Below, piece after piece: positions 1 through 64,000 of a stretch of 64,000 nt of DNA (position 1 is the first letter of the stretch; each line of letters begins with the position of its first letter). A model generated the notes under the pieces. That model was not told where the DNA came from. It saw only the letters and a program-made list of their open reading frames with translations, and made no database searches. Source of the DNA: Armatimonadota bacterium (lineage in GTDB: Bacteria > Sysuimicrobiota > Sysuimicrobiia > Sysuimicrobiales > Humicultoraceae); assembly GCA_031081585.1 (NCBI GenBank), contig JAVHLY010000001.1:69039-133038 (forward strand), in the 5' to 3' direction. The position numbers were made by a program, and so were the translations under genes.

Positions 1-1745
1 ACAAGGTGGCCCTGCGGCGCAAGCGCCTGGGGCTGTGGGAGCCGATCACCTGGGGAGCCTACGCGGAGGCGGTGCAGCTGGTGGGGCACGCCCTGCTGGC
101 CCTGGGGGTGCAGCCGGGAGAGCGGGTCGGGGTGGTGGGGGAGAACCGGCCCGAGTGGCTGATGAGCGACCTGGGCATCCAGGCCGCCGGCGGGTGGACC
201 GTGGGGATTTACACCACCAGCAGCCCCGAACAGGTGGCCTACATCCTCGACCACGCCGGGTGCCGCCTGTACATCGTCGAGGGCGAGGAGCAGCTCGACA
301 AAGCCCTGGAGGTGCGCGGCAGGCTGCCGGCCCTCGAGCGCATCGTCGTCATGGACCCGGAGGGGTTGCGCGGCTTCCGCGACCCGCAGGTGCTGCTGTG
401 GGAGGACTTCCTGGCGCTGGGGCGGGCGCACCGGCAGGCCCACCCCGACGCCCTGGATGCGCGCTGGAGCGGCATCGGCCCCGACGACGTGGCGGTGCTG
501 ATCTACACCTCGGGGACCACCGGGCCGCCCAAGGGGGCGATGCTCACCCACGGGAACATCCTGTGGACGCTCGAGGCCCTCGACCAGGCCCTGGACTTCC
601 GCCCCACCGACGAGGTCCTCTCCTACCTACCGCTCTCCCACATCGCCGAGCGCCTCCTCTCCGTCTTCGGGCCGATCCGCATTGGCTACACCGTCAACTT
701 CATCGAGAACGTCGACACGGTGCTGGAGAACCTGCGCGAGGTGGCCCCGACCATCCTCTTCGTCGTGCCGCGCATCCTGGAGAAGCTCCACTCCGCGGTG
801 ACGCTGCGGCTGCAGGAGGTCGATCCGGTCAAGCGCACCGCCTGCCGGCTGGCCATGGCGGTGGGCCGGCGCGCCGCACCGCCACGCTGGCGGGGGGGGC
901 GGGCCGCGCTGCCGGTGGAGGCGCTGTACCGGCTCGCGGACCTGCTGGTGCTGGGGCCGCTGCGCCGCCGGCTGGGCCTCCACCGGGCGCGCTGGGTCCT
1001 CTGCGGCGCCGCGCCCGTCGCCCCCGACGTGCTGGCGGCGTTCTGGGCGCTGGGCGTGCCGGTGCGCCAGGTCTACGGCCAGACCGAGGGGAGCGGGCCG
1101 ACCACGGTCCACCGCGACGGGGACATCCGCCTGGAGACGGTGGGGCGGCCGCTGCCGGGCGTGGAGGTGCGCCTGGCCCCCGACGGGGAGATCCTGGTGC
1201 GGGGCGGGAACGTCTTCCGCGGCTACTACCGCGACCCGGAGGCCACCGCGGCGGCGCTGCAGGACGGGTGGCTCTGCTCCGGCGACGTCGGGGTGCTCGA
1301 CCCCGACGGCCACCTGCGCATCACCGACCGCAAGAAGGACCTGATCATCACCGCCGGCGGCAAGAACATCGCCCCGCAGGCCATCGAGAACCGGCTGAAG
1401 TTCTCCCCCTACATCCACGACGCGGTCGTCATCGGCGAGGGGCGCCGCTACCTGGTGGCGCTGGTCGTCATCGACGAGGAGAACGTCTCGCGCTGGGCGC
1501 AGGAACGCCGGCTGCCCTTCACCACCTACAGCGACCTGGCCGCGCACCCGGAGGTCCACCGCCTGGTGGCGCAGGAGGTGGAGGCGGTGAACCGCACGCT
1601 CTCCTCCCCCGAGCAGGTCAAGCGCTTCGCCATCTTGCCCAAACGGCTCTACGCTGAGGACGGCGATGTGACGCCCACGCTGAAGGTACGCCGCAAGGCG
1701 ATCATGGAGAAGTACCGGGACCTGGTCGAGAGCCTCTACCGGTAG
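1..1745 (+). CDS. Long-chain fatty-acid-CoA ligase (AMP-forming), 5' end outside the window
   Basis: The enzyme activates long-chain fatty acids to acyl-CoA through an acyl-adenylate, the entry step to the beta-oxidation encoded further along. The frame is open from the first bases and the usual N-terminal consensus (DKVALR) is already running at position 3, so the true start lies upstream and about 20-40 residues are missing; the GTG at 6 is not a convincing start. The P-loop motif YTSGTTGPPKGAMLTH lies near residue 165 of the visible part. DGWLCSGDVG and the C-terminal lid motif ITDRKKDLIITAGGKNIAP follow, all as in FadD15/FAA-type ligases. The downstream binding-protein gene begins 7 bp after the stop. 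Confidence 0.92.
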   Translation, partial: KVALRRKRLGLWEPITWGAYAEAVQLVGHALLALGVQPGERVGVVGENRPEWLMSDLGIQAAGGWTVGIYTTSSPEQVAYILDHAGCRLYIVEGEEQLDKALEVRGRLPALERIVVMDPEGLRGFRDPQVLLWEDFLALGRAHRQAHPDALDARWSGIGPDDVAVLIYTSGTTGPPKGAMLTHGNILWTLEALDQALDFRPTDEVLSYLPLSHIAERLLSVFGPIRIGYTVNFIENVDTVLENLREVAPTILFVVPRILEKLHSAVTLRLQEVDPVKRTACRLAMAVGRRAAPPRWRGGRAALPVEALYRLADLLVLGPLRRRLGLHRARWVLCGAAPVAPDVLAAFWALGVPVRQVYGQTEGSGPTTVHRDGDIRLETVGRPLPGVEVRLAPDGEILVRGGNVFRGYYRDPEATAAALQDGWLCSGDVGVLDPDGHLRITDRKKDLIITAGGKNIAPQAIENRLKFSPYIHDAVVIGEGRRYLVALVVIDEENVSRWAQERRLPFTTYSDLAAHPEVHRLVAQEVEAVNRTLSSPEQVKRFAILPKRLYAEDGDVTPTLKVRRKAIMEKYRDLVESLYR

Positions 1746-1752
1746 GGCACCC

Positions 1753-3450
1753 GTGCACCCGTTGGTCCGCCCCCTCGGGGTCTGCTTCCTGCTGGCGGCG
1801 CTCCTCGCCGCCCCGGGCCCGGCGTCCGTCACCGGCTTCGGGACCGCCGCCACCGCTCCCGCCCTCGGGGGATCCCGCGACACGCTCGTCATCGGGATGA
1901 ACCAGGAGCCGGACCGCCTGGGCCGCTTCTCGGTGATGTCTGCGGCGCGGGTGGTGGAGGGGGCGCTCTTCGCCCATATCGCCCCCTACACGGAGCGGTG
2001 GGTGCGCCGCCCCGTGCTGGTGGAGGACTTCCCGACGCTGGCCAACGGCCGCTGGCAGGTGCGGCCCGACGGGCGGATGCGCCTGGTGTGGCGGGTCCGC
2101 CGCGGCTTCCGCTGGCACGACGGGCGCCCGGTGACCGCGCTGGACTTCCGGTTCACCTTCGCCATGGTGCGCCACCCGGCCACCCCGGGGGTGAGCCGGG
2201 CGGTACTCGGCAAGGTGGAGCACGTCTTCGTCCCCAATCCGGACGACCCCTACACGCTGGTGGTGCAGTGGCGGGAGCGCTACCCCTTCGCCGGCACGCT
2301 GCCCTTCGGGGAGCCCGTGGTCTTCCCCCGCCACCGCCTGGAGGCGGCCTTCCTGCGCTCGCCGGCGCGCCTGCCGCTCGACCCCTACTGGCGCGCGCCG
2401 CTCGGCAACGGCCCCTACCGGTTCGTGGAGTGGGTGCCCGGCAGCCACATCCTGCTCGAGGCGGTGCCCCACTTCCCCCTTGGCGCCCCCCGCATCCGCC
2501 GCCTCCTCTTCCGCTTCGTGCCGGACGCCACGGTGCTGCAGACGCTGGCCATCGCCGGTCAGGTGGACGCCACCGAGATCAGCGGCTTCGGGGTGGAGCA
2601 GGCTCTGGAGGTGCAGCGGCGGAGCTCGGGGGCGGTGGCCCTCTTCACGCCGTCGCTGCGCTGGGAGCGCATCCTCTTCAACCTGGACGACCCCTGGCTG
2701 GCCGACCGGCGGGTGCGCTGGGCCATCGCCCACGCCATCGACCGCGAGGGCATCGTGCGCACGCTCTTCCAGGGACGCTACCCGCTGGCCCACACCTGGC
2801 TCGCCCCCCGCCACCCGGCCAGCAACCCGCACGTGCGCCGCTACGCCTACGACCCGGCGCGGGCCCGGCAGCTGCTGGCGGAGGCGGGCTTCACCCCCGG
2901 ACCCGACGGCGTGCTGCGCGACGCGGCGGGGCGGCGGGTGGAGCTGACCATCATGTCCACCGCCGGGGTGGCCGTGCGGGAACAGATCGAGGAGATCGTC
3001 CAGGACCAGCTACGCGCCGTGGGCATCGCCCTGCGCATCGACAACCGCCCCGCGTCGGTGCTGCTGGGGCAGATCACCGTGCGGCGGCAGTTCCCGCACC
3101 TGGCGCTCTACTCCACCCTCTTCAGCCTCGAGTCCACGGGGTTCGAGGGGTTCCACAGCAGCCAGATCCCCTCGCCGGCCAACAACTGGGAGGGCTTCAA
3201 CGTCATGGGGTGGCGCCACCCCGAGAACGACCGCCTGCTGGAGGCCATCACCACCGAGCTGGACGAGCGGCGCCGCCACGAGCTGCTGCGGCGGCAGCAG
3301 GCCATCTTCGCCGAGGAGCTGCCGGCGCTCCCGCTGTACTTCGTGCCGGCGATCGTCACCGTGCCCCGCACGCTGCGCGGCGTGCGCCCCACCGGCCTCT
3401 TTGGCTCCTTCCTCACCTGGAACGCCTGGGAGTGGGCGTGGGCGGAGTGA
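1753..3450 (+). CDS. ABC transporter solute-binding protein, family 5 (peptide/opine type)
   Basis: Extracytoplasmic receptor of a peptide/nickel-class (SBP family 5) importer, 565 residues. The N-terminal 25 or so residues are hydrophobic (signal peptide) without a lipobox cysteine. The fold is recognisable from the DGRPVTALDF segment, NGPYRFVEW and the late domain with YDPARARQLLAEAGFTPGPDG. The GTG start lies 7 bp after the ligase stop, so the two genes are probably co-transcribed. No permease or ATPase gene is adjacent. It is a close paralogue of the protein at 17689-19332, with long identical stretches in the C-terminal half. The substrate cannot be read from sequence; the neighbouring salvage island makes murein peptides plausible. 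Confidence 0.88.
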   Translation: MHPLVRPLGVCFLLAALLAAPGPASVTGFGTAATAPALGGSRDTLVIGMNQEPDRLGRFSVMSAARVVEGALFAHIAPYTERWVRRPVLVEDFPTLANGRWQVRPDGRMRLVWRVRRGFRWHDGRPVTALDFRFTFAMVRHPATPGVSRAVLGKVEHVFVPNPDDPYTLVVQWRERYPFAGTLPFGEPVVFPRHRLEAAFLRSPARLPLDPYWRAPLGNGPYRFVEWVPGSHILLEAVPHFPLGAPRIRRLLFRFVPDATVLQTLAIAGQVDATEISGFGVEQALEVQRRSSGAVALFTPSLRWERILFNLDDPWLADRRVRWAIAHAIDREGIVRTLFQGRYPLAHTWLAPRHPASNPHVRRYAYDPARARQLLAEAGFTPGPDGVLRDAAGRRVELTIMSTAGVAVREQIEEIVQDQLRAVGIALRIDNRPASVLLGQITVRRQFPHLALYSTLFSLESTGFEGFHSSQIPSPANNWEGFNVMGWRHPENDRLLEAITTELDERRRHELLRRQQAIFAEELPALPLYFVPAIVTVPRTLRGVRPTGLFGSFLTWNAWEWAWAE

Positions 3451-3531
3451 CGGCGTGAGCCGCGTGAGGGGCGCGGGCGCCGCGCGCTGCCGTTGCGGCG
3501 GTGTCGCGGCCCTCATCCCGGCGGCGATCCC

Positions 3532-4584
3532 GTGAGCGCGCCCCCCACCGGCCACATGCTCCGCGAGATCCGGGAGCAGCCCCAGGTGGCCGCGCGCCTG
3601 CTGACCGAGGGGAGGGGGGAGGTGGCGGCGCTGGCTCGCGTCCTGCGCCGCCGTCAGCCCCCGTTCGTCGTCTTCGCGGCGCGCGGCTCCTCGGACAACG
3701 CCGCCGTCTATGGCAAGTACCTGGTGGAGACCCTGCTGGGGGTGCCGGCGGCTCTGGCCGCGCCCTCGACCGTGACGCTGTACCGGCGGTCCCTGCGGTT
3801 GCGCGGGGCCCTCGTGGTCGGCCTCTCCCAGTCGGGGGCGTCTCCCGACGTCGTCGAGTTCGTGGCGGCGGCACGCCGGGCCGGGGCGCTCGCGGTGGCG
3901 GTGACGAACCGCCCGCGCTCGCCGCTCGCGGACGCGGCCGCCCACGTCCTGTGGCTGCGCGCCGGCGCGGAGCGCAGCGTGGCGGCCACCAAGACCTTCC
4001 TGGCGCAGCTCCTGGTGCTGGCGATGCTCGTGGGAGCCTGGGGGCGGGTGGGGACGCTGCGCCGAGGTCTGGCGCGGGTGCCGGGGGCGGTGGAGGAGGC
4101 GCTGGCGCTGGACGCCCCCGTGACCGCGCTGGCGCGGCGGTGGCGCGACGCCACCGGCTGTCTCGTCACCGGCCGCGGCTACGGCTATCCCGTGGCGCTG
4201 GAGACCGCCCTCAAGCTGAAGGAGGCCTGCTACCTGATGGCGGAGGCGCTGTCGGGCGCGGACCTGCTCCACGGCCCGATCGCGCTGGCGGCACCGGGCG
4301 TGCCGGTGCTGCTCGTGGCCCTGCGGGGACCGTCGCTGGCGGCGCAGCGCGCGGTGACGCGGCGGCTGGCCGCGCGCGGTGCCGAGGTCGCCCTGGTGAC
4401 GGATGCGCGCCGCGCCGGCCCGCCTGCCGCCACGGTCCTCCCGCTCCCGCAGGACCTCCCCGAACCGCTGGCCGCCATCCCGGCAGCCGTCCCCGCCCAG
4501 CTGCTGGCGTGGCATTTGGCCGTCCAGCGCGGCATCGACCCCGACCGGCCCCGCGGGCTACGCAAGGTGACCCGCACCCGGTGA
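3532..4584 (+). CDS. SIS-domain amino-sugar isomerase/deaminase (GlmS C-terminal-like)
   Basis: A double-SIS protein of about 350 residues matching the isomerase half of GlmS without the glutaminase domain, as in AgaS/GlmD-type glucosamine-6-phosphate deaminases. It is expected to convert glucosamine-6-phosphate to fructose-6-phosphate and ammonia. The sequence shows HMLREIREQP at the start, the phosphosugar-binding SQSGASPD segment, SVAATKTFLAQ, and LKLKEACYLMAEAL followed by LLHGPIAL. The GTG at 3532 is preferred because the conserved N-terminus begins there; an ATG at 3556 is possible. nagA follows after 4 bp, so NagA would make the product this enzyme uses. Confidence 0.8.
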   Translation: MSAPPTGHMLREIREQPQVAARLLTEGRGEVAALARVLRRRQPPFVVFAARGSSDNAAVYGKYLVETLLGVPAALAAPSTVTLYRRSLRLRGALVVGLSQSGASPDVVEFVAAARRAGALAVAVTNRPRSPLADAAAHVLWLRAGAERSVAATKTFLAQLLVLAMLVGAWGRVGTLRRGLARVPGAVEEALALDAPVTALARRWRDATGCLVTGRGYGYPVALETALKLKEACYLMAEALSGADLLHGPIALAAPGVPVLLVALRGPSLAAQRAVTRRLAARGAEVALVTDARRAGPPAATVLPLPQDLPEPLAAIPAAVPAQLLAWHLAVQRGIDPDRPRGLRKVTRTR

Positions 4585-4588
4585 CCCC

Positions 4589-5776
4589 GTGACCCCCGCG
4601 TCCCCATCCCGTCCGCTGCGCACGGCCGCCGGCCGCGTGCGCATCGCCGCCGGCCGCGTGGTGGCGCCGGACGGCGACCTCACGCCCGGCTGGGTGGAGG
4701 TGGCGGACGGCCGGATCGCCGTGGTGCAGGCGGGGTGGCCGGACGCGGCGGACGTGGCGCTGCCGCGCGGAGTCGTCCTGCCGGGGTTCGTCGACCTGCA
4801 GGTGAACGGCGCGGCCGGCGTGGACTTCCTCACGGTCGAAGACCCGGCCGCGCTGGACCCGGCGCTCCGCCACCTCGCCGCCACGGGGGTGACGGGCTTC
4901 CTCCCCACCCTCATCAGCGCGCCCCTGCCGGTGGTGCGCCGCGCGCTGGAGGTGCTCAGCGCGGCGCGTGCCGCGGACCGGCCGGGGCCGCGCATCCTGG
5001 GCGTGCACCTGGAAGGGCCCTTCCTCGACCCCGCCCACGCCGGCGCCCACGACGTCGCCTGGCTGCAGGCGCCGTCGGTGGAGCTGGCCGAGGCACTCCT
5101 GGATGGCTCCGGCGCGGCGGTGCGCCTGGTGACGCTCGCGCCGGAGCTGCCCGGCGCAGGCGCGGTGATCGCCGCGCTGCGGGCGCGGGGAGTCGTCGTG
5201 GCTGCCGGCCACACCGGCGCCGACTTCGCCGCCGCCCGCGCGGCCTTCGACGCGGGCGTGGCGATGGTCACGCACCTGTTCAACGCCATGCGCCCGTTCC
5301 ACCACCGCGAGCCGGGGCTCGTCGGTGCCGCCCTCCTGGACGGTCGGGTGTGCGCCTCGCTCATCCTCGACGACGTCCACCTCCATCCGGCCGCGGCGGC
5401 GCTGGCGATGCGGCTGCTCGGGCCGGAGCGGGCGGTCCTGGTGACGGACGCGGTGGCGGCGGCGGGCGCGCCTCCGGGGACCTACCGGCTGGGGACGCGC
5501 GAGGTCGTGGCACAGGACGGTGCGGTGCGTCTGCCCGACGGCACGCTGGCCGGCAGCCTCCTGACCATGGACGCGGCGGTGCGGCGCGCCTTGGCGCTCG
5601 GGGCGACCTGCCGCGACGTGGCCCGCATGGCGGCGCTGACCCCTGCAGCGCTCCTGGGGGTCCCGGCCGGCCTCCGCCCCGGGAACCCCGCGGACCTGGT
5701 CGTGCTCGATGAGGGTGGGCAGGTGGAGCTGACCCTGGTGGGCGGGGCCGTCGTCTTCCAGGCTGGCCGGTCCTGA
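4589..5776 (+). CDS. nagA: N-acetylglucosamine-6-phosphate deacetylase
   Basis: Metal-dependent amidohydrolase that removes acetate from GlcNAc-6-phosphate, giving GlcN-6-phosphate for the SIS enzyme encoded just upstream. NagA signatures occur in order: PGFVDLQVNG near residue 65, HLEGPFLDPAHAG, GHTGADF, THLFNAMRPFHHREPG, DDVHLHP and the catalytic aspartate in LVTDAVAAAG. Length (395 residues) is normal for the family. The GTG start is 4 bp after the previous stop. It sits at the centre of the salvage island, receiving GlcNAc-6-phosphate from MurQ, NanE and the BadF-type kinase. Confidence 0.93.
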   Translation: MTPASPSRPLRTAAGRVRIAAGRVVAPDGDLTPGWVEVADGRIAVVQAGWPDAADVALPRGVVLPGFVDLQVNGAAGVDFLTVEDPAALDPALRHLAATGVTGFLPTLISAPLPVVRRALEVLSAARAADRPGPRILGVHLEGPFLDPAHAGAHDVAWLQAPSVELAEALLDGSGAAVRLVTLAPELPGAGAVIAALRARGVVVAAGHTGADFAAARAAFDAGVAMVTHLFNAMRPFHHREPGLVGAALLDGRVCASLILDDVHLHPAAAALAMRLLGPERAVLVTDAVAAAGAPPGTYRLGTREVVAQDGAVRLPDGTLAGSLLTMDAAVRRALALGATCRDVARMAALTPAALLGVPAGLRPGNPADLVVLDEGGQVELTLVGGAVVFQAGRS

Positions 5777-5907
5777 CGCGAGAGCCGCCTGCCGTCACCC
5801 GGGCGCACGGGGAAGCCCTCGCGGCGGACGGTCCCGTCGGTGGACCAGGGCGGGCGGCGGGCGGCGGCGAAGTGTGCTTGTACCGAGAGTCGCGGAGGTG
5901 ACCGCAC

Positions 5908-7167
5908 ATGCGACGACGTCTCGTCGCCGGGGTACTCGTGGGGGTGCTGCTCGCGGGGCTTGGCGTCGCGGCCGCGCAGGCCCAGCAGCCCGTCAGGCTG
6001 ACTTTCTGGAGCTGGCGGGTGGAGGACAAGTGGGCCTACGACCGGATGATCCGGGTCTTCCAGCAGCGCAACCCCGGGATCACCGTCGAGTTCATCCCCT
6101 ACAAGGCCACCGAGTACAACACCATCCTCTCGTCGGCACTGACCGCCGGGAAGGGGCCCGACATCATCCACCTGCGGGCCTACGGCGGGCTGGAGACCTT
6201 CGCCGCGCCCGGCTTCATCCTCCCGCTGGACACGACGAAGGTGCCGGAGCTACGGCGCTTCCCGCTGCAGACGCTGGCGGGCGCGCGCAGCCGCAAGGAC
6301 GGGCAGATCTACGGGGTGCCCTTCGCCACGCAGACCCTGGTCATCTACTACAACAAGAAGATCTTCGCGCAGCACAACCTCTCGGTGCCGCGCAGCTGGG
6401 ACGAGTTTCTGACGGTGCTGCGCACCCTCAAGGAGAAGGGCGTCCTGCCCCTGGCCAACGGCGGCAAGGAGGGGTGGACGCTCGAGGTGATGGCCGGCGT
6501 GCTCACCCCGAACTTCTACGGCGGCACGAGCTTCTACGAGGCGGTGATCCGCGGGCACACCACCTTCAAGGACCCGAAGTTCACCGGCGCGCTGGCGAAG
6601 CTGCTGGAGCTGCGCCCGTACATGGCGGACGGGTTCATGGGGATCGACTACGCCACCATGCAGCAGCTCTTCATCAACGAGCAGGCCGCTATGTTCATCG
6701 GCGGGTCGTGGGAGATCGGCTTCTTCAAGGCGCAGAACCGCAACCTCGACTTCGGCGTGTTCGCCGGCCCGCCGGAGAAGCCGGGGCAGGTGCCCTGGGT
6801 CTCCTCCTTCGCCGACGGGAACTACGGCATCAACGCCAAGACCCCGTACCCGGAGCAGGCGGTGAAGTTCATCCGCTTCACCGCCACGACCGAGTGGGGG
6901 CAGATGTTCACCGACCTGCTGGCCCAGCTCTCCGCCGTGCCGCGGGTCGTCGTGCGGGACCCCGTGCTGAAGCAGGTCCAGGCCCTCAACCGCAAGGCCA
7001 CGCCCTACATCATGCTGGTCGGGTTCCGGTGGCAGACGCCGACGGGCTCCACCCTGCTGCAGAACGCCCTGCAGGCGATGCTGGCCGGCCGGATGACCCC
7101 TGTGCAGGTGGGGGAGGAGGTCACCCGCGGGCTGGCGAGCTGGTTTGAGCCCTTCCGCGGGCGGTAG
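5908..7167 (+). CDS. Sugar ABC transporter solute-binding protein (CUT1/MalE type)
   Basis: Secreted receptor of a carbohydrate importer, 419 residues. A Sec signal peptide (positively charged MRRR, hydrophobic core, cleavage expected after AAAQA) has no lipobox cysteine. The mature start (VRLTFWSWR) and the GKGPDIIHL segment are typical of family-1 sugar-binding proteins. The ATG start has a strong Shine-Dalgarno, ggaggtga, 6 bp upstream. Two CUT1 permease genes follow. Given NanE, NagA and a MurNAc/GlcNAc-type kinase downstream, an amino sugar or murein fragment is the likely cargo, which is inference. Confidence 0.88.
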   Translation: MRRRLVAGVLVGVLLAGLGVAAAQAQQPVRLTFWSWRVEDKWAYDRMIRVFQQRNPGITVEFIPYKATEYNTILSSALTAGKGPDIIHLRAYGGLETFAAPGFILPLDTTKVPELRRFPLQTLAGARSRKDGQIYGVPFATQTLVIYYNKKIFAQHNLSVPRSWDEFLTVLRTLKEKGVLPLANGGKEGWTLEVMAGVLTPNFYGGTSFYEAVIRGHTTFKDPKFTGALAKLLELRPYMADGFMGIDYATMQQLFINEQAAMFIGGSWEIGFFKAQNRNLDFGVFAGPPEKPGQVPWVSSFADGNYGINAKTPYPEQAVKFIRFTATTEWGQMFTDLLAQLSAVPRVVVRDPVLKQVQALNRKATPYIMLVGFRWQTPTGSTLLQNALQAMLAGRMTPVQVGEEVTRGLASWFEPFRGR

Positions 7168-7173
7168 GGGCTC

Positions 7174-7208
7174 CCGGGGGGAGGGTCCGAACCGGGCCCG
7201 CCCCCCGG
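7174..7208. other. Stem-loop between binding-protein and permease genes
   Basis: An 8-bp perfect outer stem (CCGGGGGG at 7174-7181 with CCCCCCGG at 7201-7208) encloses a further pairable loop. It fills the gap between the binding-protein stop and the permease start. Such hairpins often protect the upstream mRNA or reduce read-through so that binding protein exceeds permease. That role is inference; the stem is seen directly. Confidence 0.5.
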
Positions 7209-7239
7209 TCGCCGACCGGAGGTCGCCGCAGGCCGCGAC

Positions 7240-8256
7240 ATGACCGTCGGTCGCACCGGGGAGGAGCAGCCCGGGGCCCTCGCCGTCAGGGGGCGCGACA
7301 CCGCGCGCGGGGAGGTGGCCCGGGCCCGCCGCCGACGCCTCAGCCTGCGGGCGACGCGGCGGCTGTGGCTCGTGGTCTTCCTGGGACCGGCGACCGCGCT
7401 GTTTGCGCTCTTCGTCACCTACCCGATCCTCTCGGCGCTGGCCTACAGCCTCTTCGCCTGGGAGGGCATCGGCCGCCGCGAGTTCATCGGGCTGGGCAAC
7501 TTCGTCCGGCTCGTCCAGACCTTCCCCTACCCGCGCCTGTTGGTGAACGCCTTCTGGCACAACGTCCTGGTCTTCGTCCTGACCATGGTCGTCCAGAACG
7601 GGACGGCCCTGGGGCTGGCCCTGCTGCTGGCGCGGGATCCCTGGGGGGCGCGGGTGTACCGGGTCATCTTCTTCCTCCCCGTGACCCTGTCGCTCGTCAT
7701 CGTGGGCTTCCTGTGGCTGCTCTTCCTCAACCCCGTCTTTGGGGCGGTGAACAAGGTCCTGGCGCTGGCCGGGGTGGGCCACCTGGCCCGCCCCTGGCTG
7801 GGCGACCCGCACACGGCCCTGGTCACGCTCGTCCTGGTGAATGCCTGGCGCTGGCTGGGCTTCCCCACGCTGGTCTTCCTGGCGGCGATCCACGCCATCC
7901 CCGAGGAGTACCTGGAGGCGGCGCGCATCGACGGGGCCGGGGAGGGGGCGGCGGTGCGGCACGTCGTCCTGCCGCTGCTCGCCCCCGCGGTGACGATCAT
8001 CGTGCTCCTGACCTTCCTTGGCGCCTTCAACTGGTTCGAGCTCCCCTACGTGATGCAGGGGGTCGCCGGCGCGCCCGACCGGGCCACCGACGTGCTGGGG
8101 CTGCTCTTCTACCGCACCGCCTTCGGCGAAGTGGACACCGGCCTGCAGGACATCGGCATCGGCTCGGCCATCGCGGTGCTGATGTTCGCGCTGTTGGGGT
8201 CGGTCTCGGCGGTGGCCGCCGTCCTGCTGCGACGGCGGGAGGTGGAGTACGCGTGA
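7240..8256 (+). CDS. Sugar ABC transporter permease (MalF-like, CUT1)
   Basis: Inner-membrane subunit of the sugar importer, 338 residues, with about six transmembrane segments after a basic cytoplasmic N-terminus of about 40 residues. The EAA loop that contacts the ATPase is visible as EEYLEAARIDGAGEGAAVRHVVLPLLAP near residues 220-248. The ATG at 7240 has a weak ribosome site. Its last codons overlap the next permease gene (GTGA). No cognate ATPase gene is present nearby, so the pair probably shares a housekeeping MsmX/UgpC-like ATPase encoded elsewhere, as in many Gram-positive bacteria. Confidence 0.9.
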   Translation: MTVGRTGEEQPGALAVRGRDTARGEVARARRRRLSLRATRRLWLVVFLGPATALFALFVTYPILSALAYSLFAWEGIGRREFIGLGNFVRLVQTFPYPRLLVNAFWHNVLVFVLTMVVQNGTALGLALLLARDPWGARVYRVIFFLPVTLSLVIVGFLWLLFLNPVFGAVNKVLALAGVGHLARPWLGDPHTALVTLVLVNAWRWLGFPTLVFLAAIHAIPEEYLEAARIDGAGEGAAVRHVVLPLLAPAVTIIVLLTFLGAFNWFELPYVMQGVAGAPDRATDVLGLLFYRTAFGEVDTGLQDIGIGSAIAVLMFALLGSVSAVAAVLLRRREVEYA

Positions 8257-9107
8257 ACGTGGCGGCCGCGGGCCTGCGCCGGAGGCGCCCGCGCGGCTGG
8301 GCGTGGGCCGGGCAGCTGGTGCTGACTGCCAACGCCCTGCTCGTCCTGGCGCCCATGGTCATCATGGTCCTCTCCGCCTTCAAGACCACGCGGGAGATCT
8401 TCCAGCACCCCTTCGGGCTGCCGCAGGCCTGGCGCCTGGAGAACTTCGCCCGGGTGTGGGTGGAGGCCCACTTCGCCCGGTACGTGCAGAACAGCCTGAT
8501 CGTCACGGCGGCCGCGGTGCTGCTGATCCTCGTGCTGGGCGCCATGGCGGGCTACGCGCTCGGGCGGTTCCGCTTCGGCGGGAACGACCTCCTCTACCTG
8601 TACTTCCTCAGCGGGCTGATGCTGCCGCTGCGGCTGGGGGTGATCCCGCTCTTCCTGCTGATGCGCAACCTCCACCTCCTCGACACGCTGTGGGCCCTGA
8701 TCCTCATCTACGCCGCCTCGGGGCTGCCGAGCGCCGTCTTCATCCTCACGGGGTTCTTCCGCACCCTGCCCCAGGACCTGGACAGCGCCGCGCGCATCGA
8801 CGGCGCCGGGGAGTGGCGCATCTTCACCACCATCATGCTGCCGCTGGTGCGCCCGGCCCTGGTGATCGTGGCCATCTACAACATCATCCCGGTGTGGAAC
8901 GACGTCTTCTTCCCGCTGGTCTTCATCCAGTCGGACGCGCGCAAGACGCTGCCGCTGGGGATGACCACCTTCTTCGGGCAGTACTTCACCGACTGGGCCA
9001 CGCTCTTCGCCGGCCTCACCCTGGCCGCGCTCCCGGTGATCGCCACCTACGCGCTCCTCTCCGGGCAGTTCATCCGGGGCCTCACCGCCGGCGCCGTGAA
9101 GGGGTGA
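8253..9107 (+). CDS. Sugar ABC transporter permease (MalG-like, CUT1)
   Basis: Second permease of the heterodimer, 284 residues, six predicted membrane segments. The EAA loop reads PQDLDSAARIDGAGEW and the C-terminal periplasmic/membrane region has the usual LPLGMTTFFGQY. The GTG start overlaps the stop of the previous gene (GTGA) with ggaggt 7 bp upstream, a clear case of translational coupling; long in-frame extension upstream of this GTG is only an open frame antiphase to the MalF-like gene. Its own stop overlaps the GTG of nanE. Confidence 0.9.
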   Translation: MNVAAAGLRRRRPRGWAWAGQLVLTANALLVLAPMVIMVLSAFKTTREIFQHPFGLPQAWRLENFARVWVEAHFARYVQNSLIVTAAAVLLILVLGAMAGYALGRFRFGGNDLLYLYFLSGLMLPLRLGVIPLFLLMRNLHLLDTLWALILIYAASGLPSAVFILTGFFRTLPQDLDSAARIDGAGEWRIFTTIMLPLVRPALVIVAIYNIIPVWNDVFFPLVFIQSDARKTLPLGMTTFFGQYFTDWATLFAGLTLAALPVIATYALLSGQFIRGLTAGAVKG

Positions 9108-9796
9108 GGGCGCTCCACCCCGTCCTCGAGCGGGTGCGTGGCGGGCTGGTGGTCTCCTGCCAGGCCCGGCCGGGGCACCCGTTCCGCGACCCCGCGCGCA
9201 TCCTGGCGATGGCCGAGGCGGCCGCCGCCGGCGGGGCCGCGGGCCTGCGCCTGGCCGGGGAGGAGGACATCCGCGTCGTGCGGGCAGCCCTCGACCTGCC
9301 CATCATCGGCCTGCGCAAGGTGACCTCCCCCGGCTCCCCTGTTTACATCACGCCCACCCTCGAGGACGCGCGCGCGGTCGTGGAAGCCGGAGCCGACCTG
9401 GTGGCGGTGGACGCCACCGCCCGGCCGCGTCCCGGCGGGGTGGAGGCGGCGGCGCTGATCGCCGCGGTGCGCGCGCAGCTGGGCCGCCCGGTCCTGGCGG
9501 ACGTCTCCACGGTGGAGGAGGGTATCGCCGCAGCCGCCGCCGGGGCCGACGCGGTGGCCACGACGCTCGCGGGGTACACGGGGCCGGGGGCGCCGCCGGG
9601 GGAACCGGACCTGGCGCTGGTCGAGGTGCTGGTCGGGCGGGTCGAGGTGCCGGTGATCGCAGAAGGCCGCTATCGGACCCCGGAGGAGGTGGCGCGGGCG
9701 TTTCAGGCGGGAGCGTTCGCCGTCGTGGTGGGGCGGGCCATCACCGACCCCGTCCACCTCACGCGCCGGTTCGTCGCCGCCACGCCGCGCCGATAG
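9104..9796 (+). CDS. nanE: Putative N-acetylmannosamine-6-phosphate 2-epimerase
   Basis: TIM-barrel epimerase of 230 residues that would convert ManNAc-6-phosphate to GlcNAc-6-phosphate, feeding NagA. Family features: GGLVVSCQA at the N-terminus, LPIIGLRKV, LVAVDATARPRP, LADVSTVEEG, TTLAGYT and IAEGRYRTPEEV followed by VVVGRAIT. GTG start overlaps the permease stop (GTGA). No sialic acid lyase (NanA) or ManNAc kinase of the NanK type is present in the window, so it is part of a general amino-sugar module and not a full sialic acid pathway. Confidence 0.88.
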   Translation: MRALHPVLERVRGGLVVSCQARPGHPFRDPARILAMAEAAAAGGAAGLRLAGEEDIRVVRAALDLPIIGLRKVTSPGSPVYITPTLEDARAVVEAGADLVAVDATARPRPGGVEAAALIAAVRAQLGRPVLADVSTVEEGIAAAAAGADAVATTLAGYTGPGAPPGEPDLALVEVLVGRVEVPVIAEGRYRTPEEVARAFQAGAFAVVVGRAITDPVHLTRRFVAATPRR

Positions 9797-9805
9797 GGAA
9801 ACCCG

Positions 9806-10852
9806 ATGGGCCGCATCCGGACGGGGAGCGTCCCCCTCTTCCTCGGGGTCGACGGCGGTGCCACCTCCACGAGCTGCGTCGTCGCCGACCTGCACGGCCG
9901 CGTGGTGGGTGTGGGCCAGGCCGGGCCGGTGGACCACCTCTACCGCCCCGCGGGGCGGCGGCAGACCCGCGAGGCGCTGCGCCAGGCGGTCGGGGAGGCG
10001 CTGCGGGGATCGGGAGCGCGCCGCATGCGCGCCGCCGTGGCCGGCCTGACGGGCTTGGAACCGGCCTCGCCGGAGTCGGCGCTGGCCACGAGACTCCTCA
10101 GCGAGGCGGCACGGGCACAGGGCGCGCAGGTGGAGGCGCTGCGGGTGACGTGGGACGTCGAGGTGGCGTTCGCCGGGGCCACGGTGGGACGCCCCGGGGT
10201 GATGGTGGTGGCGGGCACGGGCTCGGTGGCCTTCGGTCGCGACGCTGCCGGGCGGACGGCGCGCGCCGGCGGCTACGGGTTCCTGATCGACGACGCCGGC
10301 GGCGGCGTGGCCATCGGGCGGGCGGCGCTGGCCGCGGCGCTGCGCGCGCAGGACGGCCGCGGGCCGGCGACGCGCCTGGAGGAGGCGGTGGCGGCGCGGC
10401 TGGGCCCGTGGCCGGCCATCCGGCGGGCGGTGTACGGGGAGGAGGGGCGCAGGGTGCTGGCCTCGCTCGTCCCCCTGGTGGTGCAGGCGGCGCGGCGCGG
10501 GGACGTGCAGGCACAGGCCATCCTGGGGGAGGCGGGGCAGGCGCTCGCCACCCTGGCCCTGGCCGTCGTGCGCCGCCTGGACCTGCCGCGGGCCGACCTC
10601 TACCCGGTGGGCGGCGTCTTCGAGTCGGGCCCTCTTCTCCTCGCCCCGCTGCGCGCCGCCCTGGCCGAGGCCGGCGTGCCGGTGCGCCTGCGGCGGCCGG
10701 TCCTCCCGCCGGCGCTGGGAGCGGTGCTGCTGGCCATGGACCTGGCGGGCATGGCCCCGCCGCCGGCAACGGTGCGGCGGCTGCGCCGAGCCCGGATGGC
10801 CAAGCGCGCCCGCGCCGGCCCACCGTCCCGCGCCGACCTGTGGTCCCGCTGA
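9806..10852 (+). CDS. BadF/BadG-family amino-sugar kinase (GlcNAc/MurNAc kinase, MurK-like)
   Basis: ASKHA-fold kinase of 348 residues. The phosphate-1 loop is FLGVDGGATSTSCVVAD, the phosphate-2 loop VMVVAGTGSVAFG, and GYGFLIDDAGGGVAIG follows. This family includes animal GlcNAc kinase and the clostridial MurNAc/GlcNAc kinase MurK. Next to murQ and anmK, phosphorylation of GlcNAc and MurNAc is the likely job, by context. The last 25 or so residues are basic and unconserved. The convergent murQ frame has no stop before 10600, so the two coding regions overlap tail to tail by about 250 bp. Confidence 0.82.
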   Translation: MGRIRTGSVPLFLGVDGGATSTSCVVADLHGRVVGVGQAGPVDHLYRPAGRRQTREALRQAVGEALRGSGARRMRAAVAGLTGLEPASPESALATRLLSEAARAQGAQVEALRVTWDVEVAFAGATVGRPGVMVVAGTGSVAFGRDAAGRTARAGGYGFLIDDAGGGVAIGRAALAAALRAQDGRGPATRLEEAVAARLGPWPAIRRAVYGEEGRRVLASLVPLVVQAARRGDVQAQAILGEAGQALATLALAVVRRLDLPRADLYPVGGVFESGPLLLAPLRAALAEAGVPVRLRRPVLPPALGAVLLAMDLAGMAPPPATVRRLRRARMAKRARAGPPSRADLWSR

Positions 10853-11769
10853 CGCAACGGCCTCCCGGCGAGCGCCAGCCGGACCGCCCCGCCGCCGAAC
10901 GCCACCCTGACTGACCCGCCGGCGAGCGCCACCCGGATCGAGCCTCCTGCGCGGCGCAGGCGGCGGCGGGCCTCCTCCGCGTCCGTGCCGAGCCGCGCCA
11001 TCACGATCGCCGTCTTCACCTCGCCGCCCGCCGCCGCCAGCAGGCGCGCAGCGGTGCGCGGCGGCACCCCGGCGGCCTGCGCCACGATCGCGCGGGCCCG
11101 TGCGCGCAGCTTGGCGTTCAGCGGCCGCACCCCCACCATCAGGTCGCCGTAGACGTGCCCCAGCCGCACCATCGTGGCCGTGCTCAGCATGTTCAGGACG
11201 AGCTTCTGCGCCGTGCCGGCCTTGAGGCGCGTCGAGCCGCGCACCGCCTCCTCGCCGGTCTGGGGCACGATGGCGATGTTGGCCGCGCGCACGAGCGGCG
11301 TGCGCGGGCGGGCCGCCAGCGCCACCGTCGTGGCCCCCCGACGGCGTGCCTCGGCCAGCGCGGCCACGGTGAAGGGGGTGGAGCCGCTGGCGGCGATGCC
11401 GACCACCACGTCGCGCCGTCCCACCCGCAGGCGCCGCATCTCCCGCCGCCCCAGCGCCGCGTCGTCCTCGAGCGGCGAGGTGGCCTCCACGGTGGCGCCG
11501 ATGCCGCCGGCCACGACCGCCTGCACTGTCTCCGGGCGGACCCCGAAGGTGGGCGGGACCTCCAGGGCGTCCAGCAGGCCGATGCGCCCGCTGGTGCCGG
11601 CGCCCACGTAGATCAGCCGCCCGCCGCGTCGCAACGCCGCCACGGCGGCGCGCACCGCCCGCGCCACCTGCGGCAGGACGCGCTCCACGGCCGGCAGCAC
11701 CCGGCGGTCCTCCTCGTGGAGGCGGCGCAGCAGGGCCGGCAGCGGCAGCGCGTCGAGGGGGACGGTCAC
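10600..11769 (-). CDS. murQ: N-acetylmuramic acid 6-phosphate etherase with unusual C-terminal extension
   Basis: MurQ cleaves the lactyl ether of MurNAc-6-phosphate, giving GlcNAc-6-phosphate and D-lactate. The SIS-domain motifs are clear: LIYVGAGTSGRIGLLDALE near residue 53, PPTFGV, GIAASGSTPFT, STRLKAGTAQKLVLNMLST and HVYGDLMVGVRPLNAKL. The family normally ends near GGSIRVAL (residue about 282, position about 10922). Here no stop occurs there. Three 9-residue repeats follow and then about 90 arginine-rich residues that run antisense over the kinase 3' end. The tail may be stop-codon loss, a sequence error, or a real extension. The GTG start lies 7 bp after the anmK stop. Confidence 0.85.
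   Translation of the reverse strand: MTVPLDALPLPALLRRLHEEDRRVLPAVERVLPQVARAVRAAVAALRRGGRLIYVGAGTSGRIGLLDALEVPPTFGVRPETVQAVVAGGIGATVEATSPLEDDAALGRREMRRLRVGRRDVVVGIAASGSTPFTVAALAEARRRGATTVALAARPRTPLVRAANIAIVPQTGEEAVRGSTRLKAGTAQKLVLNMLSTATMVRLGHVYGDLMVGVRPLNAKLRARARAIVAQAAGVPPRTAARLLAAAGGEVKTAIVMARLGTDAEEARRRLRRAGGSIRVALAGGSVRVAFGGGAVRLALAGRPLRQRDHRSARDGGPARARLAIRARRSRRTVAGGGAMPARSMASSTAPSAGGRTGRRRRTGTPASARAARSGARRRGPDSKTPPTG
10867..10947. repeat. Three tandem 27-bp repeats at the murQ 3' end
   Basis: Units at 10867-10893, 10894-10920 and 10921-10947 each begin with a variant of ggcgagcgccacccgg and are clearly related. Because 27 is divisible by three they encode a repeating nonapeptide in murQ (GGSIRVALA, GGSVRVAFG, GGAVRLALA). 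The first unit is the normal MurQ C-terminus; the others look like duplicates of it. Confidence 0.8.
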
Positions 11770-11776
11770 GGAGCGG

Positions 11777-12952
11777 TCACGGCGGGTTGGGCGGGTAGAT
11801 GGCCCCGAGCACGACGGGGTGGCGCGCGCCGGTGGCGCGCGGGATGTTGGTGGCCAGCCCCAGGAGGGCGTCGTGCCCGAGGATGGCGAAGGCCACCGCC
11901 TCCTTGGCGTCGTCGTCCACCCCGAACTCGGAGGCGCGCCGCACCGCCCGCGGGGCCAGCCGCCGGCGCAGCCGCTCCATCAAGGTGCGGTTGTGCACCC
12001 CGCCGCCGCTGACGATGACCTCGTGCACGTCGTGGCGCGGGAAGATGAACCGCTCGTAGTTCAGCACGATGGCCTCGGCGGTGAGCGCCGTCACCGTGGC
12101 CAGGGCGTCGTGGGGGGAGAGGTCCTTGCGCCGCGCCCGGGCCAGCACCGCCTCGGCGTAGGCACGCCCGTAGCGCTCCCGGCCGGTGCTCTTGGGGGGC
12201 GGGGCGATGATGTACTCGTCCCACAGCAGGTCGCCGAGCAGGGTCTCGTCCACGGTGCCCTGGGCGGCGGCCTGGCCGTCCGCGTCGAGGGCGCGCCCGA
12301 GCAGCATCTCCGCCAGCAGGTCGATGACCATGTTCCCCGGGCCGGTGTCGAAGGCGAGGACCTCTTCCGGCCCGGCTCCCGCCGGCAGCACCGTGGCGTT
12401 GGCGATGCCGCCGATGTTCTGGGCGATGCGCGTGCGCGTCCGGTCGGCGAAGAGGACGAAGTCCGCGTACGGCACGAGCGGGGCGCCCTGACCGCCGGCG
12501 GCCATGTCCCGGGCGCGGAAGTGGGCCACCGTGCACGTCCCCGTGCGCTCGGCGATGACCGCCGGCTCCCCGATCTGCAGCGTCGCCCCCGGCTGCCCGG
12601 GGCCGGGCGGGATGTGGTAGACCGTCTGCCCGTGCGAGGCGATGAGGTCCACCTCGCCCACGCGCGCCATCACCCCCAGCGCCGCCTCGGCGAAGACCTC
12701 CCCCACCGCCACGTTCAGCTCGCACACCTCGCGCGTCGAGCCCGCGGCGGTGAGGGCCAGCACCCGTTCCCGCACCTCCGGCGGGTAGGGGTAGGAGGCG
12801 GTGGCCAGCGTGGCCACCCACCGCGCCCGGTCCTTCCCCTCCACCCGCACCGCCGCGGCGTCCACCGCGTCGGCCGAGGTGCCGGAGATGAGCCCGATGA
12901 CGGTGCGCGCCGGCTTGCGGGCGATGGCGTCCAGGACGCGGGCCAGCCGCAT
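11777..12952 (-). CDS. anmK: Anhydro-N-acetylmuramic acid kinase
   Basis: AnmK hydrolyses the 1,6-anhydro ring and phosphorylates anhydroMurNAc to MurNAc-6-phosphate, the MurQ substrate. Length 391 residues. Motifs: TVIGLISGTSADAVDAA at the N-terminus, ASHGQTVYH, LQIGEPAVIAERTG, NIGGIANATVLP, FDTGPGNMVID and VSGGGVHNRTLMERL. The ATG start overlaps the upstream hydrolase stop (ATGA). Presence of AnmK implies that lytic transglycosylase products (anhydro-muropeptides) are recovered, a route best known in Gram-negative bacteria. Confidence 0.94.
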   Translation of the reverse strand: MRLARVLDAIARKPARTVIGLISGTSADAVDAAAVRVEGKDRARWVATLATASYPYPPEVRERVLALTAAGSTREVCELNVAVGEVFAEAALGVMARVGEVDLIASHGQTVYHIPPGPGQPGATLQIGEPAVIAERTGTCTVAHFRARDMAAGGQGAPLVPYADFVLFADRTRTRIAQNIGGIANATVLPAGAGPEEVLAFDTGPGNMVIDLLAEMLLGRALDADGQAAAQGTVDETLLGDLLWDEYIIAPPPKSTGRERYGRAYAEAVLARARRKDLSPHDALATVTALTAEAIVLNYERFIFPRHDVHEVIVSGGGVHNRTLMERLRRRLAPRAVRRASEFGVDDDAKEAVAFAILGHDALLGLATNIPRATGARHPVVLGAIYPPNPP

Positions 12953-14070
12953 CAGCGCAGCGCCCCGTAGAGGGCGTCGTGGAAGGGGCCGCGGAAGGTC
13001 TCGATGGCCGGGTCGACGCGGGGGTGGACGCGGTTGGTCAGGAGGACGACGACGAGGGCGCGGTCCGGGTCGACGACGATGGAGGTGCCGGTGAAGCCGG
13101 TGTGGCCGAAGGCGCGTGGCGAGGCGCCCTCGCCCATGAAGGTCGTGCCCGTGCGGGTGCGCCACCCGAGGCCGCACCCGCTGCCCAGTGCGGCCCCGGT
13201 ATGGTCGCGCACCGCCTCGGCAACGGTGGATGGAGCGAGCAGCCGCCGTCCCGCCAGCACGCCCCCGTCGAGCATGGCCTGTCCCAGGCGCGCCACCTCC
13301 TCGGCCGGTCCGAAGAGCCCGGCGTGCCCGGCCACACCGCCGAAGGCGTAGTGGGCATTGCCGTCGTGGACCTCCCCCACGATGACCTCCCTACGCCACG
13401 GGAAGCCCGGCCCCTCCTCCCCCGCCTGCGCCTCTTCGTAGCCATTGCCCAGCTCGGTCGCCGCACAGGTCCGCCGCCACGACGGCGGCGGGCGGAAGCG
13501 CGTCCGCCGCCACCCCAGCACCGGGGCCACGTGCGCGGCCAGGTAGCGGTCGAGCGGCAGGCCGCTGGCCAGCCGCACCAGTTCGCCCAGCAGGATGAAC
13601 CCCAGGTCGCTGTACTCGAAGCGCGTCCCCGGCGGCGCCGCCGGCGGTGTGGCGCAGATCTGGGCGACCGCCGCCTCCGCTGTGGCGGCGCGCAGGTAGA
13701 GGCGGATCCACGCCGGCAGCCCGGAGGTGTGGGTGAGCAGGTGGCGCACCGTGACCGCCCCCTTGCCGGCCTGCGCGAAGGCGGGCAGCCAGGCCGCCAC
13801 GGGACGGTCGATGTCCAGCGCCCCGCGCTCCCACAGCTGCAGCACCGCCGTGGCGGTGACGGGCTTGGTGAGCGAGGCCAGGTCGAAGAGGGTCCCGGCG
13901 GTCATGGGCCGCCGGTGGGGGACGACCTGCGCCCAGCCGAAGGCTCGGTGGTGGACCACCCGCCCGTCCTGGCGCACGTGCAGGACCGCCCCCGGGAAGA
14001 CGCCGCGCGCGATGGCCTCCGCGAGCAGGGCCTCCACCGGGGTCAGGCGTCCGTCGCGCCGCGCCGTCAC
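12952..14070 (-). CDS. Serine hydrolase, beta-lactamase/penicillin-binding-protein class C family
   Basis: A 372-residue serine hydrolase with the class C signature: SLTK (S-x-x-K) in FDLASLTKPVTA near residue 65, YSD in FEYSDLGF, and GHTGFTGT as third motif. No signal peptide is visible from the chosen GTG, so it may act in the cytoplasm. The GTG overlaps the dppC-like stop (GTGA) and the gene's own stop overlaps the anmK start (ATGA), locking it between peptide import and anhydroMurNAc kinase. A D-amino-acid peptidase or esterase acting on imported muropeptides is a reasonable guess, not shown by sequence. Confidence 0.8.
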   Translation of the reverse strand: MTARRDGRLTPVEALLAEAIARGVFPGAVLHVRQDGRVVHHRAFGWAQVVPHRRPMTAGTLFDLASLTKPVTATAVLQLWERGALDIDRPVAAWLPAFAQAGKGAVTVRHLLTHTSGLPAWIRLYLRAATAEAAVAQICATPPAAPPGTRFEYSDLGFILLGELVRLASGLPLDRYLAAHVAPVLGWRRTRFRPPPSWRRTCAATELGNGYEEAQAGEEGPGFPWRREVIVGEVHDGNAHYAFGGVAGHAGLFGPAEEVARLGQAMLDGGVLAGRRLLAPSTVAEAVRDHTGAALGSGCGLGWRTRTGTTFMGEGASPRAFGHTGFTGTSIVVDPDRALVVVLLTNRVHPRVDPAIETFRGPFHDALYGALR

Positions 14071-14972
14071 GCCGCCGTCCAGGTGGGGCGCAGGCGCGGG
14101 TCGAGGAGCTCCTGCAGCGCGTCGCCGAGCAGGTTGATCCCCAGCACGGCCACGACGATGGCCAGCCCCGGGCCCAGCGTCGGCCAGGGGCTCACCTCCA
14201 GGTAATTGCGCCCCTCGCTGACCATCAGCCCCAGCGACGGATACGGCGGCTGGGTGCCCAGGCCGAGGAAGCTCAGCGCCGACTCGAAGAGGATGGCCGT
14301 GGCCAGGTTGATGGTGGCCTGCACCAGGACCGGCGTGGCGGCGTTGGGCATGACGTGGCGGGTGACGATGCGCGACGGGCGCTGCCCCAGCGCCCGCGCC
14401 GCCTCCACGTAGGCCTGCGCCGTCACCACCAGGGTGGGGCCGCGGGCGATGCGGGCGAAGATGGGGACGTAGACCAGGCCGATGGCCAGCACGGTGGTGG
14501 CGATCCCCGGGCCCAGGATCACCACGATGGTGATGGCCAGCAGCAGCACGGGGAAGGCGAAGGCCACGTCCATCACCCGCATGATGACGGTGTCGACGGC
14601 TCCGCCGACGAAGCCGGCGACCACCCCGAGGGTGCCGCCCAGCGCCAGGGCGAAGGCCACGGCCAGCGCCGCCACCGCCAGCGAGGTGCGGTAGCCCCAC
14701 AGGATGCGGCTGAGCAGGTCGCGGCCGTAGAAGTCGGTGCCGAGCAGGTAGGGGCGGCCGGGCGGCGCGAAGCGCGCCTCCGGGTGCATCTCGGTCACCG
14801 GGAAGGGGGCGAGCACGGGCGCGAGCAGCGCCGCGGCGAGGACCGCCAGGAGCAGCGCCGCCCCCGTGGCGGCTTTCGGGGCGCGGCGGACCAGGCGCAG
14901 GGGGCCGGCGGACGGCCGGACGGCCCTCAGGGCGGGGCGGGAGGCGGCGCCCTCAGCCATGCCCTCAGCCAT
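14067..14972 (-). CDS. Peptide ABC transporter permease (DppC/OppC-like)
   Basis: Second permease of a peptide importer, 301 residues with six membrane segments. The N-terminal OppC-type segment (LLGTDFYGRDLLSRILWG) and the ATPase-contact loop AQAYVEAARALGQ with RIVTRHVMPNA are distinct. It overlaps dppB-like by 8 bp and the serine hydrolase by 4 bp. The two ATPases (DppD and DppF) are absent from the window. Confidence 0.9.
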   Translation of the reverse strand: MAEGMAEGAASRPALRAVRPSAGPLRLVRRAPKAATGAALLLAVLAAALLAPVLAPFPVTEMHPEARFAPPGRPYLLGTDFYGRDLLSRILWGYRTSLAVAALAVAFALALGGTLGVVAGFVGGAVDTVIMRVMDVAFAFPVLLLAITIVVILGPGIATTVLAIGLVYVPIFARIARGPTLVVTAQAYVEAARALGQRPSRIVTRHVMPNAATPVLVQATINLATAILFESALSFLGLGTQPPYPSLGLMVSEGRNYLEVSPWPTLGPGLAIVVAVLGINLLGDALQELLDPRLRPTWTAA

Positions 14973-15912
14973 AGCGGATGCGCGGGTCGAGCAGGACGTA
15001 GGCCAGGTCCACCGCCAGGTTGATCAGGACGAAGAGGCCGGTGACCAGCAGCACCACCGCCTGCAGCACCGGGTAGTCCCGCTGCACGATGGCCAGCAGC
15101 CCCAGCCGCCCCAACCCCGGGATGGCGAAGACCTGCTCCACCACGATCGACCCCCCCACCAGGTAGCCGGCCACGATCCCGATGAGGGTCACCACGGGGA
15201 TGAGGGCGTTCGGCAGCATGTGCCGGCGCACCACCGCCACCTCCCCCAGCCCCTTGGCCCGGGCCACGGTGACGTACTCCTCCCCGCGCACCCCCACCAG
15301 GGACGCCCGCACCATGCGGGCGATGGCCGCCGCGTTGGGCACGGCCAGCGTGAGCGCCGGGAGGAAGAAGCCCCAGAGGTTGCCCAGCGGGTCGCGCCAC
15401 AGCGGCGGGTAGGCCAGCACGGGGAACCAGCGCAGGTGGACGCTGAAGGTGAGGATGAGCACCGCCCCCACCCAGAAGGCCGGCAGGGAGAGGCCGAGCA
15501 GCGTGAAGGTCTGCATCGCCGCGTCGGCCAGGCGGGAGCGCGTGGTGCCGGCGGCGACCCCCAGCGGCAGGGCCAGGGCCACGGCCAGCCCCAGCCCGTA
15601 GGCGGCCAGCTCCAGCGTGTAGGGGAGGGCCTCCCCCACCAGGTCGGCGATGGGACGGCCGGTGCGCACCGAGGTGCCCAGGTCCCCGCGCAGCAGCCGT
15701 CCCATCCACCGCAGGTACTGGACCGGGACCGGCCGGTCGAGTCCCAGGTCGCGGCGCACGCGGGCCAGCTGCTCGGGATCGGTGGACTCGAAGCCCAGCA
15801 GCACCTGCGCCGGGTCCCCGGGGATGAGGTGCATCAACCCGAAGACCAGCATGGAGATGACCAGCAGGACGGGGAGGAGCAGGAGGAGGCGCTGGGCCAG
15901 GTAGCGTTGCAT
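14965..15912 (-). CDS. Peptide ABC transporter permease (DppB/OppB-like)
   Basis: First permease of the peptide importer, 315 residues. N-terminal MQRYLAQRLLLLLPVLLVISMLVFGL, the family motif HLIPGDPAQV and the loop EEYVTVARAKGLGE followed by VVRRHMLPNALIPVVT are all typical. It lies 51 bp after its binding-protein gene, with a strong stem-loop in the gap. It pairs with the next gene as the membrane channel. Confidence 0.92.
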   Translation of the reverse strand: MQRYLAQRLLLLLPVLLVISMLVFGLMHLIPGDPAQVLLGFESTDPEQLARVRRDLGLDRPVPVQYLRWMGRLLRGDLGTSVRTGRPIADLVGEALPYTLELAAYGLGLAVALALPLGVAAGTTRSRLADAAMQTFTLLGLSLPAFWVGAVLILTFSVHLRWFPVLAYPPLWRDPLGNLWGFFLPALTLAVPNAAAIARMVRASLVGVRGEEYVTVARAKGLGEVAVVRRHMLPNALIPVVTLIGIVAGYLVGGSIVVEQVFAIPGLGRLGLLAIVQRDYPVLQAVVLLVTGLFVLINLAVDLAYVLLDPRIRYG

Positions 15913-15918
15913 GGGACG

Positions 15919-15960
15919 CGCGCGGGCCCCGGTCCACGGACCGCGACCGCGACCCGCGCG
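15919..15960. other. Nested stem-loop between peptide-binding-protein and permease genes
   Basis: An outer perfect 8-bp stem (15919-15926 CGCGCGGG with 15953-15960 CCCGCGCG) encloses an inner 6-bp hairpin (CGGTCC/GGACCG). It occupies nearly the whole gap between the two genes, as does the hairpin at 7174-7208 in the sugar importer. A role in mRNA stability or partial termination is inferred from position. Confidence 0.5.
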
Positions 15961-15963
15961 GGC

Positions 15964-17523
15964 CTACCGGCTCGCCGTCACCCAGCTCTCCGCCAGCGGG
16001 GCCATCGAGCGCGTGGAGGTGAGGACGAACCCCTGCAGCTGCGTGCGCATGACCGCGAAGAGGTCGGCGTAGGCGATGAAGAGGAAGGGCACCTGGTCGG
16101 CGATGCGCTGCTGGGCCTGGACGTAGAGCTGGACGCGGCGCCTGGGGTCCGGGGTGGCGCGCGCCTGGTCCAGGAGCTGGTCCAGCGTCGGGTCCTTGAA
16201 CTTGAAGACGTTCGTGCTGCCGGTGGAGTGGAGGTGGCGGTACAGGTGGATGTCGGGGTCGGTGGCCCCGCCGTTGAGCGAGACGAAGGTGTCGAACTGG
16301 CTGCCCCGCCAGCGCGCCAGGAAGGTGGCGAAGTCCACCTGCTCCAGCTCCACGGTGACCCCCGCCTGGGCCCACTGCTCCTTGAGCACCTGGGCGATCT
16401 GCACCGCCTCCGGCACGGTGGGGATGGGCATCATGCGCAGCGCCAGGCGCGGCTGCCCGGCCTGGGCCAGCAGCTGGCGGGCCCGCCCCACGTCAGGGCG
16501 GTAGTGGGGGAGGCGTCCCGGCGGCAGCGGGGCCCACTCCTCCAGCGTGGGCGGCAGCGGCCCGCCCACCGCCGCCCGTCCCGAGTAGACCAGCTCGACG
16601 ACCTTCTGCCGGTCGGTGGCCAGGCTGAGGGCCTGGCGCACGCGCACGTCGGCCAGCGGCCCTCGCTCCACCTGCAGCCCCACCAGGCTGTAGGAGAGGT
16701 CGGGGGTGGAGACCACCCGCAGCCCCGCCACGTCGCGCAGGGTGCGCGCCGCGGTCACGTCCACCCCGAAGCCGATGATCATCTCCACCTCGCCGGCGCG
16801 CACCGCCGCCCGCAGGGTGGCCGGGTCGGGGATGACGCGGAAGACGACGGCGTCGGCGTAGGGCAGGCGCGTCCCCTCGGCGTCCTTGCGCCAGTAGCGC
16901 TCGTGGCGCACCAGGCGCACGCCGGTGGCGGCGAACTCGGCCAGCTGGTACGGGCCGCTGCCCAGCGTGCGCGTCTGCGGGGTGCCCACCTTCTCCTCGA
17001 AGTTCACCGGCACGATGCCGGAGCGGCGGTTGTCCGCCAGCACGGAGAGCAGCGGGGCGAAGGGCTGCGCCAGCGTGATGCGCACGACGAAGGGGCTCAC
17101 CACGGTGACCTCGCGCACCGGCCCCAGGAAGCTGGCCTGCGGCGAGCGGGTGGCCGGGTTGAGGATGCGCTCGATGGTGTACTTCACGTCGCTGGCGTCC
17201 ACCGCGCTGCCGTCGTGGAACGTGGCGTCGCGGCGCAGGGTGAAGGTGTACTCGAGCCCGTTGGGCGAGACGCTCCACGACTGGGCCAGGTTGGGCTCGA
17301 GGGCCAGCGTGCGCGGGTTGAGCCGCAGCAGCGACTCGTAGACCAGGTCCAGCACCTGGAACGAGGAGAAGGCCGTGGCCACGTGCGGGTCGAGGTTGAG
17401 GATCTCCTGGGTGATCCCCACCCGGATCGTCCCGCCGCGTCGCTCCGCCTGCGCCCGGGCCTCGCCAAGCGCGAGCGCAGCGACAACGCCGAGCGTGACC
17501 GTCACCACCAGTGCCTTCCTCAC
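15964..17523 (-). CDS. Peptide ABC transporter solute-binding protein (family 5, DppA/OppA-like)
   Basis: Receptor of the adjacent Dpp-like permeases, about 520 residues. The mature protein begins near GGTIRVGITQEILNLDPHVATA and contains DVKYTIERILNP, GSGPYQL and the late-domain segment typical of DppA. The signal peptide (basic RK, hydrophobic ALVVTVTLGVVAALALG, cleavage near ARAQA) lacks a lipobox cysteine. An upstream ATG at 17559 is in frame but has no ribosome site. The GTG at 17523 or 17526 follows ggaggg at a good distance and gives a cleaner signal peptide, so it is preferred. It is transcribed divergently from the next binding protein. Confidence 0.88.
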   Translation of the reverse strand: MRKALVVTVTLGVVAALALGEARAQAERRGGTIRVGITQEILNLDPHVATAFSSFQVLDLVYESLLRLNPRTLALEPNLAQSWSVSPNGLEYTFTLRRDATFHDGSAVDASDVKYTIERILNPATRSPQASFLGPVREVTVVSPFVVRITLAQPFAPLLSVLADNRRSGIVPVNFEEKVGTPQTRTLGSGPYQLAEFAATGVRLVRHERYWRKDAEGTRLPYADAVVFRVIPDPATLRAAVRAGEVEMIIGFGVDVTAARTLRDVAGLRVVSTPDLSYSLVGLQVERGPLADVRVRQALSLATDRQKVVELVYSGRAAVGGPLPPTLEEWAPLPPGRLPHYRPDVGRARQLLAQAGQPRLALRMMPIPTVPEAVQIAQVLKEQWAQAGVTVELEQVDFATFLARWRGSQFDTFVSLNGGATDPDIHLYRHLHSTGSTNVFKFKDPTLDQLLDQARATPDPRRRVQLYVQAQQRIADQVPFLFIAYADLFAVMRTQLQGFVLTSTRSMAPLAESWVTASR

Positions 17524-17688
17524 CACTACCACCCTCCAGCCACCTCCCCGACGAACCATCCGAGTGCTTCATTCGCCTCGGAGGCCCTTCTCCCCTGGAG
17601 CCCGGCAGGAGAGCTCCACGGGCGGTTCGAATGGTGCTGTCGGCGTCGCGCCCGGCCCGAGCTGCCGGTGGACGCCGGAGGGTCCGTG

Positions 17689-19332
17689 ATGGTCGTCCCC
17701 GCCCGCCTCGCCGCGATGGTGCTCGCCTCCCTGGTCCTCATCGCCCTGGTCTCTGCCCCCACCACGGCGGCGCCCCCGGTCCCCGACACGGTGGTGATCG
17801 GGGTGGCGCAGGAGCCCGACGCCCTGCTCTTCTCCGCCATGCAGGTCTCGGGGGAGATCCAGGACGTCCTCTACGCCTACATGGTCCGCTACAACGACAA
17901 GGGCCAGACCTTCCCGCAACTGGTGGAGAAGCTGCCGACCATCCGCGACGGCGACTGGCAGATCCTCCCCGGCAAGAAGATGCGGGTGACCTACCGCTTC
18001 AAGCGCGGCTACACCTGGCACGACGGCCGGCCGGTCACCGCGCTGGACGCCTCGTGGACCTACCTGATGCTGCGCAACCCGCGCAGCCCCACCCTCAGCC
18101 GCTTCGAGCTGCGCAAGATCGACCACATGCTCGTTCCCAACCCCAACGACCCCTACACCCTGGTGGTGCAGTGGAACGAGGCCTACCCCTTTGCCAACCT
18201 GGGCCACCAGATCCTGCCCAAGCACGTGCTGGAGGCGGAGTACCTGCGCGACCCCTCCCGCCTGAAGGCGCACCGCCAGGCGCACGAGCCGGTGGGCAAC
18301 GGCCCCTACCGCTTCGTCGAGTGGGTGCGGGGCAGCCACATGACGCTGGAGGCCTACGACCGGTTCCCGGAGGGGCGGCCGCGCATCAAGCGGTTGGTCT
18401 TCCGCTTCATCCTCGACAGCACCGTCCTGCAGGCCAACGTCATCGCGGGGCAGATCGACGTCACGGCCACGACCAACAACTTCTCCCTGGACCAGATGGT
18501 GGAGATCGAGCGGCGCAACCCCCAGATCGCCGCCCACTACACCCAGGGGCTGATCTGGGAGCGGCTGAACCTCAACCTGGACGACGAGTTCCTGCGGGAC
18601 AAGCGGGTGCGCCAGGCGCTGGCCCACGGCATCAACCGGGAGGAGATCACCGCGCGCCTCTTCCAGGGCAAGCAGCCGGTGGCCCACACCTGGCTCCCGC
18701 CGGCCCACCCGGCCCACCACCCCAACGTGCGCAAGTACGCCTACGACCCGGCGCGGGCCCGCCAGCTCCTGCAGGAGGCCGGCTTCACCCCCGGCCCCGA
18801 CGGCATCATGCGCTCGCCGGCGGGGAAGCGGCTGGAGCTGACCATCATCTCCACCGCCGGCAATGCGGTGCGCGAGCAGGTCGAGCAGATCATGCAGGCG
18901 CAGCTGCGCCAGGTGGGAATCGACCTGCGCATCAACAACGTCCCGGCCTCGGTGCTCATCGGGCAGATCATCCGCCGGCGCACCTACCAGATCACCATGT
19001 ACGCCAACTTCTTCGGCCCCACCACGCTGGGCTCGTTCTTCCACTCCAGCCAGATCCCCAGCGAGGCCAACAACTTCGAGGGGGGCAACCACATGGGGTG
19101 GCGGAACGCCGAGAACGACCGCCTGCTCGACCAGATCGCCGAGGAGCTGGACGAGGCGCGGCGCATCCAGCTCCTGCGGCGGCAGCAGGAGCTGGTGGCG
19201 GAGGATCTGCCCGTGATCCCGCTGTACTTCCGCCTCTACCTGACCACGGCCAAGAAGGCGCTGCGCAACGTCAAGCCCGGGGGCTTCTCCGGCATCACCT
19301 GGAACGCGCCGGAGTGGGGGTGGGCGCAGTAG
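17689..19332 (+). CDS. ABC transporter solute-binding protein, family 5, paralogue of 1753-3450
   Basis: 547-residue receptor of peptide class with a non-lipoprotein signal peptide (cleavage expected near APTTAA). It matches the protein at 1753 over its whole length, for example YDPARARQLLQEAGFTPGPDG, FHSSQIPSEANNFEG and MGWRNAENDRLLDQI. The ATG at 17689 has ggaggg 6 bp upstream. No permease follows in the same direction; it may share the divergent Dpp permeases or others elsewhere. With its paralogue it brackets the salvage island. Confidence 0.88.
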   Translation: MVVPARLAAMVLASLVLIALVSAPTTAAPPVPDTVVIGVAQEPDALLFSAMQVSGEIQDVLYAYMVRYNDKGQTFPQLVEKLPTIRDGDWQILPGKKMRVTYRFKRGYTWHDGRPVTALDASWTYLMLRNPRSPTLSRFELRKIDHMLVPNPNDPYTLVVQWNEAYPFANLGHQILPKHVLEAEYLRDPSRLKAHRQAHEPVGNGPYRFVEWVRGSHMTLEAYDRFPEGRPRIKRLVFRFILDSTVLQANVIAGQIDVTATTNNFSLDQMVEIERRNPQIAAHYTQGLIWERLNLNLDDEFLRDKRVRQALAHGINREEITARLFQGKQPVAHTWLPPAHPAHHPNVRKYAYDPARARQLLQEAGFTPGPDGIMRSPAGKRLELTIISTAGNAVREQVEQIMQAQLRQVGIDLRINNVPASVLIGQIIRRRTYQITMYANFFGPTTLGSFFHSSQIPSEANNFEGGNHMGWRNAENDRLLDQIAEELDEARRIQLLRRQQELVAEDLPVIPLYFRLYLTTAKKALRNVKPGGFSGITWNAPEWGWAQ

Positions 19333-19354
19333 GGGCGGCCGGGGCGCGCCGGCC

Positions 19355-19371
19355 CGCCCCGCGGCGGGGCG
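19355..19371. terminator. GC hairpin between convergent genes
   Basis: A 7-bp perfect stem CGCCCCG/CGGGGCG with a 3-base loop ends exactly at the livF stop codon and follows the binding-protein stop by 22 bp. There is no T-run on either side, so intrinsic termination is only suggested by position between convergent genes. Confidence 0.35.
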
Positions 19372-20202
19372 TCAGGACCAGCGGCGACGCAGGCGGTAGC
19401 GGCGGTAGCCCTTGACCGAGGGCTCGCGGGTGACGCCGAGGTAGAGCTCCTGCACGTTCGGGTCCTCGCGCAGGCGCGCTGCCGGCCCGTCGAGCACGAC
19501 GCGCCCGCCCTCCAGCACGTAGGCCCATTCGGCCAGCTCGAGGGCCAGCCGCGCGTTCTGCTCCACCAGCAGCAGGGCCGTCCCGGCGGCGTGCACCTCG
19601 CGCAGCGCCCGGAAGATCTCCGCCACCACCAGCGGGGCCAGGCCCAGCGACGGTTCGTCCAGCATGAGCAGCCGCGGGCGGCCGAGCAGCGCCCGGGCGA
19701 TGGCCAGCATCTGCTGCTCGCCCCCCGAGAGCGTCCCGGCGGGCTGGCGGCGCCGTTCCGCCAGGACGGGGAAGAGGTGCTCCACCCAGGCGCGGTCACG
19801 GGCCACCGCCGCGTCGCGCCGCCGGAAGGCGCCCAGCCGCAGGTTCTCCTCCACGGTGAGGTCGGGGAAGATGCCGCGGCCCTCCGGCACGTAGCCCACC
19901 CCGAGGGCCGCCACGTCCTCGGGCTCCCACCCGTTCACGCGCCGGCCGGCCACCACCACGCTCCCCTTCGCCGGCTGCCCCGGCAGGTAGCCCATGACGG
20001 TGCGCAGCAGCGTGCTCTTGCCGGCGCCGTTGCTCCCCAGCAGCGCCACGATCTGCCCGGCGTGGACGGTGAGGGAGACGCCGTGCAGGACGGTGAGGCG
20101 GCCGTAGTAGGTGGTCTCGACATTGTGCACCTGCAGCAGCGGCGGGGCCTGCCGCGCCCGGAGGGCTGCGCCGCCCGGTTCCGGGCCCGCCATCCCGCTC
20201 AC
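19372..20202 (-). CDS. livF: Branched-chain amino-acid type ABC transporter ATPase (LivF)
   Basis: Cytoplasmic ATPase of the Liv importer, about 276 residues. Walker A is LLGSNGAGKST near residue 55, the family-specific VGYVPEGRGIFPDLTVEENL follows, signature LSGGEQQMLAIARALL and Walker B LLMLDEPSLGLAP. The GTG at 20202 overlaps the livG stop (GTGA); an ATG 9 bp further in is an alternative. The C-terminal 15 residues are unusually basic. It forms the ATPase pair with LivG. Confidence 0.92.
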   Translation of the reverse strand: MSGMAGPEPGGAALRARQAPPLLQVHNVETTYYGRLTVLHGVSLTVHAGQIVALLGSNGAGKSTLLRTVMGYLPGQPAKGSVVVAGRRVNGWEPEDVAALGVGYVPEGRGIFPDLTVEENLRLGAFRRRDAAVARDRAWVEHLFPVLAERRRQPAGTLSGGEQQMLAIARALLGRPRLLMLDEPSLGLAPLVVAEIFRALREVHAAGTALLLVEQNARLALELAEWAYVLEGGRVVLDGPAARLREDPNVQELYLGVTREPSVKGYRRYRLRRRWS

Positions 20203-20993
20203 CGCGCCGAGGCCGCCGCCGGCGAGGCCCCCAGGTAGGCGCGGATGACCTCGGGGTGGCGCTGGACCTCCTCGGGCGTCCCCTCGGCGATGCGCACGCC
20301 GTGGTCGAGGACCGTGACGCGCTCCGAGACCTCCATCACCAGGCGCAGGTCGTGCTCGACCAGCACCACGGCCACCCCCCAGGCCTCCTGCACGTCCTTG
20401 ATGCGGAAGACCAGCTCGGCCTTCTCCTCCGCCGTCATCCCGGCGGAGGGCTCGTCCAGCAGGAGCAGCACCGGTTCCAGGGCCAGCGCCCGGGCCAGCT
20501 CCACGAGGCGCTGCTGTCCGATGGGCAGGTCGCCCACTCGGCGGTGGCGCACCGCCTGCAGGTCGAGGAGGTCGAGGATCTCCTCGACGCGGCGGCGGTG
20601 GCGCACCTCCTCGCGCCGCCACCCCGGCGTGGCGCAGGCCGCCGCCAGCAGGGGGGTGCGGATGTGCAGGTGGCGTCCCAGCAGGACGTTGTCCAGGACC
20701 GTGGCGTGGCGGAAGAGCTCGAGGTTCTGGAAGGTGCGGGCCACCCCCAGGCGCGCCACCTCGTCGGGGCGCCGGCCGACCAGGGAGACGCCGCGCAGGC
20801 GGATGGTGCCGCGGTCGGGCCGGTAGAGGCCGCAGACGCAGTTGAAGAGGGTGGTCTTCCCGGCGCCGTTGGGCCCGATGAGGGAGACGAGCGCGCGCGG
20901 GGCGACCGTGAGGTCCACCCCCGCCAGCGCCTGGACGCCGCCGAAGGCGAGGGCCAGGTCGCGGATCTCCAGCAGCGGTGGCTCGCCGCTCAC
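20199..20993 (-). CDS. livG: Branched-chain amino-acid type ABC transporter ATPase (LivG)
   Basis: 264-residue ATPase with Walker A SLIGPNGAGKTT, the LivG-specific GVARTFQNLELF Q-loop region, the unusual family signature IGQQRLVELARAL in place of LSGGQ (normal for LivG), and Walker B LLLLDEPSAGM. The characteristic long insertion before the signature is present. It lies 58 bp after livK and overlaps livF by 4 bp, so the three form one transcript on the minus strand. Confidence 0.93.
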   Translation of the reverse strand: MSGEPPLLEIRDLALAFGGVQALAGVDLTVAPRALVSLIGPNGAGKTTLFNCVCGLYRPDRGTIRLRGVSLVGRRPDEVARLGVARTFQNLELFRHATVLDNVLLGRHLHIRTPLLAAACATPGWRREEVRHRRRVEEILDLLDLQAVRHRRVGDLPIGQQRLVELARALALEPVLLLLDEPSAGMTAEEKAELVFRIKDVQEAWGVAVVLVEHDLRLVMEVSERVTVLDHGVRIAEGTPEEVQRHPEVIRAYLGASPAAASAR

Positions 20994-21051
20994 GGCCGCC
21001 GCCTCACCGACCCCGACCGATCCCGCCGCCGACCCCGCCGGGCCGTGCCGG

Positions 21052-22239
21052 TCAGTACTGCACCGGGTAGCTGATCCAGTCCGTCACCTTCACGTACTGC
21101 CGGTTGGTGGCCCGGACGATGTAGAGGCGTGTGATCCCCTGGCGCCGCTCCGGCCCGAAGGTCACCCCGCGGATGACCTCGCCGTCCCAGTTGCGCAGGC
21201 GCTCCAGCTCCGTCACCACGCGGTCCTTGGTCACCTCGCGGCCGGCCCGGCGGAGCCCCTCCAGCAGGGGTTCGATGAACGAGACTCCGGCCAGCACGTT
21301 GTAGGGGTTCTGGCGCACCAGCTCCGGGGCGGCGCGCCCCAGCCGCTCCAGCAGGGCGTCCACCCGGGCGTCGCCGTGCCCCGGGAGGGGGAAGTAGGCC
21401 GTCGAGTAGACGTCGTTCCAGGCGTCCCCGGCCAGCTGGAACATGATCGGGTCGCCCAGGGTGAAGGTGGCCAGCAGCTGCGGCCGGAAGCCCAGCCGGG
21501 CCATCTCCCGGACGATCAGCGCGCCGTGGCGGGGCGTGGCCGCCAGGAAGACGGCGTCCGCCCCCGACTCGCGCAGCCGCACCGCCTGGGCGCTCACGTC
21601 GGCGTCCGTCACCTCGTAGGAGGTCTGGCCCACCACCCGGACGCGGGCGGTGGTGGAGGCGCGCTTGACCCCCAGCAGGAGCTGCTGTCCGTACAGGTCG
21701 TTCTGGTAGAAGACGGCGATGCGCCGCACGTTCAGGCGCTGCGCGGCGAACTCGGTGAGGATGCGCGCCTCGTGCACGTAGGAGGGGTAGGTGACGAAGA
21801 GGTACTTGCGCCCGCGGAACCCCGCCCAGATGTCGCTGGTGGTGGGGGTGATCCACAACGTCTGGCTCTCCACCACGTAGTCGCGGGCGGCGAAGGCGTT
21901 GGCCGTGCCGATCATCCCCACGATGGCAAAGACCCCCACCCGCTCCACCAGCTCCCGCACGTTCGCCACGGCCCGCGGCGGCAGGTAGGCGTCGTCCCGC
22001 AGCACCAGGGTGATGCGGCGGCCGTTGATCCCGCCCTGGGCGTTGAGCAGCGCGAGGTAGACTTCCATACCGCGCCCCACCCCGATCCCCCAGTAGGCCG
22101 CGGGGCCGGACAGCGGCACCGTCGACCCGAGCAGGATCTCGGTGGGGGTGACGCCGCGTTCCTGCGCCTGGCCCGGAGCCCCCAGGAGCAGCAGGGTGAC
22201 GACGAGGAGCCCGAGCGCCCCTGTCCTCAGATCTCGCAT
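21052..22239 (-). CDS. Branched-chain amino-acid type ABC transporter solute-binding protein (LivK-like)
   Basis: Periplasmic-binding-protein type I fold, 395 residues, signal peptide without lipobox cysteine (cleavage near GQAQE). Typical segments: ILLGSTVPLSGPAAYWG, LNAQGGINGRRITLVLRDDAY, VFAIVGMIGTANAFA, and NDLYGQQLLLGVK. The ATG at 22239 is supported by ggaggga 7 bp upstream; the open frame continues further upstream but without a ribosome site. The ligand is unknown; Liv-type receptors also bind amides, urea and aromatic compounds. Confidence 0.88.
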   Translation of the reverse strand: MRDLRTGALGLLVVTLLLLGAPGQAQERGVTPTEILLGSTVPLSGPAAYWGIGVGRGMEVYLALLNAQGGINGRRITLVLRDDAYLPPRAVANVRELVERVGVFAIVGMIGTANAFAARDYVVESQTLWITPTTSDIWAGFRGRKYLFVTYPSYVHEARILTEFAAQRLNVRRIAVFYQNDLYGQQLLLGVKRASTTARVRVVGQTSYEVTDADVSAQAVRLRESGADAVFLAATPRHGALIVREMARLGFRPQLLATFTLGDPIMFQLAGDAWNDVYSTAYFPLPGHGDARVDALLERLGRAAPELVRQNPYNVLAGVSFIEPLLEGLRRAGREVTKDRVVTELERLRNWDGEVIRGVTFGPERRQGITRLYIVRATNRQYVKVTDWISYPVQY

Positions 22240-22360
22240 GACCGGATCCCTCCCCGATGGAGCTGTCCGCCCTCCCCGTCGGCCGGGGTGCAGTCCCTGT
22301 TCGTCATCCTCCCCCATGCCCCCTCGGCCTGGCGGCATTCGGTTCCGGAACCTGACCCCC

Positions 22361-22392
22361 TATACTATGGTGGCAATGTCACTTCATTGACA
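22361..22392. promoter_or_regulatory. Divergent-region -10-like element and TGTCA-N6-TGACA palindrome
   Basis: TATACT at 22361-22366 is a good -10 for the plus strand, though no convincing -35 is present. Eleven bases further on is a perfect inverted repeat TGTCA-cttcat-TGACA (22377-22392), placed where a repressor would block the BNR-gene promoter. The region is AT-rich compared with its surroundings. Regulator unknown. Confidence 0.4.
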
Positions 22393-22424
22393 CACTCTCC
22401 CCGGTTCCCGGCAGGGGGCGTCAG

Positions 22425-23390
22425 GTGTTCCCAGTGGCGAAATCGACGCGAACCGGATGGAGGCGTGGGGCCCGCCAAGCCCCGCCGCGGCGTCGGTGGG
22501 CCGCTGGAGCGGCTACGCTGGGGGCCGTCCTCCTGGCCATCGCGGGCGTCTGGCTGTGGGGAAGCAGAGGCGGCGAGGGGAGCGCCGACCCGCTGGCGGT
22601 GCTCCACACGCCGGACTTCCACGCCCTGGCCTTCGCCCCCGACGACCCCGACGTCGTCGTTCTTGGCCACCACAACGGCATCCTGCGCAGTGATGACGGC
22701 GGGCGCACGTGGCAGGCGCTCGTCGAGCGTCCCAACTTCGACGCCATGGGACTGGCGGTCCACCGGCGCGACGGACGGCGCATCTACCTGGCCGGGCACC
22801 TCATCTTCCAGGCCAGCGGCGACGGGGGCCGCACGTGGCGGGCCGTGGAGCACGACCTCCCCTACACGGACATCCACGGCTTGGCGATGAGCCCAGACAA
22901 CCCGGACCGCCTCTACGCCTTCGTCGTCGGTCACGGGCTCTTTCGCAGCGAGGACGGGGGGCGCCGGTGGATGGCGGTGCCCGCGGCCCTGCCGCCCGAC
23001 GTCATGGCGCTGGCCGCCGCCGGCGGTCAGCCCGAGACGGTGTACGCAGGCAGCATGCGCGGCGGCGTCATGCGCAGCACCGACGGCGGGGCGACCTGGA
23101 CCGCGTCGGCCACGGGTCGCGTCTCCAGCACGGTCTTTGCCCTCGCCGTGGATCCCTTGTCCCGCAACACCGTGTACGCCGGCACCAATGGAGGTCTCTT
23201 CAAGAGCACCGACGGCGGGGCGACCTGGACGAAGCTCCCCTTCCCCGGAGCGAACGCAGTGGCCCTCGCGGTCAGCCCGGCCCGGCCCACCCGCGTCCTG
23301 GCCATCTGGATGAAGCGCCGCGGGCAGGGACTGGTCTACCGCAGTGATGACGGCGGCCGCACCTGGGGGGACGGGATGACGGAGCGGTGA
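22425..23390 (+). CDS. Membrane-anchored BNR/Asp-box repeat beta-propeller protein
   Basis: 321 residues. A basic N-terminus is followed by one hydrophobic segment (residues 28-46), consistent with a membrane anchor facing outside. Six Asp boxes of S-x-D-G-G-x-x-W type start at residues 89, 131, 175, 218, 261 and 307, spaced about 43 apart, which predicts a six- or seven-bladed propeller like sialidase-fold or Ycf48-like proteins. No sialidase arginine triad could be identified. The gene starts at GTG and is inserted, in opposite orientation, between livK and livH. Function unknown; ligand binding or assembly help at the cell surface is possible. Confidence 0.75.
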   Translation: MFPVAKSTRTGWRRGARQAPPRRRWAAGAATLGAVLLAIAGVWLWGSRGGEGSADPLAVLHTPDFHALAFAPDDPDVVVLGHHNGILRSDDGGRTWQALVERPNFDAMGLAVHRRDGRRIYLAGHLIFQASGDGGRTWRAVEHDLPYTDIHGLAMSPDNPDRLYAFVVGHGLFRSEDGGRRWMAVPAALPPDVMALAAAGGQPETVYAGSMRGGVMRSTDGGATWTASATGRVSSTVFALAVDPLSRNTVYAGTNGGLFKSTDGGATWTKLPFPGANAVALAVSPARPTRVLAIWMKRRGQGLVYRSDDGGRTWGDGMTER

Positions 23391-23398
23391 GCTGGGTA

Positions 23399-23422
23399 CA
23401 GCGGTCTTCCGCGCAACCGCTG
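23399..23422. terminator. Hairpin between convergent BNR gene and livH
   Basis: Perfect 7-bp stem CAGCGGT/ACCGCTG with a 10-base loop, 9 bp after the BNR stop and 10 bp before the livH stop. No T-run. Probably a bidirectional stop signal, by position. Confidence 0.35.
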
Positions 23423-23431
23423 CCTCGTGGG

Positions 23432-24316
23432 TCAGGCCCGTCGGCGGACCTCGCGTCCGAGCAGCCCTTCGGGGCGGACCATCAGGGTGAGGACGATCAC
23501 CAGGAAGGCCAAGGTCGTCTTGAACTTCACCGAGACGTACCCGGCGAAGAGCGCCTCCAGGACGCCCAGGCACAGCCCGCCCAGCACGGCCCCCGGCAGG
23601 CTGTCCATCCCGCCGAGGACCGCCCCCGCGAACCCCTTGAGGAAGGGGTCGAGCATCATCGCCGGGTCGAGCAGCGTGGCCGGGGCGGTGAGGATCCCGG
23701 CGCCGGCGCCGAGAGCCCCGGCCAGCCCCCAGGTGAAGGCCAGGATGCGGCGGGCCGGGATGCCCAGCGCCTGCGCCGCCTCCACGTGCTGGGCCACGGC
23801 GCGCATGGCCAGCCCCACGCGCGTGTGCTGCACGACCAGGTAGAGCGCGGCCACCAGGACCAGGCCGGCACCCAGGAGGCCCAGACTGAGCTGGCTCACC
23901 ACCACGCCGCCCAGGCGGTAGACGCGCGTGTCGGAGAGAGGGAAGGGAAAGACCTTGGTCTCCGCGCCCCACACCGCCGTGGTCAGGCCGTTCAGCACCA
24001 GGGCCAGGCCCAACGTGACGACGATCCGCCCGAGCAGCGTCGCCTCCCGGGCCGGGCGCAGGACCACCAGGTAGAAACCGGCGGCGAAGGTCCCCGCCGC
24101 GGCCAGGGCGGCGGTGGTGGCCAGCGGGAACCCCCACCCGCCCGCCATCAGCGTGAAGGCGACGAAGGTGGCGGCCGTGGCCAGGTCGCCGTGGGCGAAG
24201 TTCAGCACCCGCGAGGCGCGGTAGAGCAGGACGATGCCCAGGGCCATGAGCGCGTAGAGCGTGCCCGCGGCCAGCCCGCCCACGAGCAGCTGCGCCGCCT
24301 GGCTCACGTCCGGCAC
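23432..24316 (-). CDS. livH: Branched-chain amino-acid type ABC transporter permease (LivH)
   Basis: 294-residue membrane subunit with eight or so hydrophobic segments. Family signatures: GLAAGTLYALMALGIVLLYRASRVLNFAHGD at the N-terminus, AQALGIPARRILAFTWGLAG in the middle and GGMDSLPGAVLGGLCLGVLE near the end. The GTG start at 24316 lies inside a 20-bp sequence that is repeated exactly 40 bp upstream, so two identical start regions precede the gene. It lies 64 bp after livM. Confidence 0.9.
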   Translation of the reverse strand: MPDVSQAAQLLVGGLAAGTLYALMALGIVLLYRASRVLNFAHGDLATAATFVAFTLMAGGWGFPLATTAALAAAGTFAAGFYLVVLRPAREATLLGRIVVTLGLALVLNGLTTAVWGAETKVFPFPLSDTRVYRLGGVVVSQLSLGLLGAGLVLVAALYLVVQHTRVGLAMRAVAQHVEAAQALGIPARRILAFTWGLAGALGAGAGILTAPATLLDPAMMLDPFLKGFAGAVLGGMDSLPGAVLGGLCLGVLEALFAGYVSVKFKTTLAFLVIVLTLMVRPEGLLGREVRRRA

Positions 24317-24357
24317 ACCGGGTTCACGACCGCCCCACCTGGCTCACGTCCGGCACA
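24298..24357. repeat. 20-bp direct repeat duplicating the livH translation start
   Basis: CCTGGCTCACGTCCGGCACA occurs at 24298-24317 and again at 24338-24357, period 40 bp. On the minus strand each copy contains a GTG followed by codons for P-D-V-S-Q. The proximal copy is the livH start; the distal copy opens a 10-codon mini-frame that ends in TGA before livH. Confidence 0.85.
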
Positions 24358-24380
24358 TCCGCTCCATCCCGGCCGCACCC

Positions 24381-25406
24381 TCACAGGGGCCACGTCTTCA
24401 GGTAGGCCCGGATGCGCAGCCAGCGGCCGTAGAGCCCCTGGGGCTCCACCGCCATCATCAGGATGATGGCCGCCCCGTAGACCACCGGCTGCCACTCCCG
24501 CGCCGCCGTGAGCCACTGCGGGACCAGCGTCAGGATCACGGCGCCGATCACCGCCCCCGGGATGGTGGCGAGCCCTCCGACGACGATCATGGCGAAGTAG
24601 TAGATCGACTCGAAGAGCGTGAACATCTGCGGCTCGATGTGGCGCAGCGCCTGGGCGAAGAGCGCGCCGCCCACCCCGGCGTAGAAGGCGCTGAGGGCGA
24701 AGGCCAGGGTCTTGTACCGGGTGAGGTGGACGCCCATGACCTCGGCGGCAATGTCGCTGTCGCGGATGGCCACGAAGGCCCGCCCGACGTGGGAGCGGGC
24801 CAGGTTGACGGCCACCCAGACGAGCACCGCCGCCGTCCCCAGGGCCAGGTAGGCGAGCTGCCGGTCCGGGCTGAGACCCCCCAGCCCCAGGGTGACCCGG
24901 GGGATGGGCAGGCCCATGCGCCCGCCGGAGAGCGCCTCCCAGTTGGTCAGCACCTGGTTCACCGCGATGCCGAACCCCAGGGTGGCGATGGTCAGGTAGG
25001 GGCCGGTGAGCCGCAGCGCCGGCAGCCCCACGAGCGCGCCGAAGCTGGCGGCGACGAGGCCGGCGAGCGGCCAGGTCACCCACCAGGGTAATCCTCCGGC
25101 CAGCCCGGGGAGCGCCGGCACCCCCCGCCCCAGCACGCCCGTGGTGTAGGCGCCGATGGCCACGAAGGCGGCGTGGCCGAGGGAGATCTGCCCCGTGTAC
25201 CCGGTGAGGAGGGTGAGGCCGACCGCCACGATGACGTGGGTGGCCGCCAGCACGGCGGTAAAGAGGAGGTAGCCCGGGGCATAGAGGGGGAAGAGGAGGA
25301 GGGCGACGGCCAGCCCGAGCACCGCCAGCCAGCCGGCGGTGCCGCGCACGAGGGCCAGGTCCTCGTCGTAGCGCTGGCGCAGGTCGGTGCGCATCCGCCT
25401 GCGCAT
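24381..25406 (-). CDS. livM: Branched-chain amino-acid type ABC transporter permease (LivM)
   Basis: Second Liv permease, about 341 residues. Typical segments: GLTLLTGYTGQISLGHAAFVAIGAY, GPYLTIATLGFGIAVNQ, FVAIRDSDIAAEVMGVH and AMIVVGGLATIPGAVIGA. The ATG at 25406 (MRRRMRTDLRQ) is chosen because sequence upstream in frame is low-complexity and unlike LivM; an ATG at 25394 is equally possible. It is divergent from korA, and its promoter must share the 200-bp gap with the korA promoter. Confidence 0.9.
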   Translation of the reverse strand: MRRRMRTDLRQRYDEDLALVRGTAGWLAVLGLAVALLLFPLYAPGYLLFTAVLAATHVIVAVGLTLLTGYTGQISLGHAAFVAIGAYTTGVLGRGVPALPGLAGGLPWWVTWPLAGLVAASFGALVGLPALRLTGPYLTIATLGFGIAVNQVLTNWEALSGGRMGLPIPRVTLGLGGLSPDRQLAYLALGTAAVLVWVAVNLARSHVGRAFVAIRDSDIAAEVMGVHLTRYKTLAFALSAFYAGVGGALFAQALRHIEPQMFTLFESIYYFAMIVVGGLATIPGAVIGAVILTLVPQWLTAAREWQPVVYGAAIILMMAVEPQGLYGRWLRIRAYLKTWPL

Positions 25407-25487
25407 CTTCGCCGCGCCGGGCCCGCACTCTTGCGTCGGCCCGCGCCGGCCAGCGCCCCCCGCGCCTGCACGCCCGCCTCCCCGCGT

Positions 25488-25516
25488 TTGCAAGCCCGTC
25501 GCGGATGCGATAGATT
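25488..25516 (+). promoter_or_regulatory. Sigma-70-type promoter of korAB
   Basis: TTGCAA (25488-25493) and TAGATT (25511-25516) are separated by exactly 17 bp, a well-formed housekeeping promoter in a GC-rich region. Transcription should begin near 25523, about 87 bp before the korA start. Confidence 0.6.
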
Positions 25517-25524
25517 GCGCATAG

Positions 25525-25555
25525 ACGCCCGCCGGCGGTCTGGCCGGGCGTTTTT
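25525..25555 (+). terminator. Intrinsic-terminator-like hairpin at the start of the korAB leader
   Basis: ACGCCCG (25525-25531) pairs with CGGGCGT (25545-25551) and is followed by five T (25551-25555). It begins within a few bases of the predicted transcription start and points towards korA, so it would act as an attenuator; no plus-strand gene upstream needs a terminator here. Confidence 0.5.
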
Positions 25556-25609
25556 CTCGCCCGCGGGGCAGGGCCGTTCACGCGCAGCGAGGGAGGGACG
25601 GATCGAGCG

Positions 25610-27490
25610 GTGGTGACGAACCGCCTGAAGCTCCTGGTCGGCGGGGTGCAGTTGCGGGACGGCGTCGGCACGGTGGTGGACGTCGTCGGCCGCATCCTCA
25701 CCCGCGCCGGGCTCTACGTGCTGGCCAACGAGCGCAACTACGCCTCCACCATTTACGGCGCGCACCAGTTCGACCCGCTGGTCATCAGCGCCACCCCGCC
25801 GCTCTCCCACGGCGACAACCTCGTCGACATCCTCATGGCCCTGGAGTTCGACGCCAACCCCGACGTGCCGCGCCAACCCAACCGCGACACGATCCTGCGC
25901 CACGGCCCGCACCTCCGCGACGGCGGGGTGCTGCTCTACGACTCCTCCACCGGGGAGGTGCCGGTGGACGACCTGGTGGCGCGCGGGGTCAAGGTCTTCC
26001 CGCTGCCGGCCCGGCAGATCGCCCTGCGCGAGCTGCGGCGCGAGGTCGTGAAGAACATGGTGGTCACCGGGGCGCTCTTCCGCCTGCTGGAGTTCGACAT
26101 GGACCAGGCCTACCTCCGGCAGCTCCTGGAGGAGCGCTTCCTGCGCAAGGGCCGGGAGCTCGTCGACCTGAACCTGGAGGCGGCGCGCCGGGGGCGCGAG
26201 GTCATCGAGCAGGTCCTGGCCGCCCAGGGGTGGCGGGACGTCGGCTACCGCCTGGAGCCCGTCCCCACCAACGGGGAGCGGCGCCTCCTCGTCTCGGGGA
26301 GCGAGGCCCTGGGCATGGGGGCGATCCAGGCCGGGTGCCGCTTCTACGCCGGCTACCCCATCACCCCGGCCTCGCCGCTCCTGGCCTTCATGGAGCGGTG
26401 GCTGCCGCGCTACCAGGGACGGTCGCTCCAGGGGCAGAACGAGCGGGAGTCGATCCGCGCGGCCCTGGGGGCCAGCCTGGCCGGGGTGCGCGCCATGGTG
26501 GCCTCCTCGGGCCCGGGCATCTCCCTCAAGGTGGAGGAGTTCGGCCTGGCCGGGGCGGGGGAGATCCCGCTGGTGGTCGTGAACGCGCAGCGCGCCGGCC
26601 CCTCCACCGGGATGCCGACGAAGACGGAGCAGGCCGACCTGCGGATGATGATCGGCGCCGGCCACGGGGACTTCCCCCGCATCGTGCTGGCCCCCTCCAC
26701 CCTGGAGGAGTGCTACACGATGATCCAGGAGGCCTTCTACCTGGCCGACAAGTACCAGTGCCCGGTCTTCGTCCTCACCGACCTGACCCTGGCCGAGGTG
26801 CGCAAGACCGTCCCCGAGGCCTTCTTCCTGGAGCACCGCATGCCGCCCCACCGGGAGGGCGTGCTCACCGAGGCGGAGCTGCGCCGCGACGGATACCGGC
26901 GCTACGCCATCACCGAGTCGGGGATCTCCCCGCGCATCTTCCCCGGCACGCGGGGCGGCATCTTCAAGGTGAGCGGGACGGAGCACGACGAGTTCGGCTT
27001 CGTCACCACCGAGCCGCCCAAGCGCGCGGCCATGATGGACAAGCGCATGCGCAAGCTGGAGACCTACCTGCAGGAGGACGCCCGCGGGCCCCAGGTCGTC
27101 GGCACCCCGCGCGGGAACCCGGTGCTGGTGGGGTGGGGCTCCACCAAGCCGGTCCTGCTCGAGGCGCGGGAGCGCCTCCGCGCCGACGGGCTGGACGTGG
27201 CGGTGGTCCACCTGACGCACCTGTGGCCCTTCCCCACGCACCTGGTGCGGCCGGTCCTGGCGGACGCCGCGGCCATCATCGTCTGCGAACAGAACTGGTC
27301 GGGGCAGCTGGCCGACCTGCTCCAGGAGCGCTGCCTGCTCCCCACCCGCCGCATCCTCAAGTACAACGGGCGGGTCTTCTACGTCTCCGACATCATCCGG
27401 GGGGTGCGGGAGATCCTGCGCAACGGGGCCACGGAGTTCCGCGTCTCGGAGTTCGTGCCCGTGACCGTGGAGGCCCACGAGGGCGACTGA
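25610..27490 (+). CDS. korA: 2-oxoacid:ferredoxin oxidoreductase, fused gamma-alpha subunit (KorA type)
   Basis: 626-residue subunit of a two-gene 2-oxoglutarate (or related 2-oxoacid) ferredoxin oxidoreductase, making acyl-CoA, CO2 and reduced ferredoxin. Residues 1 to about 200 form the gamma domain; the alpha (pyrimidine-binding) domain follows with GSEALGMGAIQAGCRFYAGY, ITPASPLLAFME, SSGPGISLKVEEFGLAG and GMPTKTEQADL. The C-terminal transketolase-like domain includes VGWGSTK and WPFP. GTG start with gggaggga upstream. It is followed 17 bp later by korB and is driven by the promoter at 25488. Confidence 0.93.
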   Translation: MVTNRLKLLVGGVQLRDGVGTVVDVVGRILTRAGLYVLANERNYASTIYGAHQFDPLVISATPPLSHGDNLVDILMALEFDANPDVPRQPNRDTILRHGPHLRDGGVLLYDSSTGEVPVDDLVARGVKVFPLPARQIALRELRREVVKNMVVTGALFRLLEFDMDQAYLRQLLEERFLRKGRELVDLNLEAARRGREVIEQVLAAQGWRDVGYRLEPVPTNGERRLLVSGSEALGMGAIQAGCRFYAGYPITPASPLLAFMERWLPRYQGRSLQGQNERESIRAALGASLAGVRAMVASSGPGISLKVEEFGLAGAGEIPLVVVNAQRAGPSTGMPTKTEQADLRMMIGAGHGDFPRIVLAPSTLEECYTMIQEAFYLADKYQCPVFVLTDLTLAEVRKTVPEAFFLEHRMPPHREGVLTEAELRRDGYRRYAITESGISPRIFPGTRGGIFKVSGTEHDEFGFVTTEPPKRAAMMDKRMRKLETYLQEDARGPQVVGTPRGNPVLVGWGSTKPVLLEARERLRADGLDVAVVHLTHLWPFPTHLVRPVLADAAAIIVCEQNWSGQLADLLQERCLLPTRRILKYNGRVFYVSDIIRGVREILRNGATEFRVSEFVPVTVEAHEGD

Positions 27491-27507
27491 GTGAGGACGG
27501 ACCCACC

Positions 27508-28386
27508 ATGAGCACGAAGCCTGCCGCACGCACGCCCATCAGCAAGGTGTGGGAGGAGAACGCCGTCCCGCGCCACCGCATCCAGTGGTGCCCCGGGTGC
27601 GGGGACTACGCGGTGCTGAACGCGGTGAAGATGGCGCTCACCCGGCTGGAGCTCATGCCCCACGAGGTCCTGCTCATCGGCGGCATCGGCTGCTCCGGGC
27701 AGATCCGCAACTACCTGAACGGCAACGCTCTGCACGGCACCCACGGCGGGCCGCTGGCCTACGCCGTGGGGGTGACCATGGCCAACCCCGAGCTGCGCGT
27801 CATCGCGCTGGCCGGCGACGGGGACACCTTCGCCATCGGCGTGGAGAACTTCGTCCACGCCTGCCGCCGCGACCCCAACGTCGCCCTCATCGTCATGGAC
27901 AACGGCGTCTACGGGCTGACCACCGGGCAGCGCTCCCCCACCGGCGGGCTGGGGCAGCCCCAGGAGGAGTTCAGCGAGGAGTCCCCGCCGGCCTTCAACC
28001 CCCTGCGGCTGGCCCTGGCCGCCGGGGCCACCTTCGTCGCCCAGTCCTTCAGCGGCGACCCCCGGCACAGCGCCGACGTCTACGTGGAGGCCATCGAGCA
28101 CCCGGGGTTCGCCTTCGTGAACGACTTCTCGCCCTGCGTGACCTACAACAAGTTCAACACCTACGACTGGTTCAAGCAGCACGTCGAGCTCGTCCCGCCC
28201 GACCACGACCCCGCCGACCTGCAGGCGGCCTTCCGGCTGCTGGACGACTTCGAGGCGCGCGGGCGCCTGCCGCTGGGGGTGATCTACCGGCGCCCGCGGC
28301 GCAAGAAGCCGCAGCAGCGGCTCCCCATGTGGGACCACGAGCTGGCCGACGTCGACCTGGAGCCGATGCTGCGCACCTTCCGCTGA
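27508..28386 (+). CDS. korB: 2-oxoacid:ferredoxin oxidoreductase beta subunit (KorB)
   Basis: Thiamine-diphosphate-binding subunit, 292 residues. WCPGCGDYAVLNAV, GIGCSGQIRNYLNG, the TPP motif GDGDTFAIG followed by NFVHACRRD and NVALIVMDNGVYGLTTGQRSPT are diagnostic. ATG start 17 bp after korA. The FSPCVTYNKFNTYDWFK region matches KorB proteins that use 2-oxoglutarate or 2-oxoacids. It ends facing the oligoendopeptidase gene. Confidence 0.94.
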   Translation: MSTKPAARTPISKVWEENAVPRHRIQWCPGCGDYAVLNAVKMALTRLELMPHEVLLIGGIGCSGQIRNYLNGNALHGTHGGPLAYAVGVTMANPELRVIALAGDGDTFAIGVENFVHACRRDPNVALIVMDNGVYGLTTGQRSPTGGLGQPQEEFSEESPPAFNPLRLALAAGATFVAQSFSGDPRHSADVYVEAIEHPGFAFVNDFSPCVTYNKFNTYDWFKQHVELVPPDHDPADLQAAFRLLDDFEARGRLPLGVIYRRPRRKKPQQRLPMWDHELADVDLEPMLRTFR

Positions 28387-28420
28387 GCCGGTCCGACGGC
28401 GGCCCGGTCCGCGCCCCGCG

Positions 28421-28434
28421 GCCCGCCGGCGGGC
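28421..28434. terminator. Palindrome between convergent korB and peptidase genes
   Basis: GCCCGCCGGCGGGC is a perfect 14-bp palindrome inside the 78-bp gap. It can form a compact GC stem, without a T-run; termination is inferred from the convergent arrangement only. Confidence 0.25.
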
Positions 28435-28464
28435 GCCGGCCTCGCGCCCGGGCGGCCTCGCCCC

Positions 28465-30189
28465 TCAGGGCTCCCCGAGCGCGTCCAGCTCCGCGCTGAG
28501 GGCCTCGGCCAGCGGCGCCACGGTGCCGGCGTCGAAGGCGAAGCGCGCCCCCGCCGCCGCGAAGAGGGCCGGCAGCGGCGCGGCCCCGCCCAGGGCCAGC
28601 GCCTCGCGGTAGCGCCGCACCGCGTCGCGGTAGTCCGCCCGCGCCCGCAGCCACACCTGCAGCGCCCCCAGCTGCGCGATGCCGTACTCGATGTAGTAGA
28701 AGGGCGCCAGGAAGAGGTGGAGCTGGGCGTGCCACAGCGCCCCGAGCGGCTCCTCGAGCCCCGTCCAGTCCACCGCGGGGTGGAAGCGGCGGTAGGCGGC
28801 CACCCAGGCGGCGCGCCGCTCCTCGCGGCTGTGCCCCGGGTGGGTGTAGACCCAGTGCTGGAAGGCGTCGATGGTGGCCACCCAGGGGAGGAGGCGGATG
28901 ACGCGCTCGAGGCGGTGGCGGTAGGCGCGGCGCCGCTCCTCCGGGTCCGGGTAGAAGGGGTCGAGGTGGTCGGCGGTGAGCAGCTCCATGGCCATGGACG
29001 CCACCTCGGCGAACTCCATGGGCGGGTGGCGGTAGGCCAGCAGCGGCTCCTCGCGGACGGCCAGGGCGTTGAAGGCGTGCCCGCCCTCGTGGAGCAGGGT
29101 GAGGACGTCGGTGTCCCGCCCCACCGCGTTCATGAAGATGAAGGGCCAGCGCCGCTCCGTCAGCGTGGCCTGGTAGCCGCCGGGGGCCTTGCCCTTGCGG
29201 CTGGCCAGGTCGAGCAGCCCCTCCTCGCGCAGGAAGCGGAACTGCGCGGCGAACTCGGGGTCGACCCGGGCGAAGATCTCCTCGGCGCGCGCGGCCAGCT
29301 CCTCGGGGCGCTCGAAGGGACGCAGCGGCGGGGCGCCGCTCGGGTCCACCTCCAGGTCCCACGGGCGCAGGCGCTCCACCCCGAGACGCTGCTGCCGCGC
29401 CCGGTGGAGGCGCGCCGCCAGCGGCACCAGGTGGGCCTCGACGGCGTCGTGGAAGCGGAAGCAGTCCTCCGGGGTGTAGTCGAAGCGCTCCCGCCGGCGC
29501 CAGACGTACTCGCTGTAGGTGGGCACCCCGGCGTTGCGGGCGATCTCCCGGCGCAGGGCCAGCAGCCGGTCGTAGAGGTCGTCCAGCACCTCCCGGTCGG
29601 CCAGCCGCCGCCCGGCGATCAGCCGCCACGCCTCCTCGCGCGTCGCCCGGTCGGGCTCCTCCAGGAAGCGGGCCATCTGCTGCAGGGTGCGCTCCGCCCC
29701 GCGGTAGGTCACCGTCATCGCCCCGCTGACCTTCTGGTACTGCTGCTCCAGCTCGGCCTCCCGCACCTCCAGGGGCAGGTTGGCCTCGCGGAAGAGGGCG
29801 ACGCGGGTCTGGACGCTGCGGTCGAAGAGGCGGTAGCGCTCGGGCAGCGCCCGGCGGTGTGGGCTGGCCAGGTAGTGCTCGTCGAGCCGCTGCAGCAGGG
29901 CCTTCATCCGCGGCTCCACTTCCCGGATGAAGGTGAGGTAGGCGTGCTCGCGTTCGGGGTCGTCGGTCTGGGAGGTCATGGCGATGTAGCGCCGCGCCCG
30001 CTCCTCGCCCACGGCGGCGAGCAGCTCGCTCACGTCTTCCAACCACCGCTCCAGGGCGTCGGGGGACTCCGGGGTGCGCGCCAGCAGGGCCGCCCCCAGC
30101 GGCTCGATGGTCTCCCACCGCCCCAGGTCGGCGTCGGGCGGGACGAACCGGCGCGGGAAGACCTTGCGGGGATCGAGGCGGACGGCCAT
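28465..30189 (-). CDS. M3-family oligoendopeptidase (PepF-like)
   Basis: Cytoplasmic zinc oligopeptidase, 574 residues, degrading short peptides such as those brought in by the peptide importers. The zinc site HEGGH occurs in TLLHEGGHAFNALA (near residue 368) and the third ligand in FAEVASMAMELL. The C-terminal FYYIEYGIAQLGALQVW is characteristic of M3B oligoendopeptidases. ATG start at 30189. It is downstream of the fad genes on the same strand but separated from them by a strong hairpin. Confidence 0.92.
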   Translation of the reverse strand: MAVRLDPRKVFPRRFVPPDADLGRWETIEPLGAALLARTPESPDALERWLEDVSELLAAVGEERARRYIAMTSQTDDPEREHAYLTFIREVEPRMKALLQRLDEHYLASPHRRALPERYRLFDRSVQTRVALFREANLPLEVREAELEQQYQKVSGAMTVTYRGAERTLQQMARFLEEPDRATREEAWRLIAGRRLADREVLDDLYDRLLALRREIARNAGVPTYSEYVWRRRERFDYTPEDCFRFHDAVEAHLVPLAARLHRARQQRLGVERLRPWDLEVDPSGAPPLRPFERPEELAARAEEIFARVDPEFAAQFRFLREEGLLDLASRKGKAPGGYQATLTERRWPFIFMNAVGRDTDVLTLLHEGGHAFNALAVREEPLLAYRHPPMEFAEVASMAMELLTADHLDPFYPDPEERRRAYRHRLERVIRLLPWVATIDAFQHWVYTHPGHSREERRAAWVAAYRRFHPAVDWTGLEEPLGALWHAQLHLFLAPFYYIEYGIAQLGALQVWLRARADYRDAVRRYREALALGGAAPLPALFAAAGARFAFDAGTVAPLAEALSAELDALGEP

Positions 30190-30247
30190 GTGCAGCCACT
30201 CCTGTCCGAGGTCTGGGGCCCCGCCGCCGCGTGACGGGCGGGCGCGG

Positions 30248-30274
30248 GGCGTCGCCCCGGACCGGGGCGACGCC
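30248..30274 (-). terminator. Very strong 13-bp hairpin after fadE
   Basis: GGCGTCGCCCCGG and CCGGGGCGACGCC are perfect complements separated by a single A, so 11-12 bp can pair around a small loop. The hairpin ends at the last base of the fadE stop codon. It has no T-tail. It likely closes the fad transcript before the peptidase gene, in the style of GC-rich genomes. Confidence 0.5.
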
Positions 30275-32058
30275 TAGGGGGCGTAGCGGCCGGCGGCGAG
30301 CATGCGGTCGGCGATGGCCCGGCCCAGCGCGACGGCGTTCGCCGGCGGGTAGCGCAGCAGGCGGCGCAAGCCCGTCAGGGCCGTGCGCAGCGCCTCTCCC
30401 TCCTCGACCGCGGCCAGCACCTCGCGGCCCAGCCCCTCCAGGCGGGGCACGGCCTCGTTCACCCAGGCCCGGGCCATGAGGGCGTGCCCCTCCGCCCCCG
30501 GCGTCCCCGCCGCCTGCTGGGCGCGCCGCACCACCGACTCCATGGCGTAGACCTCACTCACCATATCGGCCAGCCAGCCCAGAATTTCCTGGTGCTCCTC
30601 CAGGGCCGGGCCCAGCCGGCGCACCGCCGCCCCCGCCGCCACGAGCACCGCCTGCTTGGCCAGGGCCACCTGCTGCCGCTCCGCAGCGAGCCCCTCTCCG
30701 GCTGCGCCGTCCCGCCCCAGGGCCGGCAGGGCGGGGCTCAGCACCGCCTCGGCGGCCCGCTGGGCCGCCGCCAGCAGGGGCAGACGGCCGCGCTGTGCCC
30801 GCCGGAGCAGCATGCCGGTGATGAGGAGGCGGTTGATCTCGTTGGTCCCCTCGAAGAGGCGGTTGATGCGCGCGTCGCGGTAGGCGCGGGCGGCCGGGTA
30901 GTCCTCGATGAACCCGTACCCGCCGTAGATCTGCACCAGCTCGTCCACGACCCGGTCGAGCATCTCCGAGGCGAAGACCTTGGCGATGGAGCACTCCACC
31001 GCGTACTCCTCCAGCGCCCCCAGGTACCCGCCCTCCTGTGGGGCCCGGGCCAGCGCCGCGTCGATGAGCCCGCCCGTCCGGTAGACCATCGCCTCGGTGG
31101 CATAAAGCCGCAGGGCCATCTGGGCCAGCTTCTGCTTGATCAGCCCGAACGCGGCGAGGGGCCGGCCGAACTGCCGGCGCTCCTGCGCGTAGGCCAGGGC
31201 CTGGCGGAAGGCCAGCATCGCTCCGCCGAGCACCCCGGCGGCCAGCTTGAACCGCCCGACGTTCAGGATGGTGAAGGCGATCTTGTGCCCCTGCCCGACC
31301 TCGCCCAGCACGTTGGCCGCCGGGACGCGCGCCTGCTCGAAGAAGAGGGAGGCGGTGGAGGAGCCGCGGATGCCCATCTTGTGCTCCTCCTCCCCGACCG
31401 TCAGCCCCGGCGTCCCCCGCTCGACGATGAAGGCGGTGTGGTGCTGCCCGTCCACCTTGGCGTAGGTGACGAAGAGGTCGGCGAAGGCGGCGTTGGTGAT
31501 GAACTGCTTGGTGCCGGTGAGGAGGTAGGCCTCCCCCTCGCGCACGGCGCGCGTGCGGATGGCCATGGCATCCGAGCCGGCGGTGGGCTCGGTGAGGGCG
31601 TAGGCGCCGATGCGCTCGCCGCGGGCCATCGCCGGGAGGTAGCGCTGCCGCTGGGCCTCGTTGCCGTAGAAGACGATGGGGAGCGTGCCGATGCCGATGT
31701 GCGCCCCCACGGAGACGGAGAAGGAGGAGGCCATCCCCAGCCGCTCGGTGATCACCAGGGCCGTGATCTTGTCGAGCCCCAGCCCCCCGTAGGCCTGGGG
31801 GATCTCCGCGCCCAGGAAGCCCAGCGCCCCCAGCCGGGCGATGAGCGCGCGCGTGAGCGCCCAGTCCTTGGCCTCCAGGCGGTCGGCGACGGGCAGGACC
31901 TCGCCGGTGACGAACTCCTCCACCGTCCGCGCCACCAGGCGCTGCTCGTCGGTCAGCATCTCGGGGGTGAAGATCGGCCCCTCCGGGTCGGCCACCAGGA
32001 ACCCGCCGCCCTGCCGGGCCACCTCCTCCTGCGCCACGCCTGCCTCTCGGGTCGTCAC
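30274..32058 (-). CDS. fadE: Acyl-CoA dehydrogenase (FadE, YusJ/VLCAD-like)
   Basis: FAD enzyme for the first beta-oxidation step, 594 residues, exactly the size of Bacillus FadE (YusJ) and longer than short-chain dehydrogenases because of a C-terminal extension. Signatures: YALTEPTAGSDAMAIRT, KQFITNAAFADLFVTYAK, the catalytic-region YGGYGFIEDYPAARAYRDARI and NRLFEGTNEINRLL. The start at 32058 follows fadA by 98 bp. With fadA and fadN it forms a complete acyl-CoA degradation set. Confidence 0.94.
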   Translation of the reverse strand: MTTREAGVAQEEVARQGGGFLVADPEGPIFTPEMLTDEQRLVARTVEEFVTGEVLPVADRLEAKDWALTRALIARLGALGFLGAEIPQAYGGLGLDKITALVITERLGMASSFSVSVGAHIGIGTLPIVFYGNEAQRQRYLPAMARGERIGAYALTEPTAGSDAMAIRTRAVREGEAYLLTGTKQFITNAAFADLFVTYAKVDGQHHTAFIVERGTPGLTVGEEEHKMGIRGSSTASLFFEQARVPAANVLGEVGQGHKIAFTILNVGRFKLAAGVLGGAMLAFRQALAYAQERRQFGRPLAAFGLIKQKLAQMALRLYATEAMVYRTGGLIDAALARAPQEGGYLGALEEYAVECSIAKVFASEMLDRVVDELVQIYGGYGFIEDYPAARAYRDARINRLFEGTNEINRLLITGMLLRRAQRGRLPLLAAAQRAAEAVLSPALPALGRDGAAGEGLAAERQQVALAKQAVLVAAGAAVRRLGPALEEHQEILGWLADMVSEVYAMESVVRRAQQAAGTPGAEGHALMARAWVNEAVPRLEGLGREVLAAVEEGEALRTALTGLRRLLRYPPANAVALGRAIADRMLAAGRYAP

Positions 32059-32156
32059 CGCCTCCCGCCTCCTGTTCCCTCGGCCCTCACGGACGCGCGC
32101 CCGCGGCGTCCCGGCGCCTCACCACCGGGCGCGCCGCCCGTGGCCTCCATGCAGCC

Positions 32157-33332
32157 TCACGGGCGCTCGAAGAGGCCGGCCGCGCCCATGCCGCCGCCCA
32201 CGCACATCGTCACGAGGCCGTAGCGCCCCCCGCGCCGGGCCAGCTCGTACAGCAGCGTCACCGTCATGCGCGCGCCGGTCGCCCCCAGCGGGTGCCCCAG
32301 GGCGATGGCCCCGCCGTTCACGTTGAGCCGACTCTCGTCCAGCTCGAGGGCCCGCACCACCGCCAGGGCTTGCGCGGCGAAGGCCTCGTTGAGCTCGATC
32401 AGGTCGACGTCCTCCAGCCGTACTGCGGCCAGACGCAGCGCCTTGGGAATGGCCTCCACCGGCCCGATGCCCATGAGCTCCGGGGCCACGCCCGCCGTGG
32501 CGAAGGCCCGGAAGACCCCGAGCGGCCGCGCGCCCAGGCCGGCCGCCACCCGGTCGGCGACCACCACCACGGCCGCCGCCCCGTCGCTGGTCTGGGAGGC
32601 GTTGCCGGCGGTGACCACGCCGTCGCGGGCGAAGACCGGGGGCAGCGCGGCCAGCCGCTCCAGCGAGGTGTCCCGCCGGATGCCCTCGTCGTGCGCCAGC
32701 GTCACCGACGTAGGGCGGGGGCGCCCGTCGCCGTCCTCGTAGCGCGTGACGGTGAGCGGCAGGATCTCCTCGCTGAAGCGGCCGGCGTCGTCGGCGGCGG
32801 CGGCGCGCTGGTGGCTGCGCAGGCTGAAGACGTCCTGGGCCTCGCGGGTGACGTGGAAGCGCTTCGCCACCACCTCGGCCGTCAGCCCCATGGAGAGGAA
32901 GACCTCAGGCCACGCCACGGTCAGGTGGGGGTTGGGGGCGTAGCGCCACCCCGTCATGGGGATGAGCGTCATCGACTCCACGCCGCCGGCCACGGCCACG
33001 TCCACCTGGCCCGTCATCACCTCCTGGGCGGCCATGGCGATGGCCTGCAGCCCCGAGGCGCAGAAGCGGTTGACGGTCACGGCGCTGCTGGTGACCGGCA
33101 GCCCGGCGCGCAGGGCGGCGATGCGGGCAACGTTGAGGCCCTGTTCCCCCTCGGGCATGGCGCAGCCCAGCACCACGTCCTCCACCTGCGCCGGCTCGAG
33201 GTCGGGGACGCGGCGCACCGCCTCCGCCACCACCGCCGCCGCTAGCTCGTCGGGGCGGGTGTCCTTGAAGGCCCCGCGCGGGGCCTTGCCGATGGCGGTG
33301 CGCACCGCCGAGACGATCACCGCATCGCGCAT
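32157..33332 (-). CDS. fadA: Acetyl-CoA acyltransferase (3-ketoacyl-CoA thiolase)
   Basis: Thiolase of 391 residues catalysing the last step of beta-oxidation. The nucleophilic cysteine is in NRFCASGLQAIAMAA near residue 90; the C-terminal catalytic motifs are NVNGGAIALGHPLGATGAR and VTMCVGGGMGAAGLFE. GTP-like N-terminus VRTAIGKAPRGAFKD is typical of FadA/YusK. It lies 60 bp downstream of fadN. Confidence 0.95.
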   Translation of the reverse strand: MRDAVIVSAVRTAIGKAPRGAFKDTRPDELAAAVVAEAVRRVPDLEPAQVEDVVLGCAMPEGEQGLNVARIAALRAGLPVTSSAVTVNRFCASGLQAIAMAAQEVMTGQVDVAVAGGVESMTLIPMTGWRYAPNPHLTVAWPEVFLSMGLTAEVVAKRFHVTREAQDVFSLRSHQRAAAADDAGRFSEEILPLTVTRYEDGDGRPRPTSVTLAHDEGIRRDTSLERLAALPPVFARDGVVTAGNASQTSDGAAAVVVVADRVAAGLGARPLGVFRAFATAGVAPELMGIGPVEAIPKALRLAAVRLEDVDLIELNEAFAAQALAVVRALELDESRLNVNGGAIALGHPLGATGARMTVTLLYELARRGGRYGLVTMCVGGGMGAAGLFERP

Positions 33333-33392
33333 GCGCCGTCCCTCACCCTTCGTCCGTCGACTGCCCGCGGCCCGGGGGGCCCGCGGGTCGGG

Positions 33393-35708
33393 TCAGTTCC
33401 GCAGGGGCCGCCCCGTCTGGAGGAGGTGGCGGATCCGCTCCTGGGTGCGCGCCTCCCCCAGCAGGCTGAGGAAGGCCTCGCGCTCCAGCTCCAGCAGGTA
33501 GGCCTCCGAGACCCAGGACCCCTCCGGCACGTCGCCGCCCGTCATGACGTAGGCCAGGCGGCGCCCCACCACCTCATCATAGGCCGTGATGTGCCCCCCG
33601 GTCTTCAGGATGTACAGGAGGGACTCCAGCGCCGCCCGCCCGCGCTGGCCGGCCACCCGCACCGGAGCCGGCGGTTCGCCGTGGTAGCCCAGCTGTACCA
33701 GCGACCGCGCCACCTCGCGCGCGTCGGCCACCACCCGGTCGGGGTTCATCGTCACCAGGTCCGCCTCCCGCAGGTAGCCCAGCTCCCGCGCCTCCAGGGC
33801 CGAGCGGGAGACCCGCGCGCGCGCCACCGTCTCGAAGGCCCAGCGCAGCAACGGGAGGAGGTCAAGCGTGACGTCGGCGGGGATGCGCCGGCTCAGGCGC
33901 CGCACCACCTCCATCGTCCCCGTGCCGGCCGGGATGAGCCCCACCCCCGTCTCCACCAGGCCCAGATAGGTCTCGGCGGCGGCCACCACGCGCGGGCAGG
34001 CCATCGCCATCTCGACGCCGCCGGCCAGCGTCCGCCCGGCCACCGCCGCCACCACCGGCTTGGGGTGGTGGCGGACGCGCTGCAGCAGGTCCTGGAAGGT
34101 GCGCAGCGCCAGGTCGAGCTCCTCCCAGTTGCCCTCCTGCGCCTCCATCAGCAGGAGGGCCAGGTTGGCGCCGGCGGAGAAGTCGGCCGCGTCCGTGCCG
34201 ATCACGAGCGCCTCGAACTCCCGCTCCAGCCGGTCCAGCCCCGCCGCCAGCACCTCCAGCGTGCCGAGGCCGATCAGGTTCAGCTTGCCGTGCAGCGCCA
34301 CCGCGGCGATCCCCTCGCCCAGGTCCAGCAGTGAGGCGTCGGCGTTCTGTGCGAGCACCCGGCCCGTGCGGCGGACGGCGCCCAGCCGCAGGACCCCCGG
34401 GGGCTCCGAGACGGGACGGTAGGTGGCCGTGGCCGGGTCGAAGGCGGCCCTGCCCGCGGGGTCGTCACGGTAGAAGCGCCCCTCGCCGCGGCGCAGCACA
34501 TCCTCCACCAGCGGGGGGAGGGGGACGCCCTCGGCGTCCAGCCGCTCCGCCACCGCGGCCACGCCCAGCAGGTCCCAGGTCTCGAAGGGGCCCTCCTCCC
34601 AGTTGAAGCCCCAGCGCATCGCCCGGTCGACGTTCACCACGTCGTCGCTGACCTCGGGGATGCGGCGCGCGGCGTAGACCAGCGCGTCGCGCACCAGCGT
34701 CCACACGAAGCGGCCCAGCGCGTCCTCGGCGGCCATGGCCGCGCGGAGCCGGTCGGCCAGCGGCAGCTCCCGCACCGCCTCCACCCACCCCACCTGCGGG
34801 CGCCGCCGCGGCCGGTAGGTGAGGGTGGCCAGGTCGAGGGCTTCCACGCCGGCCTCGGTGCGGCGGTAGAAGCCGCCGCCCGTCTTCTCGCCCAGCCACC
34901 CGCGCCGCACCATCTCCTCCAGCGGCGCCGGCGCGCGGAAGGTCTCGCGGGCCTCGTCGTGGGGCAGGTGGGCGTAGCTGTGGGCGGCCACGGCCAGGGC
35001 GACGTCGAGCCCCACCAGGTCGGCGGTGCGGAAGGTGGCCCCGCGCCGGCCCAGGAAGGGTCCGGTGACGGCGTCCACCTCCTCGACGGTGAGCCCCAGC
35101 GCCAGCATCAGGTGGACGGCGCGCAGGAAGGCGAACGTGCCGATGCGGTTGGCGATGAAGTTGGGCGTGTCCTTGGCGTAGACGATCCCCTTGCCGAGTC
35201 GCCGGTCGCCCCAGGCCGCCACCGTGGCGGTGACGGCCGGGTCGGTGGCCGGGGTGGGGATGAGCTCCAACAGCCGCATGTAGCGCGGCGGGTTGAAGAA
35301 GTGCGCGCCGAGGAAGTGGCGCCGCGCCGCCTCGGGCAACGCCTCGCCGATGCGTCCCACCGGCAGCCCCGAGGTGTTGGTGGTGATGATCGTCCCCGGG
35401 CGCCAGGACGCGCCCACCCGGTGGAGCAGCGCCTGCTTGGTCGGCAGGTCCTCCACCACCGCCTCGATGACCCAGTCGGCCTGCGCCACCTGTTCCAGGT
35501 CGCGCTCCACATCCCCGGGCGTGATCAGGCGGTCCACCTCCGGCAGGAAAAGCGGTGCCGGCTCCCACCGCCGCAGCCGCTCCTTGGCCTGATGGGCCAG
35601 GTCGCCCAGGTCGAGGAGGACTGTTGCCACCCCGGCGTTGGCCAGGTGCGCGGCGATCTGGCTGCCCATCACCCCGGCGCCCAGGACGACCGCGCGGCGC
35701 AGCGTCAC
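33393..35708 (-). CDS. fadN: 3-hydroxyacyl-CoA dehydrogenase/enoyl-CoA hydratase fusion (FadN)
   Basis: 771-residue bifunctional enzyme. The N-terminal NAD-binding motif is VVLGAGVMGSQIAAHLANAG, followed by TNTSGLPVGRIGE and the HFFNPP motif of the dehydrogenase. A crotonase domain follows from about residue 440 (DFSAGANL, AGRTLAGGVEMAMACP). This order, dehydrogenase first, is that of Bacillus FadN (YusL) and opposite to E. coli FadB. The GTG overlaps the acylase stop (GTGA). The frame stays open far upstream, antisense to other genes, but homology begins at this GTG. Confidence 0.94.
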   Translation of the reverse strand: MTLRRAVVLGAGVMGSQIAAHLANAGVATVLLDLGDLAHQAKERLRRWEPAPLFLPEVDRLITPGDVERDLEQVAQADWVIEAVVEDLPTKQALLHRVGASWRPGTIITTNTSGLPVGRIGEALPEAARRHFLGAHFFNPPRYMRLLELIPTPATDPAVTATVAAWGDRRLGKGIVYAKDTPNFIANRIGTFAFLRAVHLMLALGLTVEEVDAVTGPFLGRRGATFRTADLVGLDVALAVAAHSYAHLPHDEARETFRAPAPLEEMVRRGWLGEKTGGGFYRRTEAGVEALDLATLTYRPRRRPQVGWVEAVRELPLADRLRAAMAAEDALGRFVWTLVRDALVYAARRIPEVSDDVVNVDRAMRWGFNWEEGPFETWDLLGVAAVAERLDAEGVPLPPLVEDVLRRGEGRFYRDDPAGRAAFDPATATYRPVSEPPGVLRLGAVRRTGRVLAQNADASLLDLGEGIAAVALHGKLNLIGLGTLEVLAAGLDRLEREFEALVIGTDAADFSAGANLALLLMEAQEGNWEELDLALRTFQDLLQRVRHHPKPVVAAVAGRTLAGGVEMAMACPRVVAAAETYLGLVETGVGLIPAGTGTMEVVRRLSRRIPADVTLDLLPLLRWAFETVARARVSRSALEARELGYLREADLVTMNPDRVVADAREVARSLVQLGYHGEPPAPVRVAGQRGRAALESLLYILKTGGHITAYDEVVGRRLAYVMTGGDVPEGSWVSEAYLLELEREAFLSLLGEARTQERIRHLLQTGRPLRN

Positions 35709-38008
35709 GGCTGCAATCGCAGGGTCCCCTCCGCTGCGGCATCGATGGCCCGGCGGTCGGTGAGGAGCGGGTGGTAGGCCCCGCGGGCCCAGGGACCGGC
35801 GAAGTCGCGGTAGTGGCGGTGGAAGGGGAGGCCGCTCTGCCCGGTGGAGTGCATCGCCCGCGCCTCCCAGGTGCGCGTGTCCACCAGGAAGCGGTAGGAG
35901 GCGATGGCCACCTGCCGGAACGGCTCCTCCGGGCTGTAGGCGCCCATGTTCACCGTGAAGGCCGACCCCCCGGTGGCCGGCGGCCGGGCGTTGAAGACCC
36001 ACCCGAGCCCCCGCACGCGTCCGAGGGGGTGGGTGAAGGTGGGCGTGTGGGCGCGCCCCCACGTCCAGCCCGCTCGGTCGCGGCCGTAGCGCTGTCCCAG
36101 CGTCTCCACCGCGCGGCGCAGGGCGTCCTCCACGGCGCGGTCCCGCCCCGCCGGTCCCCACCAGGGGTCGCGCGGGCGGCCGCTCAGCCGCAGCAGGACC
36201 AGCAGGGGCGCGTCGTAGGCGCGCAGGTAGCGGGCGAAGAGGTCGCGGTCGAGGGTGTCGCGGAAGAGGGCGGCGAGCAGCTCGTGCAGCAGGGCGTGGT
36301 AGAGGAGCGGGGCGCGCAGGTGGGGGGCCATGGTCCCGTCCCACCGCTGCACCTCCTGGAAGAGCGCCCGCAGGTCGGGGTCGGTGAGGCGCACGTCCTG
36401 CCAGGCGGCCACGAAGCGGCGGGCCAGCAGGTCGGTCTGGTCCTGCTGGATGCGCGCCATCGCCTCCAGGTCGAGCCGCCCGGCCCCCTCCAGCAGCTGG
36501 GTGATCCGCAGCGCCCGGAACCCCACGTCGAAGTCGTCGCCCAGGTAGTACGGGTAGTCGGAGGGGGCCACCCGGTTGTTGGCGGTGACGATGAGGCCGC
36601 GGGGCGGGTTGAAGAGCACCGGCAGCGCCTCGTCGGGGACGAACCCCTGCCACTCGAAGGTTCCGGTCCACCCCGGCACCGGACGCAGGCCCGTCGCCCC
36701 CGGCGGCCGGACCGGCACGCGCCCCGGCATGACGTACCCGATGTTGCCCTGACGGTCGGCGTAGACCACGTTCTGGGCGGGGACCGTCCACCCGCGCAGC
36801 GCCGCCCGGAACTCCTGCCAGGTCCGCGCCCGGTTCAGGCGCAGCACCGCCCCCGGCAGGTCGTCGGGGTCGTGCCCGGTCCAGCGCAGGGCCAGGAAGA
36901 GCGGCAGGTGGCGCACCGCCGGGTTGAGCATGGGGCCGTGGCGGGTGATGCGCACGGTGAGGACCTCGGGGAGGGCGCGGCCGCGCACGCGGATCACTTC
37001 GCGCACGACGCGCGCCCGCAGCCAGCTCCCGCGGTAGAGGTACCGGTCGGGGTCCTCCGGGTGGAAGCGCTCGATGTACAGGTCCTGCACGTCGGGGTTG
37101 GCGTTGGTGAGGCCCCAGGCGATGTGGCGGTTGTGGCCGATGACCACCCCGGGCGTGCCGGCGAAGCTGGCGCCGATGACGTCGTAGGGCCCGCCTACCA
37201 GGTGCACGGTGTACCAGATGGCCGGCATCTGCGCCTCGAGGTGCGGGTCGTTGGCCAGCAGCGCCCCACCGCTGCCGGAGCGGCGCGGGCCCACCACCCA
37301 GCTGTTGCTCCCCCAGGGTCCCCCGCCCCGCGCGCCCTCGCCGCCGGGCGCGGTGATCACGGGCGCGCCCGGGGCCTCCCGCGGCAGCAGGGCCGCGGCC
37401 GCGCCCGGGCCGAAGCGTCCCTCCAGCGCCGCCTGCAGCACCTCCTGCCGCCAGTTGCCGCCCAGCACCCAGGCCATGAAGCGGGCGAAGGCCAGCGTGT
37501 CCACGGGGCTCCACGGCTCGGGGCGGACGCGCAGCAGGGTGAACTCCAGCGGCAGGCGCCCGCGGTGGGCGCGCAGGAAGGCGTTCACGCCGGCACTGTA
37601 GGCGCGCAGGGCGGCGGCGCTCTCGTCGCTCACCCCGGCGCGCCAAATGGCGTCTGCCGTGCGCCGCAGCCCGATCACCCGCATGAGGCGGTCGGCCTCC
37701 AGCGCCGCCGGGCCGAAGAGCTCGGCCAGCCGCCCGGCGGCCAGGCGGCGGAAGAGCTCCATCTGCCAGAGGCGGTCCTGCGCGTGCACGTACCCCTGGG
37801 CGAAGAAGAGGTCGTGGGTGGTGCGGGCATAGATGTGGGGGACGCCCCAGCGGTCGCGCACGACCTCTACCGGGGCGTGCAGGCCGGGCACCCGCACCGT
37901 GCCGTGGACCTGAGGGAAGGGACGGCGCACCAGGTAGACGGCGGTCCCCCCCGCGGCGAGGAGCAGGACCAGGAGCACGACCAGGCCGGCGCGCAGGATC
38001 CGGGCCAC
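35705..38008 (-). CDS. Penicillin/acyl-homoserine-lactone acylase family Ntn-hydrolase
   Basis: 767-residue precursor with an N-terminal hydrophobic segment (residues 7-25) for export or anchoring. The autoprocessing and catalytic serine is in GSNSWVVG, G233-S234. The alpha-chain motif RDRWGVPHIYA and beta-chain NDPHLEAQMPAIWYTVHL, IGHNRHIAWGLTN and ANNRV are all present. The family hydrolyses amide bonds of N-acyl compounds: penicillin, AHL signals, acylated peptides. Translational coupling (GTGA) to fadN suggests that the released acyl chain is degraded by beta-oxidation; that link is inference. Confidence 0.9.
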   Translation of the reverse strand: MARILRAGLVVLLVLLLAAGGTAVYLVRRPFPQVHGTVRVPGLHAPVEVVRDRWGVPHIYARTTHDLFFAQGYVHAQDRLWQMELFRRLAAGRLAELFGPAALEADRLMRVIGLRRTADAIWRAGVSDESAAALRAYSAGVNAFLRAHRGRLPLEFTLLRVRPEPWSPVDTLAFARFMAWVLGGNWRQEVLQAALEGRFGPGAAAALLPREAPGAPVITAPGGEGARGGGPWGSNSWVVGPRRSGSGGALLANDPHLEAQMPAIWYTVHLVGGPYDVIGASFAGTPGVVIGHNRHIAWGLTNANPDVQDLYIERFHPEDPDRYLYRGSWLRARVVREVIRVRGRALPEVLTVRITRHGPMLNPAVRHLPLFLALRWTGHDPDDLPGAVLRLNRARTWQEFRAALRGWTVPAQNVVYADRQGNIGYVMPGRVPVRPPGATGLRPVPGWTGTFEWQGFVPDEALPVLFNPPRGLIVTANNRVAPSDYPYYLGDDFDVGFRALRITQLLEGAGRLDLEAMARIQQDQTDLLARRFVAAWQDVRLTDPDLRALFQEVQRWDGTMAPHLRAPLLYHALLHELLAALFRDTLDRDLFARYLRAYDAPLLVLLRLSGRPRDPWWGPAGRDRAVEDALRRAVETLGQRYGRDRAGWTWGRAHTPTFTHPLGRVRGLGWVFNARPPATGGSAFTVNMGAYSPEEPFRQVAIASYRFLVDTRTWEARAMHSTGQSGLPFHRHYRDFAGPWARGAYHPLLTDRRAIDAAAEGTLRLQP

Positions 38009-38165
38009 GGCCTGTGCTCTTCGCCCGGCGGCGAGAGCGCTCCTCTGTGGCCCGGCGGCATGACGTGGGCGGCGCAGGACCCGCTCGTGACGCGGGGCGC
38101 GCCGGGCCGCCGTCGTGACGCGGGGCCCCCGGCCTCGCGCCGCGGGATCGCGCCGCCCGGAGTGC

Positions 38166-38171
38166 TACAGT
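38166..38171 (+). promoter_or_regulatory. Extended -10-like element immediately before the CDF gene
   Basis: TGCTACAGT gives a TGn-extended -10 (TACAGT at 38166-38171). Transcription would begin at about 38178, the GTG start codon itself, implying a leaderless mRNA. No -35 is recognisable, so confidence is low. Confidence 0.3.
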
Positions 38172-38177
38172 GACGAC

Positions 38178-39128
38178 GTGGTGACGCTGACCGGCGCTGC
38201 CCAGGTGCGCGTCCGTGCCGCGCTCGTCTCCGTGGGCGCCAGCCTGGCCCTCCTGGCCCTGAAGTTCGGTGCCTACCGGCTGACCGGGTCCGCGGCCATC
38301 CTCTCCGACGCGGCCGAGTCCGTGATGAACGTCATCGCCGCCAACGTGGCCCTCCTCAGCCTGGTGGTGGCGGCCCGTCCGGCGGACGCGGGGCACCGCT
38401 ACGGCCACGGCAAGGCCGAGTACGTCAGCAGCGCCACTGAGGGGGCCCTCATCCTCCTGACCGGGGTGATCGTGGTGGCCAACGGTATCGGCCGGCTCGT
38501 GCGCCCCGCCCCGCTGGCGGCCCTGCCCCTGGGCGTGGCGCTGCTGCTGGTGGCGGCGGGGGCGAACGCGCTCGTGGCCCGGTTCCTGCTGCGCATCTCG
38601 CGGGAGCACGACTCCGCGGCGCTGGCCGCCGACGCGCACCACCTCCTGGCCGACGTCCTGACCTCGCTGGGGGTAGTGTGCGGGTTGGGGCTGCAAGGGT
38701 TGCTGGGCGTGGTGTGGATCGACCCGGTCATCGGCGTGCTCGTGGGCGCGCACGTGGTTCGCCTGGGCGCCGGGGTGTTTCGCCGCGCCATCGAGGGCCT
38801 GATGGATTCCCCCCTGCCGTCGGAGGAGGAGGCGCGGATCCACGTCATCCTGGGCGACCACGCCGACGAGATCGTCGAGTACCATGCCCTGCGCACCCGC
38901 AAGGCCGGCCAGCAGCGCTTCATCGACCTCCACCTGGTGCTCCACCGCACGCTCACGGTAGGGCGGGCGCACCGGCTCTGCGACCATCTGGAGGAGCACA
39001 TCCGGGAGGCCCTCCCCGGGACCGACATCACCATCCACGTGGAGCCCTGTGGGCCGGCCTGCGAGCGCTGCGGCGTCGGCGAGGCGGCCATGGCGGCCAT
39101 GGACGCGCGGGAGGCGGGCACGGGGTGA
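38178..39128 (+). CDS. Cation diffusion facilitator (CDF) metal exporter
   Basis: 316-residue metal/proton antiporter. The first metal-site motif is ILSDAAESVMNV (AxxDxxxx with a serine/aspartate) and the second AADAHHLLADVLTSLGV (HxxxD). GHRYGHGKAEYVSS after TM3 is the classic CDF signature. A cytoplasmic C-terminal domain (residues 210-300) ends in CGPACERCG, possibly a metal-binding tail. GTG at 38178 or 38181. It lies upstream of a metal-regulated operon; zinc, iron or manganese are possible cargos. Confidence 0.9.
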   Translation: MVTLTGAAQVRVRAALVSVGASLALLALKFGAYRLTGSAAILSDAAESVMNVIAANVALLSLVVAARPADAGHRYGHGKAEYVSSATEGALILLTGVIVVANGIGRLVRPAPLAALPLGVALLLVAAGANALVARFLLRISREHDSAALAADAHHLLADVLTSLGVVCGLGLQGLLGVVWIDPVIGVLVGAHVVRLGAGVFRRAIEGLMDSPLPSEEEARIHVILGDHADEIVEYHALRTRKAGQQRFIDLHLVLHRTLTVGRAHRLCDHLEEHIREALPGTDITIHVEPCGPACERCGVGEAAMAAMDAREAGTG

Positions 39129-40157
39129 GGGAGCCTCCGCGGCCCCGCGCATCCCCCACGCTCCTGGCTGTGACCGTGGTGCTGGGTCTGGGCCTGGCAC
39201 CGCGGCTGGTCCCGCTCTCCTACCTGGACGTCGTCGCCACGGCCCTGGTCCTCGCCCCGGCCGTGATGGGTCTCCACCTGCTCCACCGGACGGGTCTCAT
39301 CTCGTTTGGCCACGGAGCCTTCTTCGGGCTGGGGGCGTACGCGGGGGGGCTTCCTCTACACGTTCTGGGATGTCACCTCACTCCCGGTGTACCTGGCGGC
39401 CGGGGTGGCGGCGGCGTCGGGGCTGGGGGCCGCCTTCGGGGCGCTGGTGGCGCGCGTCGGCCGGTCCTCCTGCCCGGTCCTGACGCTGGCCCTGGGACAG
39501 ATCGTGCACGCGCTCTTCGTCAGCGGCGCGGTGTTTCGGCTCTTTGGCGCGGTGGGACAGGGGTTCTTCCTCGTGGGCACCGGCGGGCTCTTCATCCCAC
39601 GGTTCCCGCTGGCCGGCCCGGCGCTCCCCGAACCGGCCTCGACGGTGGCCCTCTACTACACCATCCTCACCGCCGTCGCCGCCACGGGCTGGGTCCTCTG
39701 GCGGGTGGACCGCTCGCCGTTTGGTCTGGCGCTTCGGGCCGTGGGCGCCAATGAGCTGCGGGCGGCGTGCACCGGCGTGCCCGTCCGGCAGTACCGGTGG
39801 GCGACCTTCGTCATCTCGGCCGGTGCGGCAGGCTTGGGAGGCGCCCTCTCCGGCCAGCTCTACCGCCAGATCACCCCGCAGCACCTGAGCTGGCTCTTCT
39901 CCGCGCAGCTGGTCTTCCCCCTGATCCTGGGAGGGACCGCCCGATTCTCCGGTCCCCTGGTGGGTACCGCGGCCTTCGTCGCCCTGCAGGAGGTGGCCCT
40001 GCGGACCACTCAGTACCGTGGCTTGGTCCTGGGCGCCGCGTTCGTGGCGTTGGCCCGCTTCCTGCCGCACGGTCTCACCGGCGTGTGCTCCCGACCGACG
40101 CCGGTCACCGGCGGGGAGGGCGCCCGCCGACCGGACGCCCATGCCGCGGCCCGCTGA
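39125..40157 (+). pseudogene. LivM-like ABC permease interrupted by a frameshift
   Basis: The N-terminal part (GTG at 39125, overlapping the CDF stop) encodes membrane segments and the LivM motif LISFGHGAFFGLGAYAG. At a run of seven G (39343-39349) the frame is lost, and the rest (FLYTFWDVTSLPVYLAAG through FRLFGAVGQGF, GANELRAACTGVPVRQYRW and LILGGTARFSGPLVGTAAF) continues in the next frame to 40157. Removing one G restores a single LivM of about 340 residues. It is an orphan, with no LivH, ATPase or receptor adjacent. It may be a decayed gene, phase-variable, or a homopolymer sequencing error. Confidence 0.8.
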
Positions 40158-40199
40158 CTGGGCCCCTGCTCCCGGCGTCCGGGAGGCACCATCCCCGCC

Positions 40200-40228
40200 T
40201 TGACGACCTCCCCGGGACCGCCTAAGAT
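40200..40228 (+). promoter_or_regulatory. Promoter of the multicopper oxidase-ZIP-DtxR operon
   Basis: TTGACG (40200-40205) and TAAGAT (40223-40228) are spaced by exactly 17 bp. The transcription start would fall near 40235, inside the operator pair that follows, so repressor binding would block initiation directly. Confidence 0.65.
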
Positions 40229-40258
40229 TTAGCTCAACCTAATTTAGTCTCGACTAAA
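40229..40258. promoter_or_regulatory. Tandem TTAG-N6-CTAA operators, DtxR-type
   Basis: Two identical-spacing palindromes, TTAG-N6-CTAA at 40229-40242 and at 40244-40257, lie 15 bp apart centre to centre. The second extends to a perfect 16-bp palindrome TTTAGTC-TC-GACTAAA. A further CTAA half-site lies at 40222-40225 in the -10. The half-sites match the TTAG/CTAA ends of DtxR/IdeR boxes, and a DtxR-family protein is the third gene of the operon, so autoregulation is likely. Confidence 0.7.
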
Positions 40259-40282
40259 CACCACCCGGGAGGCGGTGCCTGC

Positions 40283-41392
40283 ATGACCAGCGAGGGTCCC
40301 GAAGCCGACCGCCGGCTCTCCCGTCGGAACTTCCTCTCCACCGCCGCCGGCCTGCTCGGAGGAGCCGGCCTCCTCTCGTGGGGGTCGAGGCTCCCCGGCC
40401 TGGCCGCGGGCCGGGCCAGGGCCGTCAGGGCACCGTCGCCCCATTCACCGGAGGCCGCACCGGCACACGCCATGCCCGCAGCCTCGCCGCCCACACCGGC
40501 CGGCCACGGCCTGGGGGCTGTCGGCGAGGTCGACGTCAGGAGGATGGGATTCGACCCCTCCGCCTACCTGACGCGCTTCGACTGGGGGCGCGCCCGGCCG
40601 CTGGGCGGCGGTGGGAGCCTGCGGGAGTACCAGGTGGTGGCCTACGACCGGGAGATCGAGATCGCCCCGGGGGTCTTCTTCCCGGCATGGACCTTCAACG
40701 GCACCGTTCCCGGACCGACGCTGCGAGCCCGGGAAGGGGACCGGCTGCGGATTCGCTTCATCAACGCGGGCACGCACCCGCACACGATGCACTTTCACGG
40801 GATCCACACGGCCGAGATGGACGGGGTGCCCGGCATCGGCGCCGGGGAGGTCGCGCCCGGCCGGAGCACGGTGTACGAGTTCCGGGCCGAGCCCTTCGGC
40901 CTGCACCTCTACCACTGCCACGCCGTGCCGCTGAAACGCCACATCCACAAGGGGCTGTACGGGGTCTTCATCATCGACCCCGCGGGCGGCCGCCCGCCGG
41001 CGCGCGAGCTGGTGATGGTGCTGAACGCCTTCGACACCAACTTCGACGGCGAGAACGAGGTCTACGCGGTCAACACGGTGGCGTTCCACTACATGCGCCA
41101 CCCCATCCGGGTCCGGCGCGGGGAGCTGGTGCGCATCTACCTGGTGAACATGACGGAGTTTGACCCGATCAACTCCATCCACATCCACGCCAACTTCTTC
41201 CACGTCTACCGCACCGGCACGCGCCTGCGCACCGACGAGTTCACCGACACCATCATGCTGGCCCAGGGCGAACGGGCCATCCTGGAGATGCGCTTCCCCT
41301 ACCGGGGGCGGTACATGTTCCACGCCCACGTCAGCGAGTTCACCGAACTGGGGTGGATGGGGTTCTTCGAGGTGACCGACGATGACCTCTGA
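40283..41392 (+). CDS. Two-domain multicopper oxidase, Tat-exported
   Basis: 369 residues. The N-terminus carries a twin-arginine signal (LSRRNFLST) and a hydrophobic stretch. Two cupredoxin domains contain copper ligands: HPHTMHFHGIH near residue 165, LYHCHAVPLKRHIH near 210, NSIHIHANFFH near 297 and YMFHAHVSEF near 343. Cysteine is present only in domain 1, and HCH motifs are closer to two-domain laccase-like oxidases than to nitrite reductases. Position with a ZIP importer and metal regulator suggests oxidation of Fe(II), Mn(II) or Cu(I) outside the membrane. ATG start with gggagg upstream. Confidence 0.87.
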   Translation: MTSEGPEADRRLSRRNFLSTAAGLLGGAGLLSWGSRLPGLAAGRARAVRAPSPHSPEAAPAHAMPAASPPTPAGHGLGAVGEVDVRRMGFDPSAYLTRFDWGRARPLGGGGSLREYQVVAYDREIEIAPGVFFPAWTFNGTVPGPTLRAREGDRLRIRFINAGTHPHTMHFHGIHTAEMDGVPGIGAGEVAPGRSTVYEFRAEPFGLHLYHCHAVPLKRHIHKGLYGVFIIDPAGGRPPARELVMVLNAFDTNFDGENEVYAVNTVAFHYMRHPIRVRRGELVRIYLVNMTEFDPINSIHIHANFFHVYRTGTRLRTDEFTDTIMLAQGERAILEMRFPYRGRYMFHAHVSEFTELGWMGFFEVTDDDL

Positions 41393-42581
41393 GCGTGTCT
41401 CCGCCCTGCCCGCGGCCCCGTCCCGTCCCGGCGGCGCGCGGCTGTGGCTCCTGGGGATCTATCCCCTCGCCCTCATCGCCCTGCTGGTCCTCCTCGTCCT
41501 GCGCCTGGGCCCGCTGGGCGTCTTCCAGGCGGCCTTCCCTCCGGTGGAGGACCTGACCATCACCCGCGTCCGCCTGACCCCGGGGCAGTTCCAGGTCCAC
41601 GTCACCAACGGGGGCGCCGACCCGGTGACCATTGCCCAGGTGCTGGTGGACGAGGCGTACTGGGAGCACACGGTCGCCCCGCAGCGCACCATCCCGCGGC
41701 TGGGGTCGGCCACCGTCACCATCCCCTACCCGTGGGTGGAGGGCGAGGCCCACGAGATCGTGCTGGTCACCGCCACCGGGCTGACCTTCAGCCACACGGT
41801 CGAGGTGGCGGCCCCGAGCCCTCAGCCCACGCGGGCCTTCCTCCTGACCTTCACGCTGCTCGGGGTCTACGTCGGGGTCCTCCCCGTCTTCTTGGGCATG
41901 CTCTGGTTCCCGTTCCTGCGGGCGCTGGGCCGGCGCTGGATCCACTTCTTCCTGGCGCTCACCGCCGGGCTCCTGGTCTTCCTTGGGGTGGACGCGCTGG
42001 AGGAAGCCCTGGCGACGGCGGCGGCCCTCCCCACCGCGTACCACGGCACGGCCCTGGTGGCGGTGGGGACGCTGGGGGCGGTCATGCTGCTGGTGGTGGC
42101 GGGCCGGCTGGCCGCCCGCCGCGGTCCCCGGCCGCTGGTGGTGGCCTACCTGATCGCGCTGGGCATCGGCCTGCACAACCTGGGGGAGGGGCTGGCCATC
42201 GGGGCCGCCTTCAACCTGGGCGAGGTGGCGCTGGGCGCCTTCCTCGTCATCGGCTTCATGCTGCACAACACCACCGAGGGGCTGGGGATCGTCGCCCCGC
42301 TGGCGCGCACGCCCCCGGGGGTGGGCCACCTGGTCCTGCTGGGGCTGGTGGCAGGCGTGCCGACCATCCAGGGAGCGTGGCTCGGCGGGTTCACCTACTC
42401 CCCGGTGCTGGCCGCGCTCTTCCTGGCGCTGGGGGCGGGGGCGATCTTCCAGGTGGTGTACGAGATCGCCCGCCTCATGGCCGCCGACGCCGCCGAGGGC
42501 CTGGCCACGGCGCTCAACGCCGGCGGTTTCGTGCTCGGGCTGCTGATCATGTACGTGACCGGACTGCTCGTGGCGGTGTGA
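41382..42581 (+). CDS. ZIP-family metal transporter with N-terminal extracytoplasmic domain
   Basis: 399 residues. A first membrane segment (about 22-44) leads to a beta-rich domain of roughly 100 residues on the outer side, followed by eight membrane segments. The metal site motifs are HNLGEGLAIG in TM4 and HNTTEGLGIV in TM5, as in ZIP importers of zinc, iron or manganese. The start overlaps the oxidase end by 11 bp, so the two are translationally coupled. Metal oxidised or released by the oxidase may be handed to this transporter, which is inference. Confidence 0.88.
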   Translation: MTSERVSALPAAPSRPGGARLWLLGIYPLALIALLVLLVLRLGPLGVFQAAFPPVEDLTITRVRLTPGQFQVHVTNGGADPVTIAQVLVDEAYWEHTVAPQRTIPRLGSATVTIPYPWVEGEAHEIVLVTATGLTFSHTVEVAAPSPQPTRAFLLTFTLLGVYVGVLPVFLGMLWFPFLRALGRRWIHFFLALTAGLLVFLGVDALEEALATAAALPTAYHGTALVAVGTLGAVMLLVVAGRLAARRGPRPLVVAYLIALGIGLHNLGEGLAIGAAFNLGEVALGAFLVIGFMLHNTTEGLGIVAPLARTPPGVGHLVLLGLVAGVPTIQGAWLGGFTYSPVLAALFLALGAGAIFQVVYEIARLMAADAAEGLATALNAGGFVLGLLIMYVTGLLVAV

Positions 42582-42591
42582 GGAAGGGACG

Positions 42592-43254
42592 GTGGACCTG
42601 AGCCAGGCCATCCAGGACTACCTCAAGGGGCTGTACAAGCTGCAGCCGCACTACCCCCAGGGGGTCCCCACCACTGCCCTGGCCCAACGGATGGCGGTGA
42701 CACCCGCCTCCGCCACCAACATGGTGAAGCGGCTGGCGCGCCTGGGGCTGGTCGTGCACACGCCCTACCAGGCCGTGACCCTCACCCCGCGCGGCGAGAG
42801 GGTGGCCCTCGAGGTCATCCGCCACCACCGCCTGCTCGAGCTCTTCCTGCGGGAGCACCTGGGCCTGGCCATCGACCAGGTGCACGACGAGGCCGAGGCC
42901 CTGGAGCACGTCCTCTCCGAGGCGGTGGAGGAGCGCATCGCCGCCCTGCTGGGCGAGCCCGACGCCGACCCGCACGGCGATCCCATCCCCTCCCGGGAAG
43001 GATACCTGGCCCACCCGACCTACCCCCGCCTGGGGGAGCTGGCGGCGGGCCAGGGCGGGGAGGTGGCGCGCGTCAGCGACGAGGACCCCCGGCACCTGCG
43101 GGCGCTGGCGGCGCGCGGCCTCGTCCCGGGCACGCCGGTGCGCGTGGTGGGGCGCGATCGTGCTGGCGGCGTGCGCGTGGAGCTGGGCGGGCGGCGCCGC
43201 CGCATCCCCGCGGCGCTGGCCGAGCGCGTCTTCGTGCTCCCCGCCGCCCCCTGA
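42592..43254 (+). CDS. DtxR/MntR-family metal-dependent transcriptional regulator
   Basis: 220-residue regulator. Residues 1-60 are the winged helix (QDYLKGLYKL, VTPASATNMVKRLARLGLV). The dimerisation/metal domain carries HHRLLELFLREHLGL and HDEAEALEHVLSEAVEERI, and a C-terminal FeoA/SH3-like domain follows. It is the last gene of the oxidase-ZIP operon, 10 bp after zip, and is the natural ligand for the tandem operators at 40229-40258. Fe(II) or Mn(II) is the likely co-repressor. Confidence 0.92.
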   Translation: MDLSQAIQDYLKGLYKLQPHYPQGVPTTALAQRMAVTPASATNMVKRLARLGLVVHTPYQAVTLTPRGERVALEVIRHHRLLELFLREHLGLAIDQVHDEAEALEHVLSEAVEERIAALLGEPDADPHGDPIPSREGYLAHPTYPRLGELAAGQGGEVARVSDEDPRHLRALAARGLVPGTPVRVVGRDRAGGVRVELGGRRRRIPAALAERVFVLPAAP

Positions 43255-43330
43255 CGCGTCAGGCGGCCCCCGACCGCGCCCCCACGGGCGAGGCGTCCCG
43301 AATCGGGGAATAACATCACACGACATGCCT

Positions 43331-43359
43331 TGGACCTCGGCGGCGGGCCGTGCTATACT
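43331..43359 (+). promoter_or_regulatory. Promoter of the prkA operon
   Basis: TGGACC (43331-43336) and TATACT (43354-43359) are 17 bp apart, and TGc precedes the -10 as an extended element. Start of transcription is expected near 43366. Confidence 0.6.
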
Positions 43360-43487
43360 GCGCGGCAAAGCTCGAGTGAACTCGCCGTGTCCTCGGATCG
43401 TTCTAGCCGTTGAGGCGTTCATGAGACTCGCTGACGCACCCTGGAGGACACTCGAGCGGGCGAGACGGGCGCTCGCGCTTCCCTCGT

Positions 43488-43516
43488 GCGGCCCAGCAGA
43501 CGTCCGGCTGGGCCGC
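43488..43516 (+). other. 10-bp perfect hairpin in the prkA leader
   Basis: GCGGCCCAGC (43488-43497) pairs exactly with GCTGGGCCGC (43507-43516) around a 9-base loop. No T-run follows. It sits 69 bp before the prkA start in the untranslated leader. Confidence 0.55.
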
Positions 43517-43584
43517 TGCGCTTTCCGGGGCGTGGCGCCGGGGCGGCGGGGGACGCGGCGGGGGCAGGCAGGACGGTCGTGACC

Positions 43585-45237
43585 ATGCAGACGGTGGGAG
43601 AGTACCTGGAGGCGGCGCGGGGGGATCCCCGCCTGCGGCGGACCACGCACCACTACATTGCCGACATGATCGACTACTTCGGGCCGGAGCGGGTCTTCGA
43701 GGGCGTCTTCGGCATGGAGGCCCAGCTCCAGGACATCGTCGCCTACTTCAAGGCCTACTCGATGTCCATGGAGCGCCGCCTCCTCCTCCTGGTGGGGCCG
43801 CAGGGCTCGGGGAAGACCATGACGGTGGACCGGCTGAAGCGGCGGCTGGAGGAGTACTCGCGGACCGACGCCGGCCTCCTCATGGCCGTGGACGGCTGCC
43901 CCTTCCACCAGCACCCCTTCGACCTGGTCCCCCCCGACGTCCTGGAGGCGGCGGGGATCTACTGGCACGAGGAGGCGGTCCCCTGCCCCATCTGCGACCG
44001 CCTGATCGCCCGCTACGGGTGGCGGGGGGTGCCGGTGCGGCGCATCACCATCTCGGCGCGGGACAAGGTGGGCCTGGCCAAGCACACGCCCACCGACCTG
44101 CGGCGCGAGGACATCACCAACTTCGTCGGCAACATCAACTTCGCCCTGCTGCGGGAGAAGGGCTCCACCTACGACCCGGACGCTTACGACTTCGAGGGGA
44201 AGATCATCTGGGCCAACCGGGGCATCCTGGACTGGACCGAGGTCTTCAAGAGCCGCCGCCAGCTCCTCAGTCTGCTGCTGGAGCTCATCCAGTCCAAGCG
44301 CATCGACCTGGCCAACTTCCCCACGGTGCACGTCGACGAGGTGGTCATCGGCCACACCAACTACCCCGAGTACCAGGTCTTCCTCTCGGAAGACATCATG
44401 GAGCCCCTGCGCGGCCGGATCTACAAGGTGGACTTCCCCTACAACACCGACCTGGCCGGGGAGAAGCGCATCTACGCCGCACTGGTGGAGCGGGCCAACC
44501 GGGTGCGCGGCGAGGCCAAGCACGTCAGCGAGGACGTCCTGGAGCTGGCCGCCCGTTACGCCCTGAAGACCCGCGAGGAGTCCCAGGGGATGCGCGGGCT
44601 GTCGCCCCGCTTCTTCGAGGACGCCTTCTCCTACGCCTACACCCTCTGCGGCTCGTGCCTCGACCTGGACACGCTGGCCACGGCCATCGAGCGCACCTTC
44701 CCCCACCAGTCCATGAAGGACATGAACCTCAAGGAGCTCCTGCGCCAGTTCGAGGAGACCAAGGTCGAGTTCGTGAACAGCAAGGTGGACATGATCGTCG
44801 AGGGGATCGTCCCCAACCACTTCTACGACTACGCCCAGAACCTCTACCTGAACTACCTGGACGCCGCCGCCAAGAACGTGCAGGGCGAGGCGCTCACCGA
44901 GGGGGAGAAGGAGCTCATCGACGAGGTGGAGGGCATCATGGTGCAGAAGCGGCAGATCAGCCGCCAGGGGCGCCCCGCCTTCGAGAACGTCCTGCTGGAG
45001 CGCCGCGAGGAGCTGCGCCGCATGTCCTACCGGGAGAACGAGCACCTGCGCCCGGTGATCAACGAGATCGTCTTCAACAAGATCAAGAACCTCCTGCGCC
45101 TGTACGAGAAGAGCGAGGAGCTGGACCGCAAGAGCCAGGAGCTGCTGGACGTCCTCTACCGCACGGCCATCGAGGAGCACGGCTACTGCACCGTCTGCGC
45201 CCGCTCCCTCTTCAAGGTGCTGGGGCGGAGCTTCTGA
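43585..45237 (+). CDS. prkA: PrkA-family serine protein kinase/AAA ATPase
   Basis: 550 residues, smaller than the 630-640 usual for E. coli YeaG and Bacillus PrkA, but with all main parts. The Walker A motif GPQGSGKT is at residues 71-78, DGCPFHQHPFDLVP follows, and a zinc-like CPICDRLI segment. The C-terminal PrkA domain carries the conserved ENEHLRPVINEIVFNKIKNL. The family acts in sporulation, stationary-phase and starvation responses. ATG 43585 is used; an in-frame GTG 6 bp upstream is possible. yeaH and spoVR follow in one operon, an arrangement found in many bacteria. Confidence 0.93.
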   Translation: MQTVGEYLEAARGDPRLRRTTHHYIADMIDYFGPERVFEGVFGMEAQLQDIVAYFKAYSMSMERRLLLLVGPQGSGKTMTVDRLKRRLEEYSRTDAGLLMAVDGCPFHQHPFDLVPPDVLEAAGIYWHEEAVPCPICDRLIARYGWRGVPVRRITISARDKVGLAKHTPTDLRREDITNFVGNINFALLREKGSTYDPDAYDFEGKIIWANRGILDWTEVFKSRRQLLSLLLELIQSKRIDLANFPTVHVDEVVIGHTNYPEYQVFLSEDIMEPLRGRIYKVDFPYNTDLAGEKRIYAALVERANRVRGEAKHVSEDVLELAARYALKTREESQGMRGLSPRFFEDAFSYAYTLCGSCLDLDTLATAIERTFPHQSMKDMNLKELLRQFEETKVEFVNSKVDMIVEGIVPNHFYDYAQNLYLNYLDAAAKNVQGEALTEGEKELIDEVEGIMVQKRQISRQGRPAFENVLLERREELRRMSYRENEHLRPVINEIVFNKIKNLLRLYEKSEELDRKSQELLDVLYRTAIEEHGYCTVCARSLFKVLGRSF

Positions 45238-45242
45238 CCGCC

Positions 45243-46430
45243 GTGCTGCGCCTCCACCGCGGGCGGATCGCCCAGCACCGGCACGACGAGCTCCTGCGGG
45301 CCTACCTGAAGCAGAACCTCAACGAGCTCATCCAGCAGAAGGAGCTCATCGTCGACGGCCGGGTGAAGACCCAGATCACCACCCTGGACCTGCCCACCCT
45401 GAAGTACGCCGAGGAGACGAGTGTGCTGGCCCGCGGCGGCCGGGGCGGCGCGGGCCGGGGGGCGGGGGGCGGGGCGGGCCGGGGGAGCGGGGACGAGGAG
45501 GTGCAGGTCCTCAGCGGCCTGCTCGGCGGCGACCACCACGGGCGGGAGCTGCGGGTGGAGCTGGACTTCGACGAGTTCGTGCGCCTGGCCCAGGAGGTCC
45601 TGCTGGACCAGGTGGCCCTCCCGGCCTTCCACGAGCCCCTGCGCGCCGGCGAGGTGGAGGTGGACGAGCCCCCGGAGCTGGACGACCTGGACCGCATCGG
45701 CCTGCGCCCCGACCTCAACCTGGAGGAGACCATGGTGGCCTCGCTCCTGCGCAACGTGCGGGAGCGGCGCACCCTCGACTACGACGTCGACCTGCGGCTG
45801 GACGGGTGGTACTTCGTGGAAGACCCCACCGTCTTCCAGCACCACCGCTCCCTGGAGGTCTACGTGCTGGATATCTCCGGGTCGATGCGCGGAGAGTACC
45901 TCTCGCTGGTGCGCAAGACGATCTTCATCCTCTGGTACTACCTGGACCGCCGCTACCCCACCAACCTGCGGCGCTACGTGGTCTTCCAGGACGTGGCCGA
46001 GGAGAAGACGCGGGACGAGTTCTTCTGCGTGGAGTCCAGCGGCGGCACCCACATCTCCTCGGGGTTCGAGAAGGCCATGGAGCTGCTGGAGGGCGTGACG
46101 GAGCACGACAAGTTCCTCTTCCTGTTCACCGACGGCGAGACGTCCTCGGGGGACTTCGACCTGGCCAAGCGGCGCTACGAGGAGGCGCTGGGGCGCTTCG
46201 ACCTGGTCTGCTACGGGCACGTCAACCCCGGGGGGCGGGGCGTGGGCGGCTTCTCCGAGTACGTCCAGGAGGCGGCGCGCCGCCACCCCAACGCCACCTT
46301 CGCCAACCTGGTGGACCTGGAGACCATCCGTCAGGCCCTGGGGGACTTCCTGAGCTTCTTCCAGGAGGAGCAGAGGACGGGCCGGCTATGGACGCCTACC
46401 AGGCGATCATCGCGCGCATCGAGACGCTAG
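45243..46430 (+). CDS. YeaH/YhbH family protein (DUF444, von Willebrand A-like)
   Basis: 395 residues. An N-terminal region with RAYLKQNLNELIQQKEL is followed by a glycine-rich linker (residues 62-80), then a vWA domain with the metal-ion motif DISGSM near residue 208 and the TDGETSSGDF segment. The partner of PrkA in many genomes (E. coli yeaG-yeaH, Bacillus yhbH). GTG start 5 bp after the prkA stop. It overlaps spoVR by 43 bp. Molecular role unknown. Confidence 0.88.
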   Translation: MLRLHRGRIAQHRHDELLRAYLKQNLNELIQQKELIVDGRVKTQITTLDLPTLKYAEETSVLARGGRGGAGRGAGGGAGRGSGDEEVQVLSGLLGGDHHGRELRVELDFDEFVRLAQEVLLDQVALPAFHEPLRAGEVEVDEPPELDDLDRIGLRPDLNLEETMVASLLRNVRERRTLDYDVDLRLDGWYFVEDPTVFQHHRSLEVYVLDISGSMRGEYLSLVRKTIFILWYYLDRRYPTNLRRYVVFQDVAEEKTRDEFFCVESSGGTHISSGFEKAMELLEGVTEHDKFLFLFTDGETSSGDFDLAKRRYEEALGRFDLVCYGHVNPGGRGVGGFSEYVQEAARRHPNATFANLVDLETIRQALGDFLSFFQEEQRTGRLWTPTRRSSRASRR

Positions 46431-47563
46431 CCCGCGCCCGCGGGCTCTCCTTCGACCCGGTCTACTTCCGCATGACGGACAGCGACGAGCTGGCCGAGGT
46501 GGCCAGCATGGGGCTGCCCAACCGCTTCATCCACTGGTACTGGGGCGGGGCCTACAAGGAGCTGGTCACCCAGCAGGGCAAGGAGGTCTTCAGCATCCTG
46601 GAGCTGGTGCTGAACACGCGCCCCAGCCACGCCTTCCTCCGCCAGTCCAACACCTACCTGCAGAACGTCCTGGTCATCGCCCACGTCTTCGGGCACCTGG
46701 ACTTCTTCAAGAACAACCACTGGTACCGCAAGTCCAACAAGAACATGCTCAACGAGGCGGAGCTGCACGCCCGCCTCATCCGGCGCTGCGCCGAGCGCTA
46801 CGGCCGGGAGCGGGTGGAGGGCCTGCTGGACGCCCTGCTGGCCGTGGCCACCACGGTGAACGCCTTCGAGCGCAACCCGGAGGCGCGGCGGCGGCGGCTG
46901 ATCTACTACCTGGAGGAGCGGGCCCCGCTGGAGGAGTGGGAGCGGCACCTGCTGCAGTCGGTGCGCGAGGAGGCCGAGTACTTCGACCTGATCCAGCGCA
47001 CCCACATCATCAACGAGGGGTGGGCCACCTTCGTGGAGGCGGAATTGCTGCGGGAGGTCCTCTCCGCCCGGGACTGGGCGACCATCTCCGTCCAGCTCAG
47101 CGCCCGCCCCGCCCCCTACACCATCGGCTACACCCTCTTCAAGGCCATCCGCGACGGGCGGGTCCCCCAGCGGGTGGGGCAGGGTTTCGCCGCCGCACTG
47201 CGCGTGCGCCGCGACTACGACGACATCCAGCTCATCCAGGACGCCCTCACCGAGGACCTCCTCCACCGGCTCGACCTCTTCGTCTACGACCCCAAGGAGA
47301 AGCAGAAGTCCTACAACCTGGAGCGGGTGCGGGACATGCTCATCGAGCAGAAGCTCTTCAAGGGGGAGCCCCATATCGAGGTGGAGCCGGGGACCCACCA
47401 GCGGGACCTGCTGCTGGTGCACCGGGACGAGGAGCGCAAGCTCGACCCCAAGCGCATCGCCCAGTTCCTGCGCGCGGTCCACTCGCTGTGGCGCAACCCG
47501 GTGAAGCTGCGGGCCAACGGCAAGATCTACACCTACGACCGCCGCGGCTTCTCGTCTACGTAG
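46388..47563 (+). CDS. SpoVR family protein
   Basis: 391 residues, shorter than the approximately 470-510 of Bacillus SpoVR and E. coli YcgB but with the conserved core: RFIHWYWGGAYKEL, VIAHVFGHLDFFKNN, THIINEGWATF and NPYTIGY-like APYTIGYTLFKAI. In Bacillus SpoVR is needed for spore cortex formation; in non-sporulating bacteria it is a stationary-phase protein. The ATG lies inside the yeaH 3' end. Presence of the trio does not prove sporulation. Confidence 0.9.
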   Translation: MDAYQAIIARIETLARARGLSFDPVYFRMTDSDELAEVASMGLPNRFIHWYWGGAYKELVTQQGKEVFSILELVLNTRPSHAFLRQSNTYLQNVLVIAHVFGHLDFFKNNHWYRKSNKNMLNEAELHARLIRRCAERYGRERVEGLLDALLAVATTVNAFERNPEARRRRLIYYLEERAPLEEWERHLLQSVREEAEYFDLIQRTHIINEGWATFVEAELLREVLSARDWATISVQLSARPAPYTIGYTLFKAIRDGRVPQRVGQGFAAALRVRRDYDDIQLIQDALTEDLLHRLDLFVYDPKEKQKSYNLERVRDMLIEQKLFKGEPHIEVEPGTHQRDLLLVHRDEERKLDPKRIAQFLRAVHSLWRNPVKLRANGKIYTYDRRGFSST

Positions 47564-47679
47564 CCCGTCCCGGACTTGCAGGGCCACCAGTCTTGCGGGC
47601 CGCCAGGGCGGGCACGGGCAGGCCGAGGCCCGGCCGCCTCGGCGAGGAGGGGCGTCGCGGCGGCGCGAAGACCCTCCCC

Positions 47680-48420
47680 GTGGAGCTGGTGGGGAAGGTC
47701 GCCCTCGTCACCGGCGCCGCCCACGGGATCGGCCGCGCCGTGGCCCAGGTCCTGGCGCGGGAGGGGTGCGCCGTGGCCGTCCACTACCGGACCTCCGCCG
47801 CCGAGGCGGAGGCCCTGGCCGCGGCGCTGCGCGCCGGCGGGCGGCGCGCCCGGGCCATCCGCGCCGACGTCACCGTGGCGGCCGAGGTGGAGGCCCTGGT
47901 CGCCGAGGTGGAGGAGACGCTCGGCGGGCTGGACATCCTGGTGAACAACGCCGGGATCGTCCACCGGGTGGGCTGGGAGGCGCTGGACGAGGCGGCCTGG
48001 CGGCGCATGCTCGACGTCAACCTCACCGGCGCCTTCCTCTGCGCCCGCGCGGCGGTGCCGGCCATGCGCCGGCGGGGCGGCGGCGCCATCGTGAACGTCG
48101 CCTCCATGCGCGGCCTCATCGACGGGGGCGCCCCCCACTACGCCGTGGCCAAGGCCGGGCTGCTGATGCTCACCAAGACCCTGGCCGTGGCCCTGGCCCC
48201 GACCATCCGGGTGAACGCCGTCGCCCCCGGCTACACCGAGACGCGCCAGCAGCACCACCTCACCGTGGCGGAGCGGGAGCAGATCCTGGCCCGCATTCCG
48301 CTGGGGCGCTTCGCCGAGCCCGAGGAGATCGCGCGCGGGGTGCTCTTCCTGGTCTCGCCGCGGGCCGCCTACATCACCGGCCAGACCCTGGTGATGGACG
48401 GCGGGGTGAGCATGTGGTGA
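47680..48420 (+). CDS. Short-chain dehydrogenase/reductase (FabG-like)
   Basis: 246-residue NAD(P)-dependent oxidoreductase. Cofactor motif VTGAAHGIGRAVA, NNAGIV, and the catalytic set NVASMRG, YAVAKAG (Ser-Tyr-Lys) are intact. The late segment NAVAPGYTETR and C-terminal ITGQTLVMDGGVSMW are typical of 3-oxoacyl reductase-like SDRs. GTG at 47680 is the first start giving family homology. It is 117 bp after spoVR. Substrate cannot be assigned; it is convergent with and only 3 bp from the next gene. Confidence 0.88.
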   Translation: MELVGKVALVTGAAHGIGRAVAQVLAREGCAVAVHYRTSAAEAEALAAALRAGGRRARAIRADVTVAAEVEALVAEVEETLGGLDILVNNAGIVHRVGWEALDEAAWRRMLDVNLTGAFLCARAAVPAMRRRGGGAIVNVASMRGLIDGGAPHYAVAKAGLLMLTKTLAVALAPTIRVNAVAPGYTETRQQHHLTVAEREQILARIPLGRFAEPEEIARGVLFLVSPRAAYITGQTLVMDGGVSMW

Positions 48421-48423
48421 AGG

Positions 48424-48897
48424 TCAGTGCATGGTGCGGAAGTCCGAGGGCTTGACCTGCTCGAGGAACTTCCGCCACTCCTCCATTTCCTCGTCGAAGG
48501 GCTTCTTCAGCTGGATGGCCTGGGCGGCCACCTTCTCCTCGACGTAGATCGGGGCGTCCGTCCGCAGGGCCAGCGCGATGGCGTCGGAGGGGCGCGAGTC
48601 GATCACCAGCGTGGTGCCGTTGCTGGCCACGTGGATCTCGGCGTAGTAGGTGCTGTCCCGCACGTCCGTGACGACGACGCGGGTGACGGTGGCCGAGAGC
48701 TTGCCCAGGATGTTGCGCAGCAGGTCGTGGGTCATCGGGCGCGGCGGGCGGACGCCCTGCAGCTCCATGGCGATGGCGGTGGCCTCGGCCTGCCCGATCC
48801 AGATGGGCAGCGCCATCGTCTCGGGGTGGTCGACGAGGAGGACGACCGGGTTCATCTGCTGGTCGAGCGCGACCCCTCGGACCTTCATCTGCAGCAC
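48424..48897 (-). CDS. Bifunctional nuclease domain protein (DUF151)
   Basis: 157-residue protein of the BFN/DUF151 family. MKVRGVALDQQMNPVVLLVD, LPIWIGQAEATAIAMEL, PRPMTHDLLRNIL and the nuclease-signature IDSRPSDAIALALRTDAPIYV are conserved. Homologues in plants degrade RNA and DNA; the bacterial role is poorly known. A GTG start at 48897 with gaggaggggg upstream is preferred over the ATG at 48888. Its promoter (TATAAT on the minus strand at 48976-48981) lies 80 bp upstream. Confidence 0.9.
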   Translation of the reverse strand: MLQMKVRGVALDQQMNPVVLLVDHPETMALPIWIGQAEATAIAMELQGVRPPRPMTHDLLRNILGKLSATVTRVVVTDVRDSTYYAEIHVASNGTTLVIDSRPSDAIALALRTDAPIYVEEKVAAQAIQLKKPFDEEMEEWRKFLEQVKPSDFRTMH

Positions 48898-48975
48898 GGT
48901 CGACCCCCTCCTCTGCCCGGTGGCGTCCCTGGCGGTCCGCCACCCGCGACGACCGCCGGCGGTCGCCGCCGTCGT

Positions 48976-48981
48976 ATTATA
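48976..48981 (-). promoter_or_regulatory. -10 element of the bifunctional-nuclease gene
   Basis: A consensus TATAAT on the minus strand, about 79 bp before the gene start, in an otherwise GC-rich divergent gap. No clear -35. Confidence 0.45.
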
Positions 48982-49096
48982 GCATGCGTCGCGTGACGAC
49001 CTGGTGGCCGGTCCCCCCGGGACAGGAGGGGCGGCCCGGACCCCGAATGGGGCAGGAGAGCGGCGGCGGCCCCCGAGGCAGGGCCGGGGAGGGGAC

Positions 49097-49648
49097 ATGA
49101 CGGGATACCTCATCGCGGGCGCGGTCGTCCTCGTCGCGCTCTACGGCGTCCTCACCTACAACCGGCTGGTGGTCCTGCGCAACCGCATCGACAACGCCTG
49201 GTCCCAGATCGACGTCCAGCTGCGGCGGCGCTACGACCTGATCCCCACCCTGGTGGAGACGGTGCGGGGGTACGCCGGCCACGAGCGGGAGGTCTTCGAG
49301 CGCGTCACCGAGGCGCGGGCCCGGGCCATTGCCGCGGGCACCGTGGCCGAGCAGGGGCAGGCGGAGAACCTCCTCACTCAGGCCCTGCGCACGCTCTTCG
49401 CCGTGGCCGAGAACTACCCGCAGCTGCGCGCCAGCGAGAACTTCCAGCGCCTCCAGGAGGAGCTGGCCAACACCGAGGGCAAGATCGCCTTCGCCCGGCA
49501 GTTCTACAACGACACCGTGCTGCGCTACGAGAACCTCCGCCAGTCCTTCCCGGCCGGGGTCCTGGCCGGGCTCTTCGGCTTCCGCCCCCGGGAGTACTTC
49601 GAGATGGAGGAGGCGGCGCGCGAGCCGGTCCCGGTGCGGTTCCCCTGA
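49097..49648 (+). CDS. lemA: LemA family protein
   Basis: 183 residues with one N-terminal membrane segment (residues 3-20, N-terminus outside) and a long alpha-helical bundle. The family signature [35 protein letters not shown] (in part), [13 protein letters not shown] and [17 protein letters not shown] is exact. ATG start follows ggagggg. Function unknown in general; often linked to membrane or cell-envelope stress. It lies upstream of murT-gatD on the same strand. Confidence 0.93.
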
Positions 49649-49721
49649 CCGGCGGCCCGGTCCGCACCCTCGCCCGGCCCCGCTATCCTGGGGATGTGAC
49701 CACGAGGGACGCGGGCGGGAC

Positions 49722-51155
49722 GTGAGCACGAAGGACAGCGCGAGGGACTCGGACACCAGGCAGGCCGGCTCCCTCCGCCTGGCCGCCGGGATCCTGGCCG
49801 GCCGGGCCTCGGCCTCGCTCATCCGGGCGGCGCGCGCCGGCGGCGCCACCACCGTCCCGGGCCGCGTGGCCCGCTTCCTCATCCCCGACCTCCTCCCCCG
49901 CCTGGCCCGGCGGCTGCGCCACGGCGTCATCCTGGTCACCGGCACGAACGGGAAGACCACGACGGCGCGCCTGGTGAGCGCGCTGCTGGCCGCCGCCGGC
50001 CACCGGCCCATCCACAACCGCGCCGGGGCGAACTTGCCCGCGGGCATCGCCGCCGCCTTGGTGGGCGGGGCGGGGGTGGACGGGCGCCTGCAGGGCGACG
50101 TCGGGGTCTTCGAGGTCGACGAGGCGGCCCTCCCGGGCGTGGCGGAGGCGGTGCGCCCGCGCGCGGTGGTCCTGGGCAACCTCTTCCGCGACCAGCTCGA
50201 CCGCTATGGCGAGGTGGACCTGGTGGCCGCGCGCTGGCGGCGGGCGCTGGACGCGCTGGGTGGGGCGACGACCGTCCTCTACAACGCCGACGACCCGCTG
50301 GTGGCGGACGTGGCCCGGGGCCGTACCCCCAGCCGCACCTTCGGCGTGGACGACCCGGACCTCCGCCCCGGCGCCGTCCTCGAGCACGCTGCCGACGCCC
50401 GCTACTGCTACCGCTGCGGCGTGCCCTACGTCTACCGCACGGTGACGCTCGGCCACCTGGGCGACTACCGCTGCCCGCGCTGCGGGGTGGCCCGCCCCGC
50501 CCTCGAGGCGGCCGCCCGGGCGGTGCGGCTGGCCGGGGTGGAGGGATCCAGCTTCACGCTGGCGTCCGGGGGGATGGCGCTCGCGCTGCGCACCATGCTG
50601 CCGGGGCTCTACAACGTCTACAACGTCACGGCCGCAGTCGCGACGGCCCTGTGGGCGGGTGTGCCGCCCGAGGTCGTCGCCCCCACGGTGGCCGCCTTCG
50701 CCCCGGCCTTCGGCCGGGGCGAGCGCCTCCACCTCGACGGGCACCCGGTCCACCTCCTCCTGGCCAAGAACCCGGCCGGGTTCAACGAGGTGCTGCGGAC
50801 GGTCCTGGCCGATGCCCGCCCGCTCGTGGCGGTGATCGCCATCAACGACCTGGCGGCCGACGGCCAGGACATCTCCTGGCTGTGGGACGTCGATTTCGAG
50901 CTGCTGCGGGAGGCGGCCCGCCTGGTGGTGGCCACGGGCCGGCGGCGCGAGGACCTGGCGGTGCGCCTGAAGTACGCCGGGCTGGTGCCGGGGACGGTGG
51001 TGGTCGAGGCCGACGAGGGGCGGGCGCTGGTGCGCGGCCTGGCCGCCCTCGACCCCGGGCAGCCGCTCTACGTCATCCCCACCTACACCGCGCTGCTGCG
51101 CCTGCGCGGTCTGCTCACGCGGCGGGGGCTCGTGCGCGGGTTCTGGGAGGCCTAG
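49722..51155 (+). CDS. murT: Lipid II isoglutaminyl synthase, Mur-ligase subunit
   Basis: MurT with GatD amidates D-glutamate of lipid II to D-isoglutamine. 477 residues; ATP loop VTGTNGKTTTARLV at 74-81, Mur-ligase middle-domain NLFRDQLDRYGE, a zinc-ribbon of four cysteines (C229, C232, C251, C254) that is specific to MurT, and a C-terminal DUF1727 domain (AINDLAADGQDISWLWDVDFE). GTG start. A weak -10 (TATCCT, 49684) precedes it. The pair is characteristic of Gram-positive-type and related Terrabacterial peptidoglycan. Confidence 0.94.
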   Translation: MSTKDSARDSDTRQAGSLRLAAGILAGRASASLIRAARAGGATTVPGRVARFLIPDLLPRLARRLRHGVILVTGTNGKTTTARLVSALLAAAGHRPIHNRAGANLPAGIAAALVGGAGVDGRLQGDVGVFEVDEAALPGVAEAVRPRAVVLGNLFRDQLDRYGEVDLVAARWRRALDALGGATTVLYNADDPLVADVARGRTPSRTFGVDDPDLRPGAVLEHAADARYCYRCGVPYVYRTVTLGHLGDYRCPRCGVARPALEAAARAVRLAGVEGSSFTLASGGMALALRTMLPGLYNVYNVTAAVATALWAGVPPEVVAPTVAAFAPAFGRGERLHLDGHPVHLLLAKNPAGFNEVLRTVLADARPLVAVIAINDLAADGQDISWLWDVDFELLREAARLVVATGRRREDLAVRLKYAGLVPGTVVVEADEGRALVRGLAALDPGQPLYVIPTYTALLRLRGLLTRRGLVRGFWEA

Positions 51156-51160
51156 CCTCG

Positions 51161-51922
51161 GTGGTCCTGCGCCTCTGCCACCTCTACCCCGACCTCCTCA
51201 ACCTCTACGGCGACCGCGGCAACATCCTCACCCTGACCCACCGCGCCCGCGCCCGCGGGATAGCGGTGGAGGTCACCGAAGTCCCGGTGGGGCGTCCACT
51301 CGGTGACCCGAGGCACTACGACCTCTTCTTCCTGGGCGGCGGGGAGGACCGGCAGCAGGCGCTGGCGGCGGCGGACCTGGCGGGGGAGAAGGGCGAGGCG
51401 CTGCGCGCCGCGGCGGCCGACGACGCGGTGGTGCTGGCGGTGTGCGGCGGCTACCAGCTGCTCGGCCACTACTACCGTCCGGCGGAGGGTCCCGACCTGC
51501 CCGGCGTGGGCCTCCTCGACGTCACCACGCACCACCCCGGTCCGGGGGCGCGCCGCCTGATCGGCAACATCGTGGTCCGCTGGGCGGACGGCCCGCACCC
51601 CCGGGCCACGCTGGTGGGGTTCGAGAACCACGGCGGGCGCACCCGGCTGGGCCCGCAGGCGCGTCCGCTGGGGCGCGTGGTCGTCGGCTTCGGCAACAAC
51701 GGCGAGGACCGCACCGAGGGCGCCGTGCAGGGGACGGTGGTGGGGACCTACCTGCACGGTCCCCTCCTGCCGAAGAACCCCGCCTTCGCCGACCACCTGC
51801 TGGCCCGGGCGCTGGCGCGGCGGTACGGCCCGGTGGCGCTGGCGCCGCTGGACGACGCCGTGGAGGAGGCCGCCCACCGGGCGGCGGTGCGCCTGGCCGG
51901 CGCGGCGCGCGCCTGGCGCTGA
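51161..51922 (+). CDS. gatD: Lipid II isoglutaminyl synthase, glutamine amidotransferase subunit
   Basis: Class I CobB/CobQ-like glutaminase, 253 residues, which supplies ammonia to MurT. YPDLLNLYGDRGN opens the protein; the nucleophile is C95 in AVCGGYQLLG and the catalytic histidine H199 in GTYLHGPLLPKNP. FENHGGRT is also conserved. The GTG lies 5 bp after the murT stop, giving the usual murT-gatD pair. Confidence 0.94.
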   Translation: MVLRLCHLYPDLLNLYGDRGNILTLTHRARARGIAVEVTEVPVGRPLGDPRHYDLFFLGGGEDRQQALAAADLAGEKGEALRAAAADDAVVLAVCGGYQLLGHYYRPAEGPDLPGVGLLDVTTHHPGPGARRLIGNIVVRWADGPHPRATLVGFENHGGRTRLGPQARPLGRVVVGFGNNGEDRTEGAVQGTVVGTYLHGPLLPKNPAFADHLLARALARRYGPVALAPLDDAVEEAAHRAAVRLAGAARAWR

Positions 51923-51969
51923 GGGCTGCGCCGCAGCGGGCATCCGCACGTCGCCGGACGCTGCCTCGC

Positions 51970-51999
51970 TGGACGCTGGGACGCGACGGAGGCTATAAT
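51970..51999 (+). promoter_or_regulatory. Promoter of tRNA-Glu
   Basis: TGGACG (51970-51975) and a perfect TATAAT (51994-51999) with an 18-bp spacer stand 20 bp before the mature tRNA. Confidence 0.6.
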
Positions 52000-52019
52000 C
52001 AACCGTCCTCCGACGGGAC

Positions 52020-52095
52020 GGCCCCATCGTCTAGGGGACCAGGACGCGGCCCTCTCAAGGCCGAAACGGGGGTTCGAATCCCCCTGGGGCCACCA
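52020..52095 (+). tRNA. tRNA-Glu, anticodon CUC
   Basis: A 76-nt cloverleaf: acceptor GGCCCCA (52020-52026) with TGGGGCC (52085-52091), anticodon stem GGCC/GGCC with loop CTCTCAA giving anticodon CTC (Glu, GAG codons), T-loop GTTCGAATC, discriminator A and encoded CCA at 52093-52095. Single-gene transcript between gatD and proC. Confidence 0.96.
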
Positions 52096-52193
52096 CGCCG
52101 GGAGCGTACGCACCGACTCGCCGAAGGCCTCCCCCGTGCAGTTCGGCCGCCGCGCGTCGCCCGCTCCGGAGCGTCCGTCCAGGGGAGTGAGCC

Positions 52194-53090
52194 ATGGCAG
52201 CGATGCCCGCCGCGTCGTCCACCCCGAGATCCGACGCCACGGCGATCCGCCGCGCCGCCTTCGTCGGCGTGGGCGTGATGGGCGAGGCGCTGATCCGCGG
52301 GCTGCTGGCGCAGCAGCGCCTCCGCCCCCAGGCCGTCGTCGCCTCCCACCCCCGGGAGGCCCGCCGCCAGGAGCTGCGTGAGCGCTACGGCATCACCGTG
52401 GAGGCACACAACCGGGCGGCCGTCGAAGGGGCCGACCTGGCGGTGCTCTGCGTGAAGCCGCAGGTGGCCCCGCGCGTCCTGCGCGAGCTGGCCGGCGCGC
52501 TGGCGCCGCACGCCTTCCTCCTCTCCATCGCCGCCGGCGTCCCCCTGGAGGTGCTGGCCGCGGCCAGCGGCCAGCGCGCCGTGGTCCGCGCCATGCCCAA
52601 CACCCCCGCGCAGATCGGCGAGGGGATGACGGTGTGGACGGCCACGCCGGAAGTCACGCCCGAGCAGCGCGCGCAGGTGCGCACGCTGCTCGGCGCGCTG
52701 GGCCAGGAGCTGGAGGTAGCCGACGAGGACTACCTGGACATGGCCACCGCCGTGAGCGGGACCGGCCCCACCTACGTCTTCCTCCTCATGGAGGCGCTCG
52801 TGGACGCGGCCGTCCACCTGGGGTTCTCCCGCACCGACGCCCGCCGCCTGGTGGTGCAGACGCTGCGCGGCGCGGCGCTGTTCGCCGAGCAGTCCCACCT
52901 CCACCCCGCCGAGCTGCGCAACATGGTCACCTCCCCCGGGGGGACCAGCGCGGCCGCCCTCTACCAGCTGGAGAAGGGCGGGCTGCGCACCGTCATCTCC
53001 AAGGCGATCTGGGCCGCCTACCAGCGGTCGGCGGCGATGGGCCGGGCGGCGCGCGCGGCGCTCACCGGGGAATCCGCCGATCCGGCGTGA
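52194..53090 (+). CDS. proC: Pyrroline-5-carboxylate reductase
   Basis: Last enzyme of proline synthesis, 298 residues. NAD(P)-binding AAFVGVGVMGEALIRGLL near residue 21, VLCVKPQ, VRAMPNTPAQIGEGMT and the signature region TSPGGTSAAALYQLEKGGLRTVISKAI are conserved. ATG 52194 gives an N-terminal extension of about 20 unconserved residues. A Shine-Dalgarno (aggggag) precedes it. It stands alone between tRNA-Glu and the oxidase operon. Confidence 0.93.
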   Translation: MAAMPAASSTPRSDATAIRRAAFVGVGVMGEALIRGLLAQQRLRPQAVVASHPREARRQELRERYGITVEAHNRAAVEGADLAVLCVKPQVAPRVLRELAGALAPHAFLLSIAAGVPLEVLAAASGQRAVVRAMPNTPAQIGEGMTVWTATPEVTPEQRAQVRTLLGALGQELEVADEDYLDMATAVSGTGPTYVFLLMEALVDAAVHLGFSRTDARRLVVQTLRGAALFAEQSHLHPAELRNMVTSPGGTSAAALYQLEKGGLRTVISKAIWAAYQRSAAMGRAARAALTGESADPA

Positions 53091-53159
53091 CGGCGCGCAT
53101 GCCCCTGCGGGCGCCGGCGGCTGCGGCGGGAGCGCGCTGGCGGGGCGCGCGCGGTGACG

Positions 53160-53165
53160 TATAAT
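53160..53165 (+). promoter_or_regulatory. -10 element of the cytochrome c oxidase operon
   Basis: Consensus TATAAT ends 15 bp before the coxB ATG. The transcription start should fall at about 53172, so the leader is under 10 nt and begins inside the gaggag ribosome site. Confidence 0.55.
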
Positions 53166-53180
53166 GCTGTGAGGAGTCAG

Positions 53181-54002
53181 ATGGTGCGAGCGCCCGGGAC
53201 CGCCCAGCGGACCGCCGCCGCCTTCGCCGCGGCCGTGGTCCTCCTCGTCGTCCTGGCCGTTGCCGCCACGGTGGCGGCGCGCACGCGCTGGTGGTTCCCG
53301 CCGCTGGCGTCCCTGCACGGCCGGGCGGTGGACACCCTCTTCGCCGTGACCTTCGGCATCATCGCGGTGGCCTTCGTCCTCGTCCACGCCCTGCTCGCGC
53401 TCTTCGTCTGGCGCTACCGGGAACACCCCGAGCGCCGCGCCGCCCACTGGCACGACCACCGCGCCCTGGAGCTGACCTACACCCTCGTGCCGGCCGTCGT
53501 GCTGGTGAGCCTGACCCTGGCGGCGGCGCGCCTGTGGGCGGGGATCCACAGCCCGCCGCCTGCTGGGGCGCTGGCGGTGGAGGTGCGGGCGGAGCAGTTC
53601 GGCTGGCTGGCCCGCTACCCCGGCCCGGACGGCGTCTTCGGGCGGGTGGACCCGGCGCAGTATGACCGCCGGCGCAACCCCATGGCGCTGGACCGGAGCG
53701 ACCCGGCCGGCCGCGACGACATCGTCACCACCGAGCTCCACCTGGTGGTCGGCCGGCCGGCGGCGGTGCGGCTGCGCTCGAAGGACGTCATCCACTCGTT
53801 CTTCCTGGCGGAGCTGCGGGTGAAGCAGGACGCCGTCCCGGGGGTCACGGTGGTGAAGTGGTTCGTACCCACGCGGGTAGGGACGTTCGAGATCGCCTGC
53901 GCCGAGCTGTGCGGTGTGGGCCACTACGCCATGCGCGGCCGTCTGGTCGTGCAGTCGCAGGCCGCCTTCGACGCCTGGCTGGCGGCGCAGGGGCGCCGCT
54001 AG
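53181..54002 (+). CDS. coxB: Cytochrome c oxidase subunit II
   Basis: 273 residues. Two membrane segments (about 8-35 and 55-80) precede a cupredoxin domain with the CuA site CAELCGVGHYAM (two Cys, Glu, His, Met) and an upstream histidine in KDVIHSFFLAELRVKQDAVPG. There is no C-terminal cytochrome c domain, so this is aa3 type and not caa3. ATG at 53181 follows gaggag; a GTG further upstream lies within the promoter and is rejected. First gene of the oxidase operon. Confidence 0.93.
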   Translation: MVRAPGTAQRTAAAFAAAVVLLVVLAVAATVAARTRWWFPPLASLHGRAVDTLFAVTFGIIAVAFVLVHALLALFVWRYREHPERRAAHWHDHRALELTYTLVPAVVLVSLTLAAARLWAGIHSPPPAGALAVEVRAEQFGWLARYPGPDGVFGRVDPAQYDRRRNPMALDRSDPAGRDDIVTTELHLVVGRPAAVRLRSKDVIHSFFLAELRVKQDAVPGVTVVKWFVPTRVGTFEIACAELCGVGHYAMRGRLVVQSQAAFDAWLAAQGRR

Positions 54003-54024
54003 GGGGCGGCCAGCGGAGGGAGCG

Positions 54025-55830
54025 ATGAGCCACGCCACCCACCCCGAGGTCCACGTCGAGCCCGAGCTGAGCTTCTGGCGCAAGTACATCTTCAGCCAGG
54101 ACCACAAGGTCATCGGCATCCAGTACGCCCTCACCTCGCTGGTGATGGCCGTGATCGGCGGGATCCTGGCCATGGTGATCCGCCTGCAGCTGGGCTGGCC
54201 GGGCACGCGCTGGCCGCTGCTGGGCAGCCTCTTCCCGGGCGGGGCGCCGGGCGGGCTGGTCTCGCCGGCCTTCTACCTGGCCAGCGTGACCATGCACGGG
54301 ACCATCATGATCTTCTTCGTCCTGACCACCCTGCTCACCGGCGGCTTCGGGAACTTCCTCATCCCGCTCATGATCGGCGCGCGGGACATGGCCTTCCCCT
54401 TCCTCAACATGCTCTCCTACTGGCTCTACCCGCCGGCGCTGCTCGTCCTGCTGGCCTCCTTCTTCGTGGAGGGCGGCGCGGCCGGGGGCGGGTGGACCGC
54501 CTACCCGCCGCTGTCGGCCCTGCCCCAGGCCGCCCCCGGCTCGGGGCTGGGGCAGACGTTGTGGCTCATCAGCCTGGCCATCCTCATCGTGGCCTTCCTC
54601 TTCGGCTCGCTGAACTACATCACCACGGTGCTGCAGCTGCGCACGCGGGGCATGTCCATGCTGCGGCTGCCCCTCACGGTGTGGGCGCTCTTCGTCACCG
54701 CGCTGCTCTCGCTGTTCGCCTTCCCCGTGCTGCTGGCCGCCTCCATCATGCTCCTCTTCGACCGCCTGGGGGGGACGAGCTTCTTCGTGCCCGCCGGCGT
54801 GCTCATCGGCTCCCAGGCCGTCGACCACCGCGGCGGCAACCCGCTGCTCTGGCAGCACCTCTTCTGGTTCCTGGGGCACCCGGAGGTCTACGTGCTCATC
54901 CTGCCCCCCATGGGGATGGTCTCCGACATCCTGGCCAACAACGCCCGCAAGCCCATCTTCGGTTACCGTTTCATGGTGGCCTCCATCGTGGCCATCGGCT
55001 TCCTCTCCTTCCTGGTCTGGGGGCACCACATGTACGTCAGCGGCATGCACCCGCTGCTCGGCACCGCCTTCATGACGACGACGCTGATCATCGCGGTGCC
55101 CTCGGCCATCAAGACCTTCAACTGGCTGGCCACCCTCTACCGTGGGCGCATCCGCTTCACCACACCCATGCTCTTCGCGCTGGGCTTCCTCTCGCTCTTC
55201 GTCACCGGGGGGCTCACCGGCATCGTTCTGGGCCAGCCGCCGGTGGACATCTATATGCACGACACCTTCTTCGTCGTCGCCCACTTCCACTTCGTCATGG
55301 GGCTGGCCGCCATCTTCGCCGCCTTCGCCGGGACCTACTACTGGTTCCCCAAGATGTTCGGGCGGATGATGGACGAGCGGCTGGGCAAGTGGCACTTCTG
55401 GCTCTCCTTCGTGGGCGCGTACGCCACCTTCTTCCCCATGCACTACCTGGGCTTCCGGGGGATGATGCGGCGGATCTATACCTACACGCTCTACGAGCGC
55501 CTGGCCGGGCTGCAGCCCATCAACGCCTTCATCTCGGTGGCGGCCTTCGTCCTCTTCGCCGCGCAGTTCATCTTCCTGTACAACTTCTTCGCCTCCGCCG
55601 TCCGCGGCCGGCGGGCCGAGGTCAACCCCTGGGGGGGCACCACGCTGGAGTGGCAGGCCCCCTCCCCGCCCCCGCACGGGAACTGGGGCCCGACGCTGCC
55701 CACCGTCTACCGCTGGGCCTACGACTACTCCCCGCCCGGGGCCAGGGAGGACTTCCTCCCTCAGACGGCCCCGCCGGTCGAGGCGGCCGTGCCCGGCGAC
55801 GGGCAGCGGCGGGGGAGGGAGGGCCACTGA
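54025..55830 (+). CDS. coxA: Cytochrome c oxidase subunit I (A1-type)
   Basis: 601-residue catalytic subunit with heme and CuB. FLGHPEVYVLILPPMGMVSDI carries the CuB histidine and the D-channel glutamate of A1 oxidases. WGHHMYVSGM holds the two other CuB histidines, PSAIKTFNW the K-channel lysine, and VVAHFHFVMG the heme ligands. GNFLIPLMIGARDMAFP holds the D-channel aspartate. Twelve or more membrane segments, with a proline-rich C-terminal tail. ATG start with ggaggg upstream. A proton-pumping terminal oxidase is expected. Confidence 0.96.
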   Translation: MSHATHPEVHVEPELSFWRKYIFSQDHKVIGIQYALTSLVMAVIGGILAMVIRLQLGWPGTRWPLLGSLFPGGAPGGLVSPAFYLASVTMHGTIMIFFVLTTLLTGGFGNFLIPLMIGARDMAFPFLNMLSYWLYPPALLVLLASFFVEGGAAGGGWTAYPPLSALPQAAPGSGLGQTLWLISLAILIVAFLFGSLNYITTVLQLRTRGMSMLRLPLTVWALFVTALLSLFAFPVLLAASIMLLFDRLGGTSFFVPAGVLIGSQAVDHRGGNPLLWQHLFWFLGHPEVYVLILPPMGMVSDILANNARKPIFGYRFMVASIVAIGFLSFLVWGHHMYVSGMHPLLGTAFMTTTLIIAVPSAIKTFNWLATLYRGRIRFTTPMLFALGFLSLFVTGGLTGIVLGQPPVDIYMHDTFFVVAHFHFVMGLAAIFAAFAGTYYWFPKMFGRMMDERLGKWHFWLSFVGAYATFFPMHYLGFRGMMRRIYTYTLYERLAGLQPINAFISVAAFVLFAAQFIFLYNFFASAVRGRRAEVNPWGGTTLEWQAPSPPPHGNWGPTLPTVYRWAYDYSPPGAREDFLPQTAPPVEAAVPGDGQRRGREGH

Positions 55831-56474
55831 CCTCCCCTCGCACGCTCGAGCGCGCCCCGCGGCCGGTCCCGGCCCCGCCGGGGGGCGGGGCTTGGCCGCC
55901 CTCGGGGGACGGCTTCCGGGGCGGTGGCGGTGGGGAGAGCGCCGTCCCCCGCGCCCAGACGGCGCGGGTGGGGCTGGGGGTCTTCCTGGTGGCGGTGACG
56001 ATGCTCTTCGTTGCCTTCACCGCCTCCTACCTGGCGCGGCGCACCGCTGCCGACTGGGCGCCCGTCCCGCTGCCGCAGCTGTTCTGGGCGAACACGGCGG
56101 TGCTGCTGGCCAGCAGTGCGGCCCTGGAGTGGGGGCGGCGGCGCGGGCGACGGGGCGACCCGGCCGCGTTGCGCGCCGGGGTGCGCACGGCCGCCGCGCT
56201 GGGGGCGCTCTTCGTCCTGGGACAGGTGGGGGCGTGGCGCCAGCTGGCCGCCCAGGGCGTCTTCATGGCCACGAGCCCCCACAGCGCCTTCGTCTACCTG
56301 CTGAGCGGGGTGCACGCCGTCCACCTGACGGGCGGGGTGGGCGCCCTGGCCTACGCGCTGCGGCAGGTGGACCGCCACCCCGACCCGCTGGGCGCGGTGG
56401 AGGCGCCGGCGCTGTACTGGCACTTCGTGGACGCGCTCTGGCTCTACGTCTTCGCCGTCCTCGCCTTCCTCTGA
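55827..56474 (+). CDS. Cytochrome c oxidase subunit III, first copy (probable CTG start)
   Basis: About 215 residues with five membrane segments. Family marks: TARVGLGVFLVAVTMLFVAFTASYLARR, GQVGAWRQLAAQGVFMATSPHSAFVYLLSGVHAVHLTGG and ALYWHFVDALWLYVFAVL. No ATG, GTG or TTG precedes the conserved region in frame. A CTG at 55827 overlaps the coxA stop (CTGA) and has a strong ggagggaggg just upstream, so it is the probable start. A GTG near 55968 would cut into the first membrane segment. The glutamate usual in subunit III (W-E-W context) is replaced here by alanine. Confidence 0.82.
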   Translation: MTSPRTLERAPRPVPAPPGGGAWPPSGDGFRGGGGGESAVPRAQTARVGLGVFLVAVTMLFVAFTASYLARRTAADWAPVPLPQLFWANTAVLLASSAALEWGRRRGRRGDPAALRAGVRTAAALGALFVLGQVGAWRQLAAQGVFMATSPHSAFVYLLSGVHAVHLTGGVGALAYALRQVDRHPDPLGAVEAPALYWHFVDALWLYVFAVLAFL

Positions 56475-56542
56475 CCGGGCGCGCGGAGGGCGTCGAGCGC
56501 CCGAGGACGGGATCTCCGAGGACGGGACACCCGGAGGAGCTG

Positions 56543-57217
56543 ATGGAGCAGGTGGGGCAGGTCGTGCAGCGCACGGAGGAGCAGGTGCTCGAGCCCTCCC
56601 CCTGGGGCGGTGGGCAGTCCCCCTTCGCCGTCTCCTGGCCCAAGCTGATGATGTGGCTCTTCCTGCTCTCCGACGCGCTGACCTTCGCGGCCCTGCTCTC
56701 CGGCTACATGGTGGCCCGTCTCACCGCGGGCGTCTGGCCGCACCAGGCGGCGATCTTCAACGTCACCTTCGTCGTGGGGCCGATGACCTTCATCCTCATC
56801 TGCAGCAGCGCCACCATGGCCGTGGCCGTGGGGGCCGCCCGGCGGGGGGAGCGGCGCCTGGTGGTCCGCTACCTGCTCCTCACCGTGCTCGGCGGGCTGG
56901 CCTTCCTGGGGATGCAGGCGTACGAGTGGACCCACTTCATCCGCGAGGGGGGGCGGCTCACCGGGTGGGCTGGGCACGTCCCCGAGGGGGTGCTGCCGCC
57001 GGGGGCGGCGATGCCGGCGATGTTCCCGGCCACTTTCTTCGTCACCACCGGGTTCCACGGCGCCCACGTCACCAGCGGGGTGATCTACCTGTTGGTCAAG
57101 GCCGTGCAGGCCGCCCGCGGGCGGGCCAGCGCCGAGTCCGTCGAGATCGCCGGCCTGTACTGGCACTTCGTCGACCTGGTCTGGGTCTTCATCTTCACCA
57201 TGCTCTACCTGATCTGA
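56543..57217 (+). CDS. coxC: Cytochrome c oxidase subunit III, second copy
   Basis: 224 residues with five to seven membrane segments. This copy keeps the conserved glutamate (GMQAYEWTHFI) and has FPATFFVTTGFHGAHVTSGVIYL and GLYWHFVDLVWVFIFTMLYLI, all typical of CtaE. ATG start with ggaggag 6 bp upstream. It follows the first subunit III by 68 bp; the two are only distantly related, so this is an old duplication, not a recent one. Confidence 0.9.
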   Translation: MEQVGQVVQRTEEQVLEPSPWGGGQSPFAVSWPKLMMWLFLLSDALTFAALLSGYMVARLTAGVWPHQAAIFNVTFVVGPMTFILICSSATMAVAVGAARRGERRLVVRYLLLTVLGGLAFLGMQAYEWTHFIREGGRLTGWAGHVPEGVLPPGAAMPAMFPATFFVTTGFHGAHVTSGVIYLLVKAVQAARGRASAESVEIAGLYWHFVDLVWVFIFTMLYLI

Positions 57218-57242
57218 GGCTGAGCTGAGGCGGGAGGGAGGC

Positions 57243-57557
57243 GTGGCCCCACACGGCGGATCCGCACACACAGACGGCCCCTGGTACCGCACCTACGTCG
57301 TGGTGTGGTTCTGGCTGCTGGTCATCACCGTCCTGGAAGTCGGCGCGGTGGCGGTGACGTTGCCGCGGGCGCTGCTGGTGACGCTGCTGGTGGTGCTCTC
57401 GCTGATGAAGGCGGCGCTGATCGTGGCCTACTTCATGCACCTGCGCTACGAGCGGCTCAACTTCATCTTCGCCGTGCTGGCCCCGGCGATCCTCATCGTG
57501 GTCCTGGTGGCGGGCGTCGCCCCGGACGGGGTCAACGCCGTGCTGTTGCGGCGCTAA
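57243..57557 (+). CDS. Cytochrome c oxidase subunit IV (prokaryotic CyoD-like)
   Basis: 104 residues with three membrane segments, matching the small subunit IV of aa3 oxidases: YRTYVVVWFWLLVITVLEV, SLMKAALIVAYFMHLRYE and a C-terminal hydrophobic helix. GTG start with gggagg upstream, 25 bp after coxC. Last gene of the oxidase operon; it may aid subunit I assembly. Confidence 0.87.
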   Translation: MAPHGGSAHTDGPWYRTYVVVWFWLLVITVLEVGAVAVTLPRALLVTLLVVLSLMKAALIVAYFMHLRYERLNFIFAVLAPAILIVVLVAGVAPDGVNAVLLRR

Positions 57558-57602
57558 CGGCCGTGCCGGGCGCGCGCGAGACGCATCCCGGTGACGCGCG
57601 AA

Positions 57603-57623
57603 CCGCCCCCGGGGAGGGGGCGG
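57603..57623. terminator. Hairpin between convergent oxidase and regulator operons
   Basis: CCGCCCCC and GGGGGCGG form a perfect 8-bp stem with a GGGGA loop, 45 bp after the coxD-like stop and 15 bp before the LuxR-type stop. No long T-run. Probably a bidirectional terminator. Confidence 0.45.
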
Positions 57624-57638
57624 CGGCGCTCCTTGTCC

Positions 57639-58019
57639 CTACAGCAACCCCTCGTCGCTCAGGCGGGCCACCATGGCCGCCCGACTGCTCACGTGCAGGC
57701 GGCTGTAGATGCGGCGCAGGTGCGTCAGCACCGTCCACGGGCTGATCCCCAGCACCTGGCCGATGGCCTTCGTCCCCAGCCCCCGGGCCACCAGCCGCGC
57801 CACCTGCAGCTCCCGCGGCGTCAGGGTGACCGTCCCCGAGCGCGGGCGCAGGCGGGAGAGGCGGTAGGTGGCCCCCTCGACGTCCACCTCCGCCAGGACC
57901 TCGTGCCACCGCCCTTCGGGGGCGCTGATCCGCCGGACCGGCGGGACGCCGACGCTCATCCGGGCCAGCTCCCGCAGCAGGCTCTCCCGGGGGGTCTCGC
58001 GCTCCGGCAGCGTCTTCAT
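57639..58019 (-). CDS. LuxR/GerE-type helix-turn-helix protein
   Basis: 126 residues. The C-terminal half is a LuxR DNA-binding domain: LTPRELQVARLVARGLGTKAIGQVLGISPWTVLTHLRRIYSRL. The N-terminal 55 or so residues show no receiver or autoinducer domain. The ATG overlaps the upstream HTH-TPR gene stop (ATGA), so the two are translated together. It may act as the output regulator of the upstream TPR receptor. Confidence 0.85.
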   Translation of the reverse strand: MKTLPERETPRESLLRELARMSVGVPPVRRISAPEGRWHEVLAEVDVEGATYRLSRLRPRSGTVTLTPRELQVARLVARGLGTKAIGQVLGISPWTVLTHLRRIYSRLHVSSRAAMVARLSDEGLL

Positions 58020-59311
58020 GCTCCCGCGGCCGCCGCGGCCCGCTGGGCGTCGAACGCCCCGGCGAAAGCGCGGGCGGCCTCTCCCTCCTTTCCTTCCTCG
58101 AGGTAGGCGAATCCCAGGTCGCGGAGCGCCTCGCTGAGCTCGCGCGACATGCCGAGCCGGCGGAACGCCTCCGCCGCCGCGTGGAAGTGGCCACGGGCGG
58201 CGGCGGCGTCGCCGCGCAGGCGCGCCACCGCACCCAGCGCCGCCCGCGCCCGCGCCGCCTCGGCCGGGTCGCCCACCCGTTCGGCCAGGCGGAGCGCCTC
58301 GCGGGCGTGCCCGTCCGCTTCGTCGGTCCGTCCGAGAGCCGCCGCGGCCCGCGCCAGCTCGGTGAGCGTCTGGGCGCGTCCGGCGTCGTCGGCCGCCTGC
58401 TCGGCGATGAGGAGGCTCTGACGGAGAAGCGGCTCGGCCTCGGCGGGGGCGCCGCGGTCGAGGTGGACGATGGCCAGGCTGCGGCGGGCGATCCCCAGCA
58501 GCTGGAGGTTCTCCTGGAGCTGGAAGCACTCCGCCGCCCGGGTGAGGTGGCGGGTCGCTTCCGTCCAGGCGCGGTGCTGCAGGCACACCATGCCCGTGTG
58601 GTAGTGGAGGAGCCCGAGGGTCTCCGGGTCGGCGGCCGCCCGCAGGGCGGCCTCGGCCGCCCGGAAGCACTCCTCGGCCTGGAGCGGCAGGCCCAGGTTG
58701 AGGTAGACGCGGCCGAGGTTCCCCCAGACCCGCCCGGTGAGGGCCCGGTCCTCGGAGGGGGCCGACCGCAGGTGGTCGAGGGCGCGCTGCAGGGCGCGTC
58801 GCGCCGCAGGGAAGTCCCGTCGGCGCAGCTCCATGATGCCCCGGGCGTTGGCCGCCTGGGCGGCCAGCAGCGCGTCGCCCAGGGCCGCCGCCCCCTCTTC
58901 GGCGGCGGCGACGTGGGGCTCGGCCAGGTCGAAGTGGTGCAGGCCCGTGAGGGCCTGGGCCAGGCCCAGGTGGGCGCGGGTCTGCAACCGGAGGTCGGCC
59001 AGGCGGTCTGCCCCCCGGAGGGCGGCCTGGTACTCCTCCACCGCCCGGGTGAACTCGTGGCGCACCAGCAGTGCGTCGCCGTGAGAGAGGTGGGCTTCGA
59101 GGAGGAGGGGGTGCTCCTCCTCATCGGCCAGCAGGGCACTGAGCGGTTCCTGGAGGCGCTCCGCCAGGCGGCGTAGCGTGGCCAGGGAGGGCCGGACCCG
59201 ATCGTGCTCCACCATGCTGATGAAGCTCTCCGAGAGGTCCTCTCCGGCCAGCGCCCGCTGGGTCAGGCCGCGGGCTTTGCGAAGCGCACGCAGTCGGGCC
59301 CCGAGCGTCAC
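58016..59311 (-). CDS. Xre-type HTH regulator with TPR repeats (RRNPP-like architecture)
   Basis: 431 residues. Residues 3-60 form an Xre/Cro helix-turn-helix (LRALRKARGLTQRALAGEDLSESFISMVEHDRVRPS). From about residue 70 to the end, eight to ten TPR-like helix pairs are visible, for example ALGDALLAAQAANARGIMEL and LTGRVWGNLGRVYLNLGLPLQAEECF. This layout matches peptide-binding quorum-sensing receptors of the RRNPP group, though HTH-TPR proteins with other roles exist. A small secreted-peptide gene lies 149 bp upstream on the same strand, and a LuxR-type gene overlaps its stop. GTG start. Confidence 0.82.
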   Translation of the reverse strand: MTLGARLRALRKARGLTQRALAGEDLSESFISMVEHDRVRPSLATLRRLAERLQEPLSALLADEEEHPLLLEAHLSHGDALLVRHEFTRAVEEYQAALRGADRLADLRLQTRAHLGLAQALTGLHHFDLAEPHVAAAEEGAAALGDALLAAQAANARGIMELRRRDFPAARRALQRALDHLRSAPSEDRALTGRVWGNLGRVYLNLGLPLQAEECFRAAEAALRAAADPETLGLLHYHTGMVCLQHRAWTEATRHLTRAAECFQLQENLQLLGIARRSLAIVHLDRGAPAEAEPLLRQSLLIAEQAADDAGRAQTLTELARAAAALGRTDEADGHAREALRLAERVGDPAEAARARAALGAVARLRGDAAAARGHFHAAAEAFRRLGMSRELSEALRDLGFAYLEEGKEGEAARAFAGAFDAQRAAAAAGA

Positions 59312-59460
59312 ACCGGCTCACCCCCCGTGACGGCCAGGACGGTCCCCGACCCAGAGGTCGGGATGGCCGGCCGGGCGGTCACCGCGTCGAGCCGGTCAGG
59401 GTGCCTCTGCTGCCCCGCTTCTCGGGGCCCCGGGTTGAGGAGGGGGAGGGCCCCCGGCCC

Positions 59461-59592
59461 CTACTTCCCGGATCCTCCAAAGAAGTCGGCGTCCCCCGGG
59501 CCGGCGAAGGCCGCAGGCACGCCGAGGGCAGTGGGAATGGCCAGGGCCAGCTGGAGGGCCACGAACACTCCCAGGATGAACCTGCGCATCAT
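59461..59592 (-). CDS. 43-residue secreted peptide, candidate signal for the HTH-TPR receptor
   Basis: A short frame, ATG-ATG at 59592 to TAG at 59461, with an excellent ribosome site (ggagg, 5 bp before the ATG). The product begins MMRRF, has a hydrophobic core (ILGVFVALQLALAIPTALGV) and a signal-peptidase I site after AAFA, leaving a 13-residue mature peptide GPGDADFFGGSGK. Size, export signal and position beside an HTH-TPR regulator match Phr/PapR/NprX-type propeptides. I know of no family for it. Codon use is GC-rich like its neighbours. It could instead be an unrelated small secreted protein. Confidence 0.68.
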   Translation of the reverse strand: MMRRFILGVFVALQLALAIPTALGVPAAFAGPGDADFFGGSGK

Positions 59593-59907
59593 CCCTTCCT
59601 CCCTTCGTGCGCTGCCACTCTACCTATCGACCAGACCCGGGGTTTTTAGACCCCCTCCCGGCGGAACCGGCGAAGGACGTTGGCAGGTGTGGAGGGTGCG
59701 GGACGGGCGACAGGCCTGCCGGCTCTAGGGTCGGGGTTCGACGTGGTGACTGAAGTTCCTTCCCCGGTCGGCGGAAAACTTCACTAAAAGTGAAGTCACC
59801 CGAAAGGGCATTGAACCAGGAGTCCACCGGGTGATCGGGCACGGCGTCGAGAATGGATGGAGAAACCGCCGCGGGGAGCCACCCCGGCAGGGAGAGGGGG
59901 GAAGACG
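59593..59907. other. 315-bp gene-free region with a palindromic operator candidate
   Basis: The gap separates the peptide gene (minus) from the GYD gene (plus). It holds the perfect palindrome at 59778-59796, a lone TGAAGT half-site at 59751-59756, and an AT-rich patch, but no frame with family homology. Promoters for both flanking genes must lie here; none is clearly consensus. Confidence 0.5.
59778..59796. promoter_or_regulatory. Perfect palindrome ACTTCACT-AAA-AGTGAAGT
   Basis: Eight-base arms are exact complements around AAA, in an AT-rich patch within GC-rich DNA. A further TGAAGT half-site lies 40 bp upstream. It has the form of an operator for a dimeric regulator and stands between the peptide gene and the GYD gene. 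Confidence 0.55.
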
Positions 59908-60198
59908 GTGCCGACCTACATCATGCTGAGCACCCTCACGGAGGGGGGAGCGGAGACCCTGCGCAGCCGGCCCGAGCGCGTGCGCGAGGTGAACCGGGAG
60001 ATCGAGGGGATGGGGGTGCGGGTGCTGCAGCAGTACGCGGTGCTGGGGCCCTACGACTTCGTGAACGTCGTCGAGGCGCCGGACAACGACACGGTGGCGC
60101 GCGTCTCGGTGGAGCTGGCCGCGCGGGGCAGCGTGCGGATCATGACGCTGCCGGCCATCCCCATGGACGACTTCATCGCCCGGCTGCGCCGCAGCTAG
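59908..60198 (+). CDS. GYD domain protein
   Basis: 96-residue protein of the GYD family (PF08734): YIMLSTLTEGGAETLRSRPERVREVNREIE, LQQYAVLGPYDFVNVVEAPD and a C-terminal segment. A ferredoxin-like fold is expected. The GTG at 59908, preceded by gaggggggaag, is preferred to an ATG 51 bp upstream that would add unconserved residues. Biological role unknown. It lies 112 bp downstream of the palindrome. Confidence 0.87.
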   Translation: MPTYIMLSTLTEGGAETLRSRPERVREVNREIEGMGVRVLQQYAVLGPYDFVNVVEAPDNDTVARVSVELAARGSVRIMTLPAIPMDDFIARLRRS

Positions 60199-60321
60199 CT
60201 GCGGCCGCGCCTGCCGGCGCGCCCCGCGCGCCAGCGAGCGGGTGCGCCGCTCGTGCGGCGGGCGCGCCATCCAGCGTCACCTGCAGCAGGCGCCACCTCC
60301 TGGGCGCCCTGGGGCGCCGGG

Positions 60322-60327
60322 TATAAT
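60322..60327 (+). promoter_or_regulatory. -10 element before the 70-residue gene
   Basis: Consensus TATAAT ends 9 bp before the ATG at 60337; the ggagg between them would be at or before the transcription start, so the mRNA would be nearly leaderless. Confidence 0.5.
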
Positions 60328-60336
60328 GGAGGTGCC

Positions 60337-60549
60337 ATGGCGGACATCGGCAAGCTGCTGGTGGACCTGCAGCGGACGCAGGGTGCCGGCGGGTCCATCG
60401 CCCTGAGCGTGAGCCTGAAGGAGGCGACCCCGCTCTTCGCCATCTTGCTCGTCCGGGGGAATCAGGTCGTCGACATCCTGGCGACCGGGCGCACGCCCGA
60501 GGATGCCTGCCGCGCCGCCGCCGGGGACGTGGCGGCCGCGGTCCGCTAG
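60337..60549 (+). CDS. Small hypothetical protein, 70 residues
   Basis: An unrecognised protein, MADIGKLLVDLQRTQGAGG at the N-terminus, then an alternation of beta-like segments (SIALSVSLKE, LFAILLVRG, QVVDILATG) and a C-terminal helix with DACRAAAGDVAAAV. No signal peptide, no membrane segment, no cysteine pair. It has its own -10 and a ggagg ribosome site. The next small gene starts 5 bp after its stop. Codon bias and the promoter make it credible; the function is not known. Confidence 0.65.
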   Translation: MADIGKLLVDLQRTQGAGGSIALSVSLKEATPLFAILLVRGNQVVDILATGRTPEDACRAAAGDVAAAVR

Positions 60550-60554
60550 GCGCC

Positions 60555-60827
60555 GTGCCTCCCACGGTCGACGAGGCGCGGCGTCGCCTCCGCGCCACGC
60601 TCGCGGTTGCCGCCCCCGACCTGACCCTCGACGCCGCCGCGGTGCGCTGGATCCCCGGTCCCTACCCGGGGTTCGAGTACGGCCTCCGGCTGGGGCAGGC
60701 CAACGCCCTGCTCTTCCTCCCGCTGGAGGATCTTGACGGGGACGGGTGGGAGACGCGGCTGGCCGAGCGCCTGCGCCAGGCGCGCGCCTACCTCGAGGCG
60801 TTCCCGCTGGCCCGCGTCCGCCGCTGA
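60555..60827 (+). CDS. Small hypothetical protein, 90 residues
   Basis: GTG start 5 bp after the preceding gene. It has an N-terminal helix (TVDEARRRLRATLAVAAPD), a middle section rich in aromatic and proline residues (WIPGPYPGFEYGLRLG), a hydrophobic strand ALLFLPLEDL and a C-terminal helix. No family was recognised. The hydrolase gene begins 3 bp after its stop, so it is likely part of a three-gene operon with the 70-residue protein. Confidence 0.6.
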   Translation: MPPTVDEARRRLRATLAVAAPDLTLDAAAVRWIPGPYPGFEYGLRLGQANALLFLPLEDLDGDGWETRLAERLRQARAYLEAFPLARVRR

Positions 60828-60830
60828 GCC

Positions 60831-61481
60831 GTGGAGGTCGAGCAGCTCCCCGTCGGGCCCCTGCTCGCCAACTGCTACCTGGTGGCCGACCCGCACACCG
60901 CCCGCGCCCTGGTGGTCGACCCCGGCGACGAGGCGGAGCGGATCCTGCACCGGATGCGCCGGCGCGGGTGGACCTGTGCGGCCATCGTCGCCACCCACGC
61001 GCACTTCGACCACGTGGGGGGCGTGCGCGACCTGCGAGCGGCTACCGACGCCCCCTTCCTCATCCTCGACGCCGAGCGCGAGACGCTCGCCACCGCCGCC
61101 GTGCGGGCCGAGCTCTTCGGCGTCCCCATCTCGCCGCCGCCTCCGCCCGACCGGTGGCTGCGGGACGGCGACGTGGTGGCGGTGGACGGGCTGCGCTTCC
61201 AGGTCGTACACGCCCCCGGGCACAGCCCGGGCCACCTCCTCCTGGTCACCGATGGGGCGGCCTTCGTCGGCGACGTGGTCTTCGCCGGCAGCGTGGGCCG
61301 TACCGACCTGCCCGGCGGGGACACGCCCACCCTGCTCGACACCCTCGCCCGCACCATCCTGCCGCTCCCCGACGCCACGGTCCTCTACCCCGGCCACGGC
61401 CCGCCCACGACGGTCGGCCGCGAGCGCCGGGAGAACCCCTTCCTGCGCAGCCTGCGGCCGCAGCCGCCGGGCCCGCGCTGA
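60831..61481 (+). CDS. Metallo-beta-lactamase-fold hydrolase (glyoxalase II-like)
   Basis: 216 residues of the YcbL/glyoxalase II group. LPVGPLLANCYLV opens the fold; metal ligands are in THAHFDHVGG near residue 63 (HxHxDH), PGHSPGHLL, GDVVFAGSVGRTDLPGG and the final YPGHGPPT. GTG start with the preceding gene's stop 3 bp away. A thioester or glutathione-type hydrolase is likely, but the substrate is not known. Confidence 0.9.
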   Translation: MEVEQLPVGPLLANCYLVADPHTARALVVDPGDEAERILHRMRRRGWTCAAIVATHAHFDHVGGVRDLRAATDAPFLILDAERETLATAAVRAELFGVPISPPPPPDRWLRDGDVVAVDGLRFQVVHAPGHSPGHLLLVTDGAAFVGDVVFAGSVGRTDLPGGDTPTLLDTLARTILPLPDATVLYPGHGPPTTVGRERRENPFLRSLRPQPPGPR

Positions 61482-61514
61482 GCGGGCCGCCGTCCGCCGT
61501 CCGCACCGCGGCGG

Positions 61515-61520
61515 TATAAT
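61515..61520 (+). promoter_or_regulatory. -10 element of the ABC exporter genes
   Basis: Consensus TATAAT 26 bp before the ATG at 61547. No -35 match; preceded by a GC-rich stem around the hydrolase stop. Confidence 0.5.
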
Positions 61521-61546
61521 GGAGCGGTCTCGCTCCCGACGTCCGC

Positions 61547-63406
61547 ATGCGGCACCGACGGCTCCGCGCCTACCTCCTGCGTCACCGCCGCGCCTACCTG
61601 CGCGGCTTCGCGCTGAGCGTGGCCAGCATCGCCCTGGCCACGGCCAACCCCTGGGTGCTGCGCTACGCCGTCGACGGCATCCGCCAGGGGATCGGGGCGG
61701 GGCCGCTGGCGGCGCTGGCCGGCCTCTACGTGCTGGTGGCGGCCGCCCGCGGGGTCATCACCTACTGCTGGCGCAGCAGTATCATCGGCGCCTCGCGCCG
61801 GATCGAGTACGAGCTGCGCAACGACTACTTCCGCCACCTGCAGCGGCTCCACCTGGGCTACTTCCAGCACACCCGCATCGGCGACCTGATGGCGCGCGCG
61901 GTGAACGACCTGAACGCGGCCCACCGCATGACCGGGATCGGGGTGATGCACGGCTTCAACACCGTCACCCACTTCCTCGTGGCCGGCGCCATGATGGTCC
62001 TGCTCGACTGGCGCCTGGCGCTGCTGGTGGGGCTCATCCTGCCGCTGGTGACCGTGACCTTCATCGCCCTGGGGCGGCAGATCCACCAGCGGTTCGAGCA
62101 GGTGCAGCAGCAGTTCGGCACCATCTCCGCCCGGGCACAGGAGAACTTCTCCGGCGTGCGGGTGGTGCGGGCCTTCGCCCAGGAGCCGTTCGAGATCGCC
62201 GCCTTCGCCGAGCTGAACCGCGCCTTCGTCCACCAGAACGTGCGGCTGGCCCGCGTCTCCGGGGCGCTGTGGCCGGCCATGACGCTCATCCTGGGGATCG
62301 CCACGGTGGGGGTGGTGTGGCAGGGCGGCCTGGCCGTCATCGCCGGGCGGATCACCCTGGGGACGCTGGTGCAGTTCCTGGCCTACCTGGGCCAGCTCTC
62401 CTGGCCGATGATCGCGCTCGGCTGGGTGATCAACATCGTCCAGCAGGGGAGCGCCTCGATGGGGCGGCTGGACGAGGTGCTGAGCGTCCGGCCGGCCATC
62501 GCCGACCCGCCCGACCCCGCCCCGGTGCGCACGCTGCGCGGGGAGGTGGAGTTCCGCGGTGTGAGCTTCGCCTACCCGGTCCCGCCCGAGGCCGGGACGG
62601 ACGGCGCCGGGGGAGGGGGTTCGGGGCGGCTGGTGCTGCGCGACATCACGCTGCACATCCCCGCCGGTCGGACGGTGGCCATCGTCGGCCCCACCGGGAG
62701 CGGCAAGTCCACCCTGGTCAACCTCATCCCCCGCCTCTTCGACCCCACGGCGGGGGAGGTGCGGGTGGACGGGATCGACGTGCGCCGGCTGCCGCTCGCC
62801 GTCCTGCGCCGGCACATCGGGATGGTCCCGCAGGAGCCGTTCCTCTTCTCCGACACCCTGGAGGAGAACCTGGCTTTCGGGCTGGACGTCGCGGCGCCCG
62901 ACCAGGGTGGTGACGGCGCCGCCACCGACGGGGCCTGGACCGCCGCCCCGGCGCGGCCGGCCGAGCCGGCCAACGGCCAGCGGGTGCTGCGCGCCGCCGA
63001 GGTGGCCCAGCTGGCCAAGGACGTACGCGACTTCCCGCAGGGGTACGCCACCCTGGTAGGCGAGCGCGGGGTGACCCTCTCCGGCGGGCAGAAGCAGCGG
63101 GCCACGCTGGCCCGGGCGATCGCCCGCGACCCGGCCATCCTGATCCTGGACGACGCGCTGAGCAGCGTGGACACCCAGACCGAGGAGGAGATCCTCCGGG
63201 AGCTGCGCGCGGTGATGGCCAGCCGCACCTGCCTGATCATCTCCCACCGGGTCTCCACGGTGCGGCACGCCGACGAGATCGTCGTGCTGGACGAGGGGCG
63301 CATCGTCGAGCGCGGCACGCACGAGGCCCTGCTGGCGCGGGGCGGCGTCTACGCCGACCTCTACCGGCGGCAGCTCCTCAGCGAGGCGCTGGAGGCGGAG
63401 GGGTGA
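61547..63406 (+). CDS. ABC exporter half-transporter with degenerate Walker B
   Basis: 619 residues: six membrane segments (to about 320) and a nucleotide-binding domain. Walker A is GPTGSGKST near residue 382, Q-loop VPQEPFLFS, signature LSGGQKQR near 511. Walker B reads ILILDDALSSVD: the catalytic glutamate is replaced by aspartate, as in the degenerate subunit of heterodimeric exporters (TM287/288 type). Two low-complexity inserts rich in Gly, Ala and Pro lie in the domain (about residues 345-357 and 446-478). It overlaps none but is followed directly by its likely partner. Substrate unknown. Confidence 0.9.
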   Translation: MRHRRLRAYLLRHRRAYLRGFALSVASIALATANPWVLRYAVDGIRQGIGAGPLAALAGLYVLVAAARGVITYCWRSSIIGASRRIEYELRNDYFRHLQRLHLGYFQHTRIGDLMARAVNDLNAAHRMTGIGVMHGFNTVTHFLVAGAMMVLLDWRLALLVGLILPLVTVTFIALGRQIHQRFEQVQQQFGTISARAQENFSGVRVVRAFAQEPFEIAAFAELNRAFVHQNVRLARVSGALWPAMTLILGIATVGVVWQGGLAVIAGRITLGTLVQFLAYLGQLSWPMIALGWVINIVQQGSASMGRLDEVLSVRPAIADPPDPAPVRTLRGEVEFRGVSFAYPVPPEAGTDGAGGGGSGRLVLRDITLHIPAGRTVAIVGPTGSGKSTLVNLIPRLFDPTAGEVRVDGIDVRRLPLAVLRRHIGMVPQEPFLFSDTLEENLAFGLDVAAPDQGGDGAATDGAWTAAPARPAEPANGQRVLRAAEVAQLAKDVRDFPQGYATLVGERGVTLSGGQKQRATLARAIARDPAILILDDALSSVDTQTEEEILRELRAVMASRTCLIISHRVSTVRHADEIVVLDEGRIVERGTHEALLARGGVYADLYRRQLLSEALEAEG

Positions 63407-63407
63407 G

Positions 63408-64000
63408 GTGAGCACCGCCTTCCACGAGGACGAGCTCCTCGGCCGCGCCTACGACAGCCGGCTCATGCGGCGGCTGCTGGCCTACCTGCGCCCCTACCGC
63501 GGGCTGGTGGCGCTCTCGGTGGTCCTCCTCCTGCTCCACTCCGCGGCCCTGCTGGCGGGCCCCGCCCTGCTGCGCGTGGCCATCGACCGGCACATCGCCC
63601 CCCGGCGCCCGGAGGGGCTGGAGTGGGTGGTGCTGGCCTACCTGGGGACGCTCGGGGCGGCCTTCGCCGTCCGCTACCTGCAGAACATCCTGATGCAGCT
63701 CGTCGGCCAGCGGGCCATGTACGACCTGCGCATGGCCATCTTCACCCACCTGCAGCGCCTGGCCGTGGGCTTCTATGTGCGCACCCCGGTGGGGCGCCTG
63801 CTCACCCGCATCACCAACGACGTGGACGCGCTCAACGAGCTGATCACCCAGGGTGTGGTGGCCGTCTTCGGGGACCTGGTGACGGTAGTGGGCATCGTGG
63901 CGGTCATGCTGGTGATGGACTGGCGCCTGGCGCTGGTCACCTTCACCGTGCTCCCCCTCATCCTCTACGTCACCGCCGTCTTCCGGGCCCGCGCCCGTGA
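63408..64000 (+). CDS. ABC exporter half-transporter, 3' end outside the window
   Basis: The first 197 residues of a second exporter half: LMRRLLAYLRPYRGLVALSVVLLLL, HIAPRRPEG, GQRAMYDLRMAIFTHLQRLAVGFY and TRITNDVDALNELITQG, all typical of the YheH/BmrD-type membrane domain. The GTG at 63408 begins 1 bp after the previous stop. It is expected to carry the competent catalytic site of the heterodimer; the nucleotide-binding domain is beyond the window, so this is untested. Confidence 0.88.
   Translation, partial: MSTAFHEDELLGRAYDSRLMRRLLAYLRPYRGLVALSVVLLLLHSAALLAGPALLRVAIDRHIAPRRPEGLEWVVLAYLGTLGAAFAVRYLQNILMQLVGQRAMYDLRMAIFTHLQRLAVGFYVRTPVGRLLTRITNDVDALNELITQGVVAVFGDLVTVVGIVAVMLVMDWRLALVTFTVLPLILYVTAVFRARAR

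Follow-up and report, generated by a model that had tools for sequence, protein, structure and literature searches.

Peptide-pheromone systems of the RRNPP(A) type (NprR–NprX, Rap–Phr, PlcR–PapR, AloR–AloP, AimR–AimP) consist of a TPR receptor of 250–500 aa and a small Sec-exported propeptide encoded beside it, and surveys in the open-access literature place the family in Bacillota only (PMC9765709, PMC10075063, PMC12700828). Operationally, such systems are detected as a propeptide of 10–100 aa directly beside the receptor gene (PMC10075063). In many known systems the receptor gene comes first and the peptide gene second, an arrangement regarded as a hallmark (PMC7425212); NprR-type receptors combine an HTH domain with nine TPRs (PMC12700828), and in two Bacillus phage systems, Rap3T–Phr3T and Rap105–Phr105, the pheromones are tandemly duplicated (PMC11343458). 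Here we analyze a three-gene cassette in a 64,000-nt stretch of DNA (further referred to as the window) from Sysuimicrobiota, the phylum previously called CSP1-3 (PMC11604079), and conclude that it is very probably a peptide-pheromone system working like those of Bacillota, with export, processing, import, binding and density dependence being inferred.

The genes are observed on the minus strand in the order propeptide gene, HTH–TPR receptor gene, GerE/LuxR-type gene, with the ATG of the last placed on the TGA of the receptor gene. The positions and descriptions given to all three genes by the first-pass annotation are correct, as judged by the sequence and Pfam matches; its 43-residue frame with a ribosome site (GGGAGGAAGGG) and a signal peptide is borne out, and the overlap of the LuxR-type gene with the regulator stop is 4 nt long and occurs in the window and nine relatives. 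The features of the locus are listed below.

57639–58019, minus strand: GerE/LuxR-type DNA-binding gene, 126 aa, ATG start
58016–59311, minus strand: putative peptide receptor, HTH–TPR regulator, 431 aa, GTG start
59312–59460, minus strand: gap between the propeptide and receptor genes, 149 nt, GC-rich
59461–59592, minus strand: propeptide gene, 43 codons, 43 aa (42 from the second ATG), read from the sequence
59625–59649, minus strand: candidate propeptide promoter CTAAA-N13-GTCGATA, the only copy in the genome (genome scan)
59737–59758, minus strand: operator-like motif GAACTTCA-N8-GTCGAA upstream of the propeptide gene, the only copy in the genome
59778–59796, no strand assigned: perfect inverted repeat ACTTCAC-taaaa-GTGAAGT just beyond the operator-like motif, found in the sequence

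By the operational RRNPP signature (PMC10075063) the predicted cassette qualifies. The propeptide of 43 aa is located 149 nt upstream of the receptor gene on the same strand, and its Sec/SPI signal is recognized by a simple home-made rule, used here for scoring signal peptides instead of SignalP; the receptor, with 431 aa, an HTH domain and nine TPRs, fits the expected 250–500 aa with TPRs and an optional N-terminal HTH. Similar to RRNPP(A) systems, several paralogous pairs are present per genome. The differences are the host phylum, Sysuimicrobiota rather than Bacillota; the gene order, as each of the 43 pairs identified has the propeptide gene first and the receptor gene after it, both on one strand; and, in the window's subfamily, a coupled stand-alone GerE protein.

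The propeptide reads MMRRFILGVFVALQLALAIPTALGVPAAFA followed by GPGDADFFGGSGK. It has a positively charged n-region and a hydrophobic core of the Sec type, the signal ending with VPAAFA and the predicted cleavage site being between AFA and G. The peptide is present as a single copy, and its precise mature form is undetermined, GPGDADFFGGSGK being a prediction; the core common to relatives is G-x-G-D-x-D-[FS]-[FY]-G (orthologues L020, L021/L019 and L024).

Small ORFs upstream of 81 receptors were scored for a positively charged N-terminus, a hydrophobic stretch and a ribosome site. A strict test required the ORF within 300 nt and was applied to receptors for which 500 nt or more of upstream DNA is available; across the phylum, 38 of 74 such receptors passed it. 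Among 100 control genes there were two hits, each of them an ordinary coding sequence, and Markov shuffling of the upstream DNA gave 2 hits in 1480 regions (0.14%); hence the small ORF occurs above chance. A slightly looser cut yields 43 propeptides, mostly of 38–85 aa (41 of 43), the other two having 101 and 135 aa. By these criteria, 38 of the 81 receptors, including whole paralogous clades, have no propeptide; several of them are located at contig ends, and no comparable ORF was found downstream of or antisense to such receptors. Paralogous HTH–TPR clades with no small secreted ORF nearby comprise loci L108–L128 except L110, and these receptors may sense something else or have their peptide encoded elsewhere. 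At four further loci (L045, L046, L078, L079) the usual propeptide place upstream is taken by a seemingly cupredoxin-like secreted protein with a length of about 145 aa.

The receptor tree places the window in a subfamily that comprises 16 loci and spans two families. The first-pass annotation had proposed that a small secreted ORF with a variable C-terminus should always be present in relatives, and that its absence or a disrupted frame would refute the signaling role. This expectation is met: upstream DNA is readable at 15 subfamily loci and the ORF is found at all 15, the tails being GPGDADFFGGSGK, GSGDIDSYGGTAR, GRGDMDSFGAAVRN, GRGDVDSFGAIRN, GHGGGELL and repeated GHGDGELL. The frame is intact and under purifying selection, as no pairwise comparison within the window's group gives a dN/dS as high as 1 (the values are 0.41/1.42, 0.46/2.08, 0.53/1.02 and lower). 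The annotation had also suggested that a GC stem in the propeptide–receptor gap could tune the ratio of the two products. This is not supported, as the RNA folds no better than shuffled sequences (z –0.59; 55 of 200 shuffles are at least as stable), and the stem was rejected as a regulatory element. The length of the gap in relatives varies from about 28 to 283 nt.

Many precursors contain one short unit two to five times. Units such as GDVGPGDS, GDTGPGQN, GDIGPGS, GDSLPGGS and GDTWPGGG typically occur in two copies, one directly adjoining the signal peptide and the other forming the extreme C-terminus, each behind Ala: in L091, GDVGPGDS follows Ala in both places, with the second copy ending at the stop codon, and L096 and L100 have two copies of GDSLPGGS behind Ala. 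GHGDGELL occurs in up to four copies (L130), and GDDNGPGAVYGLPPLVPQ in up to five (L133). In L028 GHGGGELL directly follows the signal peptide, while in L030–L032 AGHGGGELL forms the C-terminus of the protein, so both ends of the peptide are fixed. Where the boundaries are clear, the Sysuimicrobiota peptides are about eight residues long, and they are Gly/Asp-rich; AloP13, SHGRGG, is also Gly-rich (PMC7425212). Precursors with more than one pheromone unit resemble those of Rap3T–Phr3T and Rap105–Phr105, but in Sysuimicrobiota the duplication is widespread and reaches five units, and the copies are often arranged with one at the signal-peptidase site and the other ending the protein.

Adjacent repeat copies differ almost only synonymously (pS 0.40, pN 0.023). 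The units were picked by protein match, and pN is therefore biased low by construction; the pS value of 0.40 shows that the copies are old and have been kept alike, and almost exclusively synonymous differences are as expected of putative multi-copy pheromone precursors. Similarity among the peptide tails rises with similarity among the receptors (Mantel r 0.77, compared to 0.53 for the signal part), with shared descent contributing to both figures.

The receptor matches Pfam HTH_3/HTH_31 and TPR_12, the Xre/HTH_3 domain occupying residues 3–61 and nine TPRs residues 68–430. As to the peptide-binding groove, the lack of which the first-pass annotation named as a further ground for refutation, the AlphaFold2 model consists of the HTH and eighteen TPR helices, that is, nine TPRs (mean pLDDT 92.9), and conserved polar residues are mostly on the A helices, which in a TPR superhelix form the concave side. 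In the subfamily, 14 such residues are located on the A helices, including seven Arg, vs. three on the B helices. It is reasonable to suppose that the conserved Arg would suit acidic, Asp/Glu-containing peptides, an inference from sequence alone. The model superposes on RapI (TM 0.65 by query and 0.77 by target), NprR and PlcR, and Foldseek also matches it to RapF bound to the ComA DNA-binding domain (3ulq), the top-scoring RRNPP entry of the search. As E-values are better for LGN and other eukaryotic TPR proteins than for RRNPP entries, the fold supports but does not prove RRNPP kinship. The receptor profile matches PlcR over both the HTH and the TPRs (profile positions 2–266, E 7e-13; no joint tree was built).

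The LuxR-type protein has a Pfam GerE match (6e-15), and a Pfam scan of its 126 aa detected neither a receiver nor an autoinducer-binding domain; the model has a small N-terminal part of a helix and three strands and a C-terminal GerE HTH. The coupling of this gene to the receptor, which the first-pass annotation considered unusual, is real and conserved, but it is not universal. Of the 14 subfamily loci where the downstream DNA can be read, 10 have the partner; at the other four, a patatin-like gene, called by sequence inspection, replaces it. The latter loci (L129–L132, from two related genera) have this phospholipase-looking gene after the receptor, and a partial HTH–TPR homologue encoded on the opposite strand at a distance of about 2.5 kb. 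In RapF–ComA, a TPR receptor holds a GerE-type DNA-binding domain, that of ComA, and the cassette similarly combines genes for a TPR receptor and a GerE/LuxR-type DNA-binding domain; it differs in that an HTH is retained in the receptor itself and a receiver domain is missing from the GerE protein. The LuxR-type protein is likely a conserved output for most of the window's subfamily but not for the systems of the phylum at large, and this role is inferred.

Nine genomes of the same family have the locus, and in eight of them the exact motif GAACTTCA-N6–9-GTCGAA is observed upstream of the propeptide gene, with 0 matches in a backwards-read control. The half-site of the adjacent inverted repeat (ACTTCA/TGAAGT) recurs within this operator-like motif, and related half-sites, TGAAGTT/GTGAAGT, are present in L129, L131 and L034; the repeat is thus a candidate receptor binding site, although no binding data exist. 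The candidate promoter occurs with identical spacing in L020, L021 and L024, its form over the four loci being CTAAA-N13-GYCGATA. Taken together, the predicted operator, repeat and promoter fit autoregulation by the receptor's own HTH. A generic sigma-70 scan gave nothing, and a sigma-28-like reading of the promoter was rejected, as its single occurrence in the genome provides no link to flagellar genes.

In a pattern scan of the genome collection, the sole relative of the receptor was found in Armatimonadetes bacterium CSP1-3, which places the window's genome in this phylum. A receptor-profile search was positive in 35 of 43 Sysuimicrobiota genomes, most of which are fragmented, with one to several copies in each; one family, represented by seven genomes, lacks the receptor entirely. 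A single genome can have as many as three paralogous pairs, each with a peptide of its own. The window's genome contains three full-length receptor copies, and its other propeptide–receptor pairs have two copies of GDDPPDSD (L080, contig C60) and two of APELPGEN (L082, contig C25), which, together with the window pair, suggests three orthogonal channels in one cell. Outside the phylum, no receptor of this type was found in 248 genomes at E 1e-60; at 1e-25, matches in 80 genomes all lacked the HTH part, and a shorter HTH–TPR profile tried on 80 outside genomes gave one distant case (G150). A mobile origin was rejected, as searches of phages, plasmids and viral contigs revealed no relatives.

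HTH–TPR genes with divergently oriented secreted precursors are observed in one genome of the outgroup and in others of the same order (L201, L202, L203, L205, L206, L207, L209, L210 and L211). The C-terminal motifs of these precursors are IGNWPDPM in up to three copies, three copies of TVGGSWPTSQDP, two of GWWPN, NWWPN and GYWPF, as well as GNWPDPM. A tRNA beside one of these genes matches mostly actinobacterial plasmids, and the lineage is therefore probably Actinomycetota. The group is probably a second RRNPP-like one outside Bacillota, with a different layout.

In the proposed mechanism, the 43-mer would be exported by Sec and cut between AFA and G to release GPGDADFFGGSGK or a shorter core, which would probably be re-imported by an oligopeptide ABC importer; the window's genome encodes 21 oligopeptide-binding SBPs (SBP_bac_5). 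The peptide is predicted to be bound in the concave groove of the HTH–TPR regulator, and binding would change the action of the regulator at the operator-like site upstream of the propeptide gene, the cassette thereby sensing and adjusting its own signal. The translationally coupled GerE-type protein would be the likely output, altered in level or activity, and may be either merely co-expressed, or held and released by the receptor in the way RapF acts on ComA.

Other readings of the locus should be considered. Small secreted peptides beside HTH–TPR regulators are also known from bacteriocin and RiPP loci, and the peptide is Gly-rich; the small ORF could thus be the precursor of a secreted antimicrobial or RiPP, with the HTH–TPR and LuxR-type proteins regulating the pathway. 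We find this improbable, as no modification, immunity or dedicated export gene is present beside the locus (within the few kb checked at each), the neighbours in relatives' loci are quite different and yet the peptide–receptor pair is retained, and short repeats released at Ala–Gly sites suit a pheromone better. That the propeptide reports on its own export or on the state of the envelope rather than on cell density, as a same-cell timer or a membrane-retained peptide, is harder to address: Phr peptides have been discussed as timers, and sequence cannot separate self-sensing from group sensing. The diversification of the peptide with the receptor and the presence of up to three paralogous pairs with different peptides per genome fit intercellular signaling and make this reading unlikely, but do not exclude it.

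Chance frames are numerous in GC-rich genomes and 43 codons is a short length, so one may ask whether the ORF is a spurious frame beside an ordinary receptor and LuxR-type regulator. The low frequency of such ORFs in shuffled regions, dN/dS below 1, synonymous-only differences between repeat copies, and the presence of the ORF in every readable locus of the subfamily leave very little room for it. Even less credible is the LuxR-type gene as the true quorum-sensing element, an acyl-homoserine-lactone LuxR solo: the GerE domain is indeed there, but the protein is short and has no autoinducer-binding domain in the Pfam scan, and in three relatives it is scarcely more than the HTH (73–82 aa).

Given the peptide-pheromone reading, such signaling looks like a previously unreported feature of Sysuimicrobiota, a largely uncultured phylum, as far as the open-access literature goes; the paper on Sysuimicrobiota does not mention quorum sensing (PMC11604079). 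In the literature found, cytoplasmic peptide-pheromone receptors form a Bacillota family, and the present set would extend this mode to an essentially uncultured lineage, where the pheromone can be read from its own repeats. It would also supply an outgroup, needed for rooting the RRNPPA family according to a 2025 structural phylogeny (PMC12700828), and for deciding whether five or nine TPRs came first. A wider claim seems to us evenly poised between right and wrong: that RRNPP-type signaling is not a Bacillota invention, being phylum-wide in Sysuimicrobiota with several orthogonal pairs per genome and having a divergent version in a third, probably actinobacterial lineage, and that receptors of the window's subfamily control the stand-alone GerE protein coupled to them, an equivalent of Rap–ComA within a single operon. 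As the predicted peptides are short and unmodified, they can be directly synthesized and tested at once on the purified receptor.

The neighbours of the cassette in the window are cox genes and genes encoding a GYD protein, a metallo-beta-lactamase-fold protein and an ABC exporter. The cytochrome oxidase cluster (53154–57557, with COX4_pro at 57243–57557) is located tail to tail with the cassette; a regulatory link between the two is possible, with no test data available. In L019, cox genes are also found beyond the LuxR-type gene.
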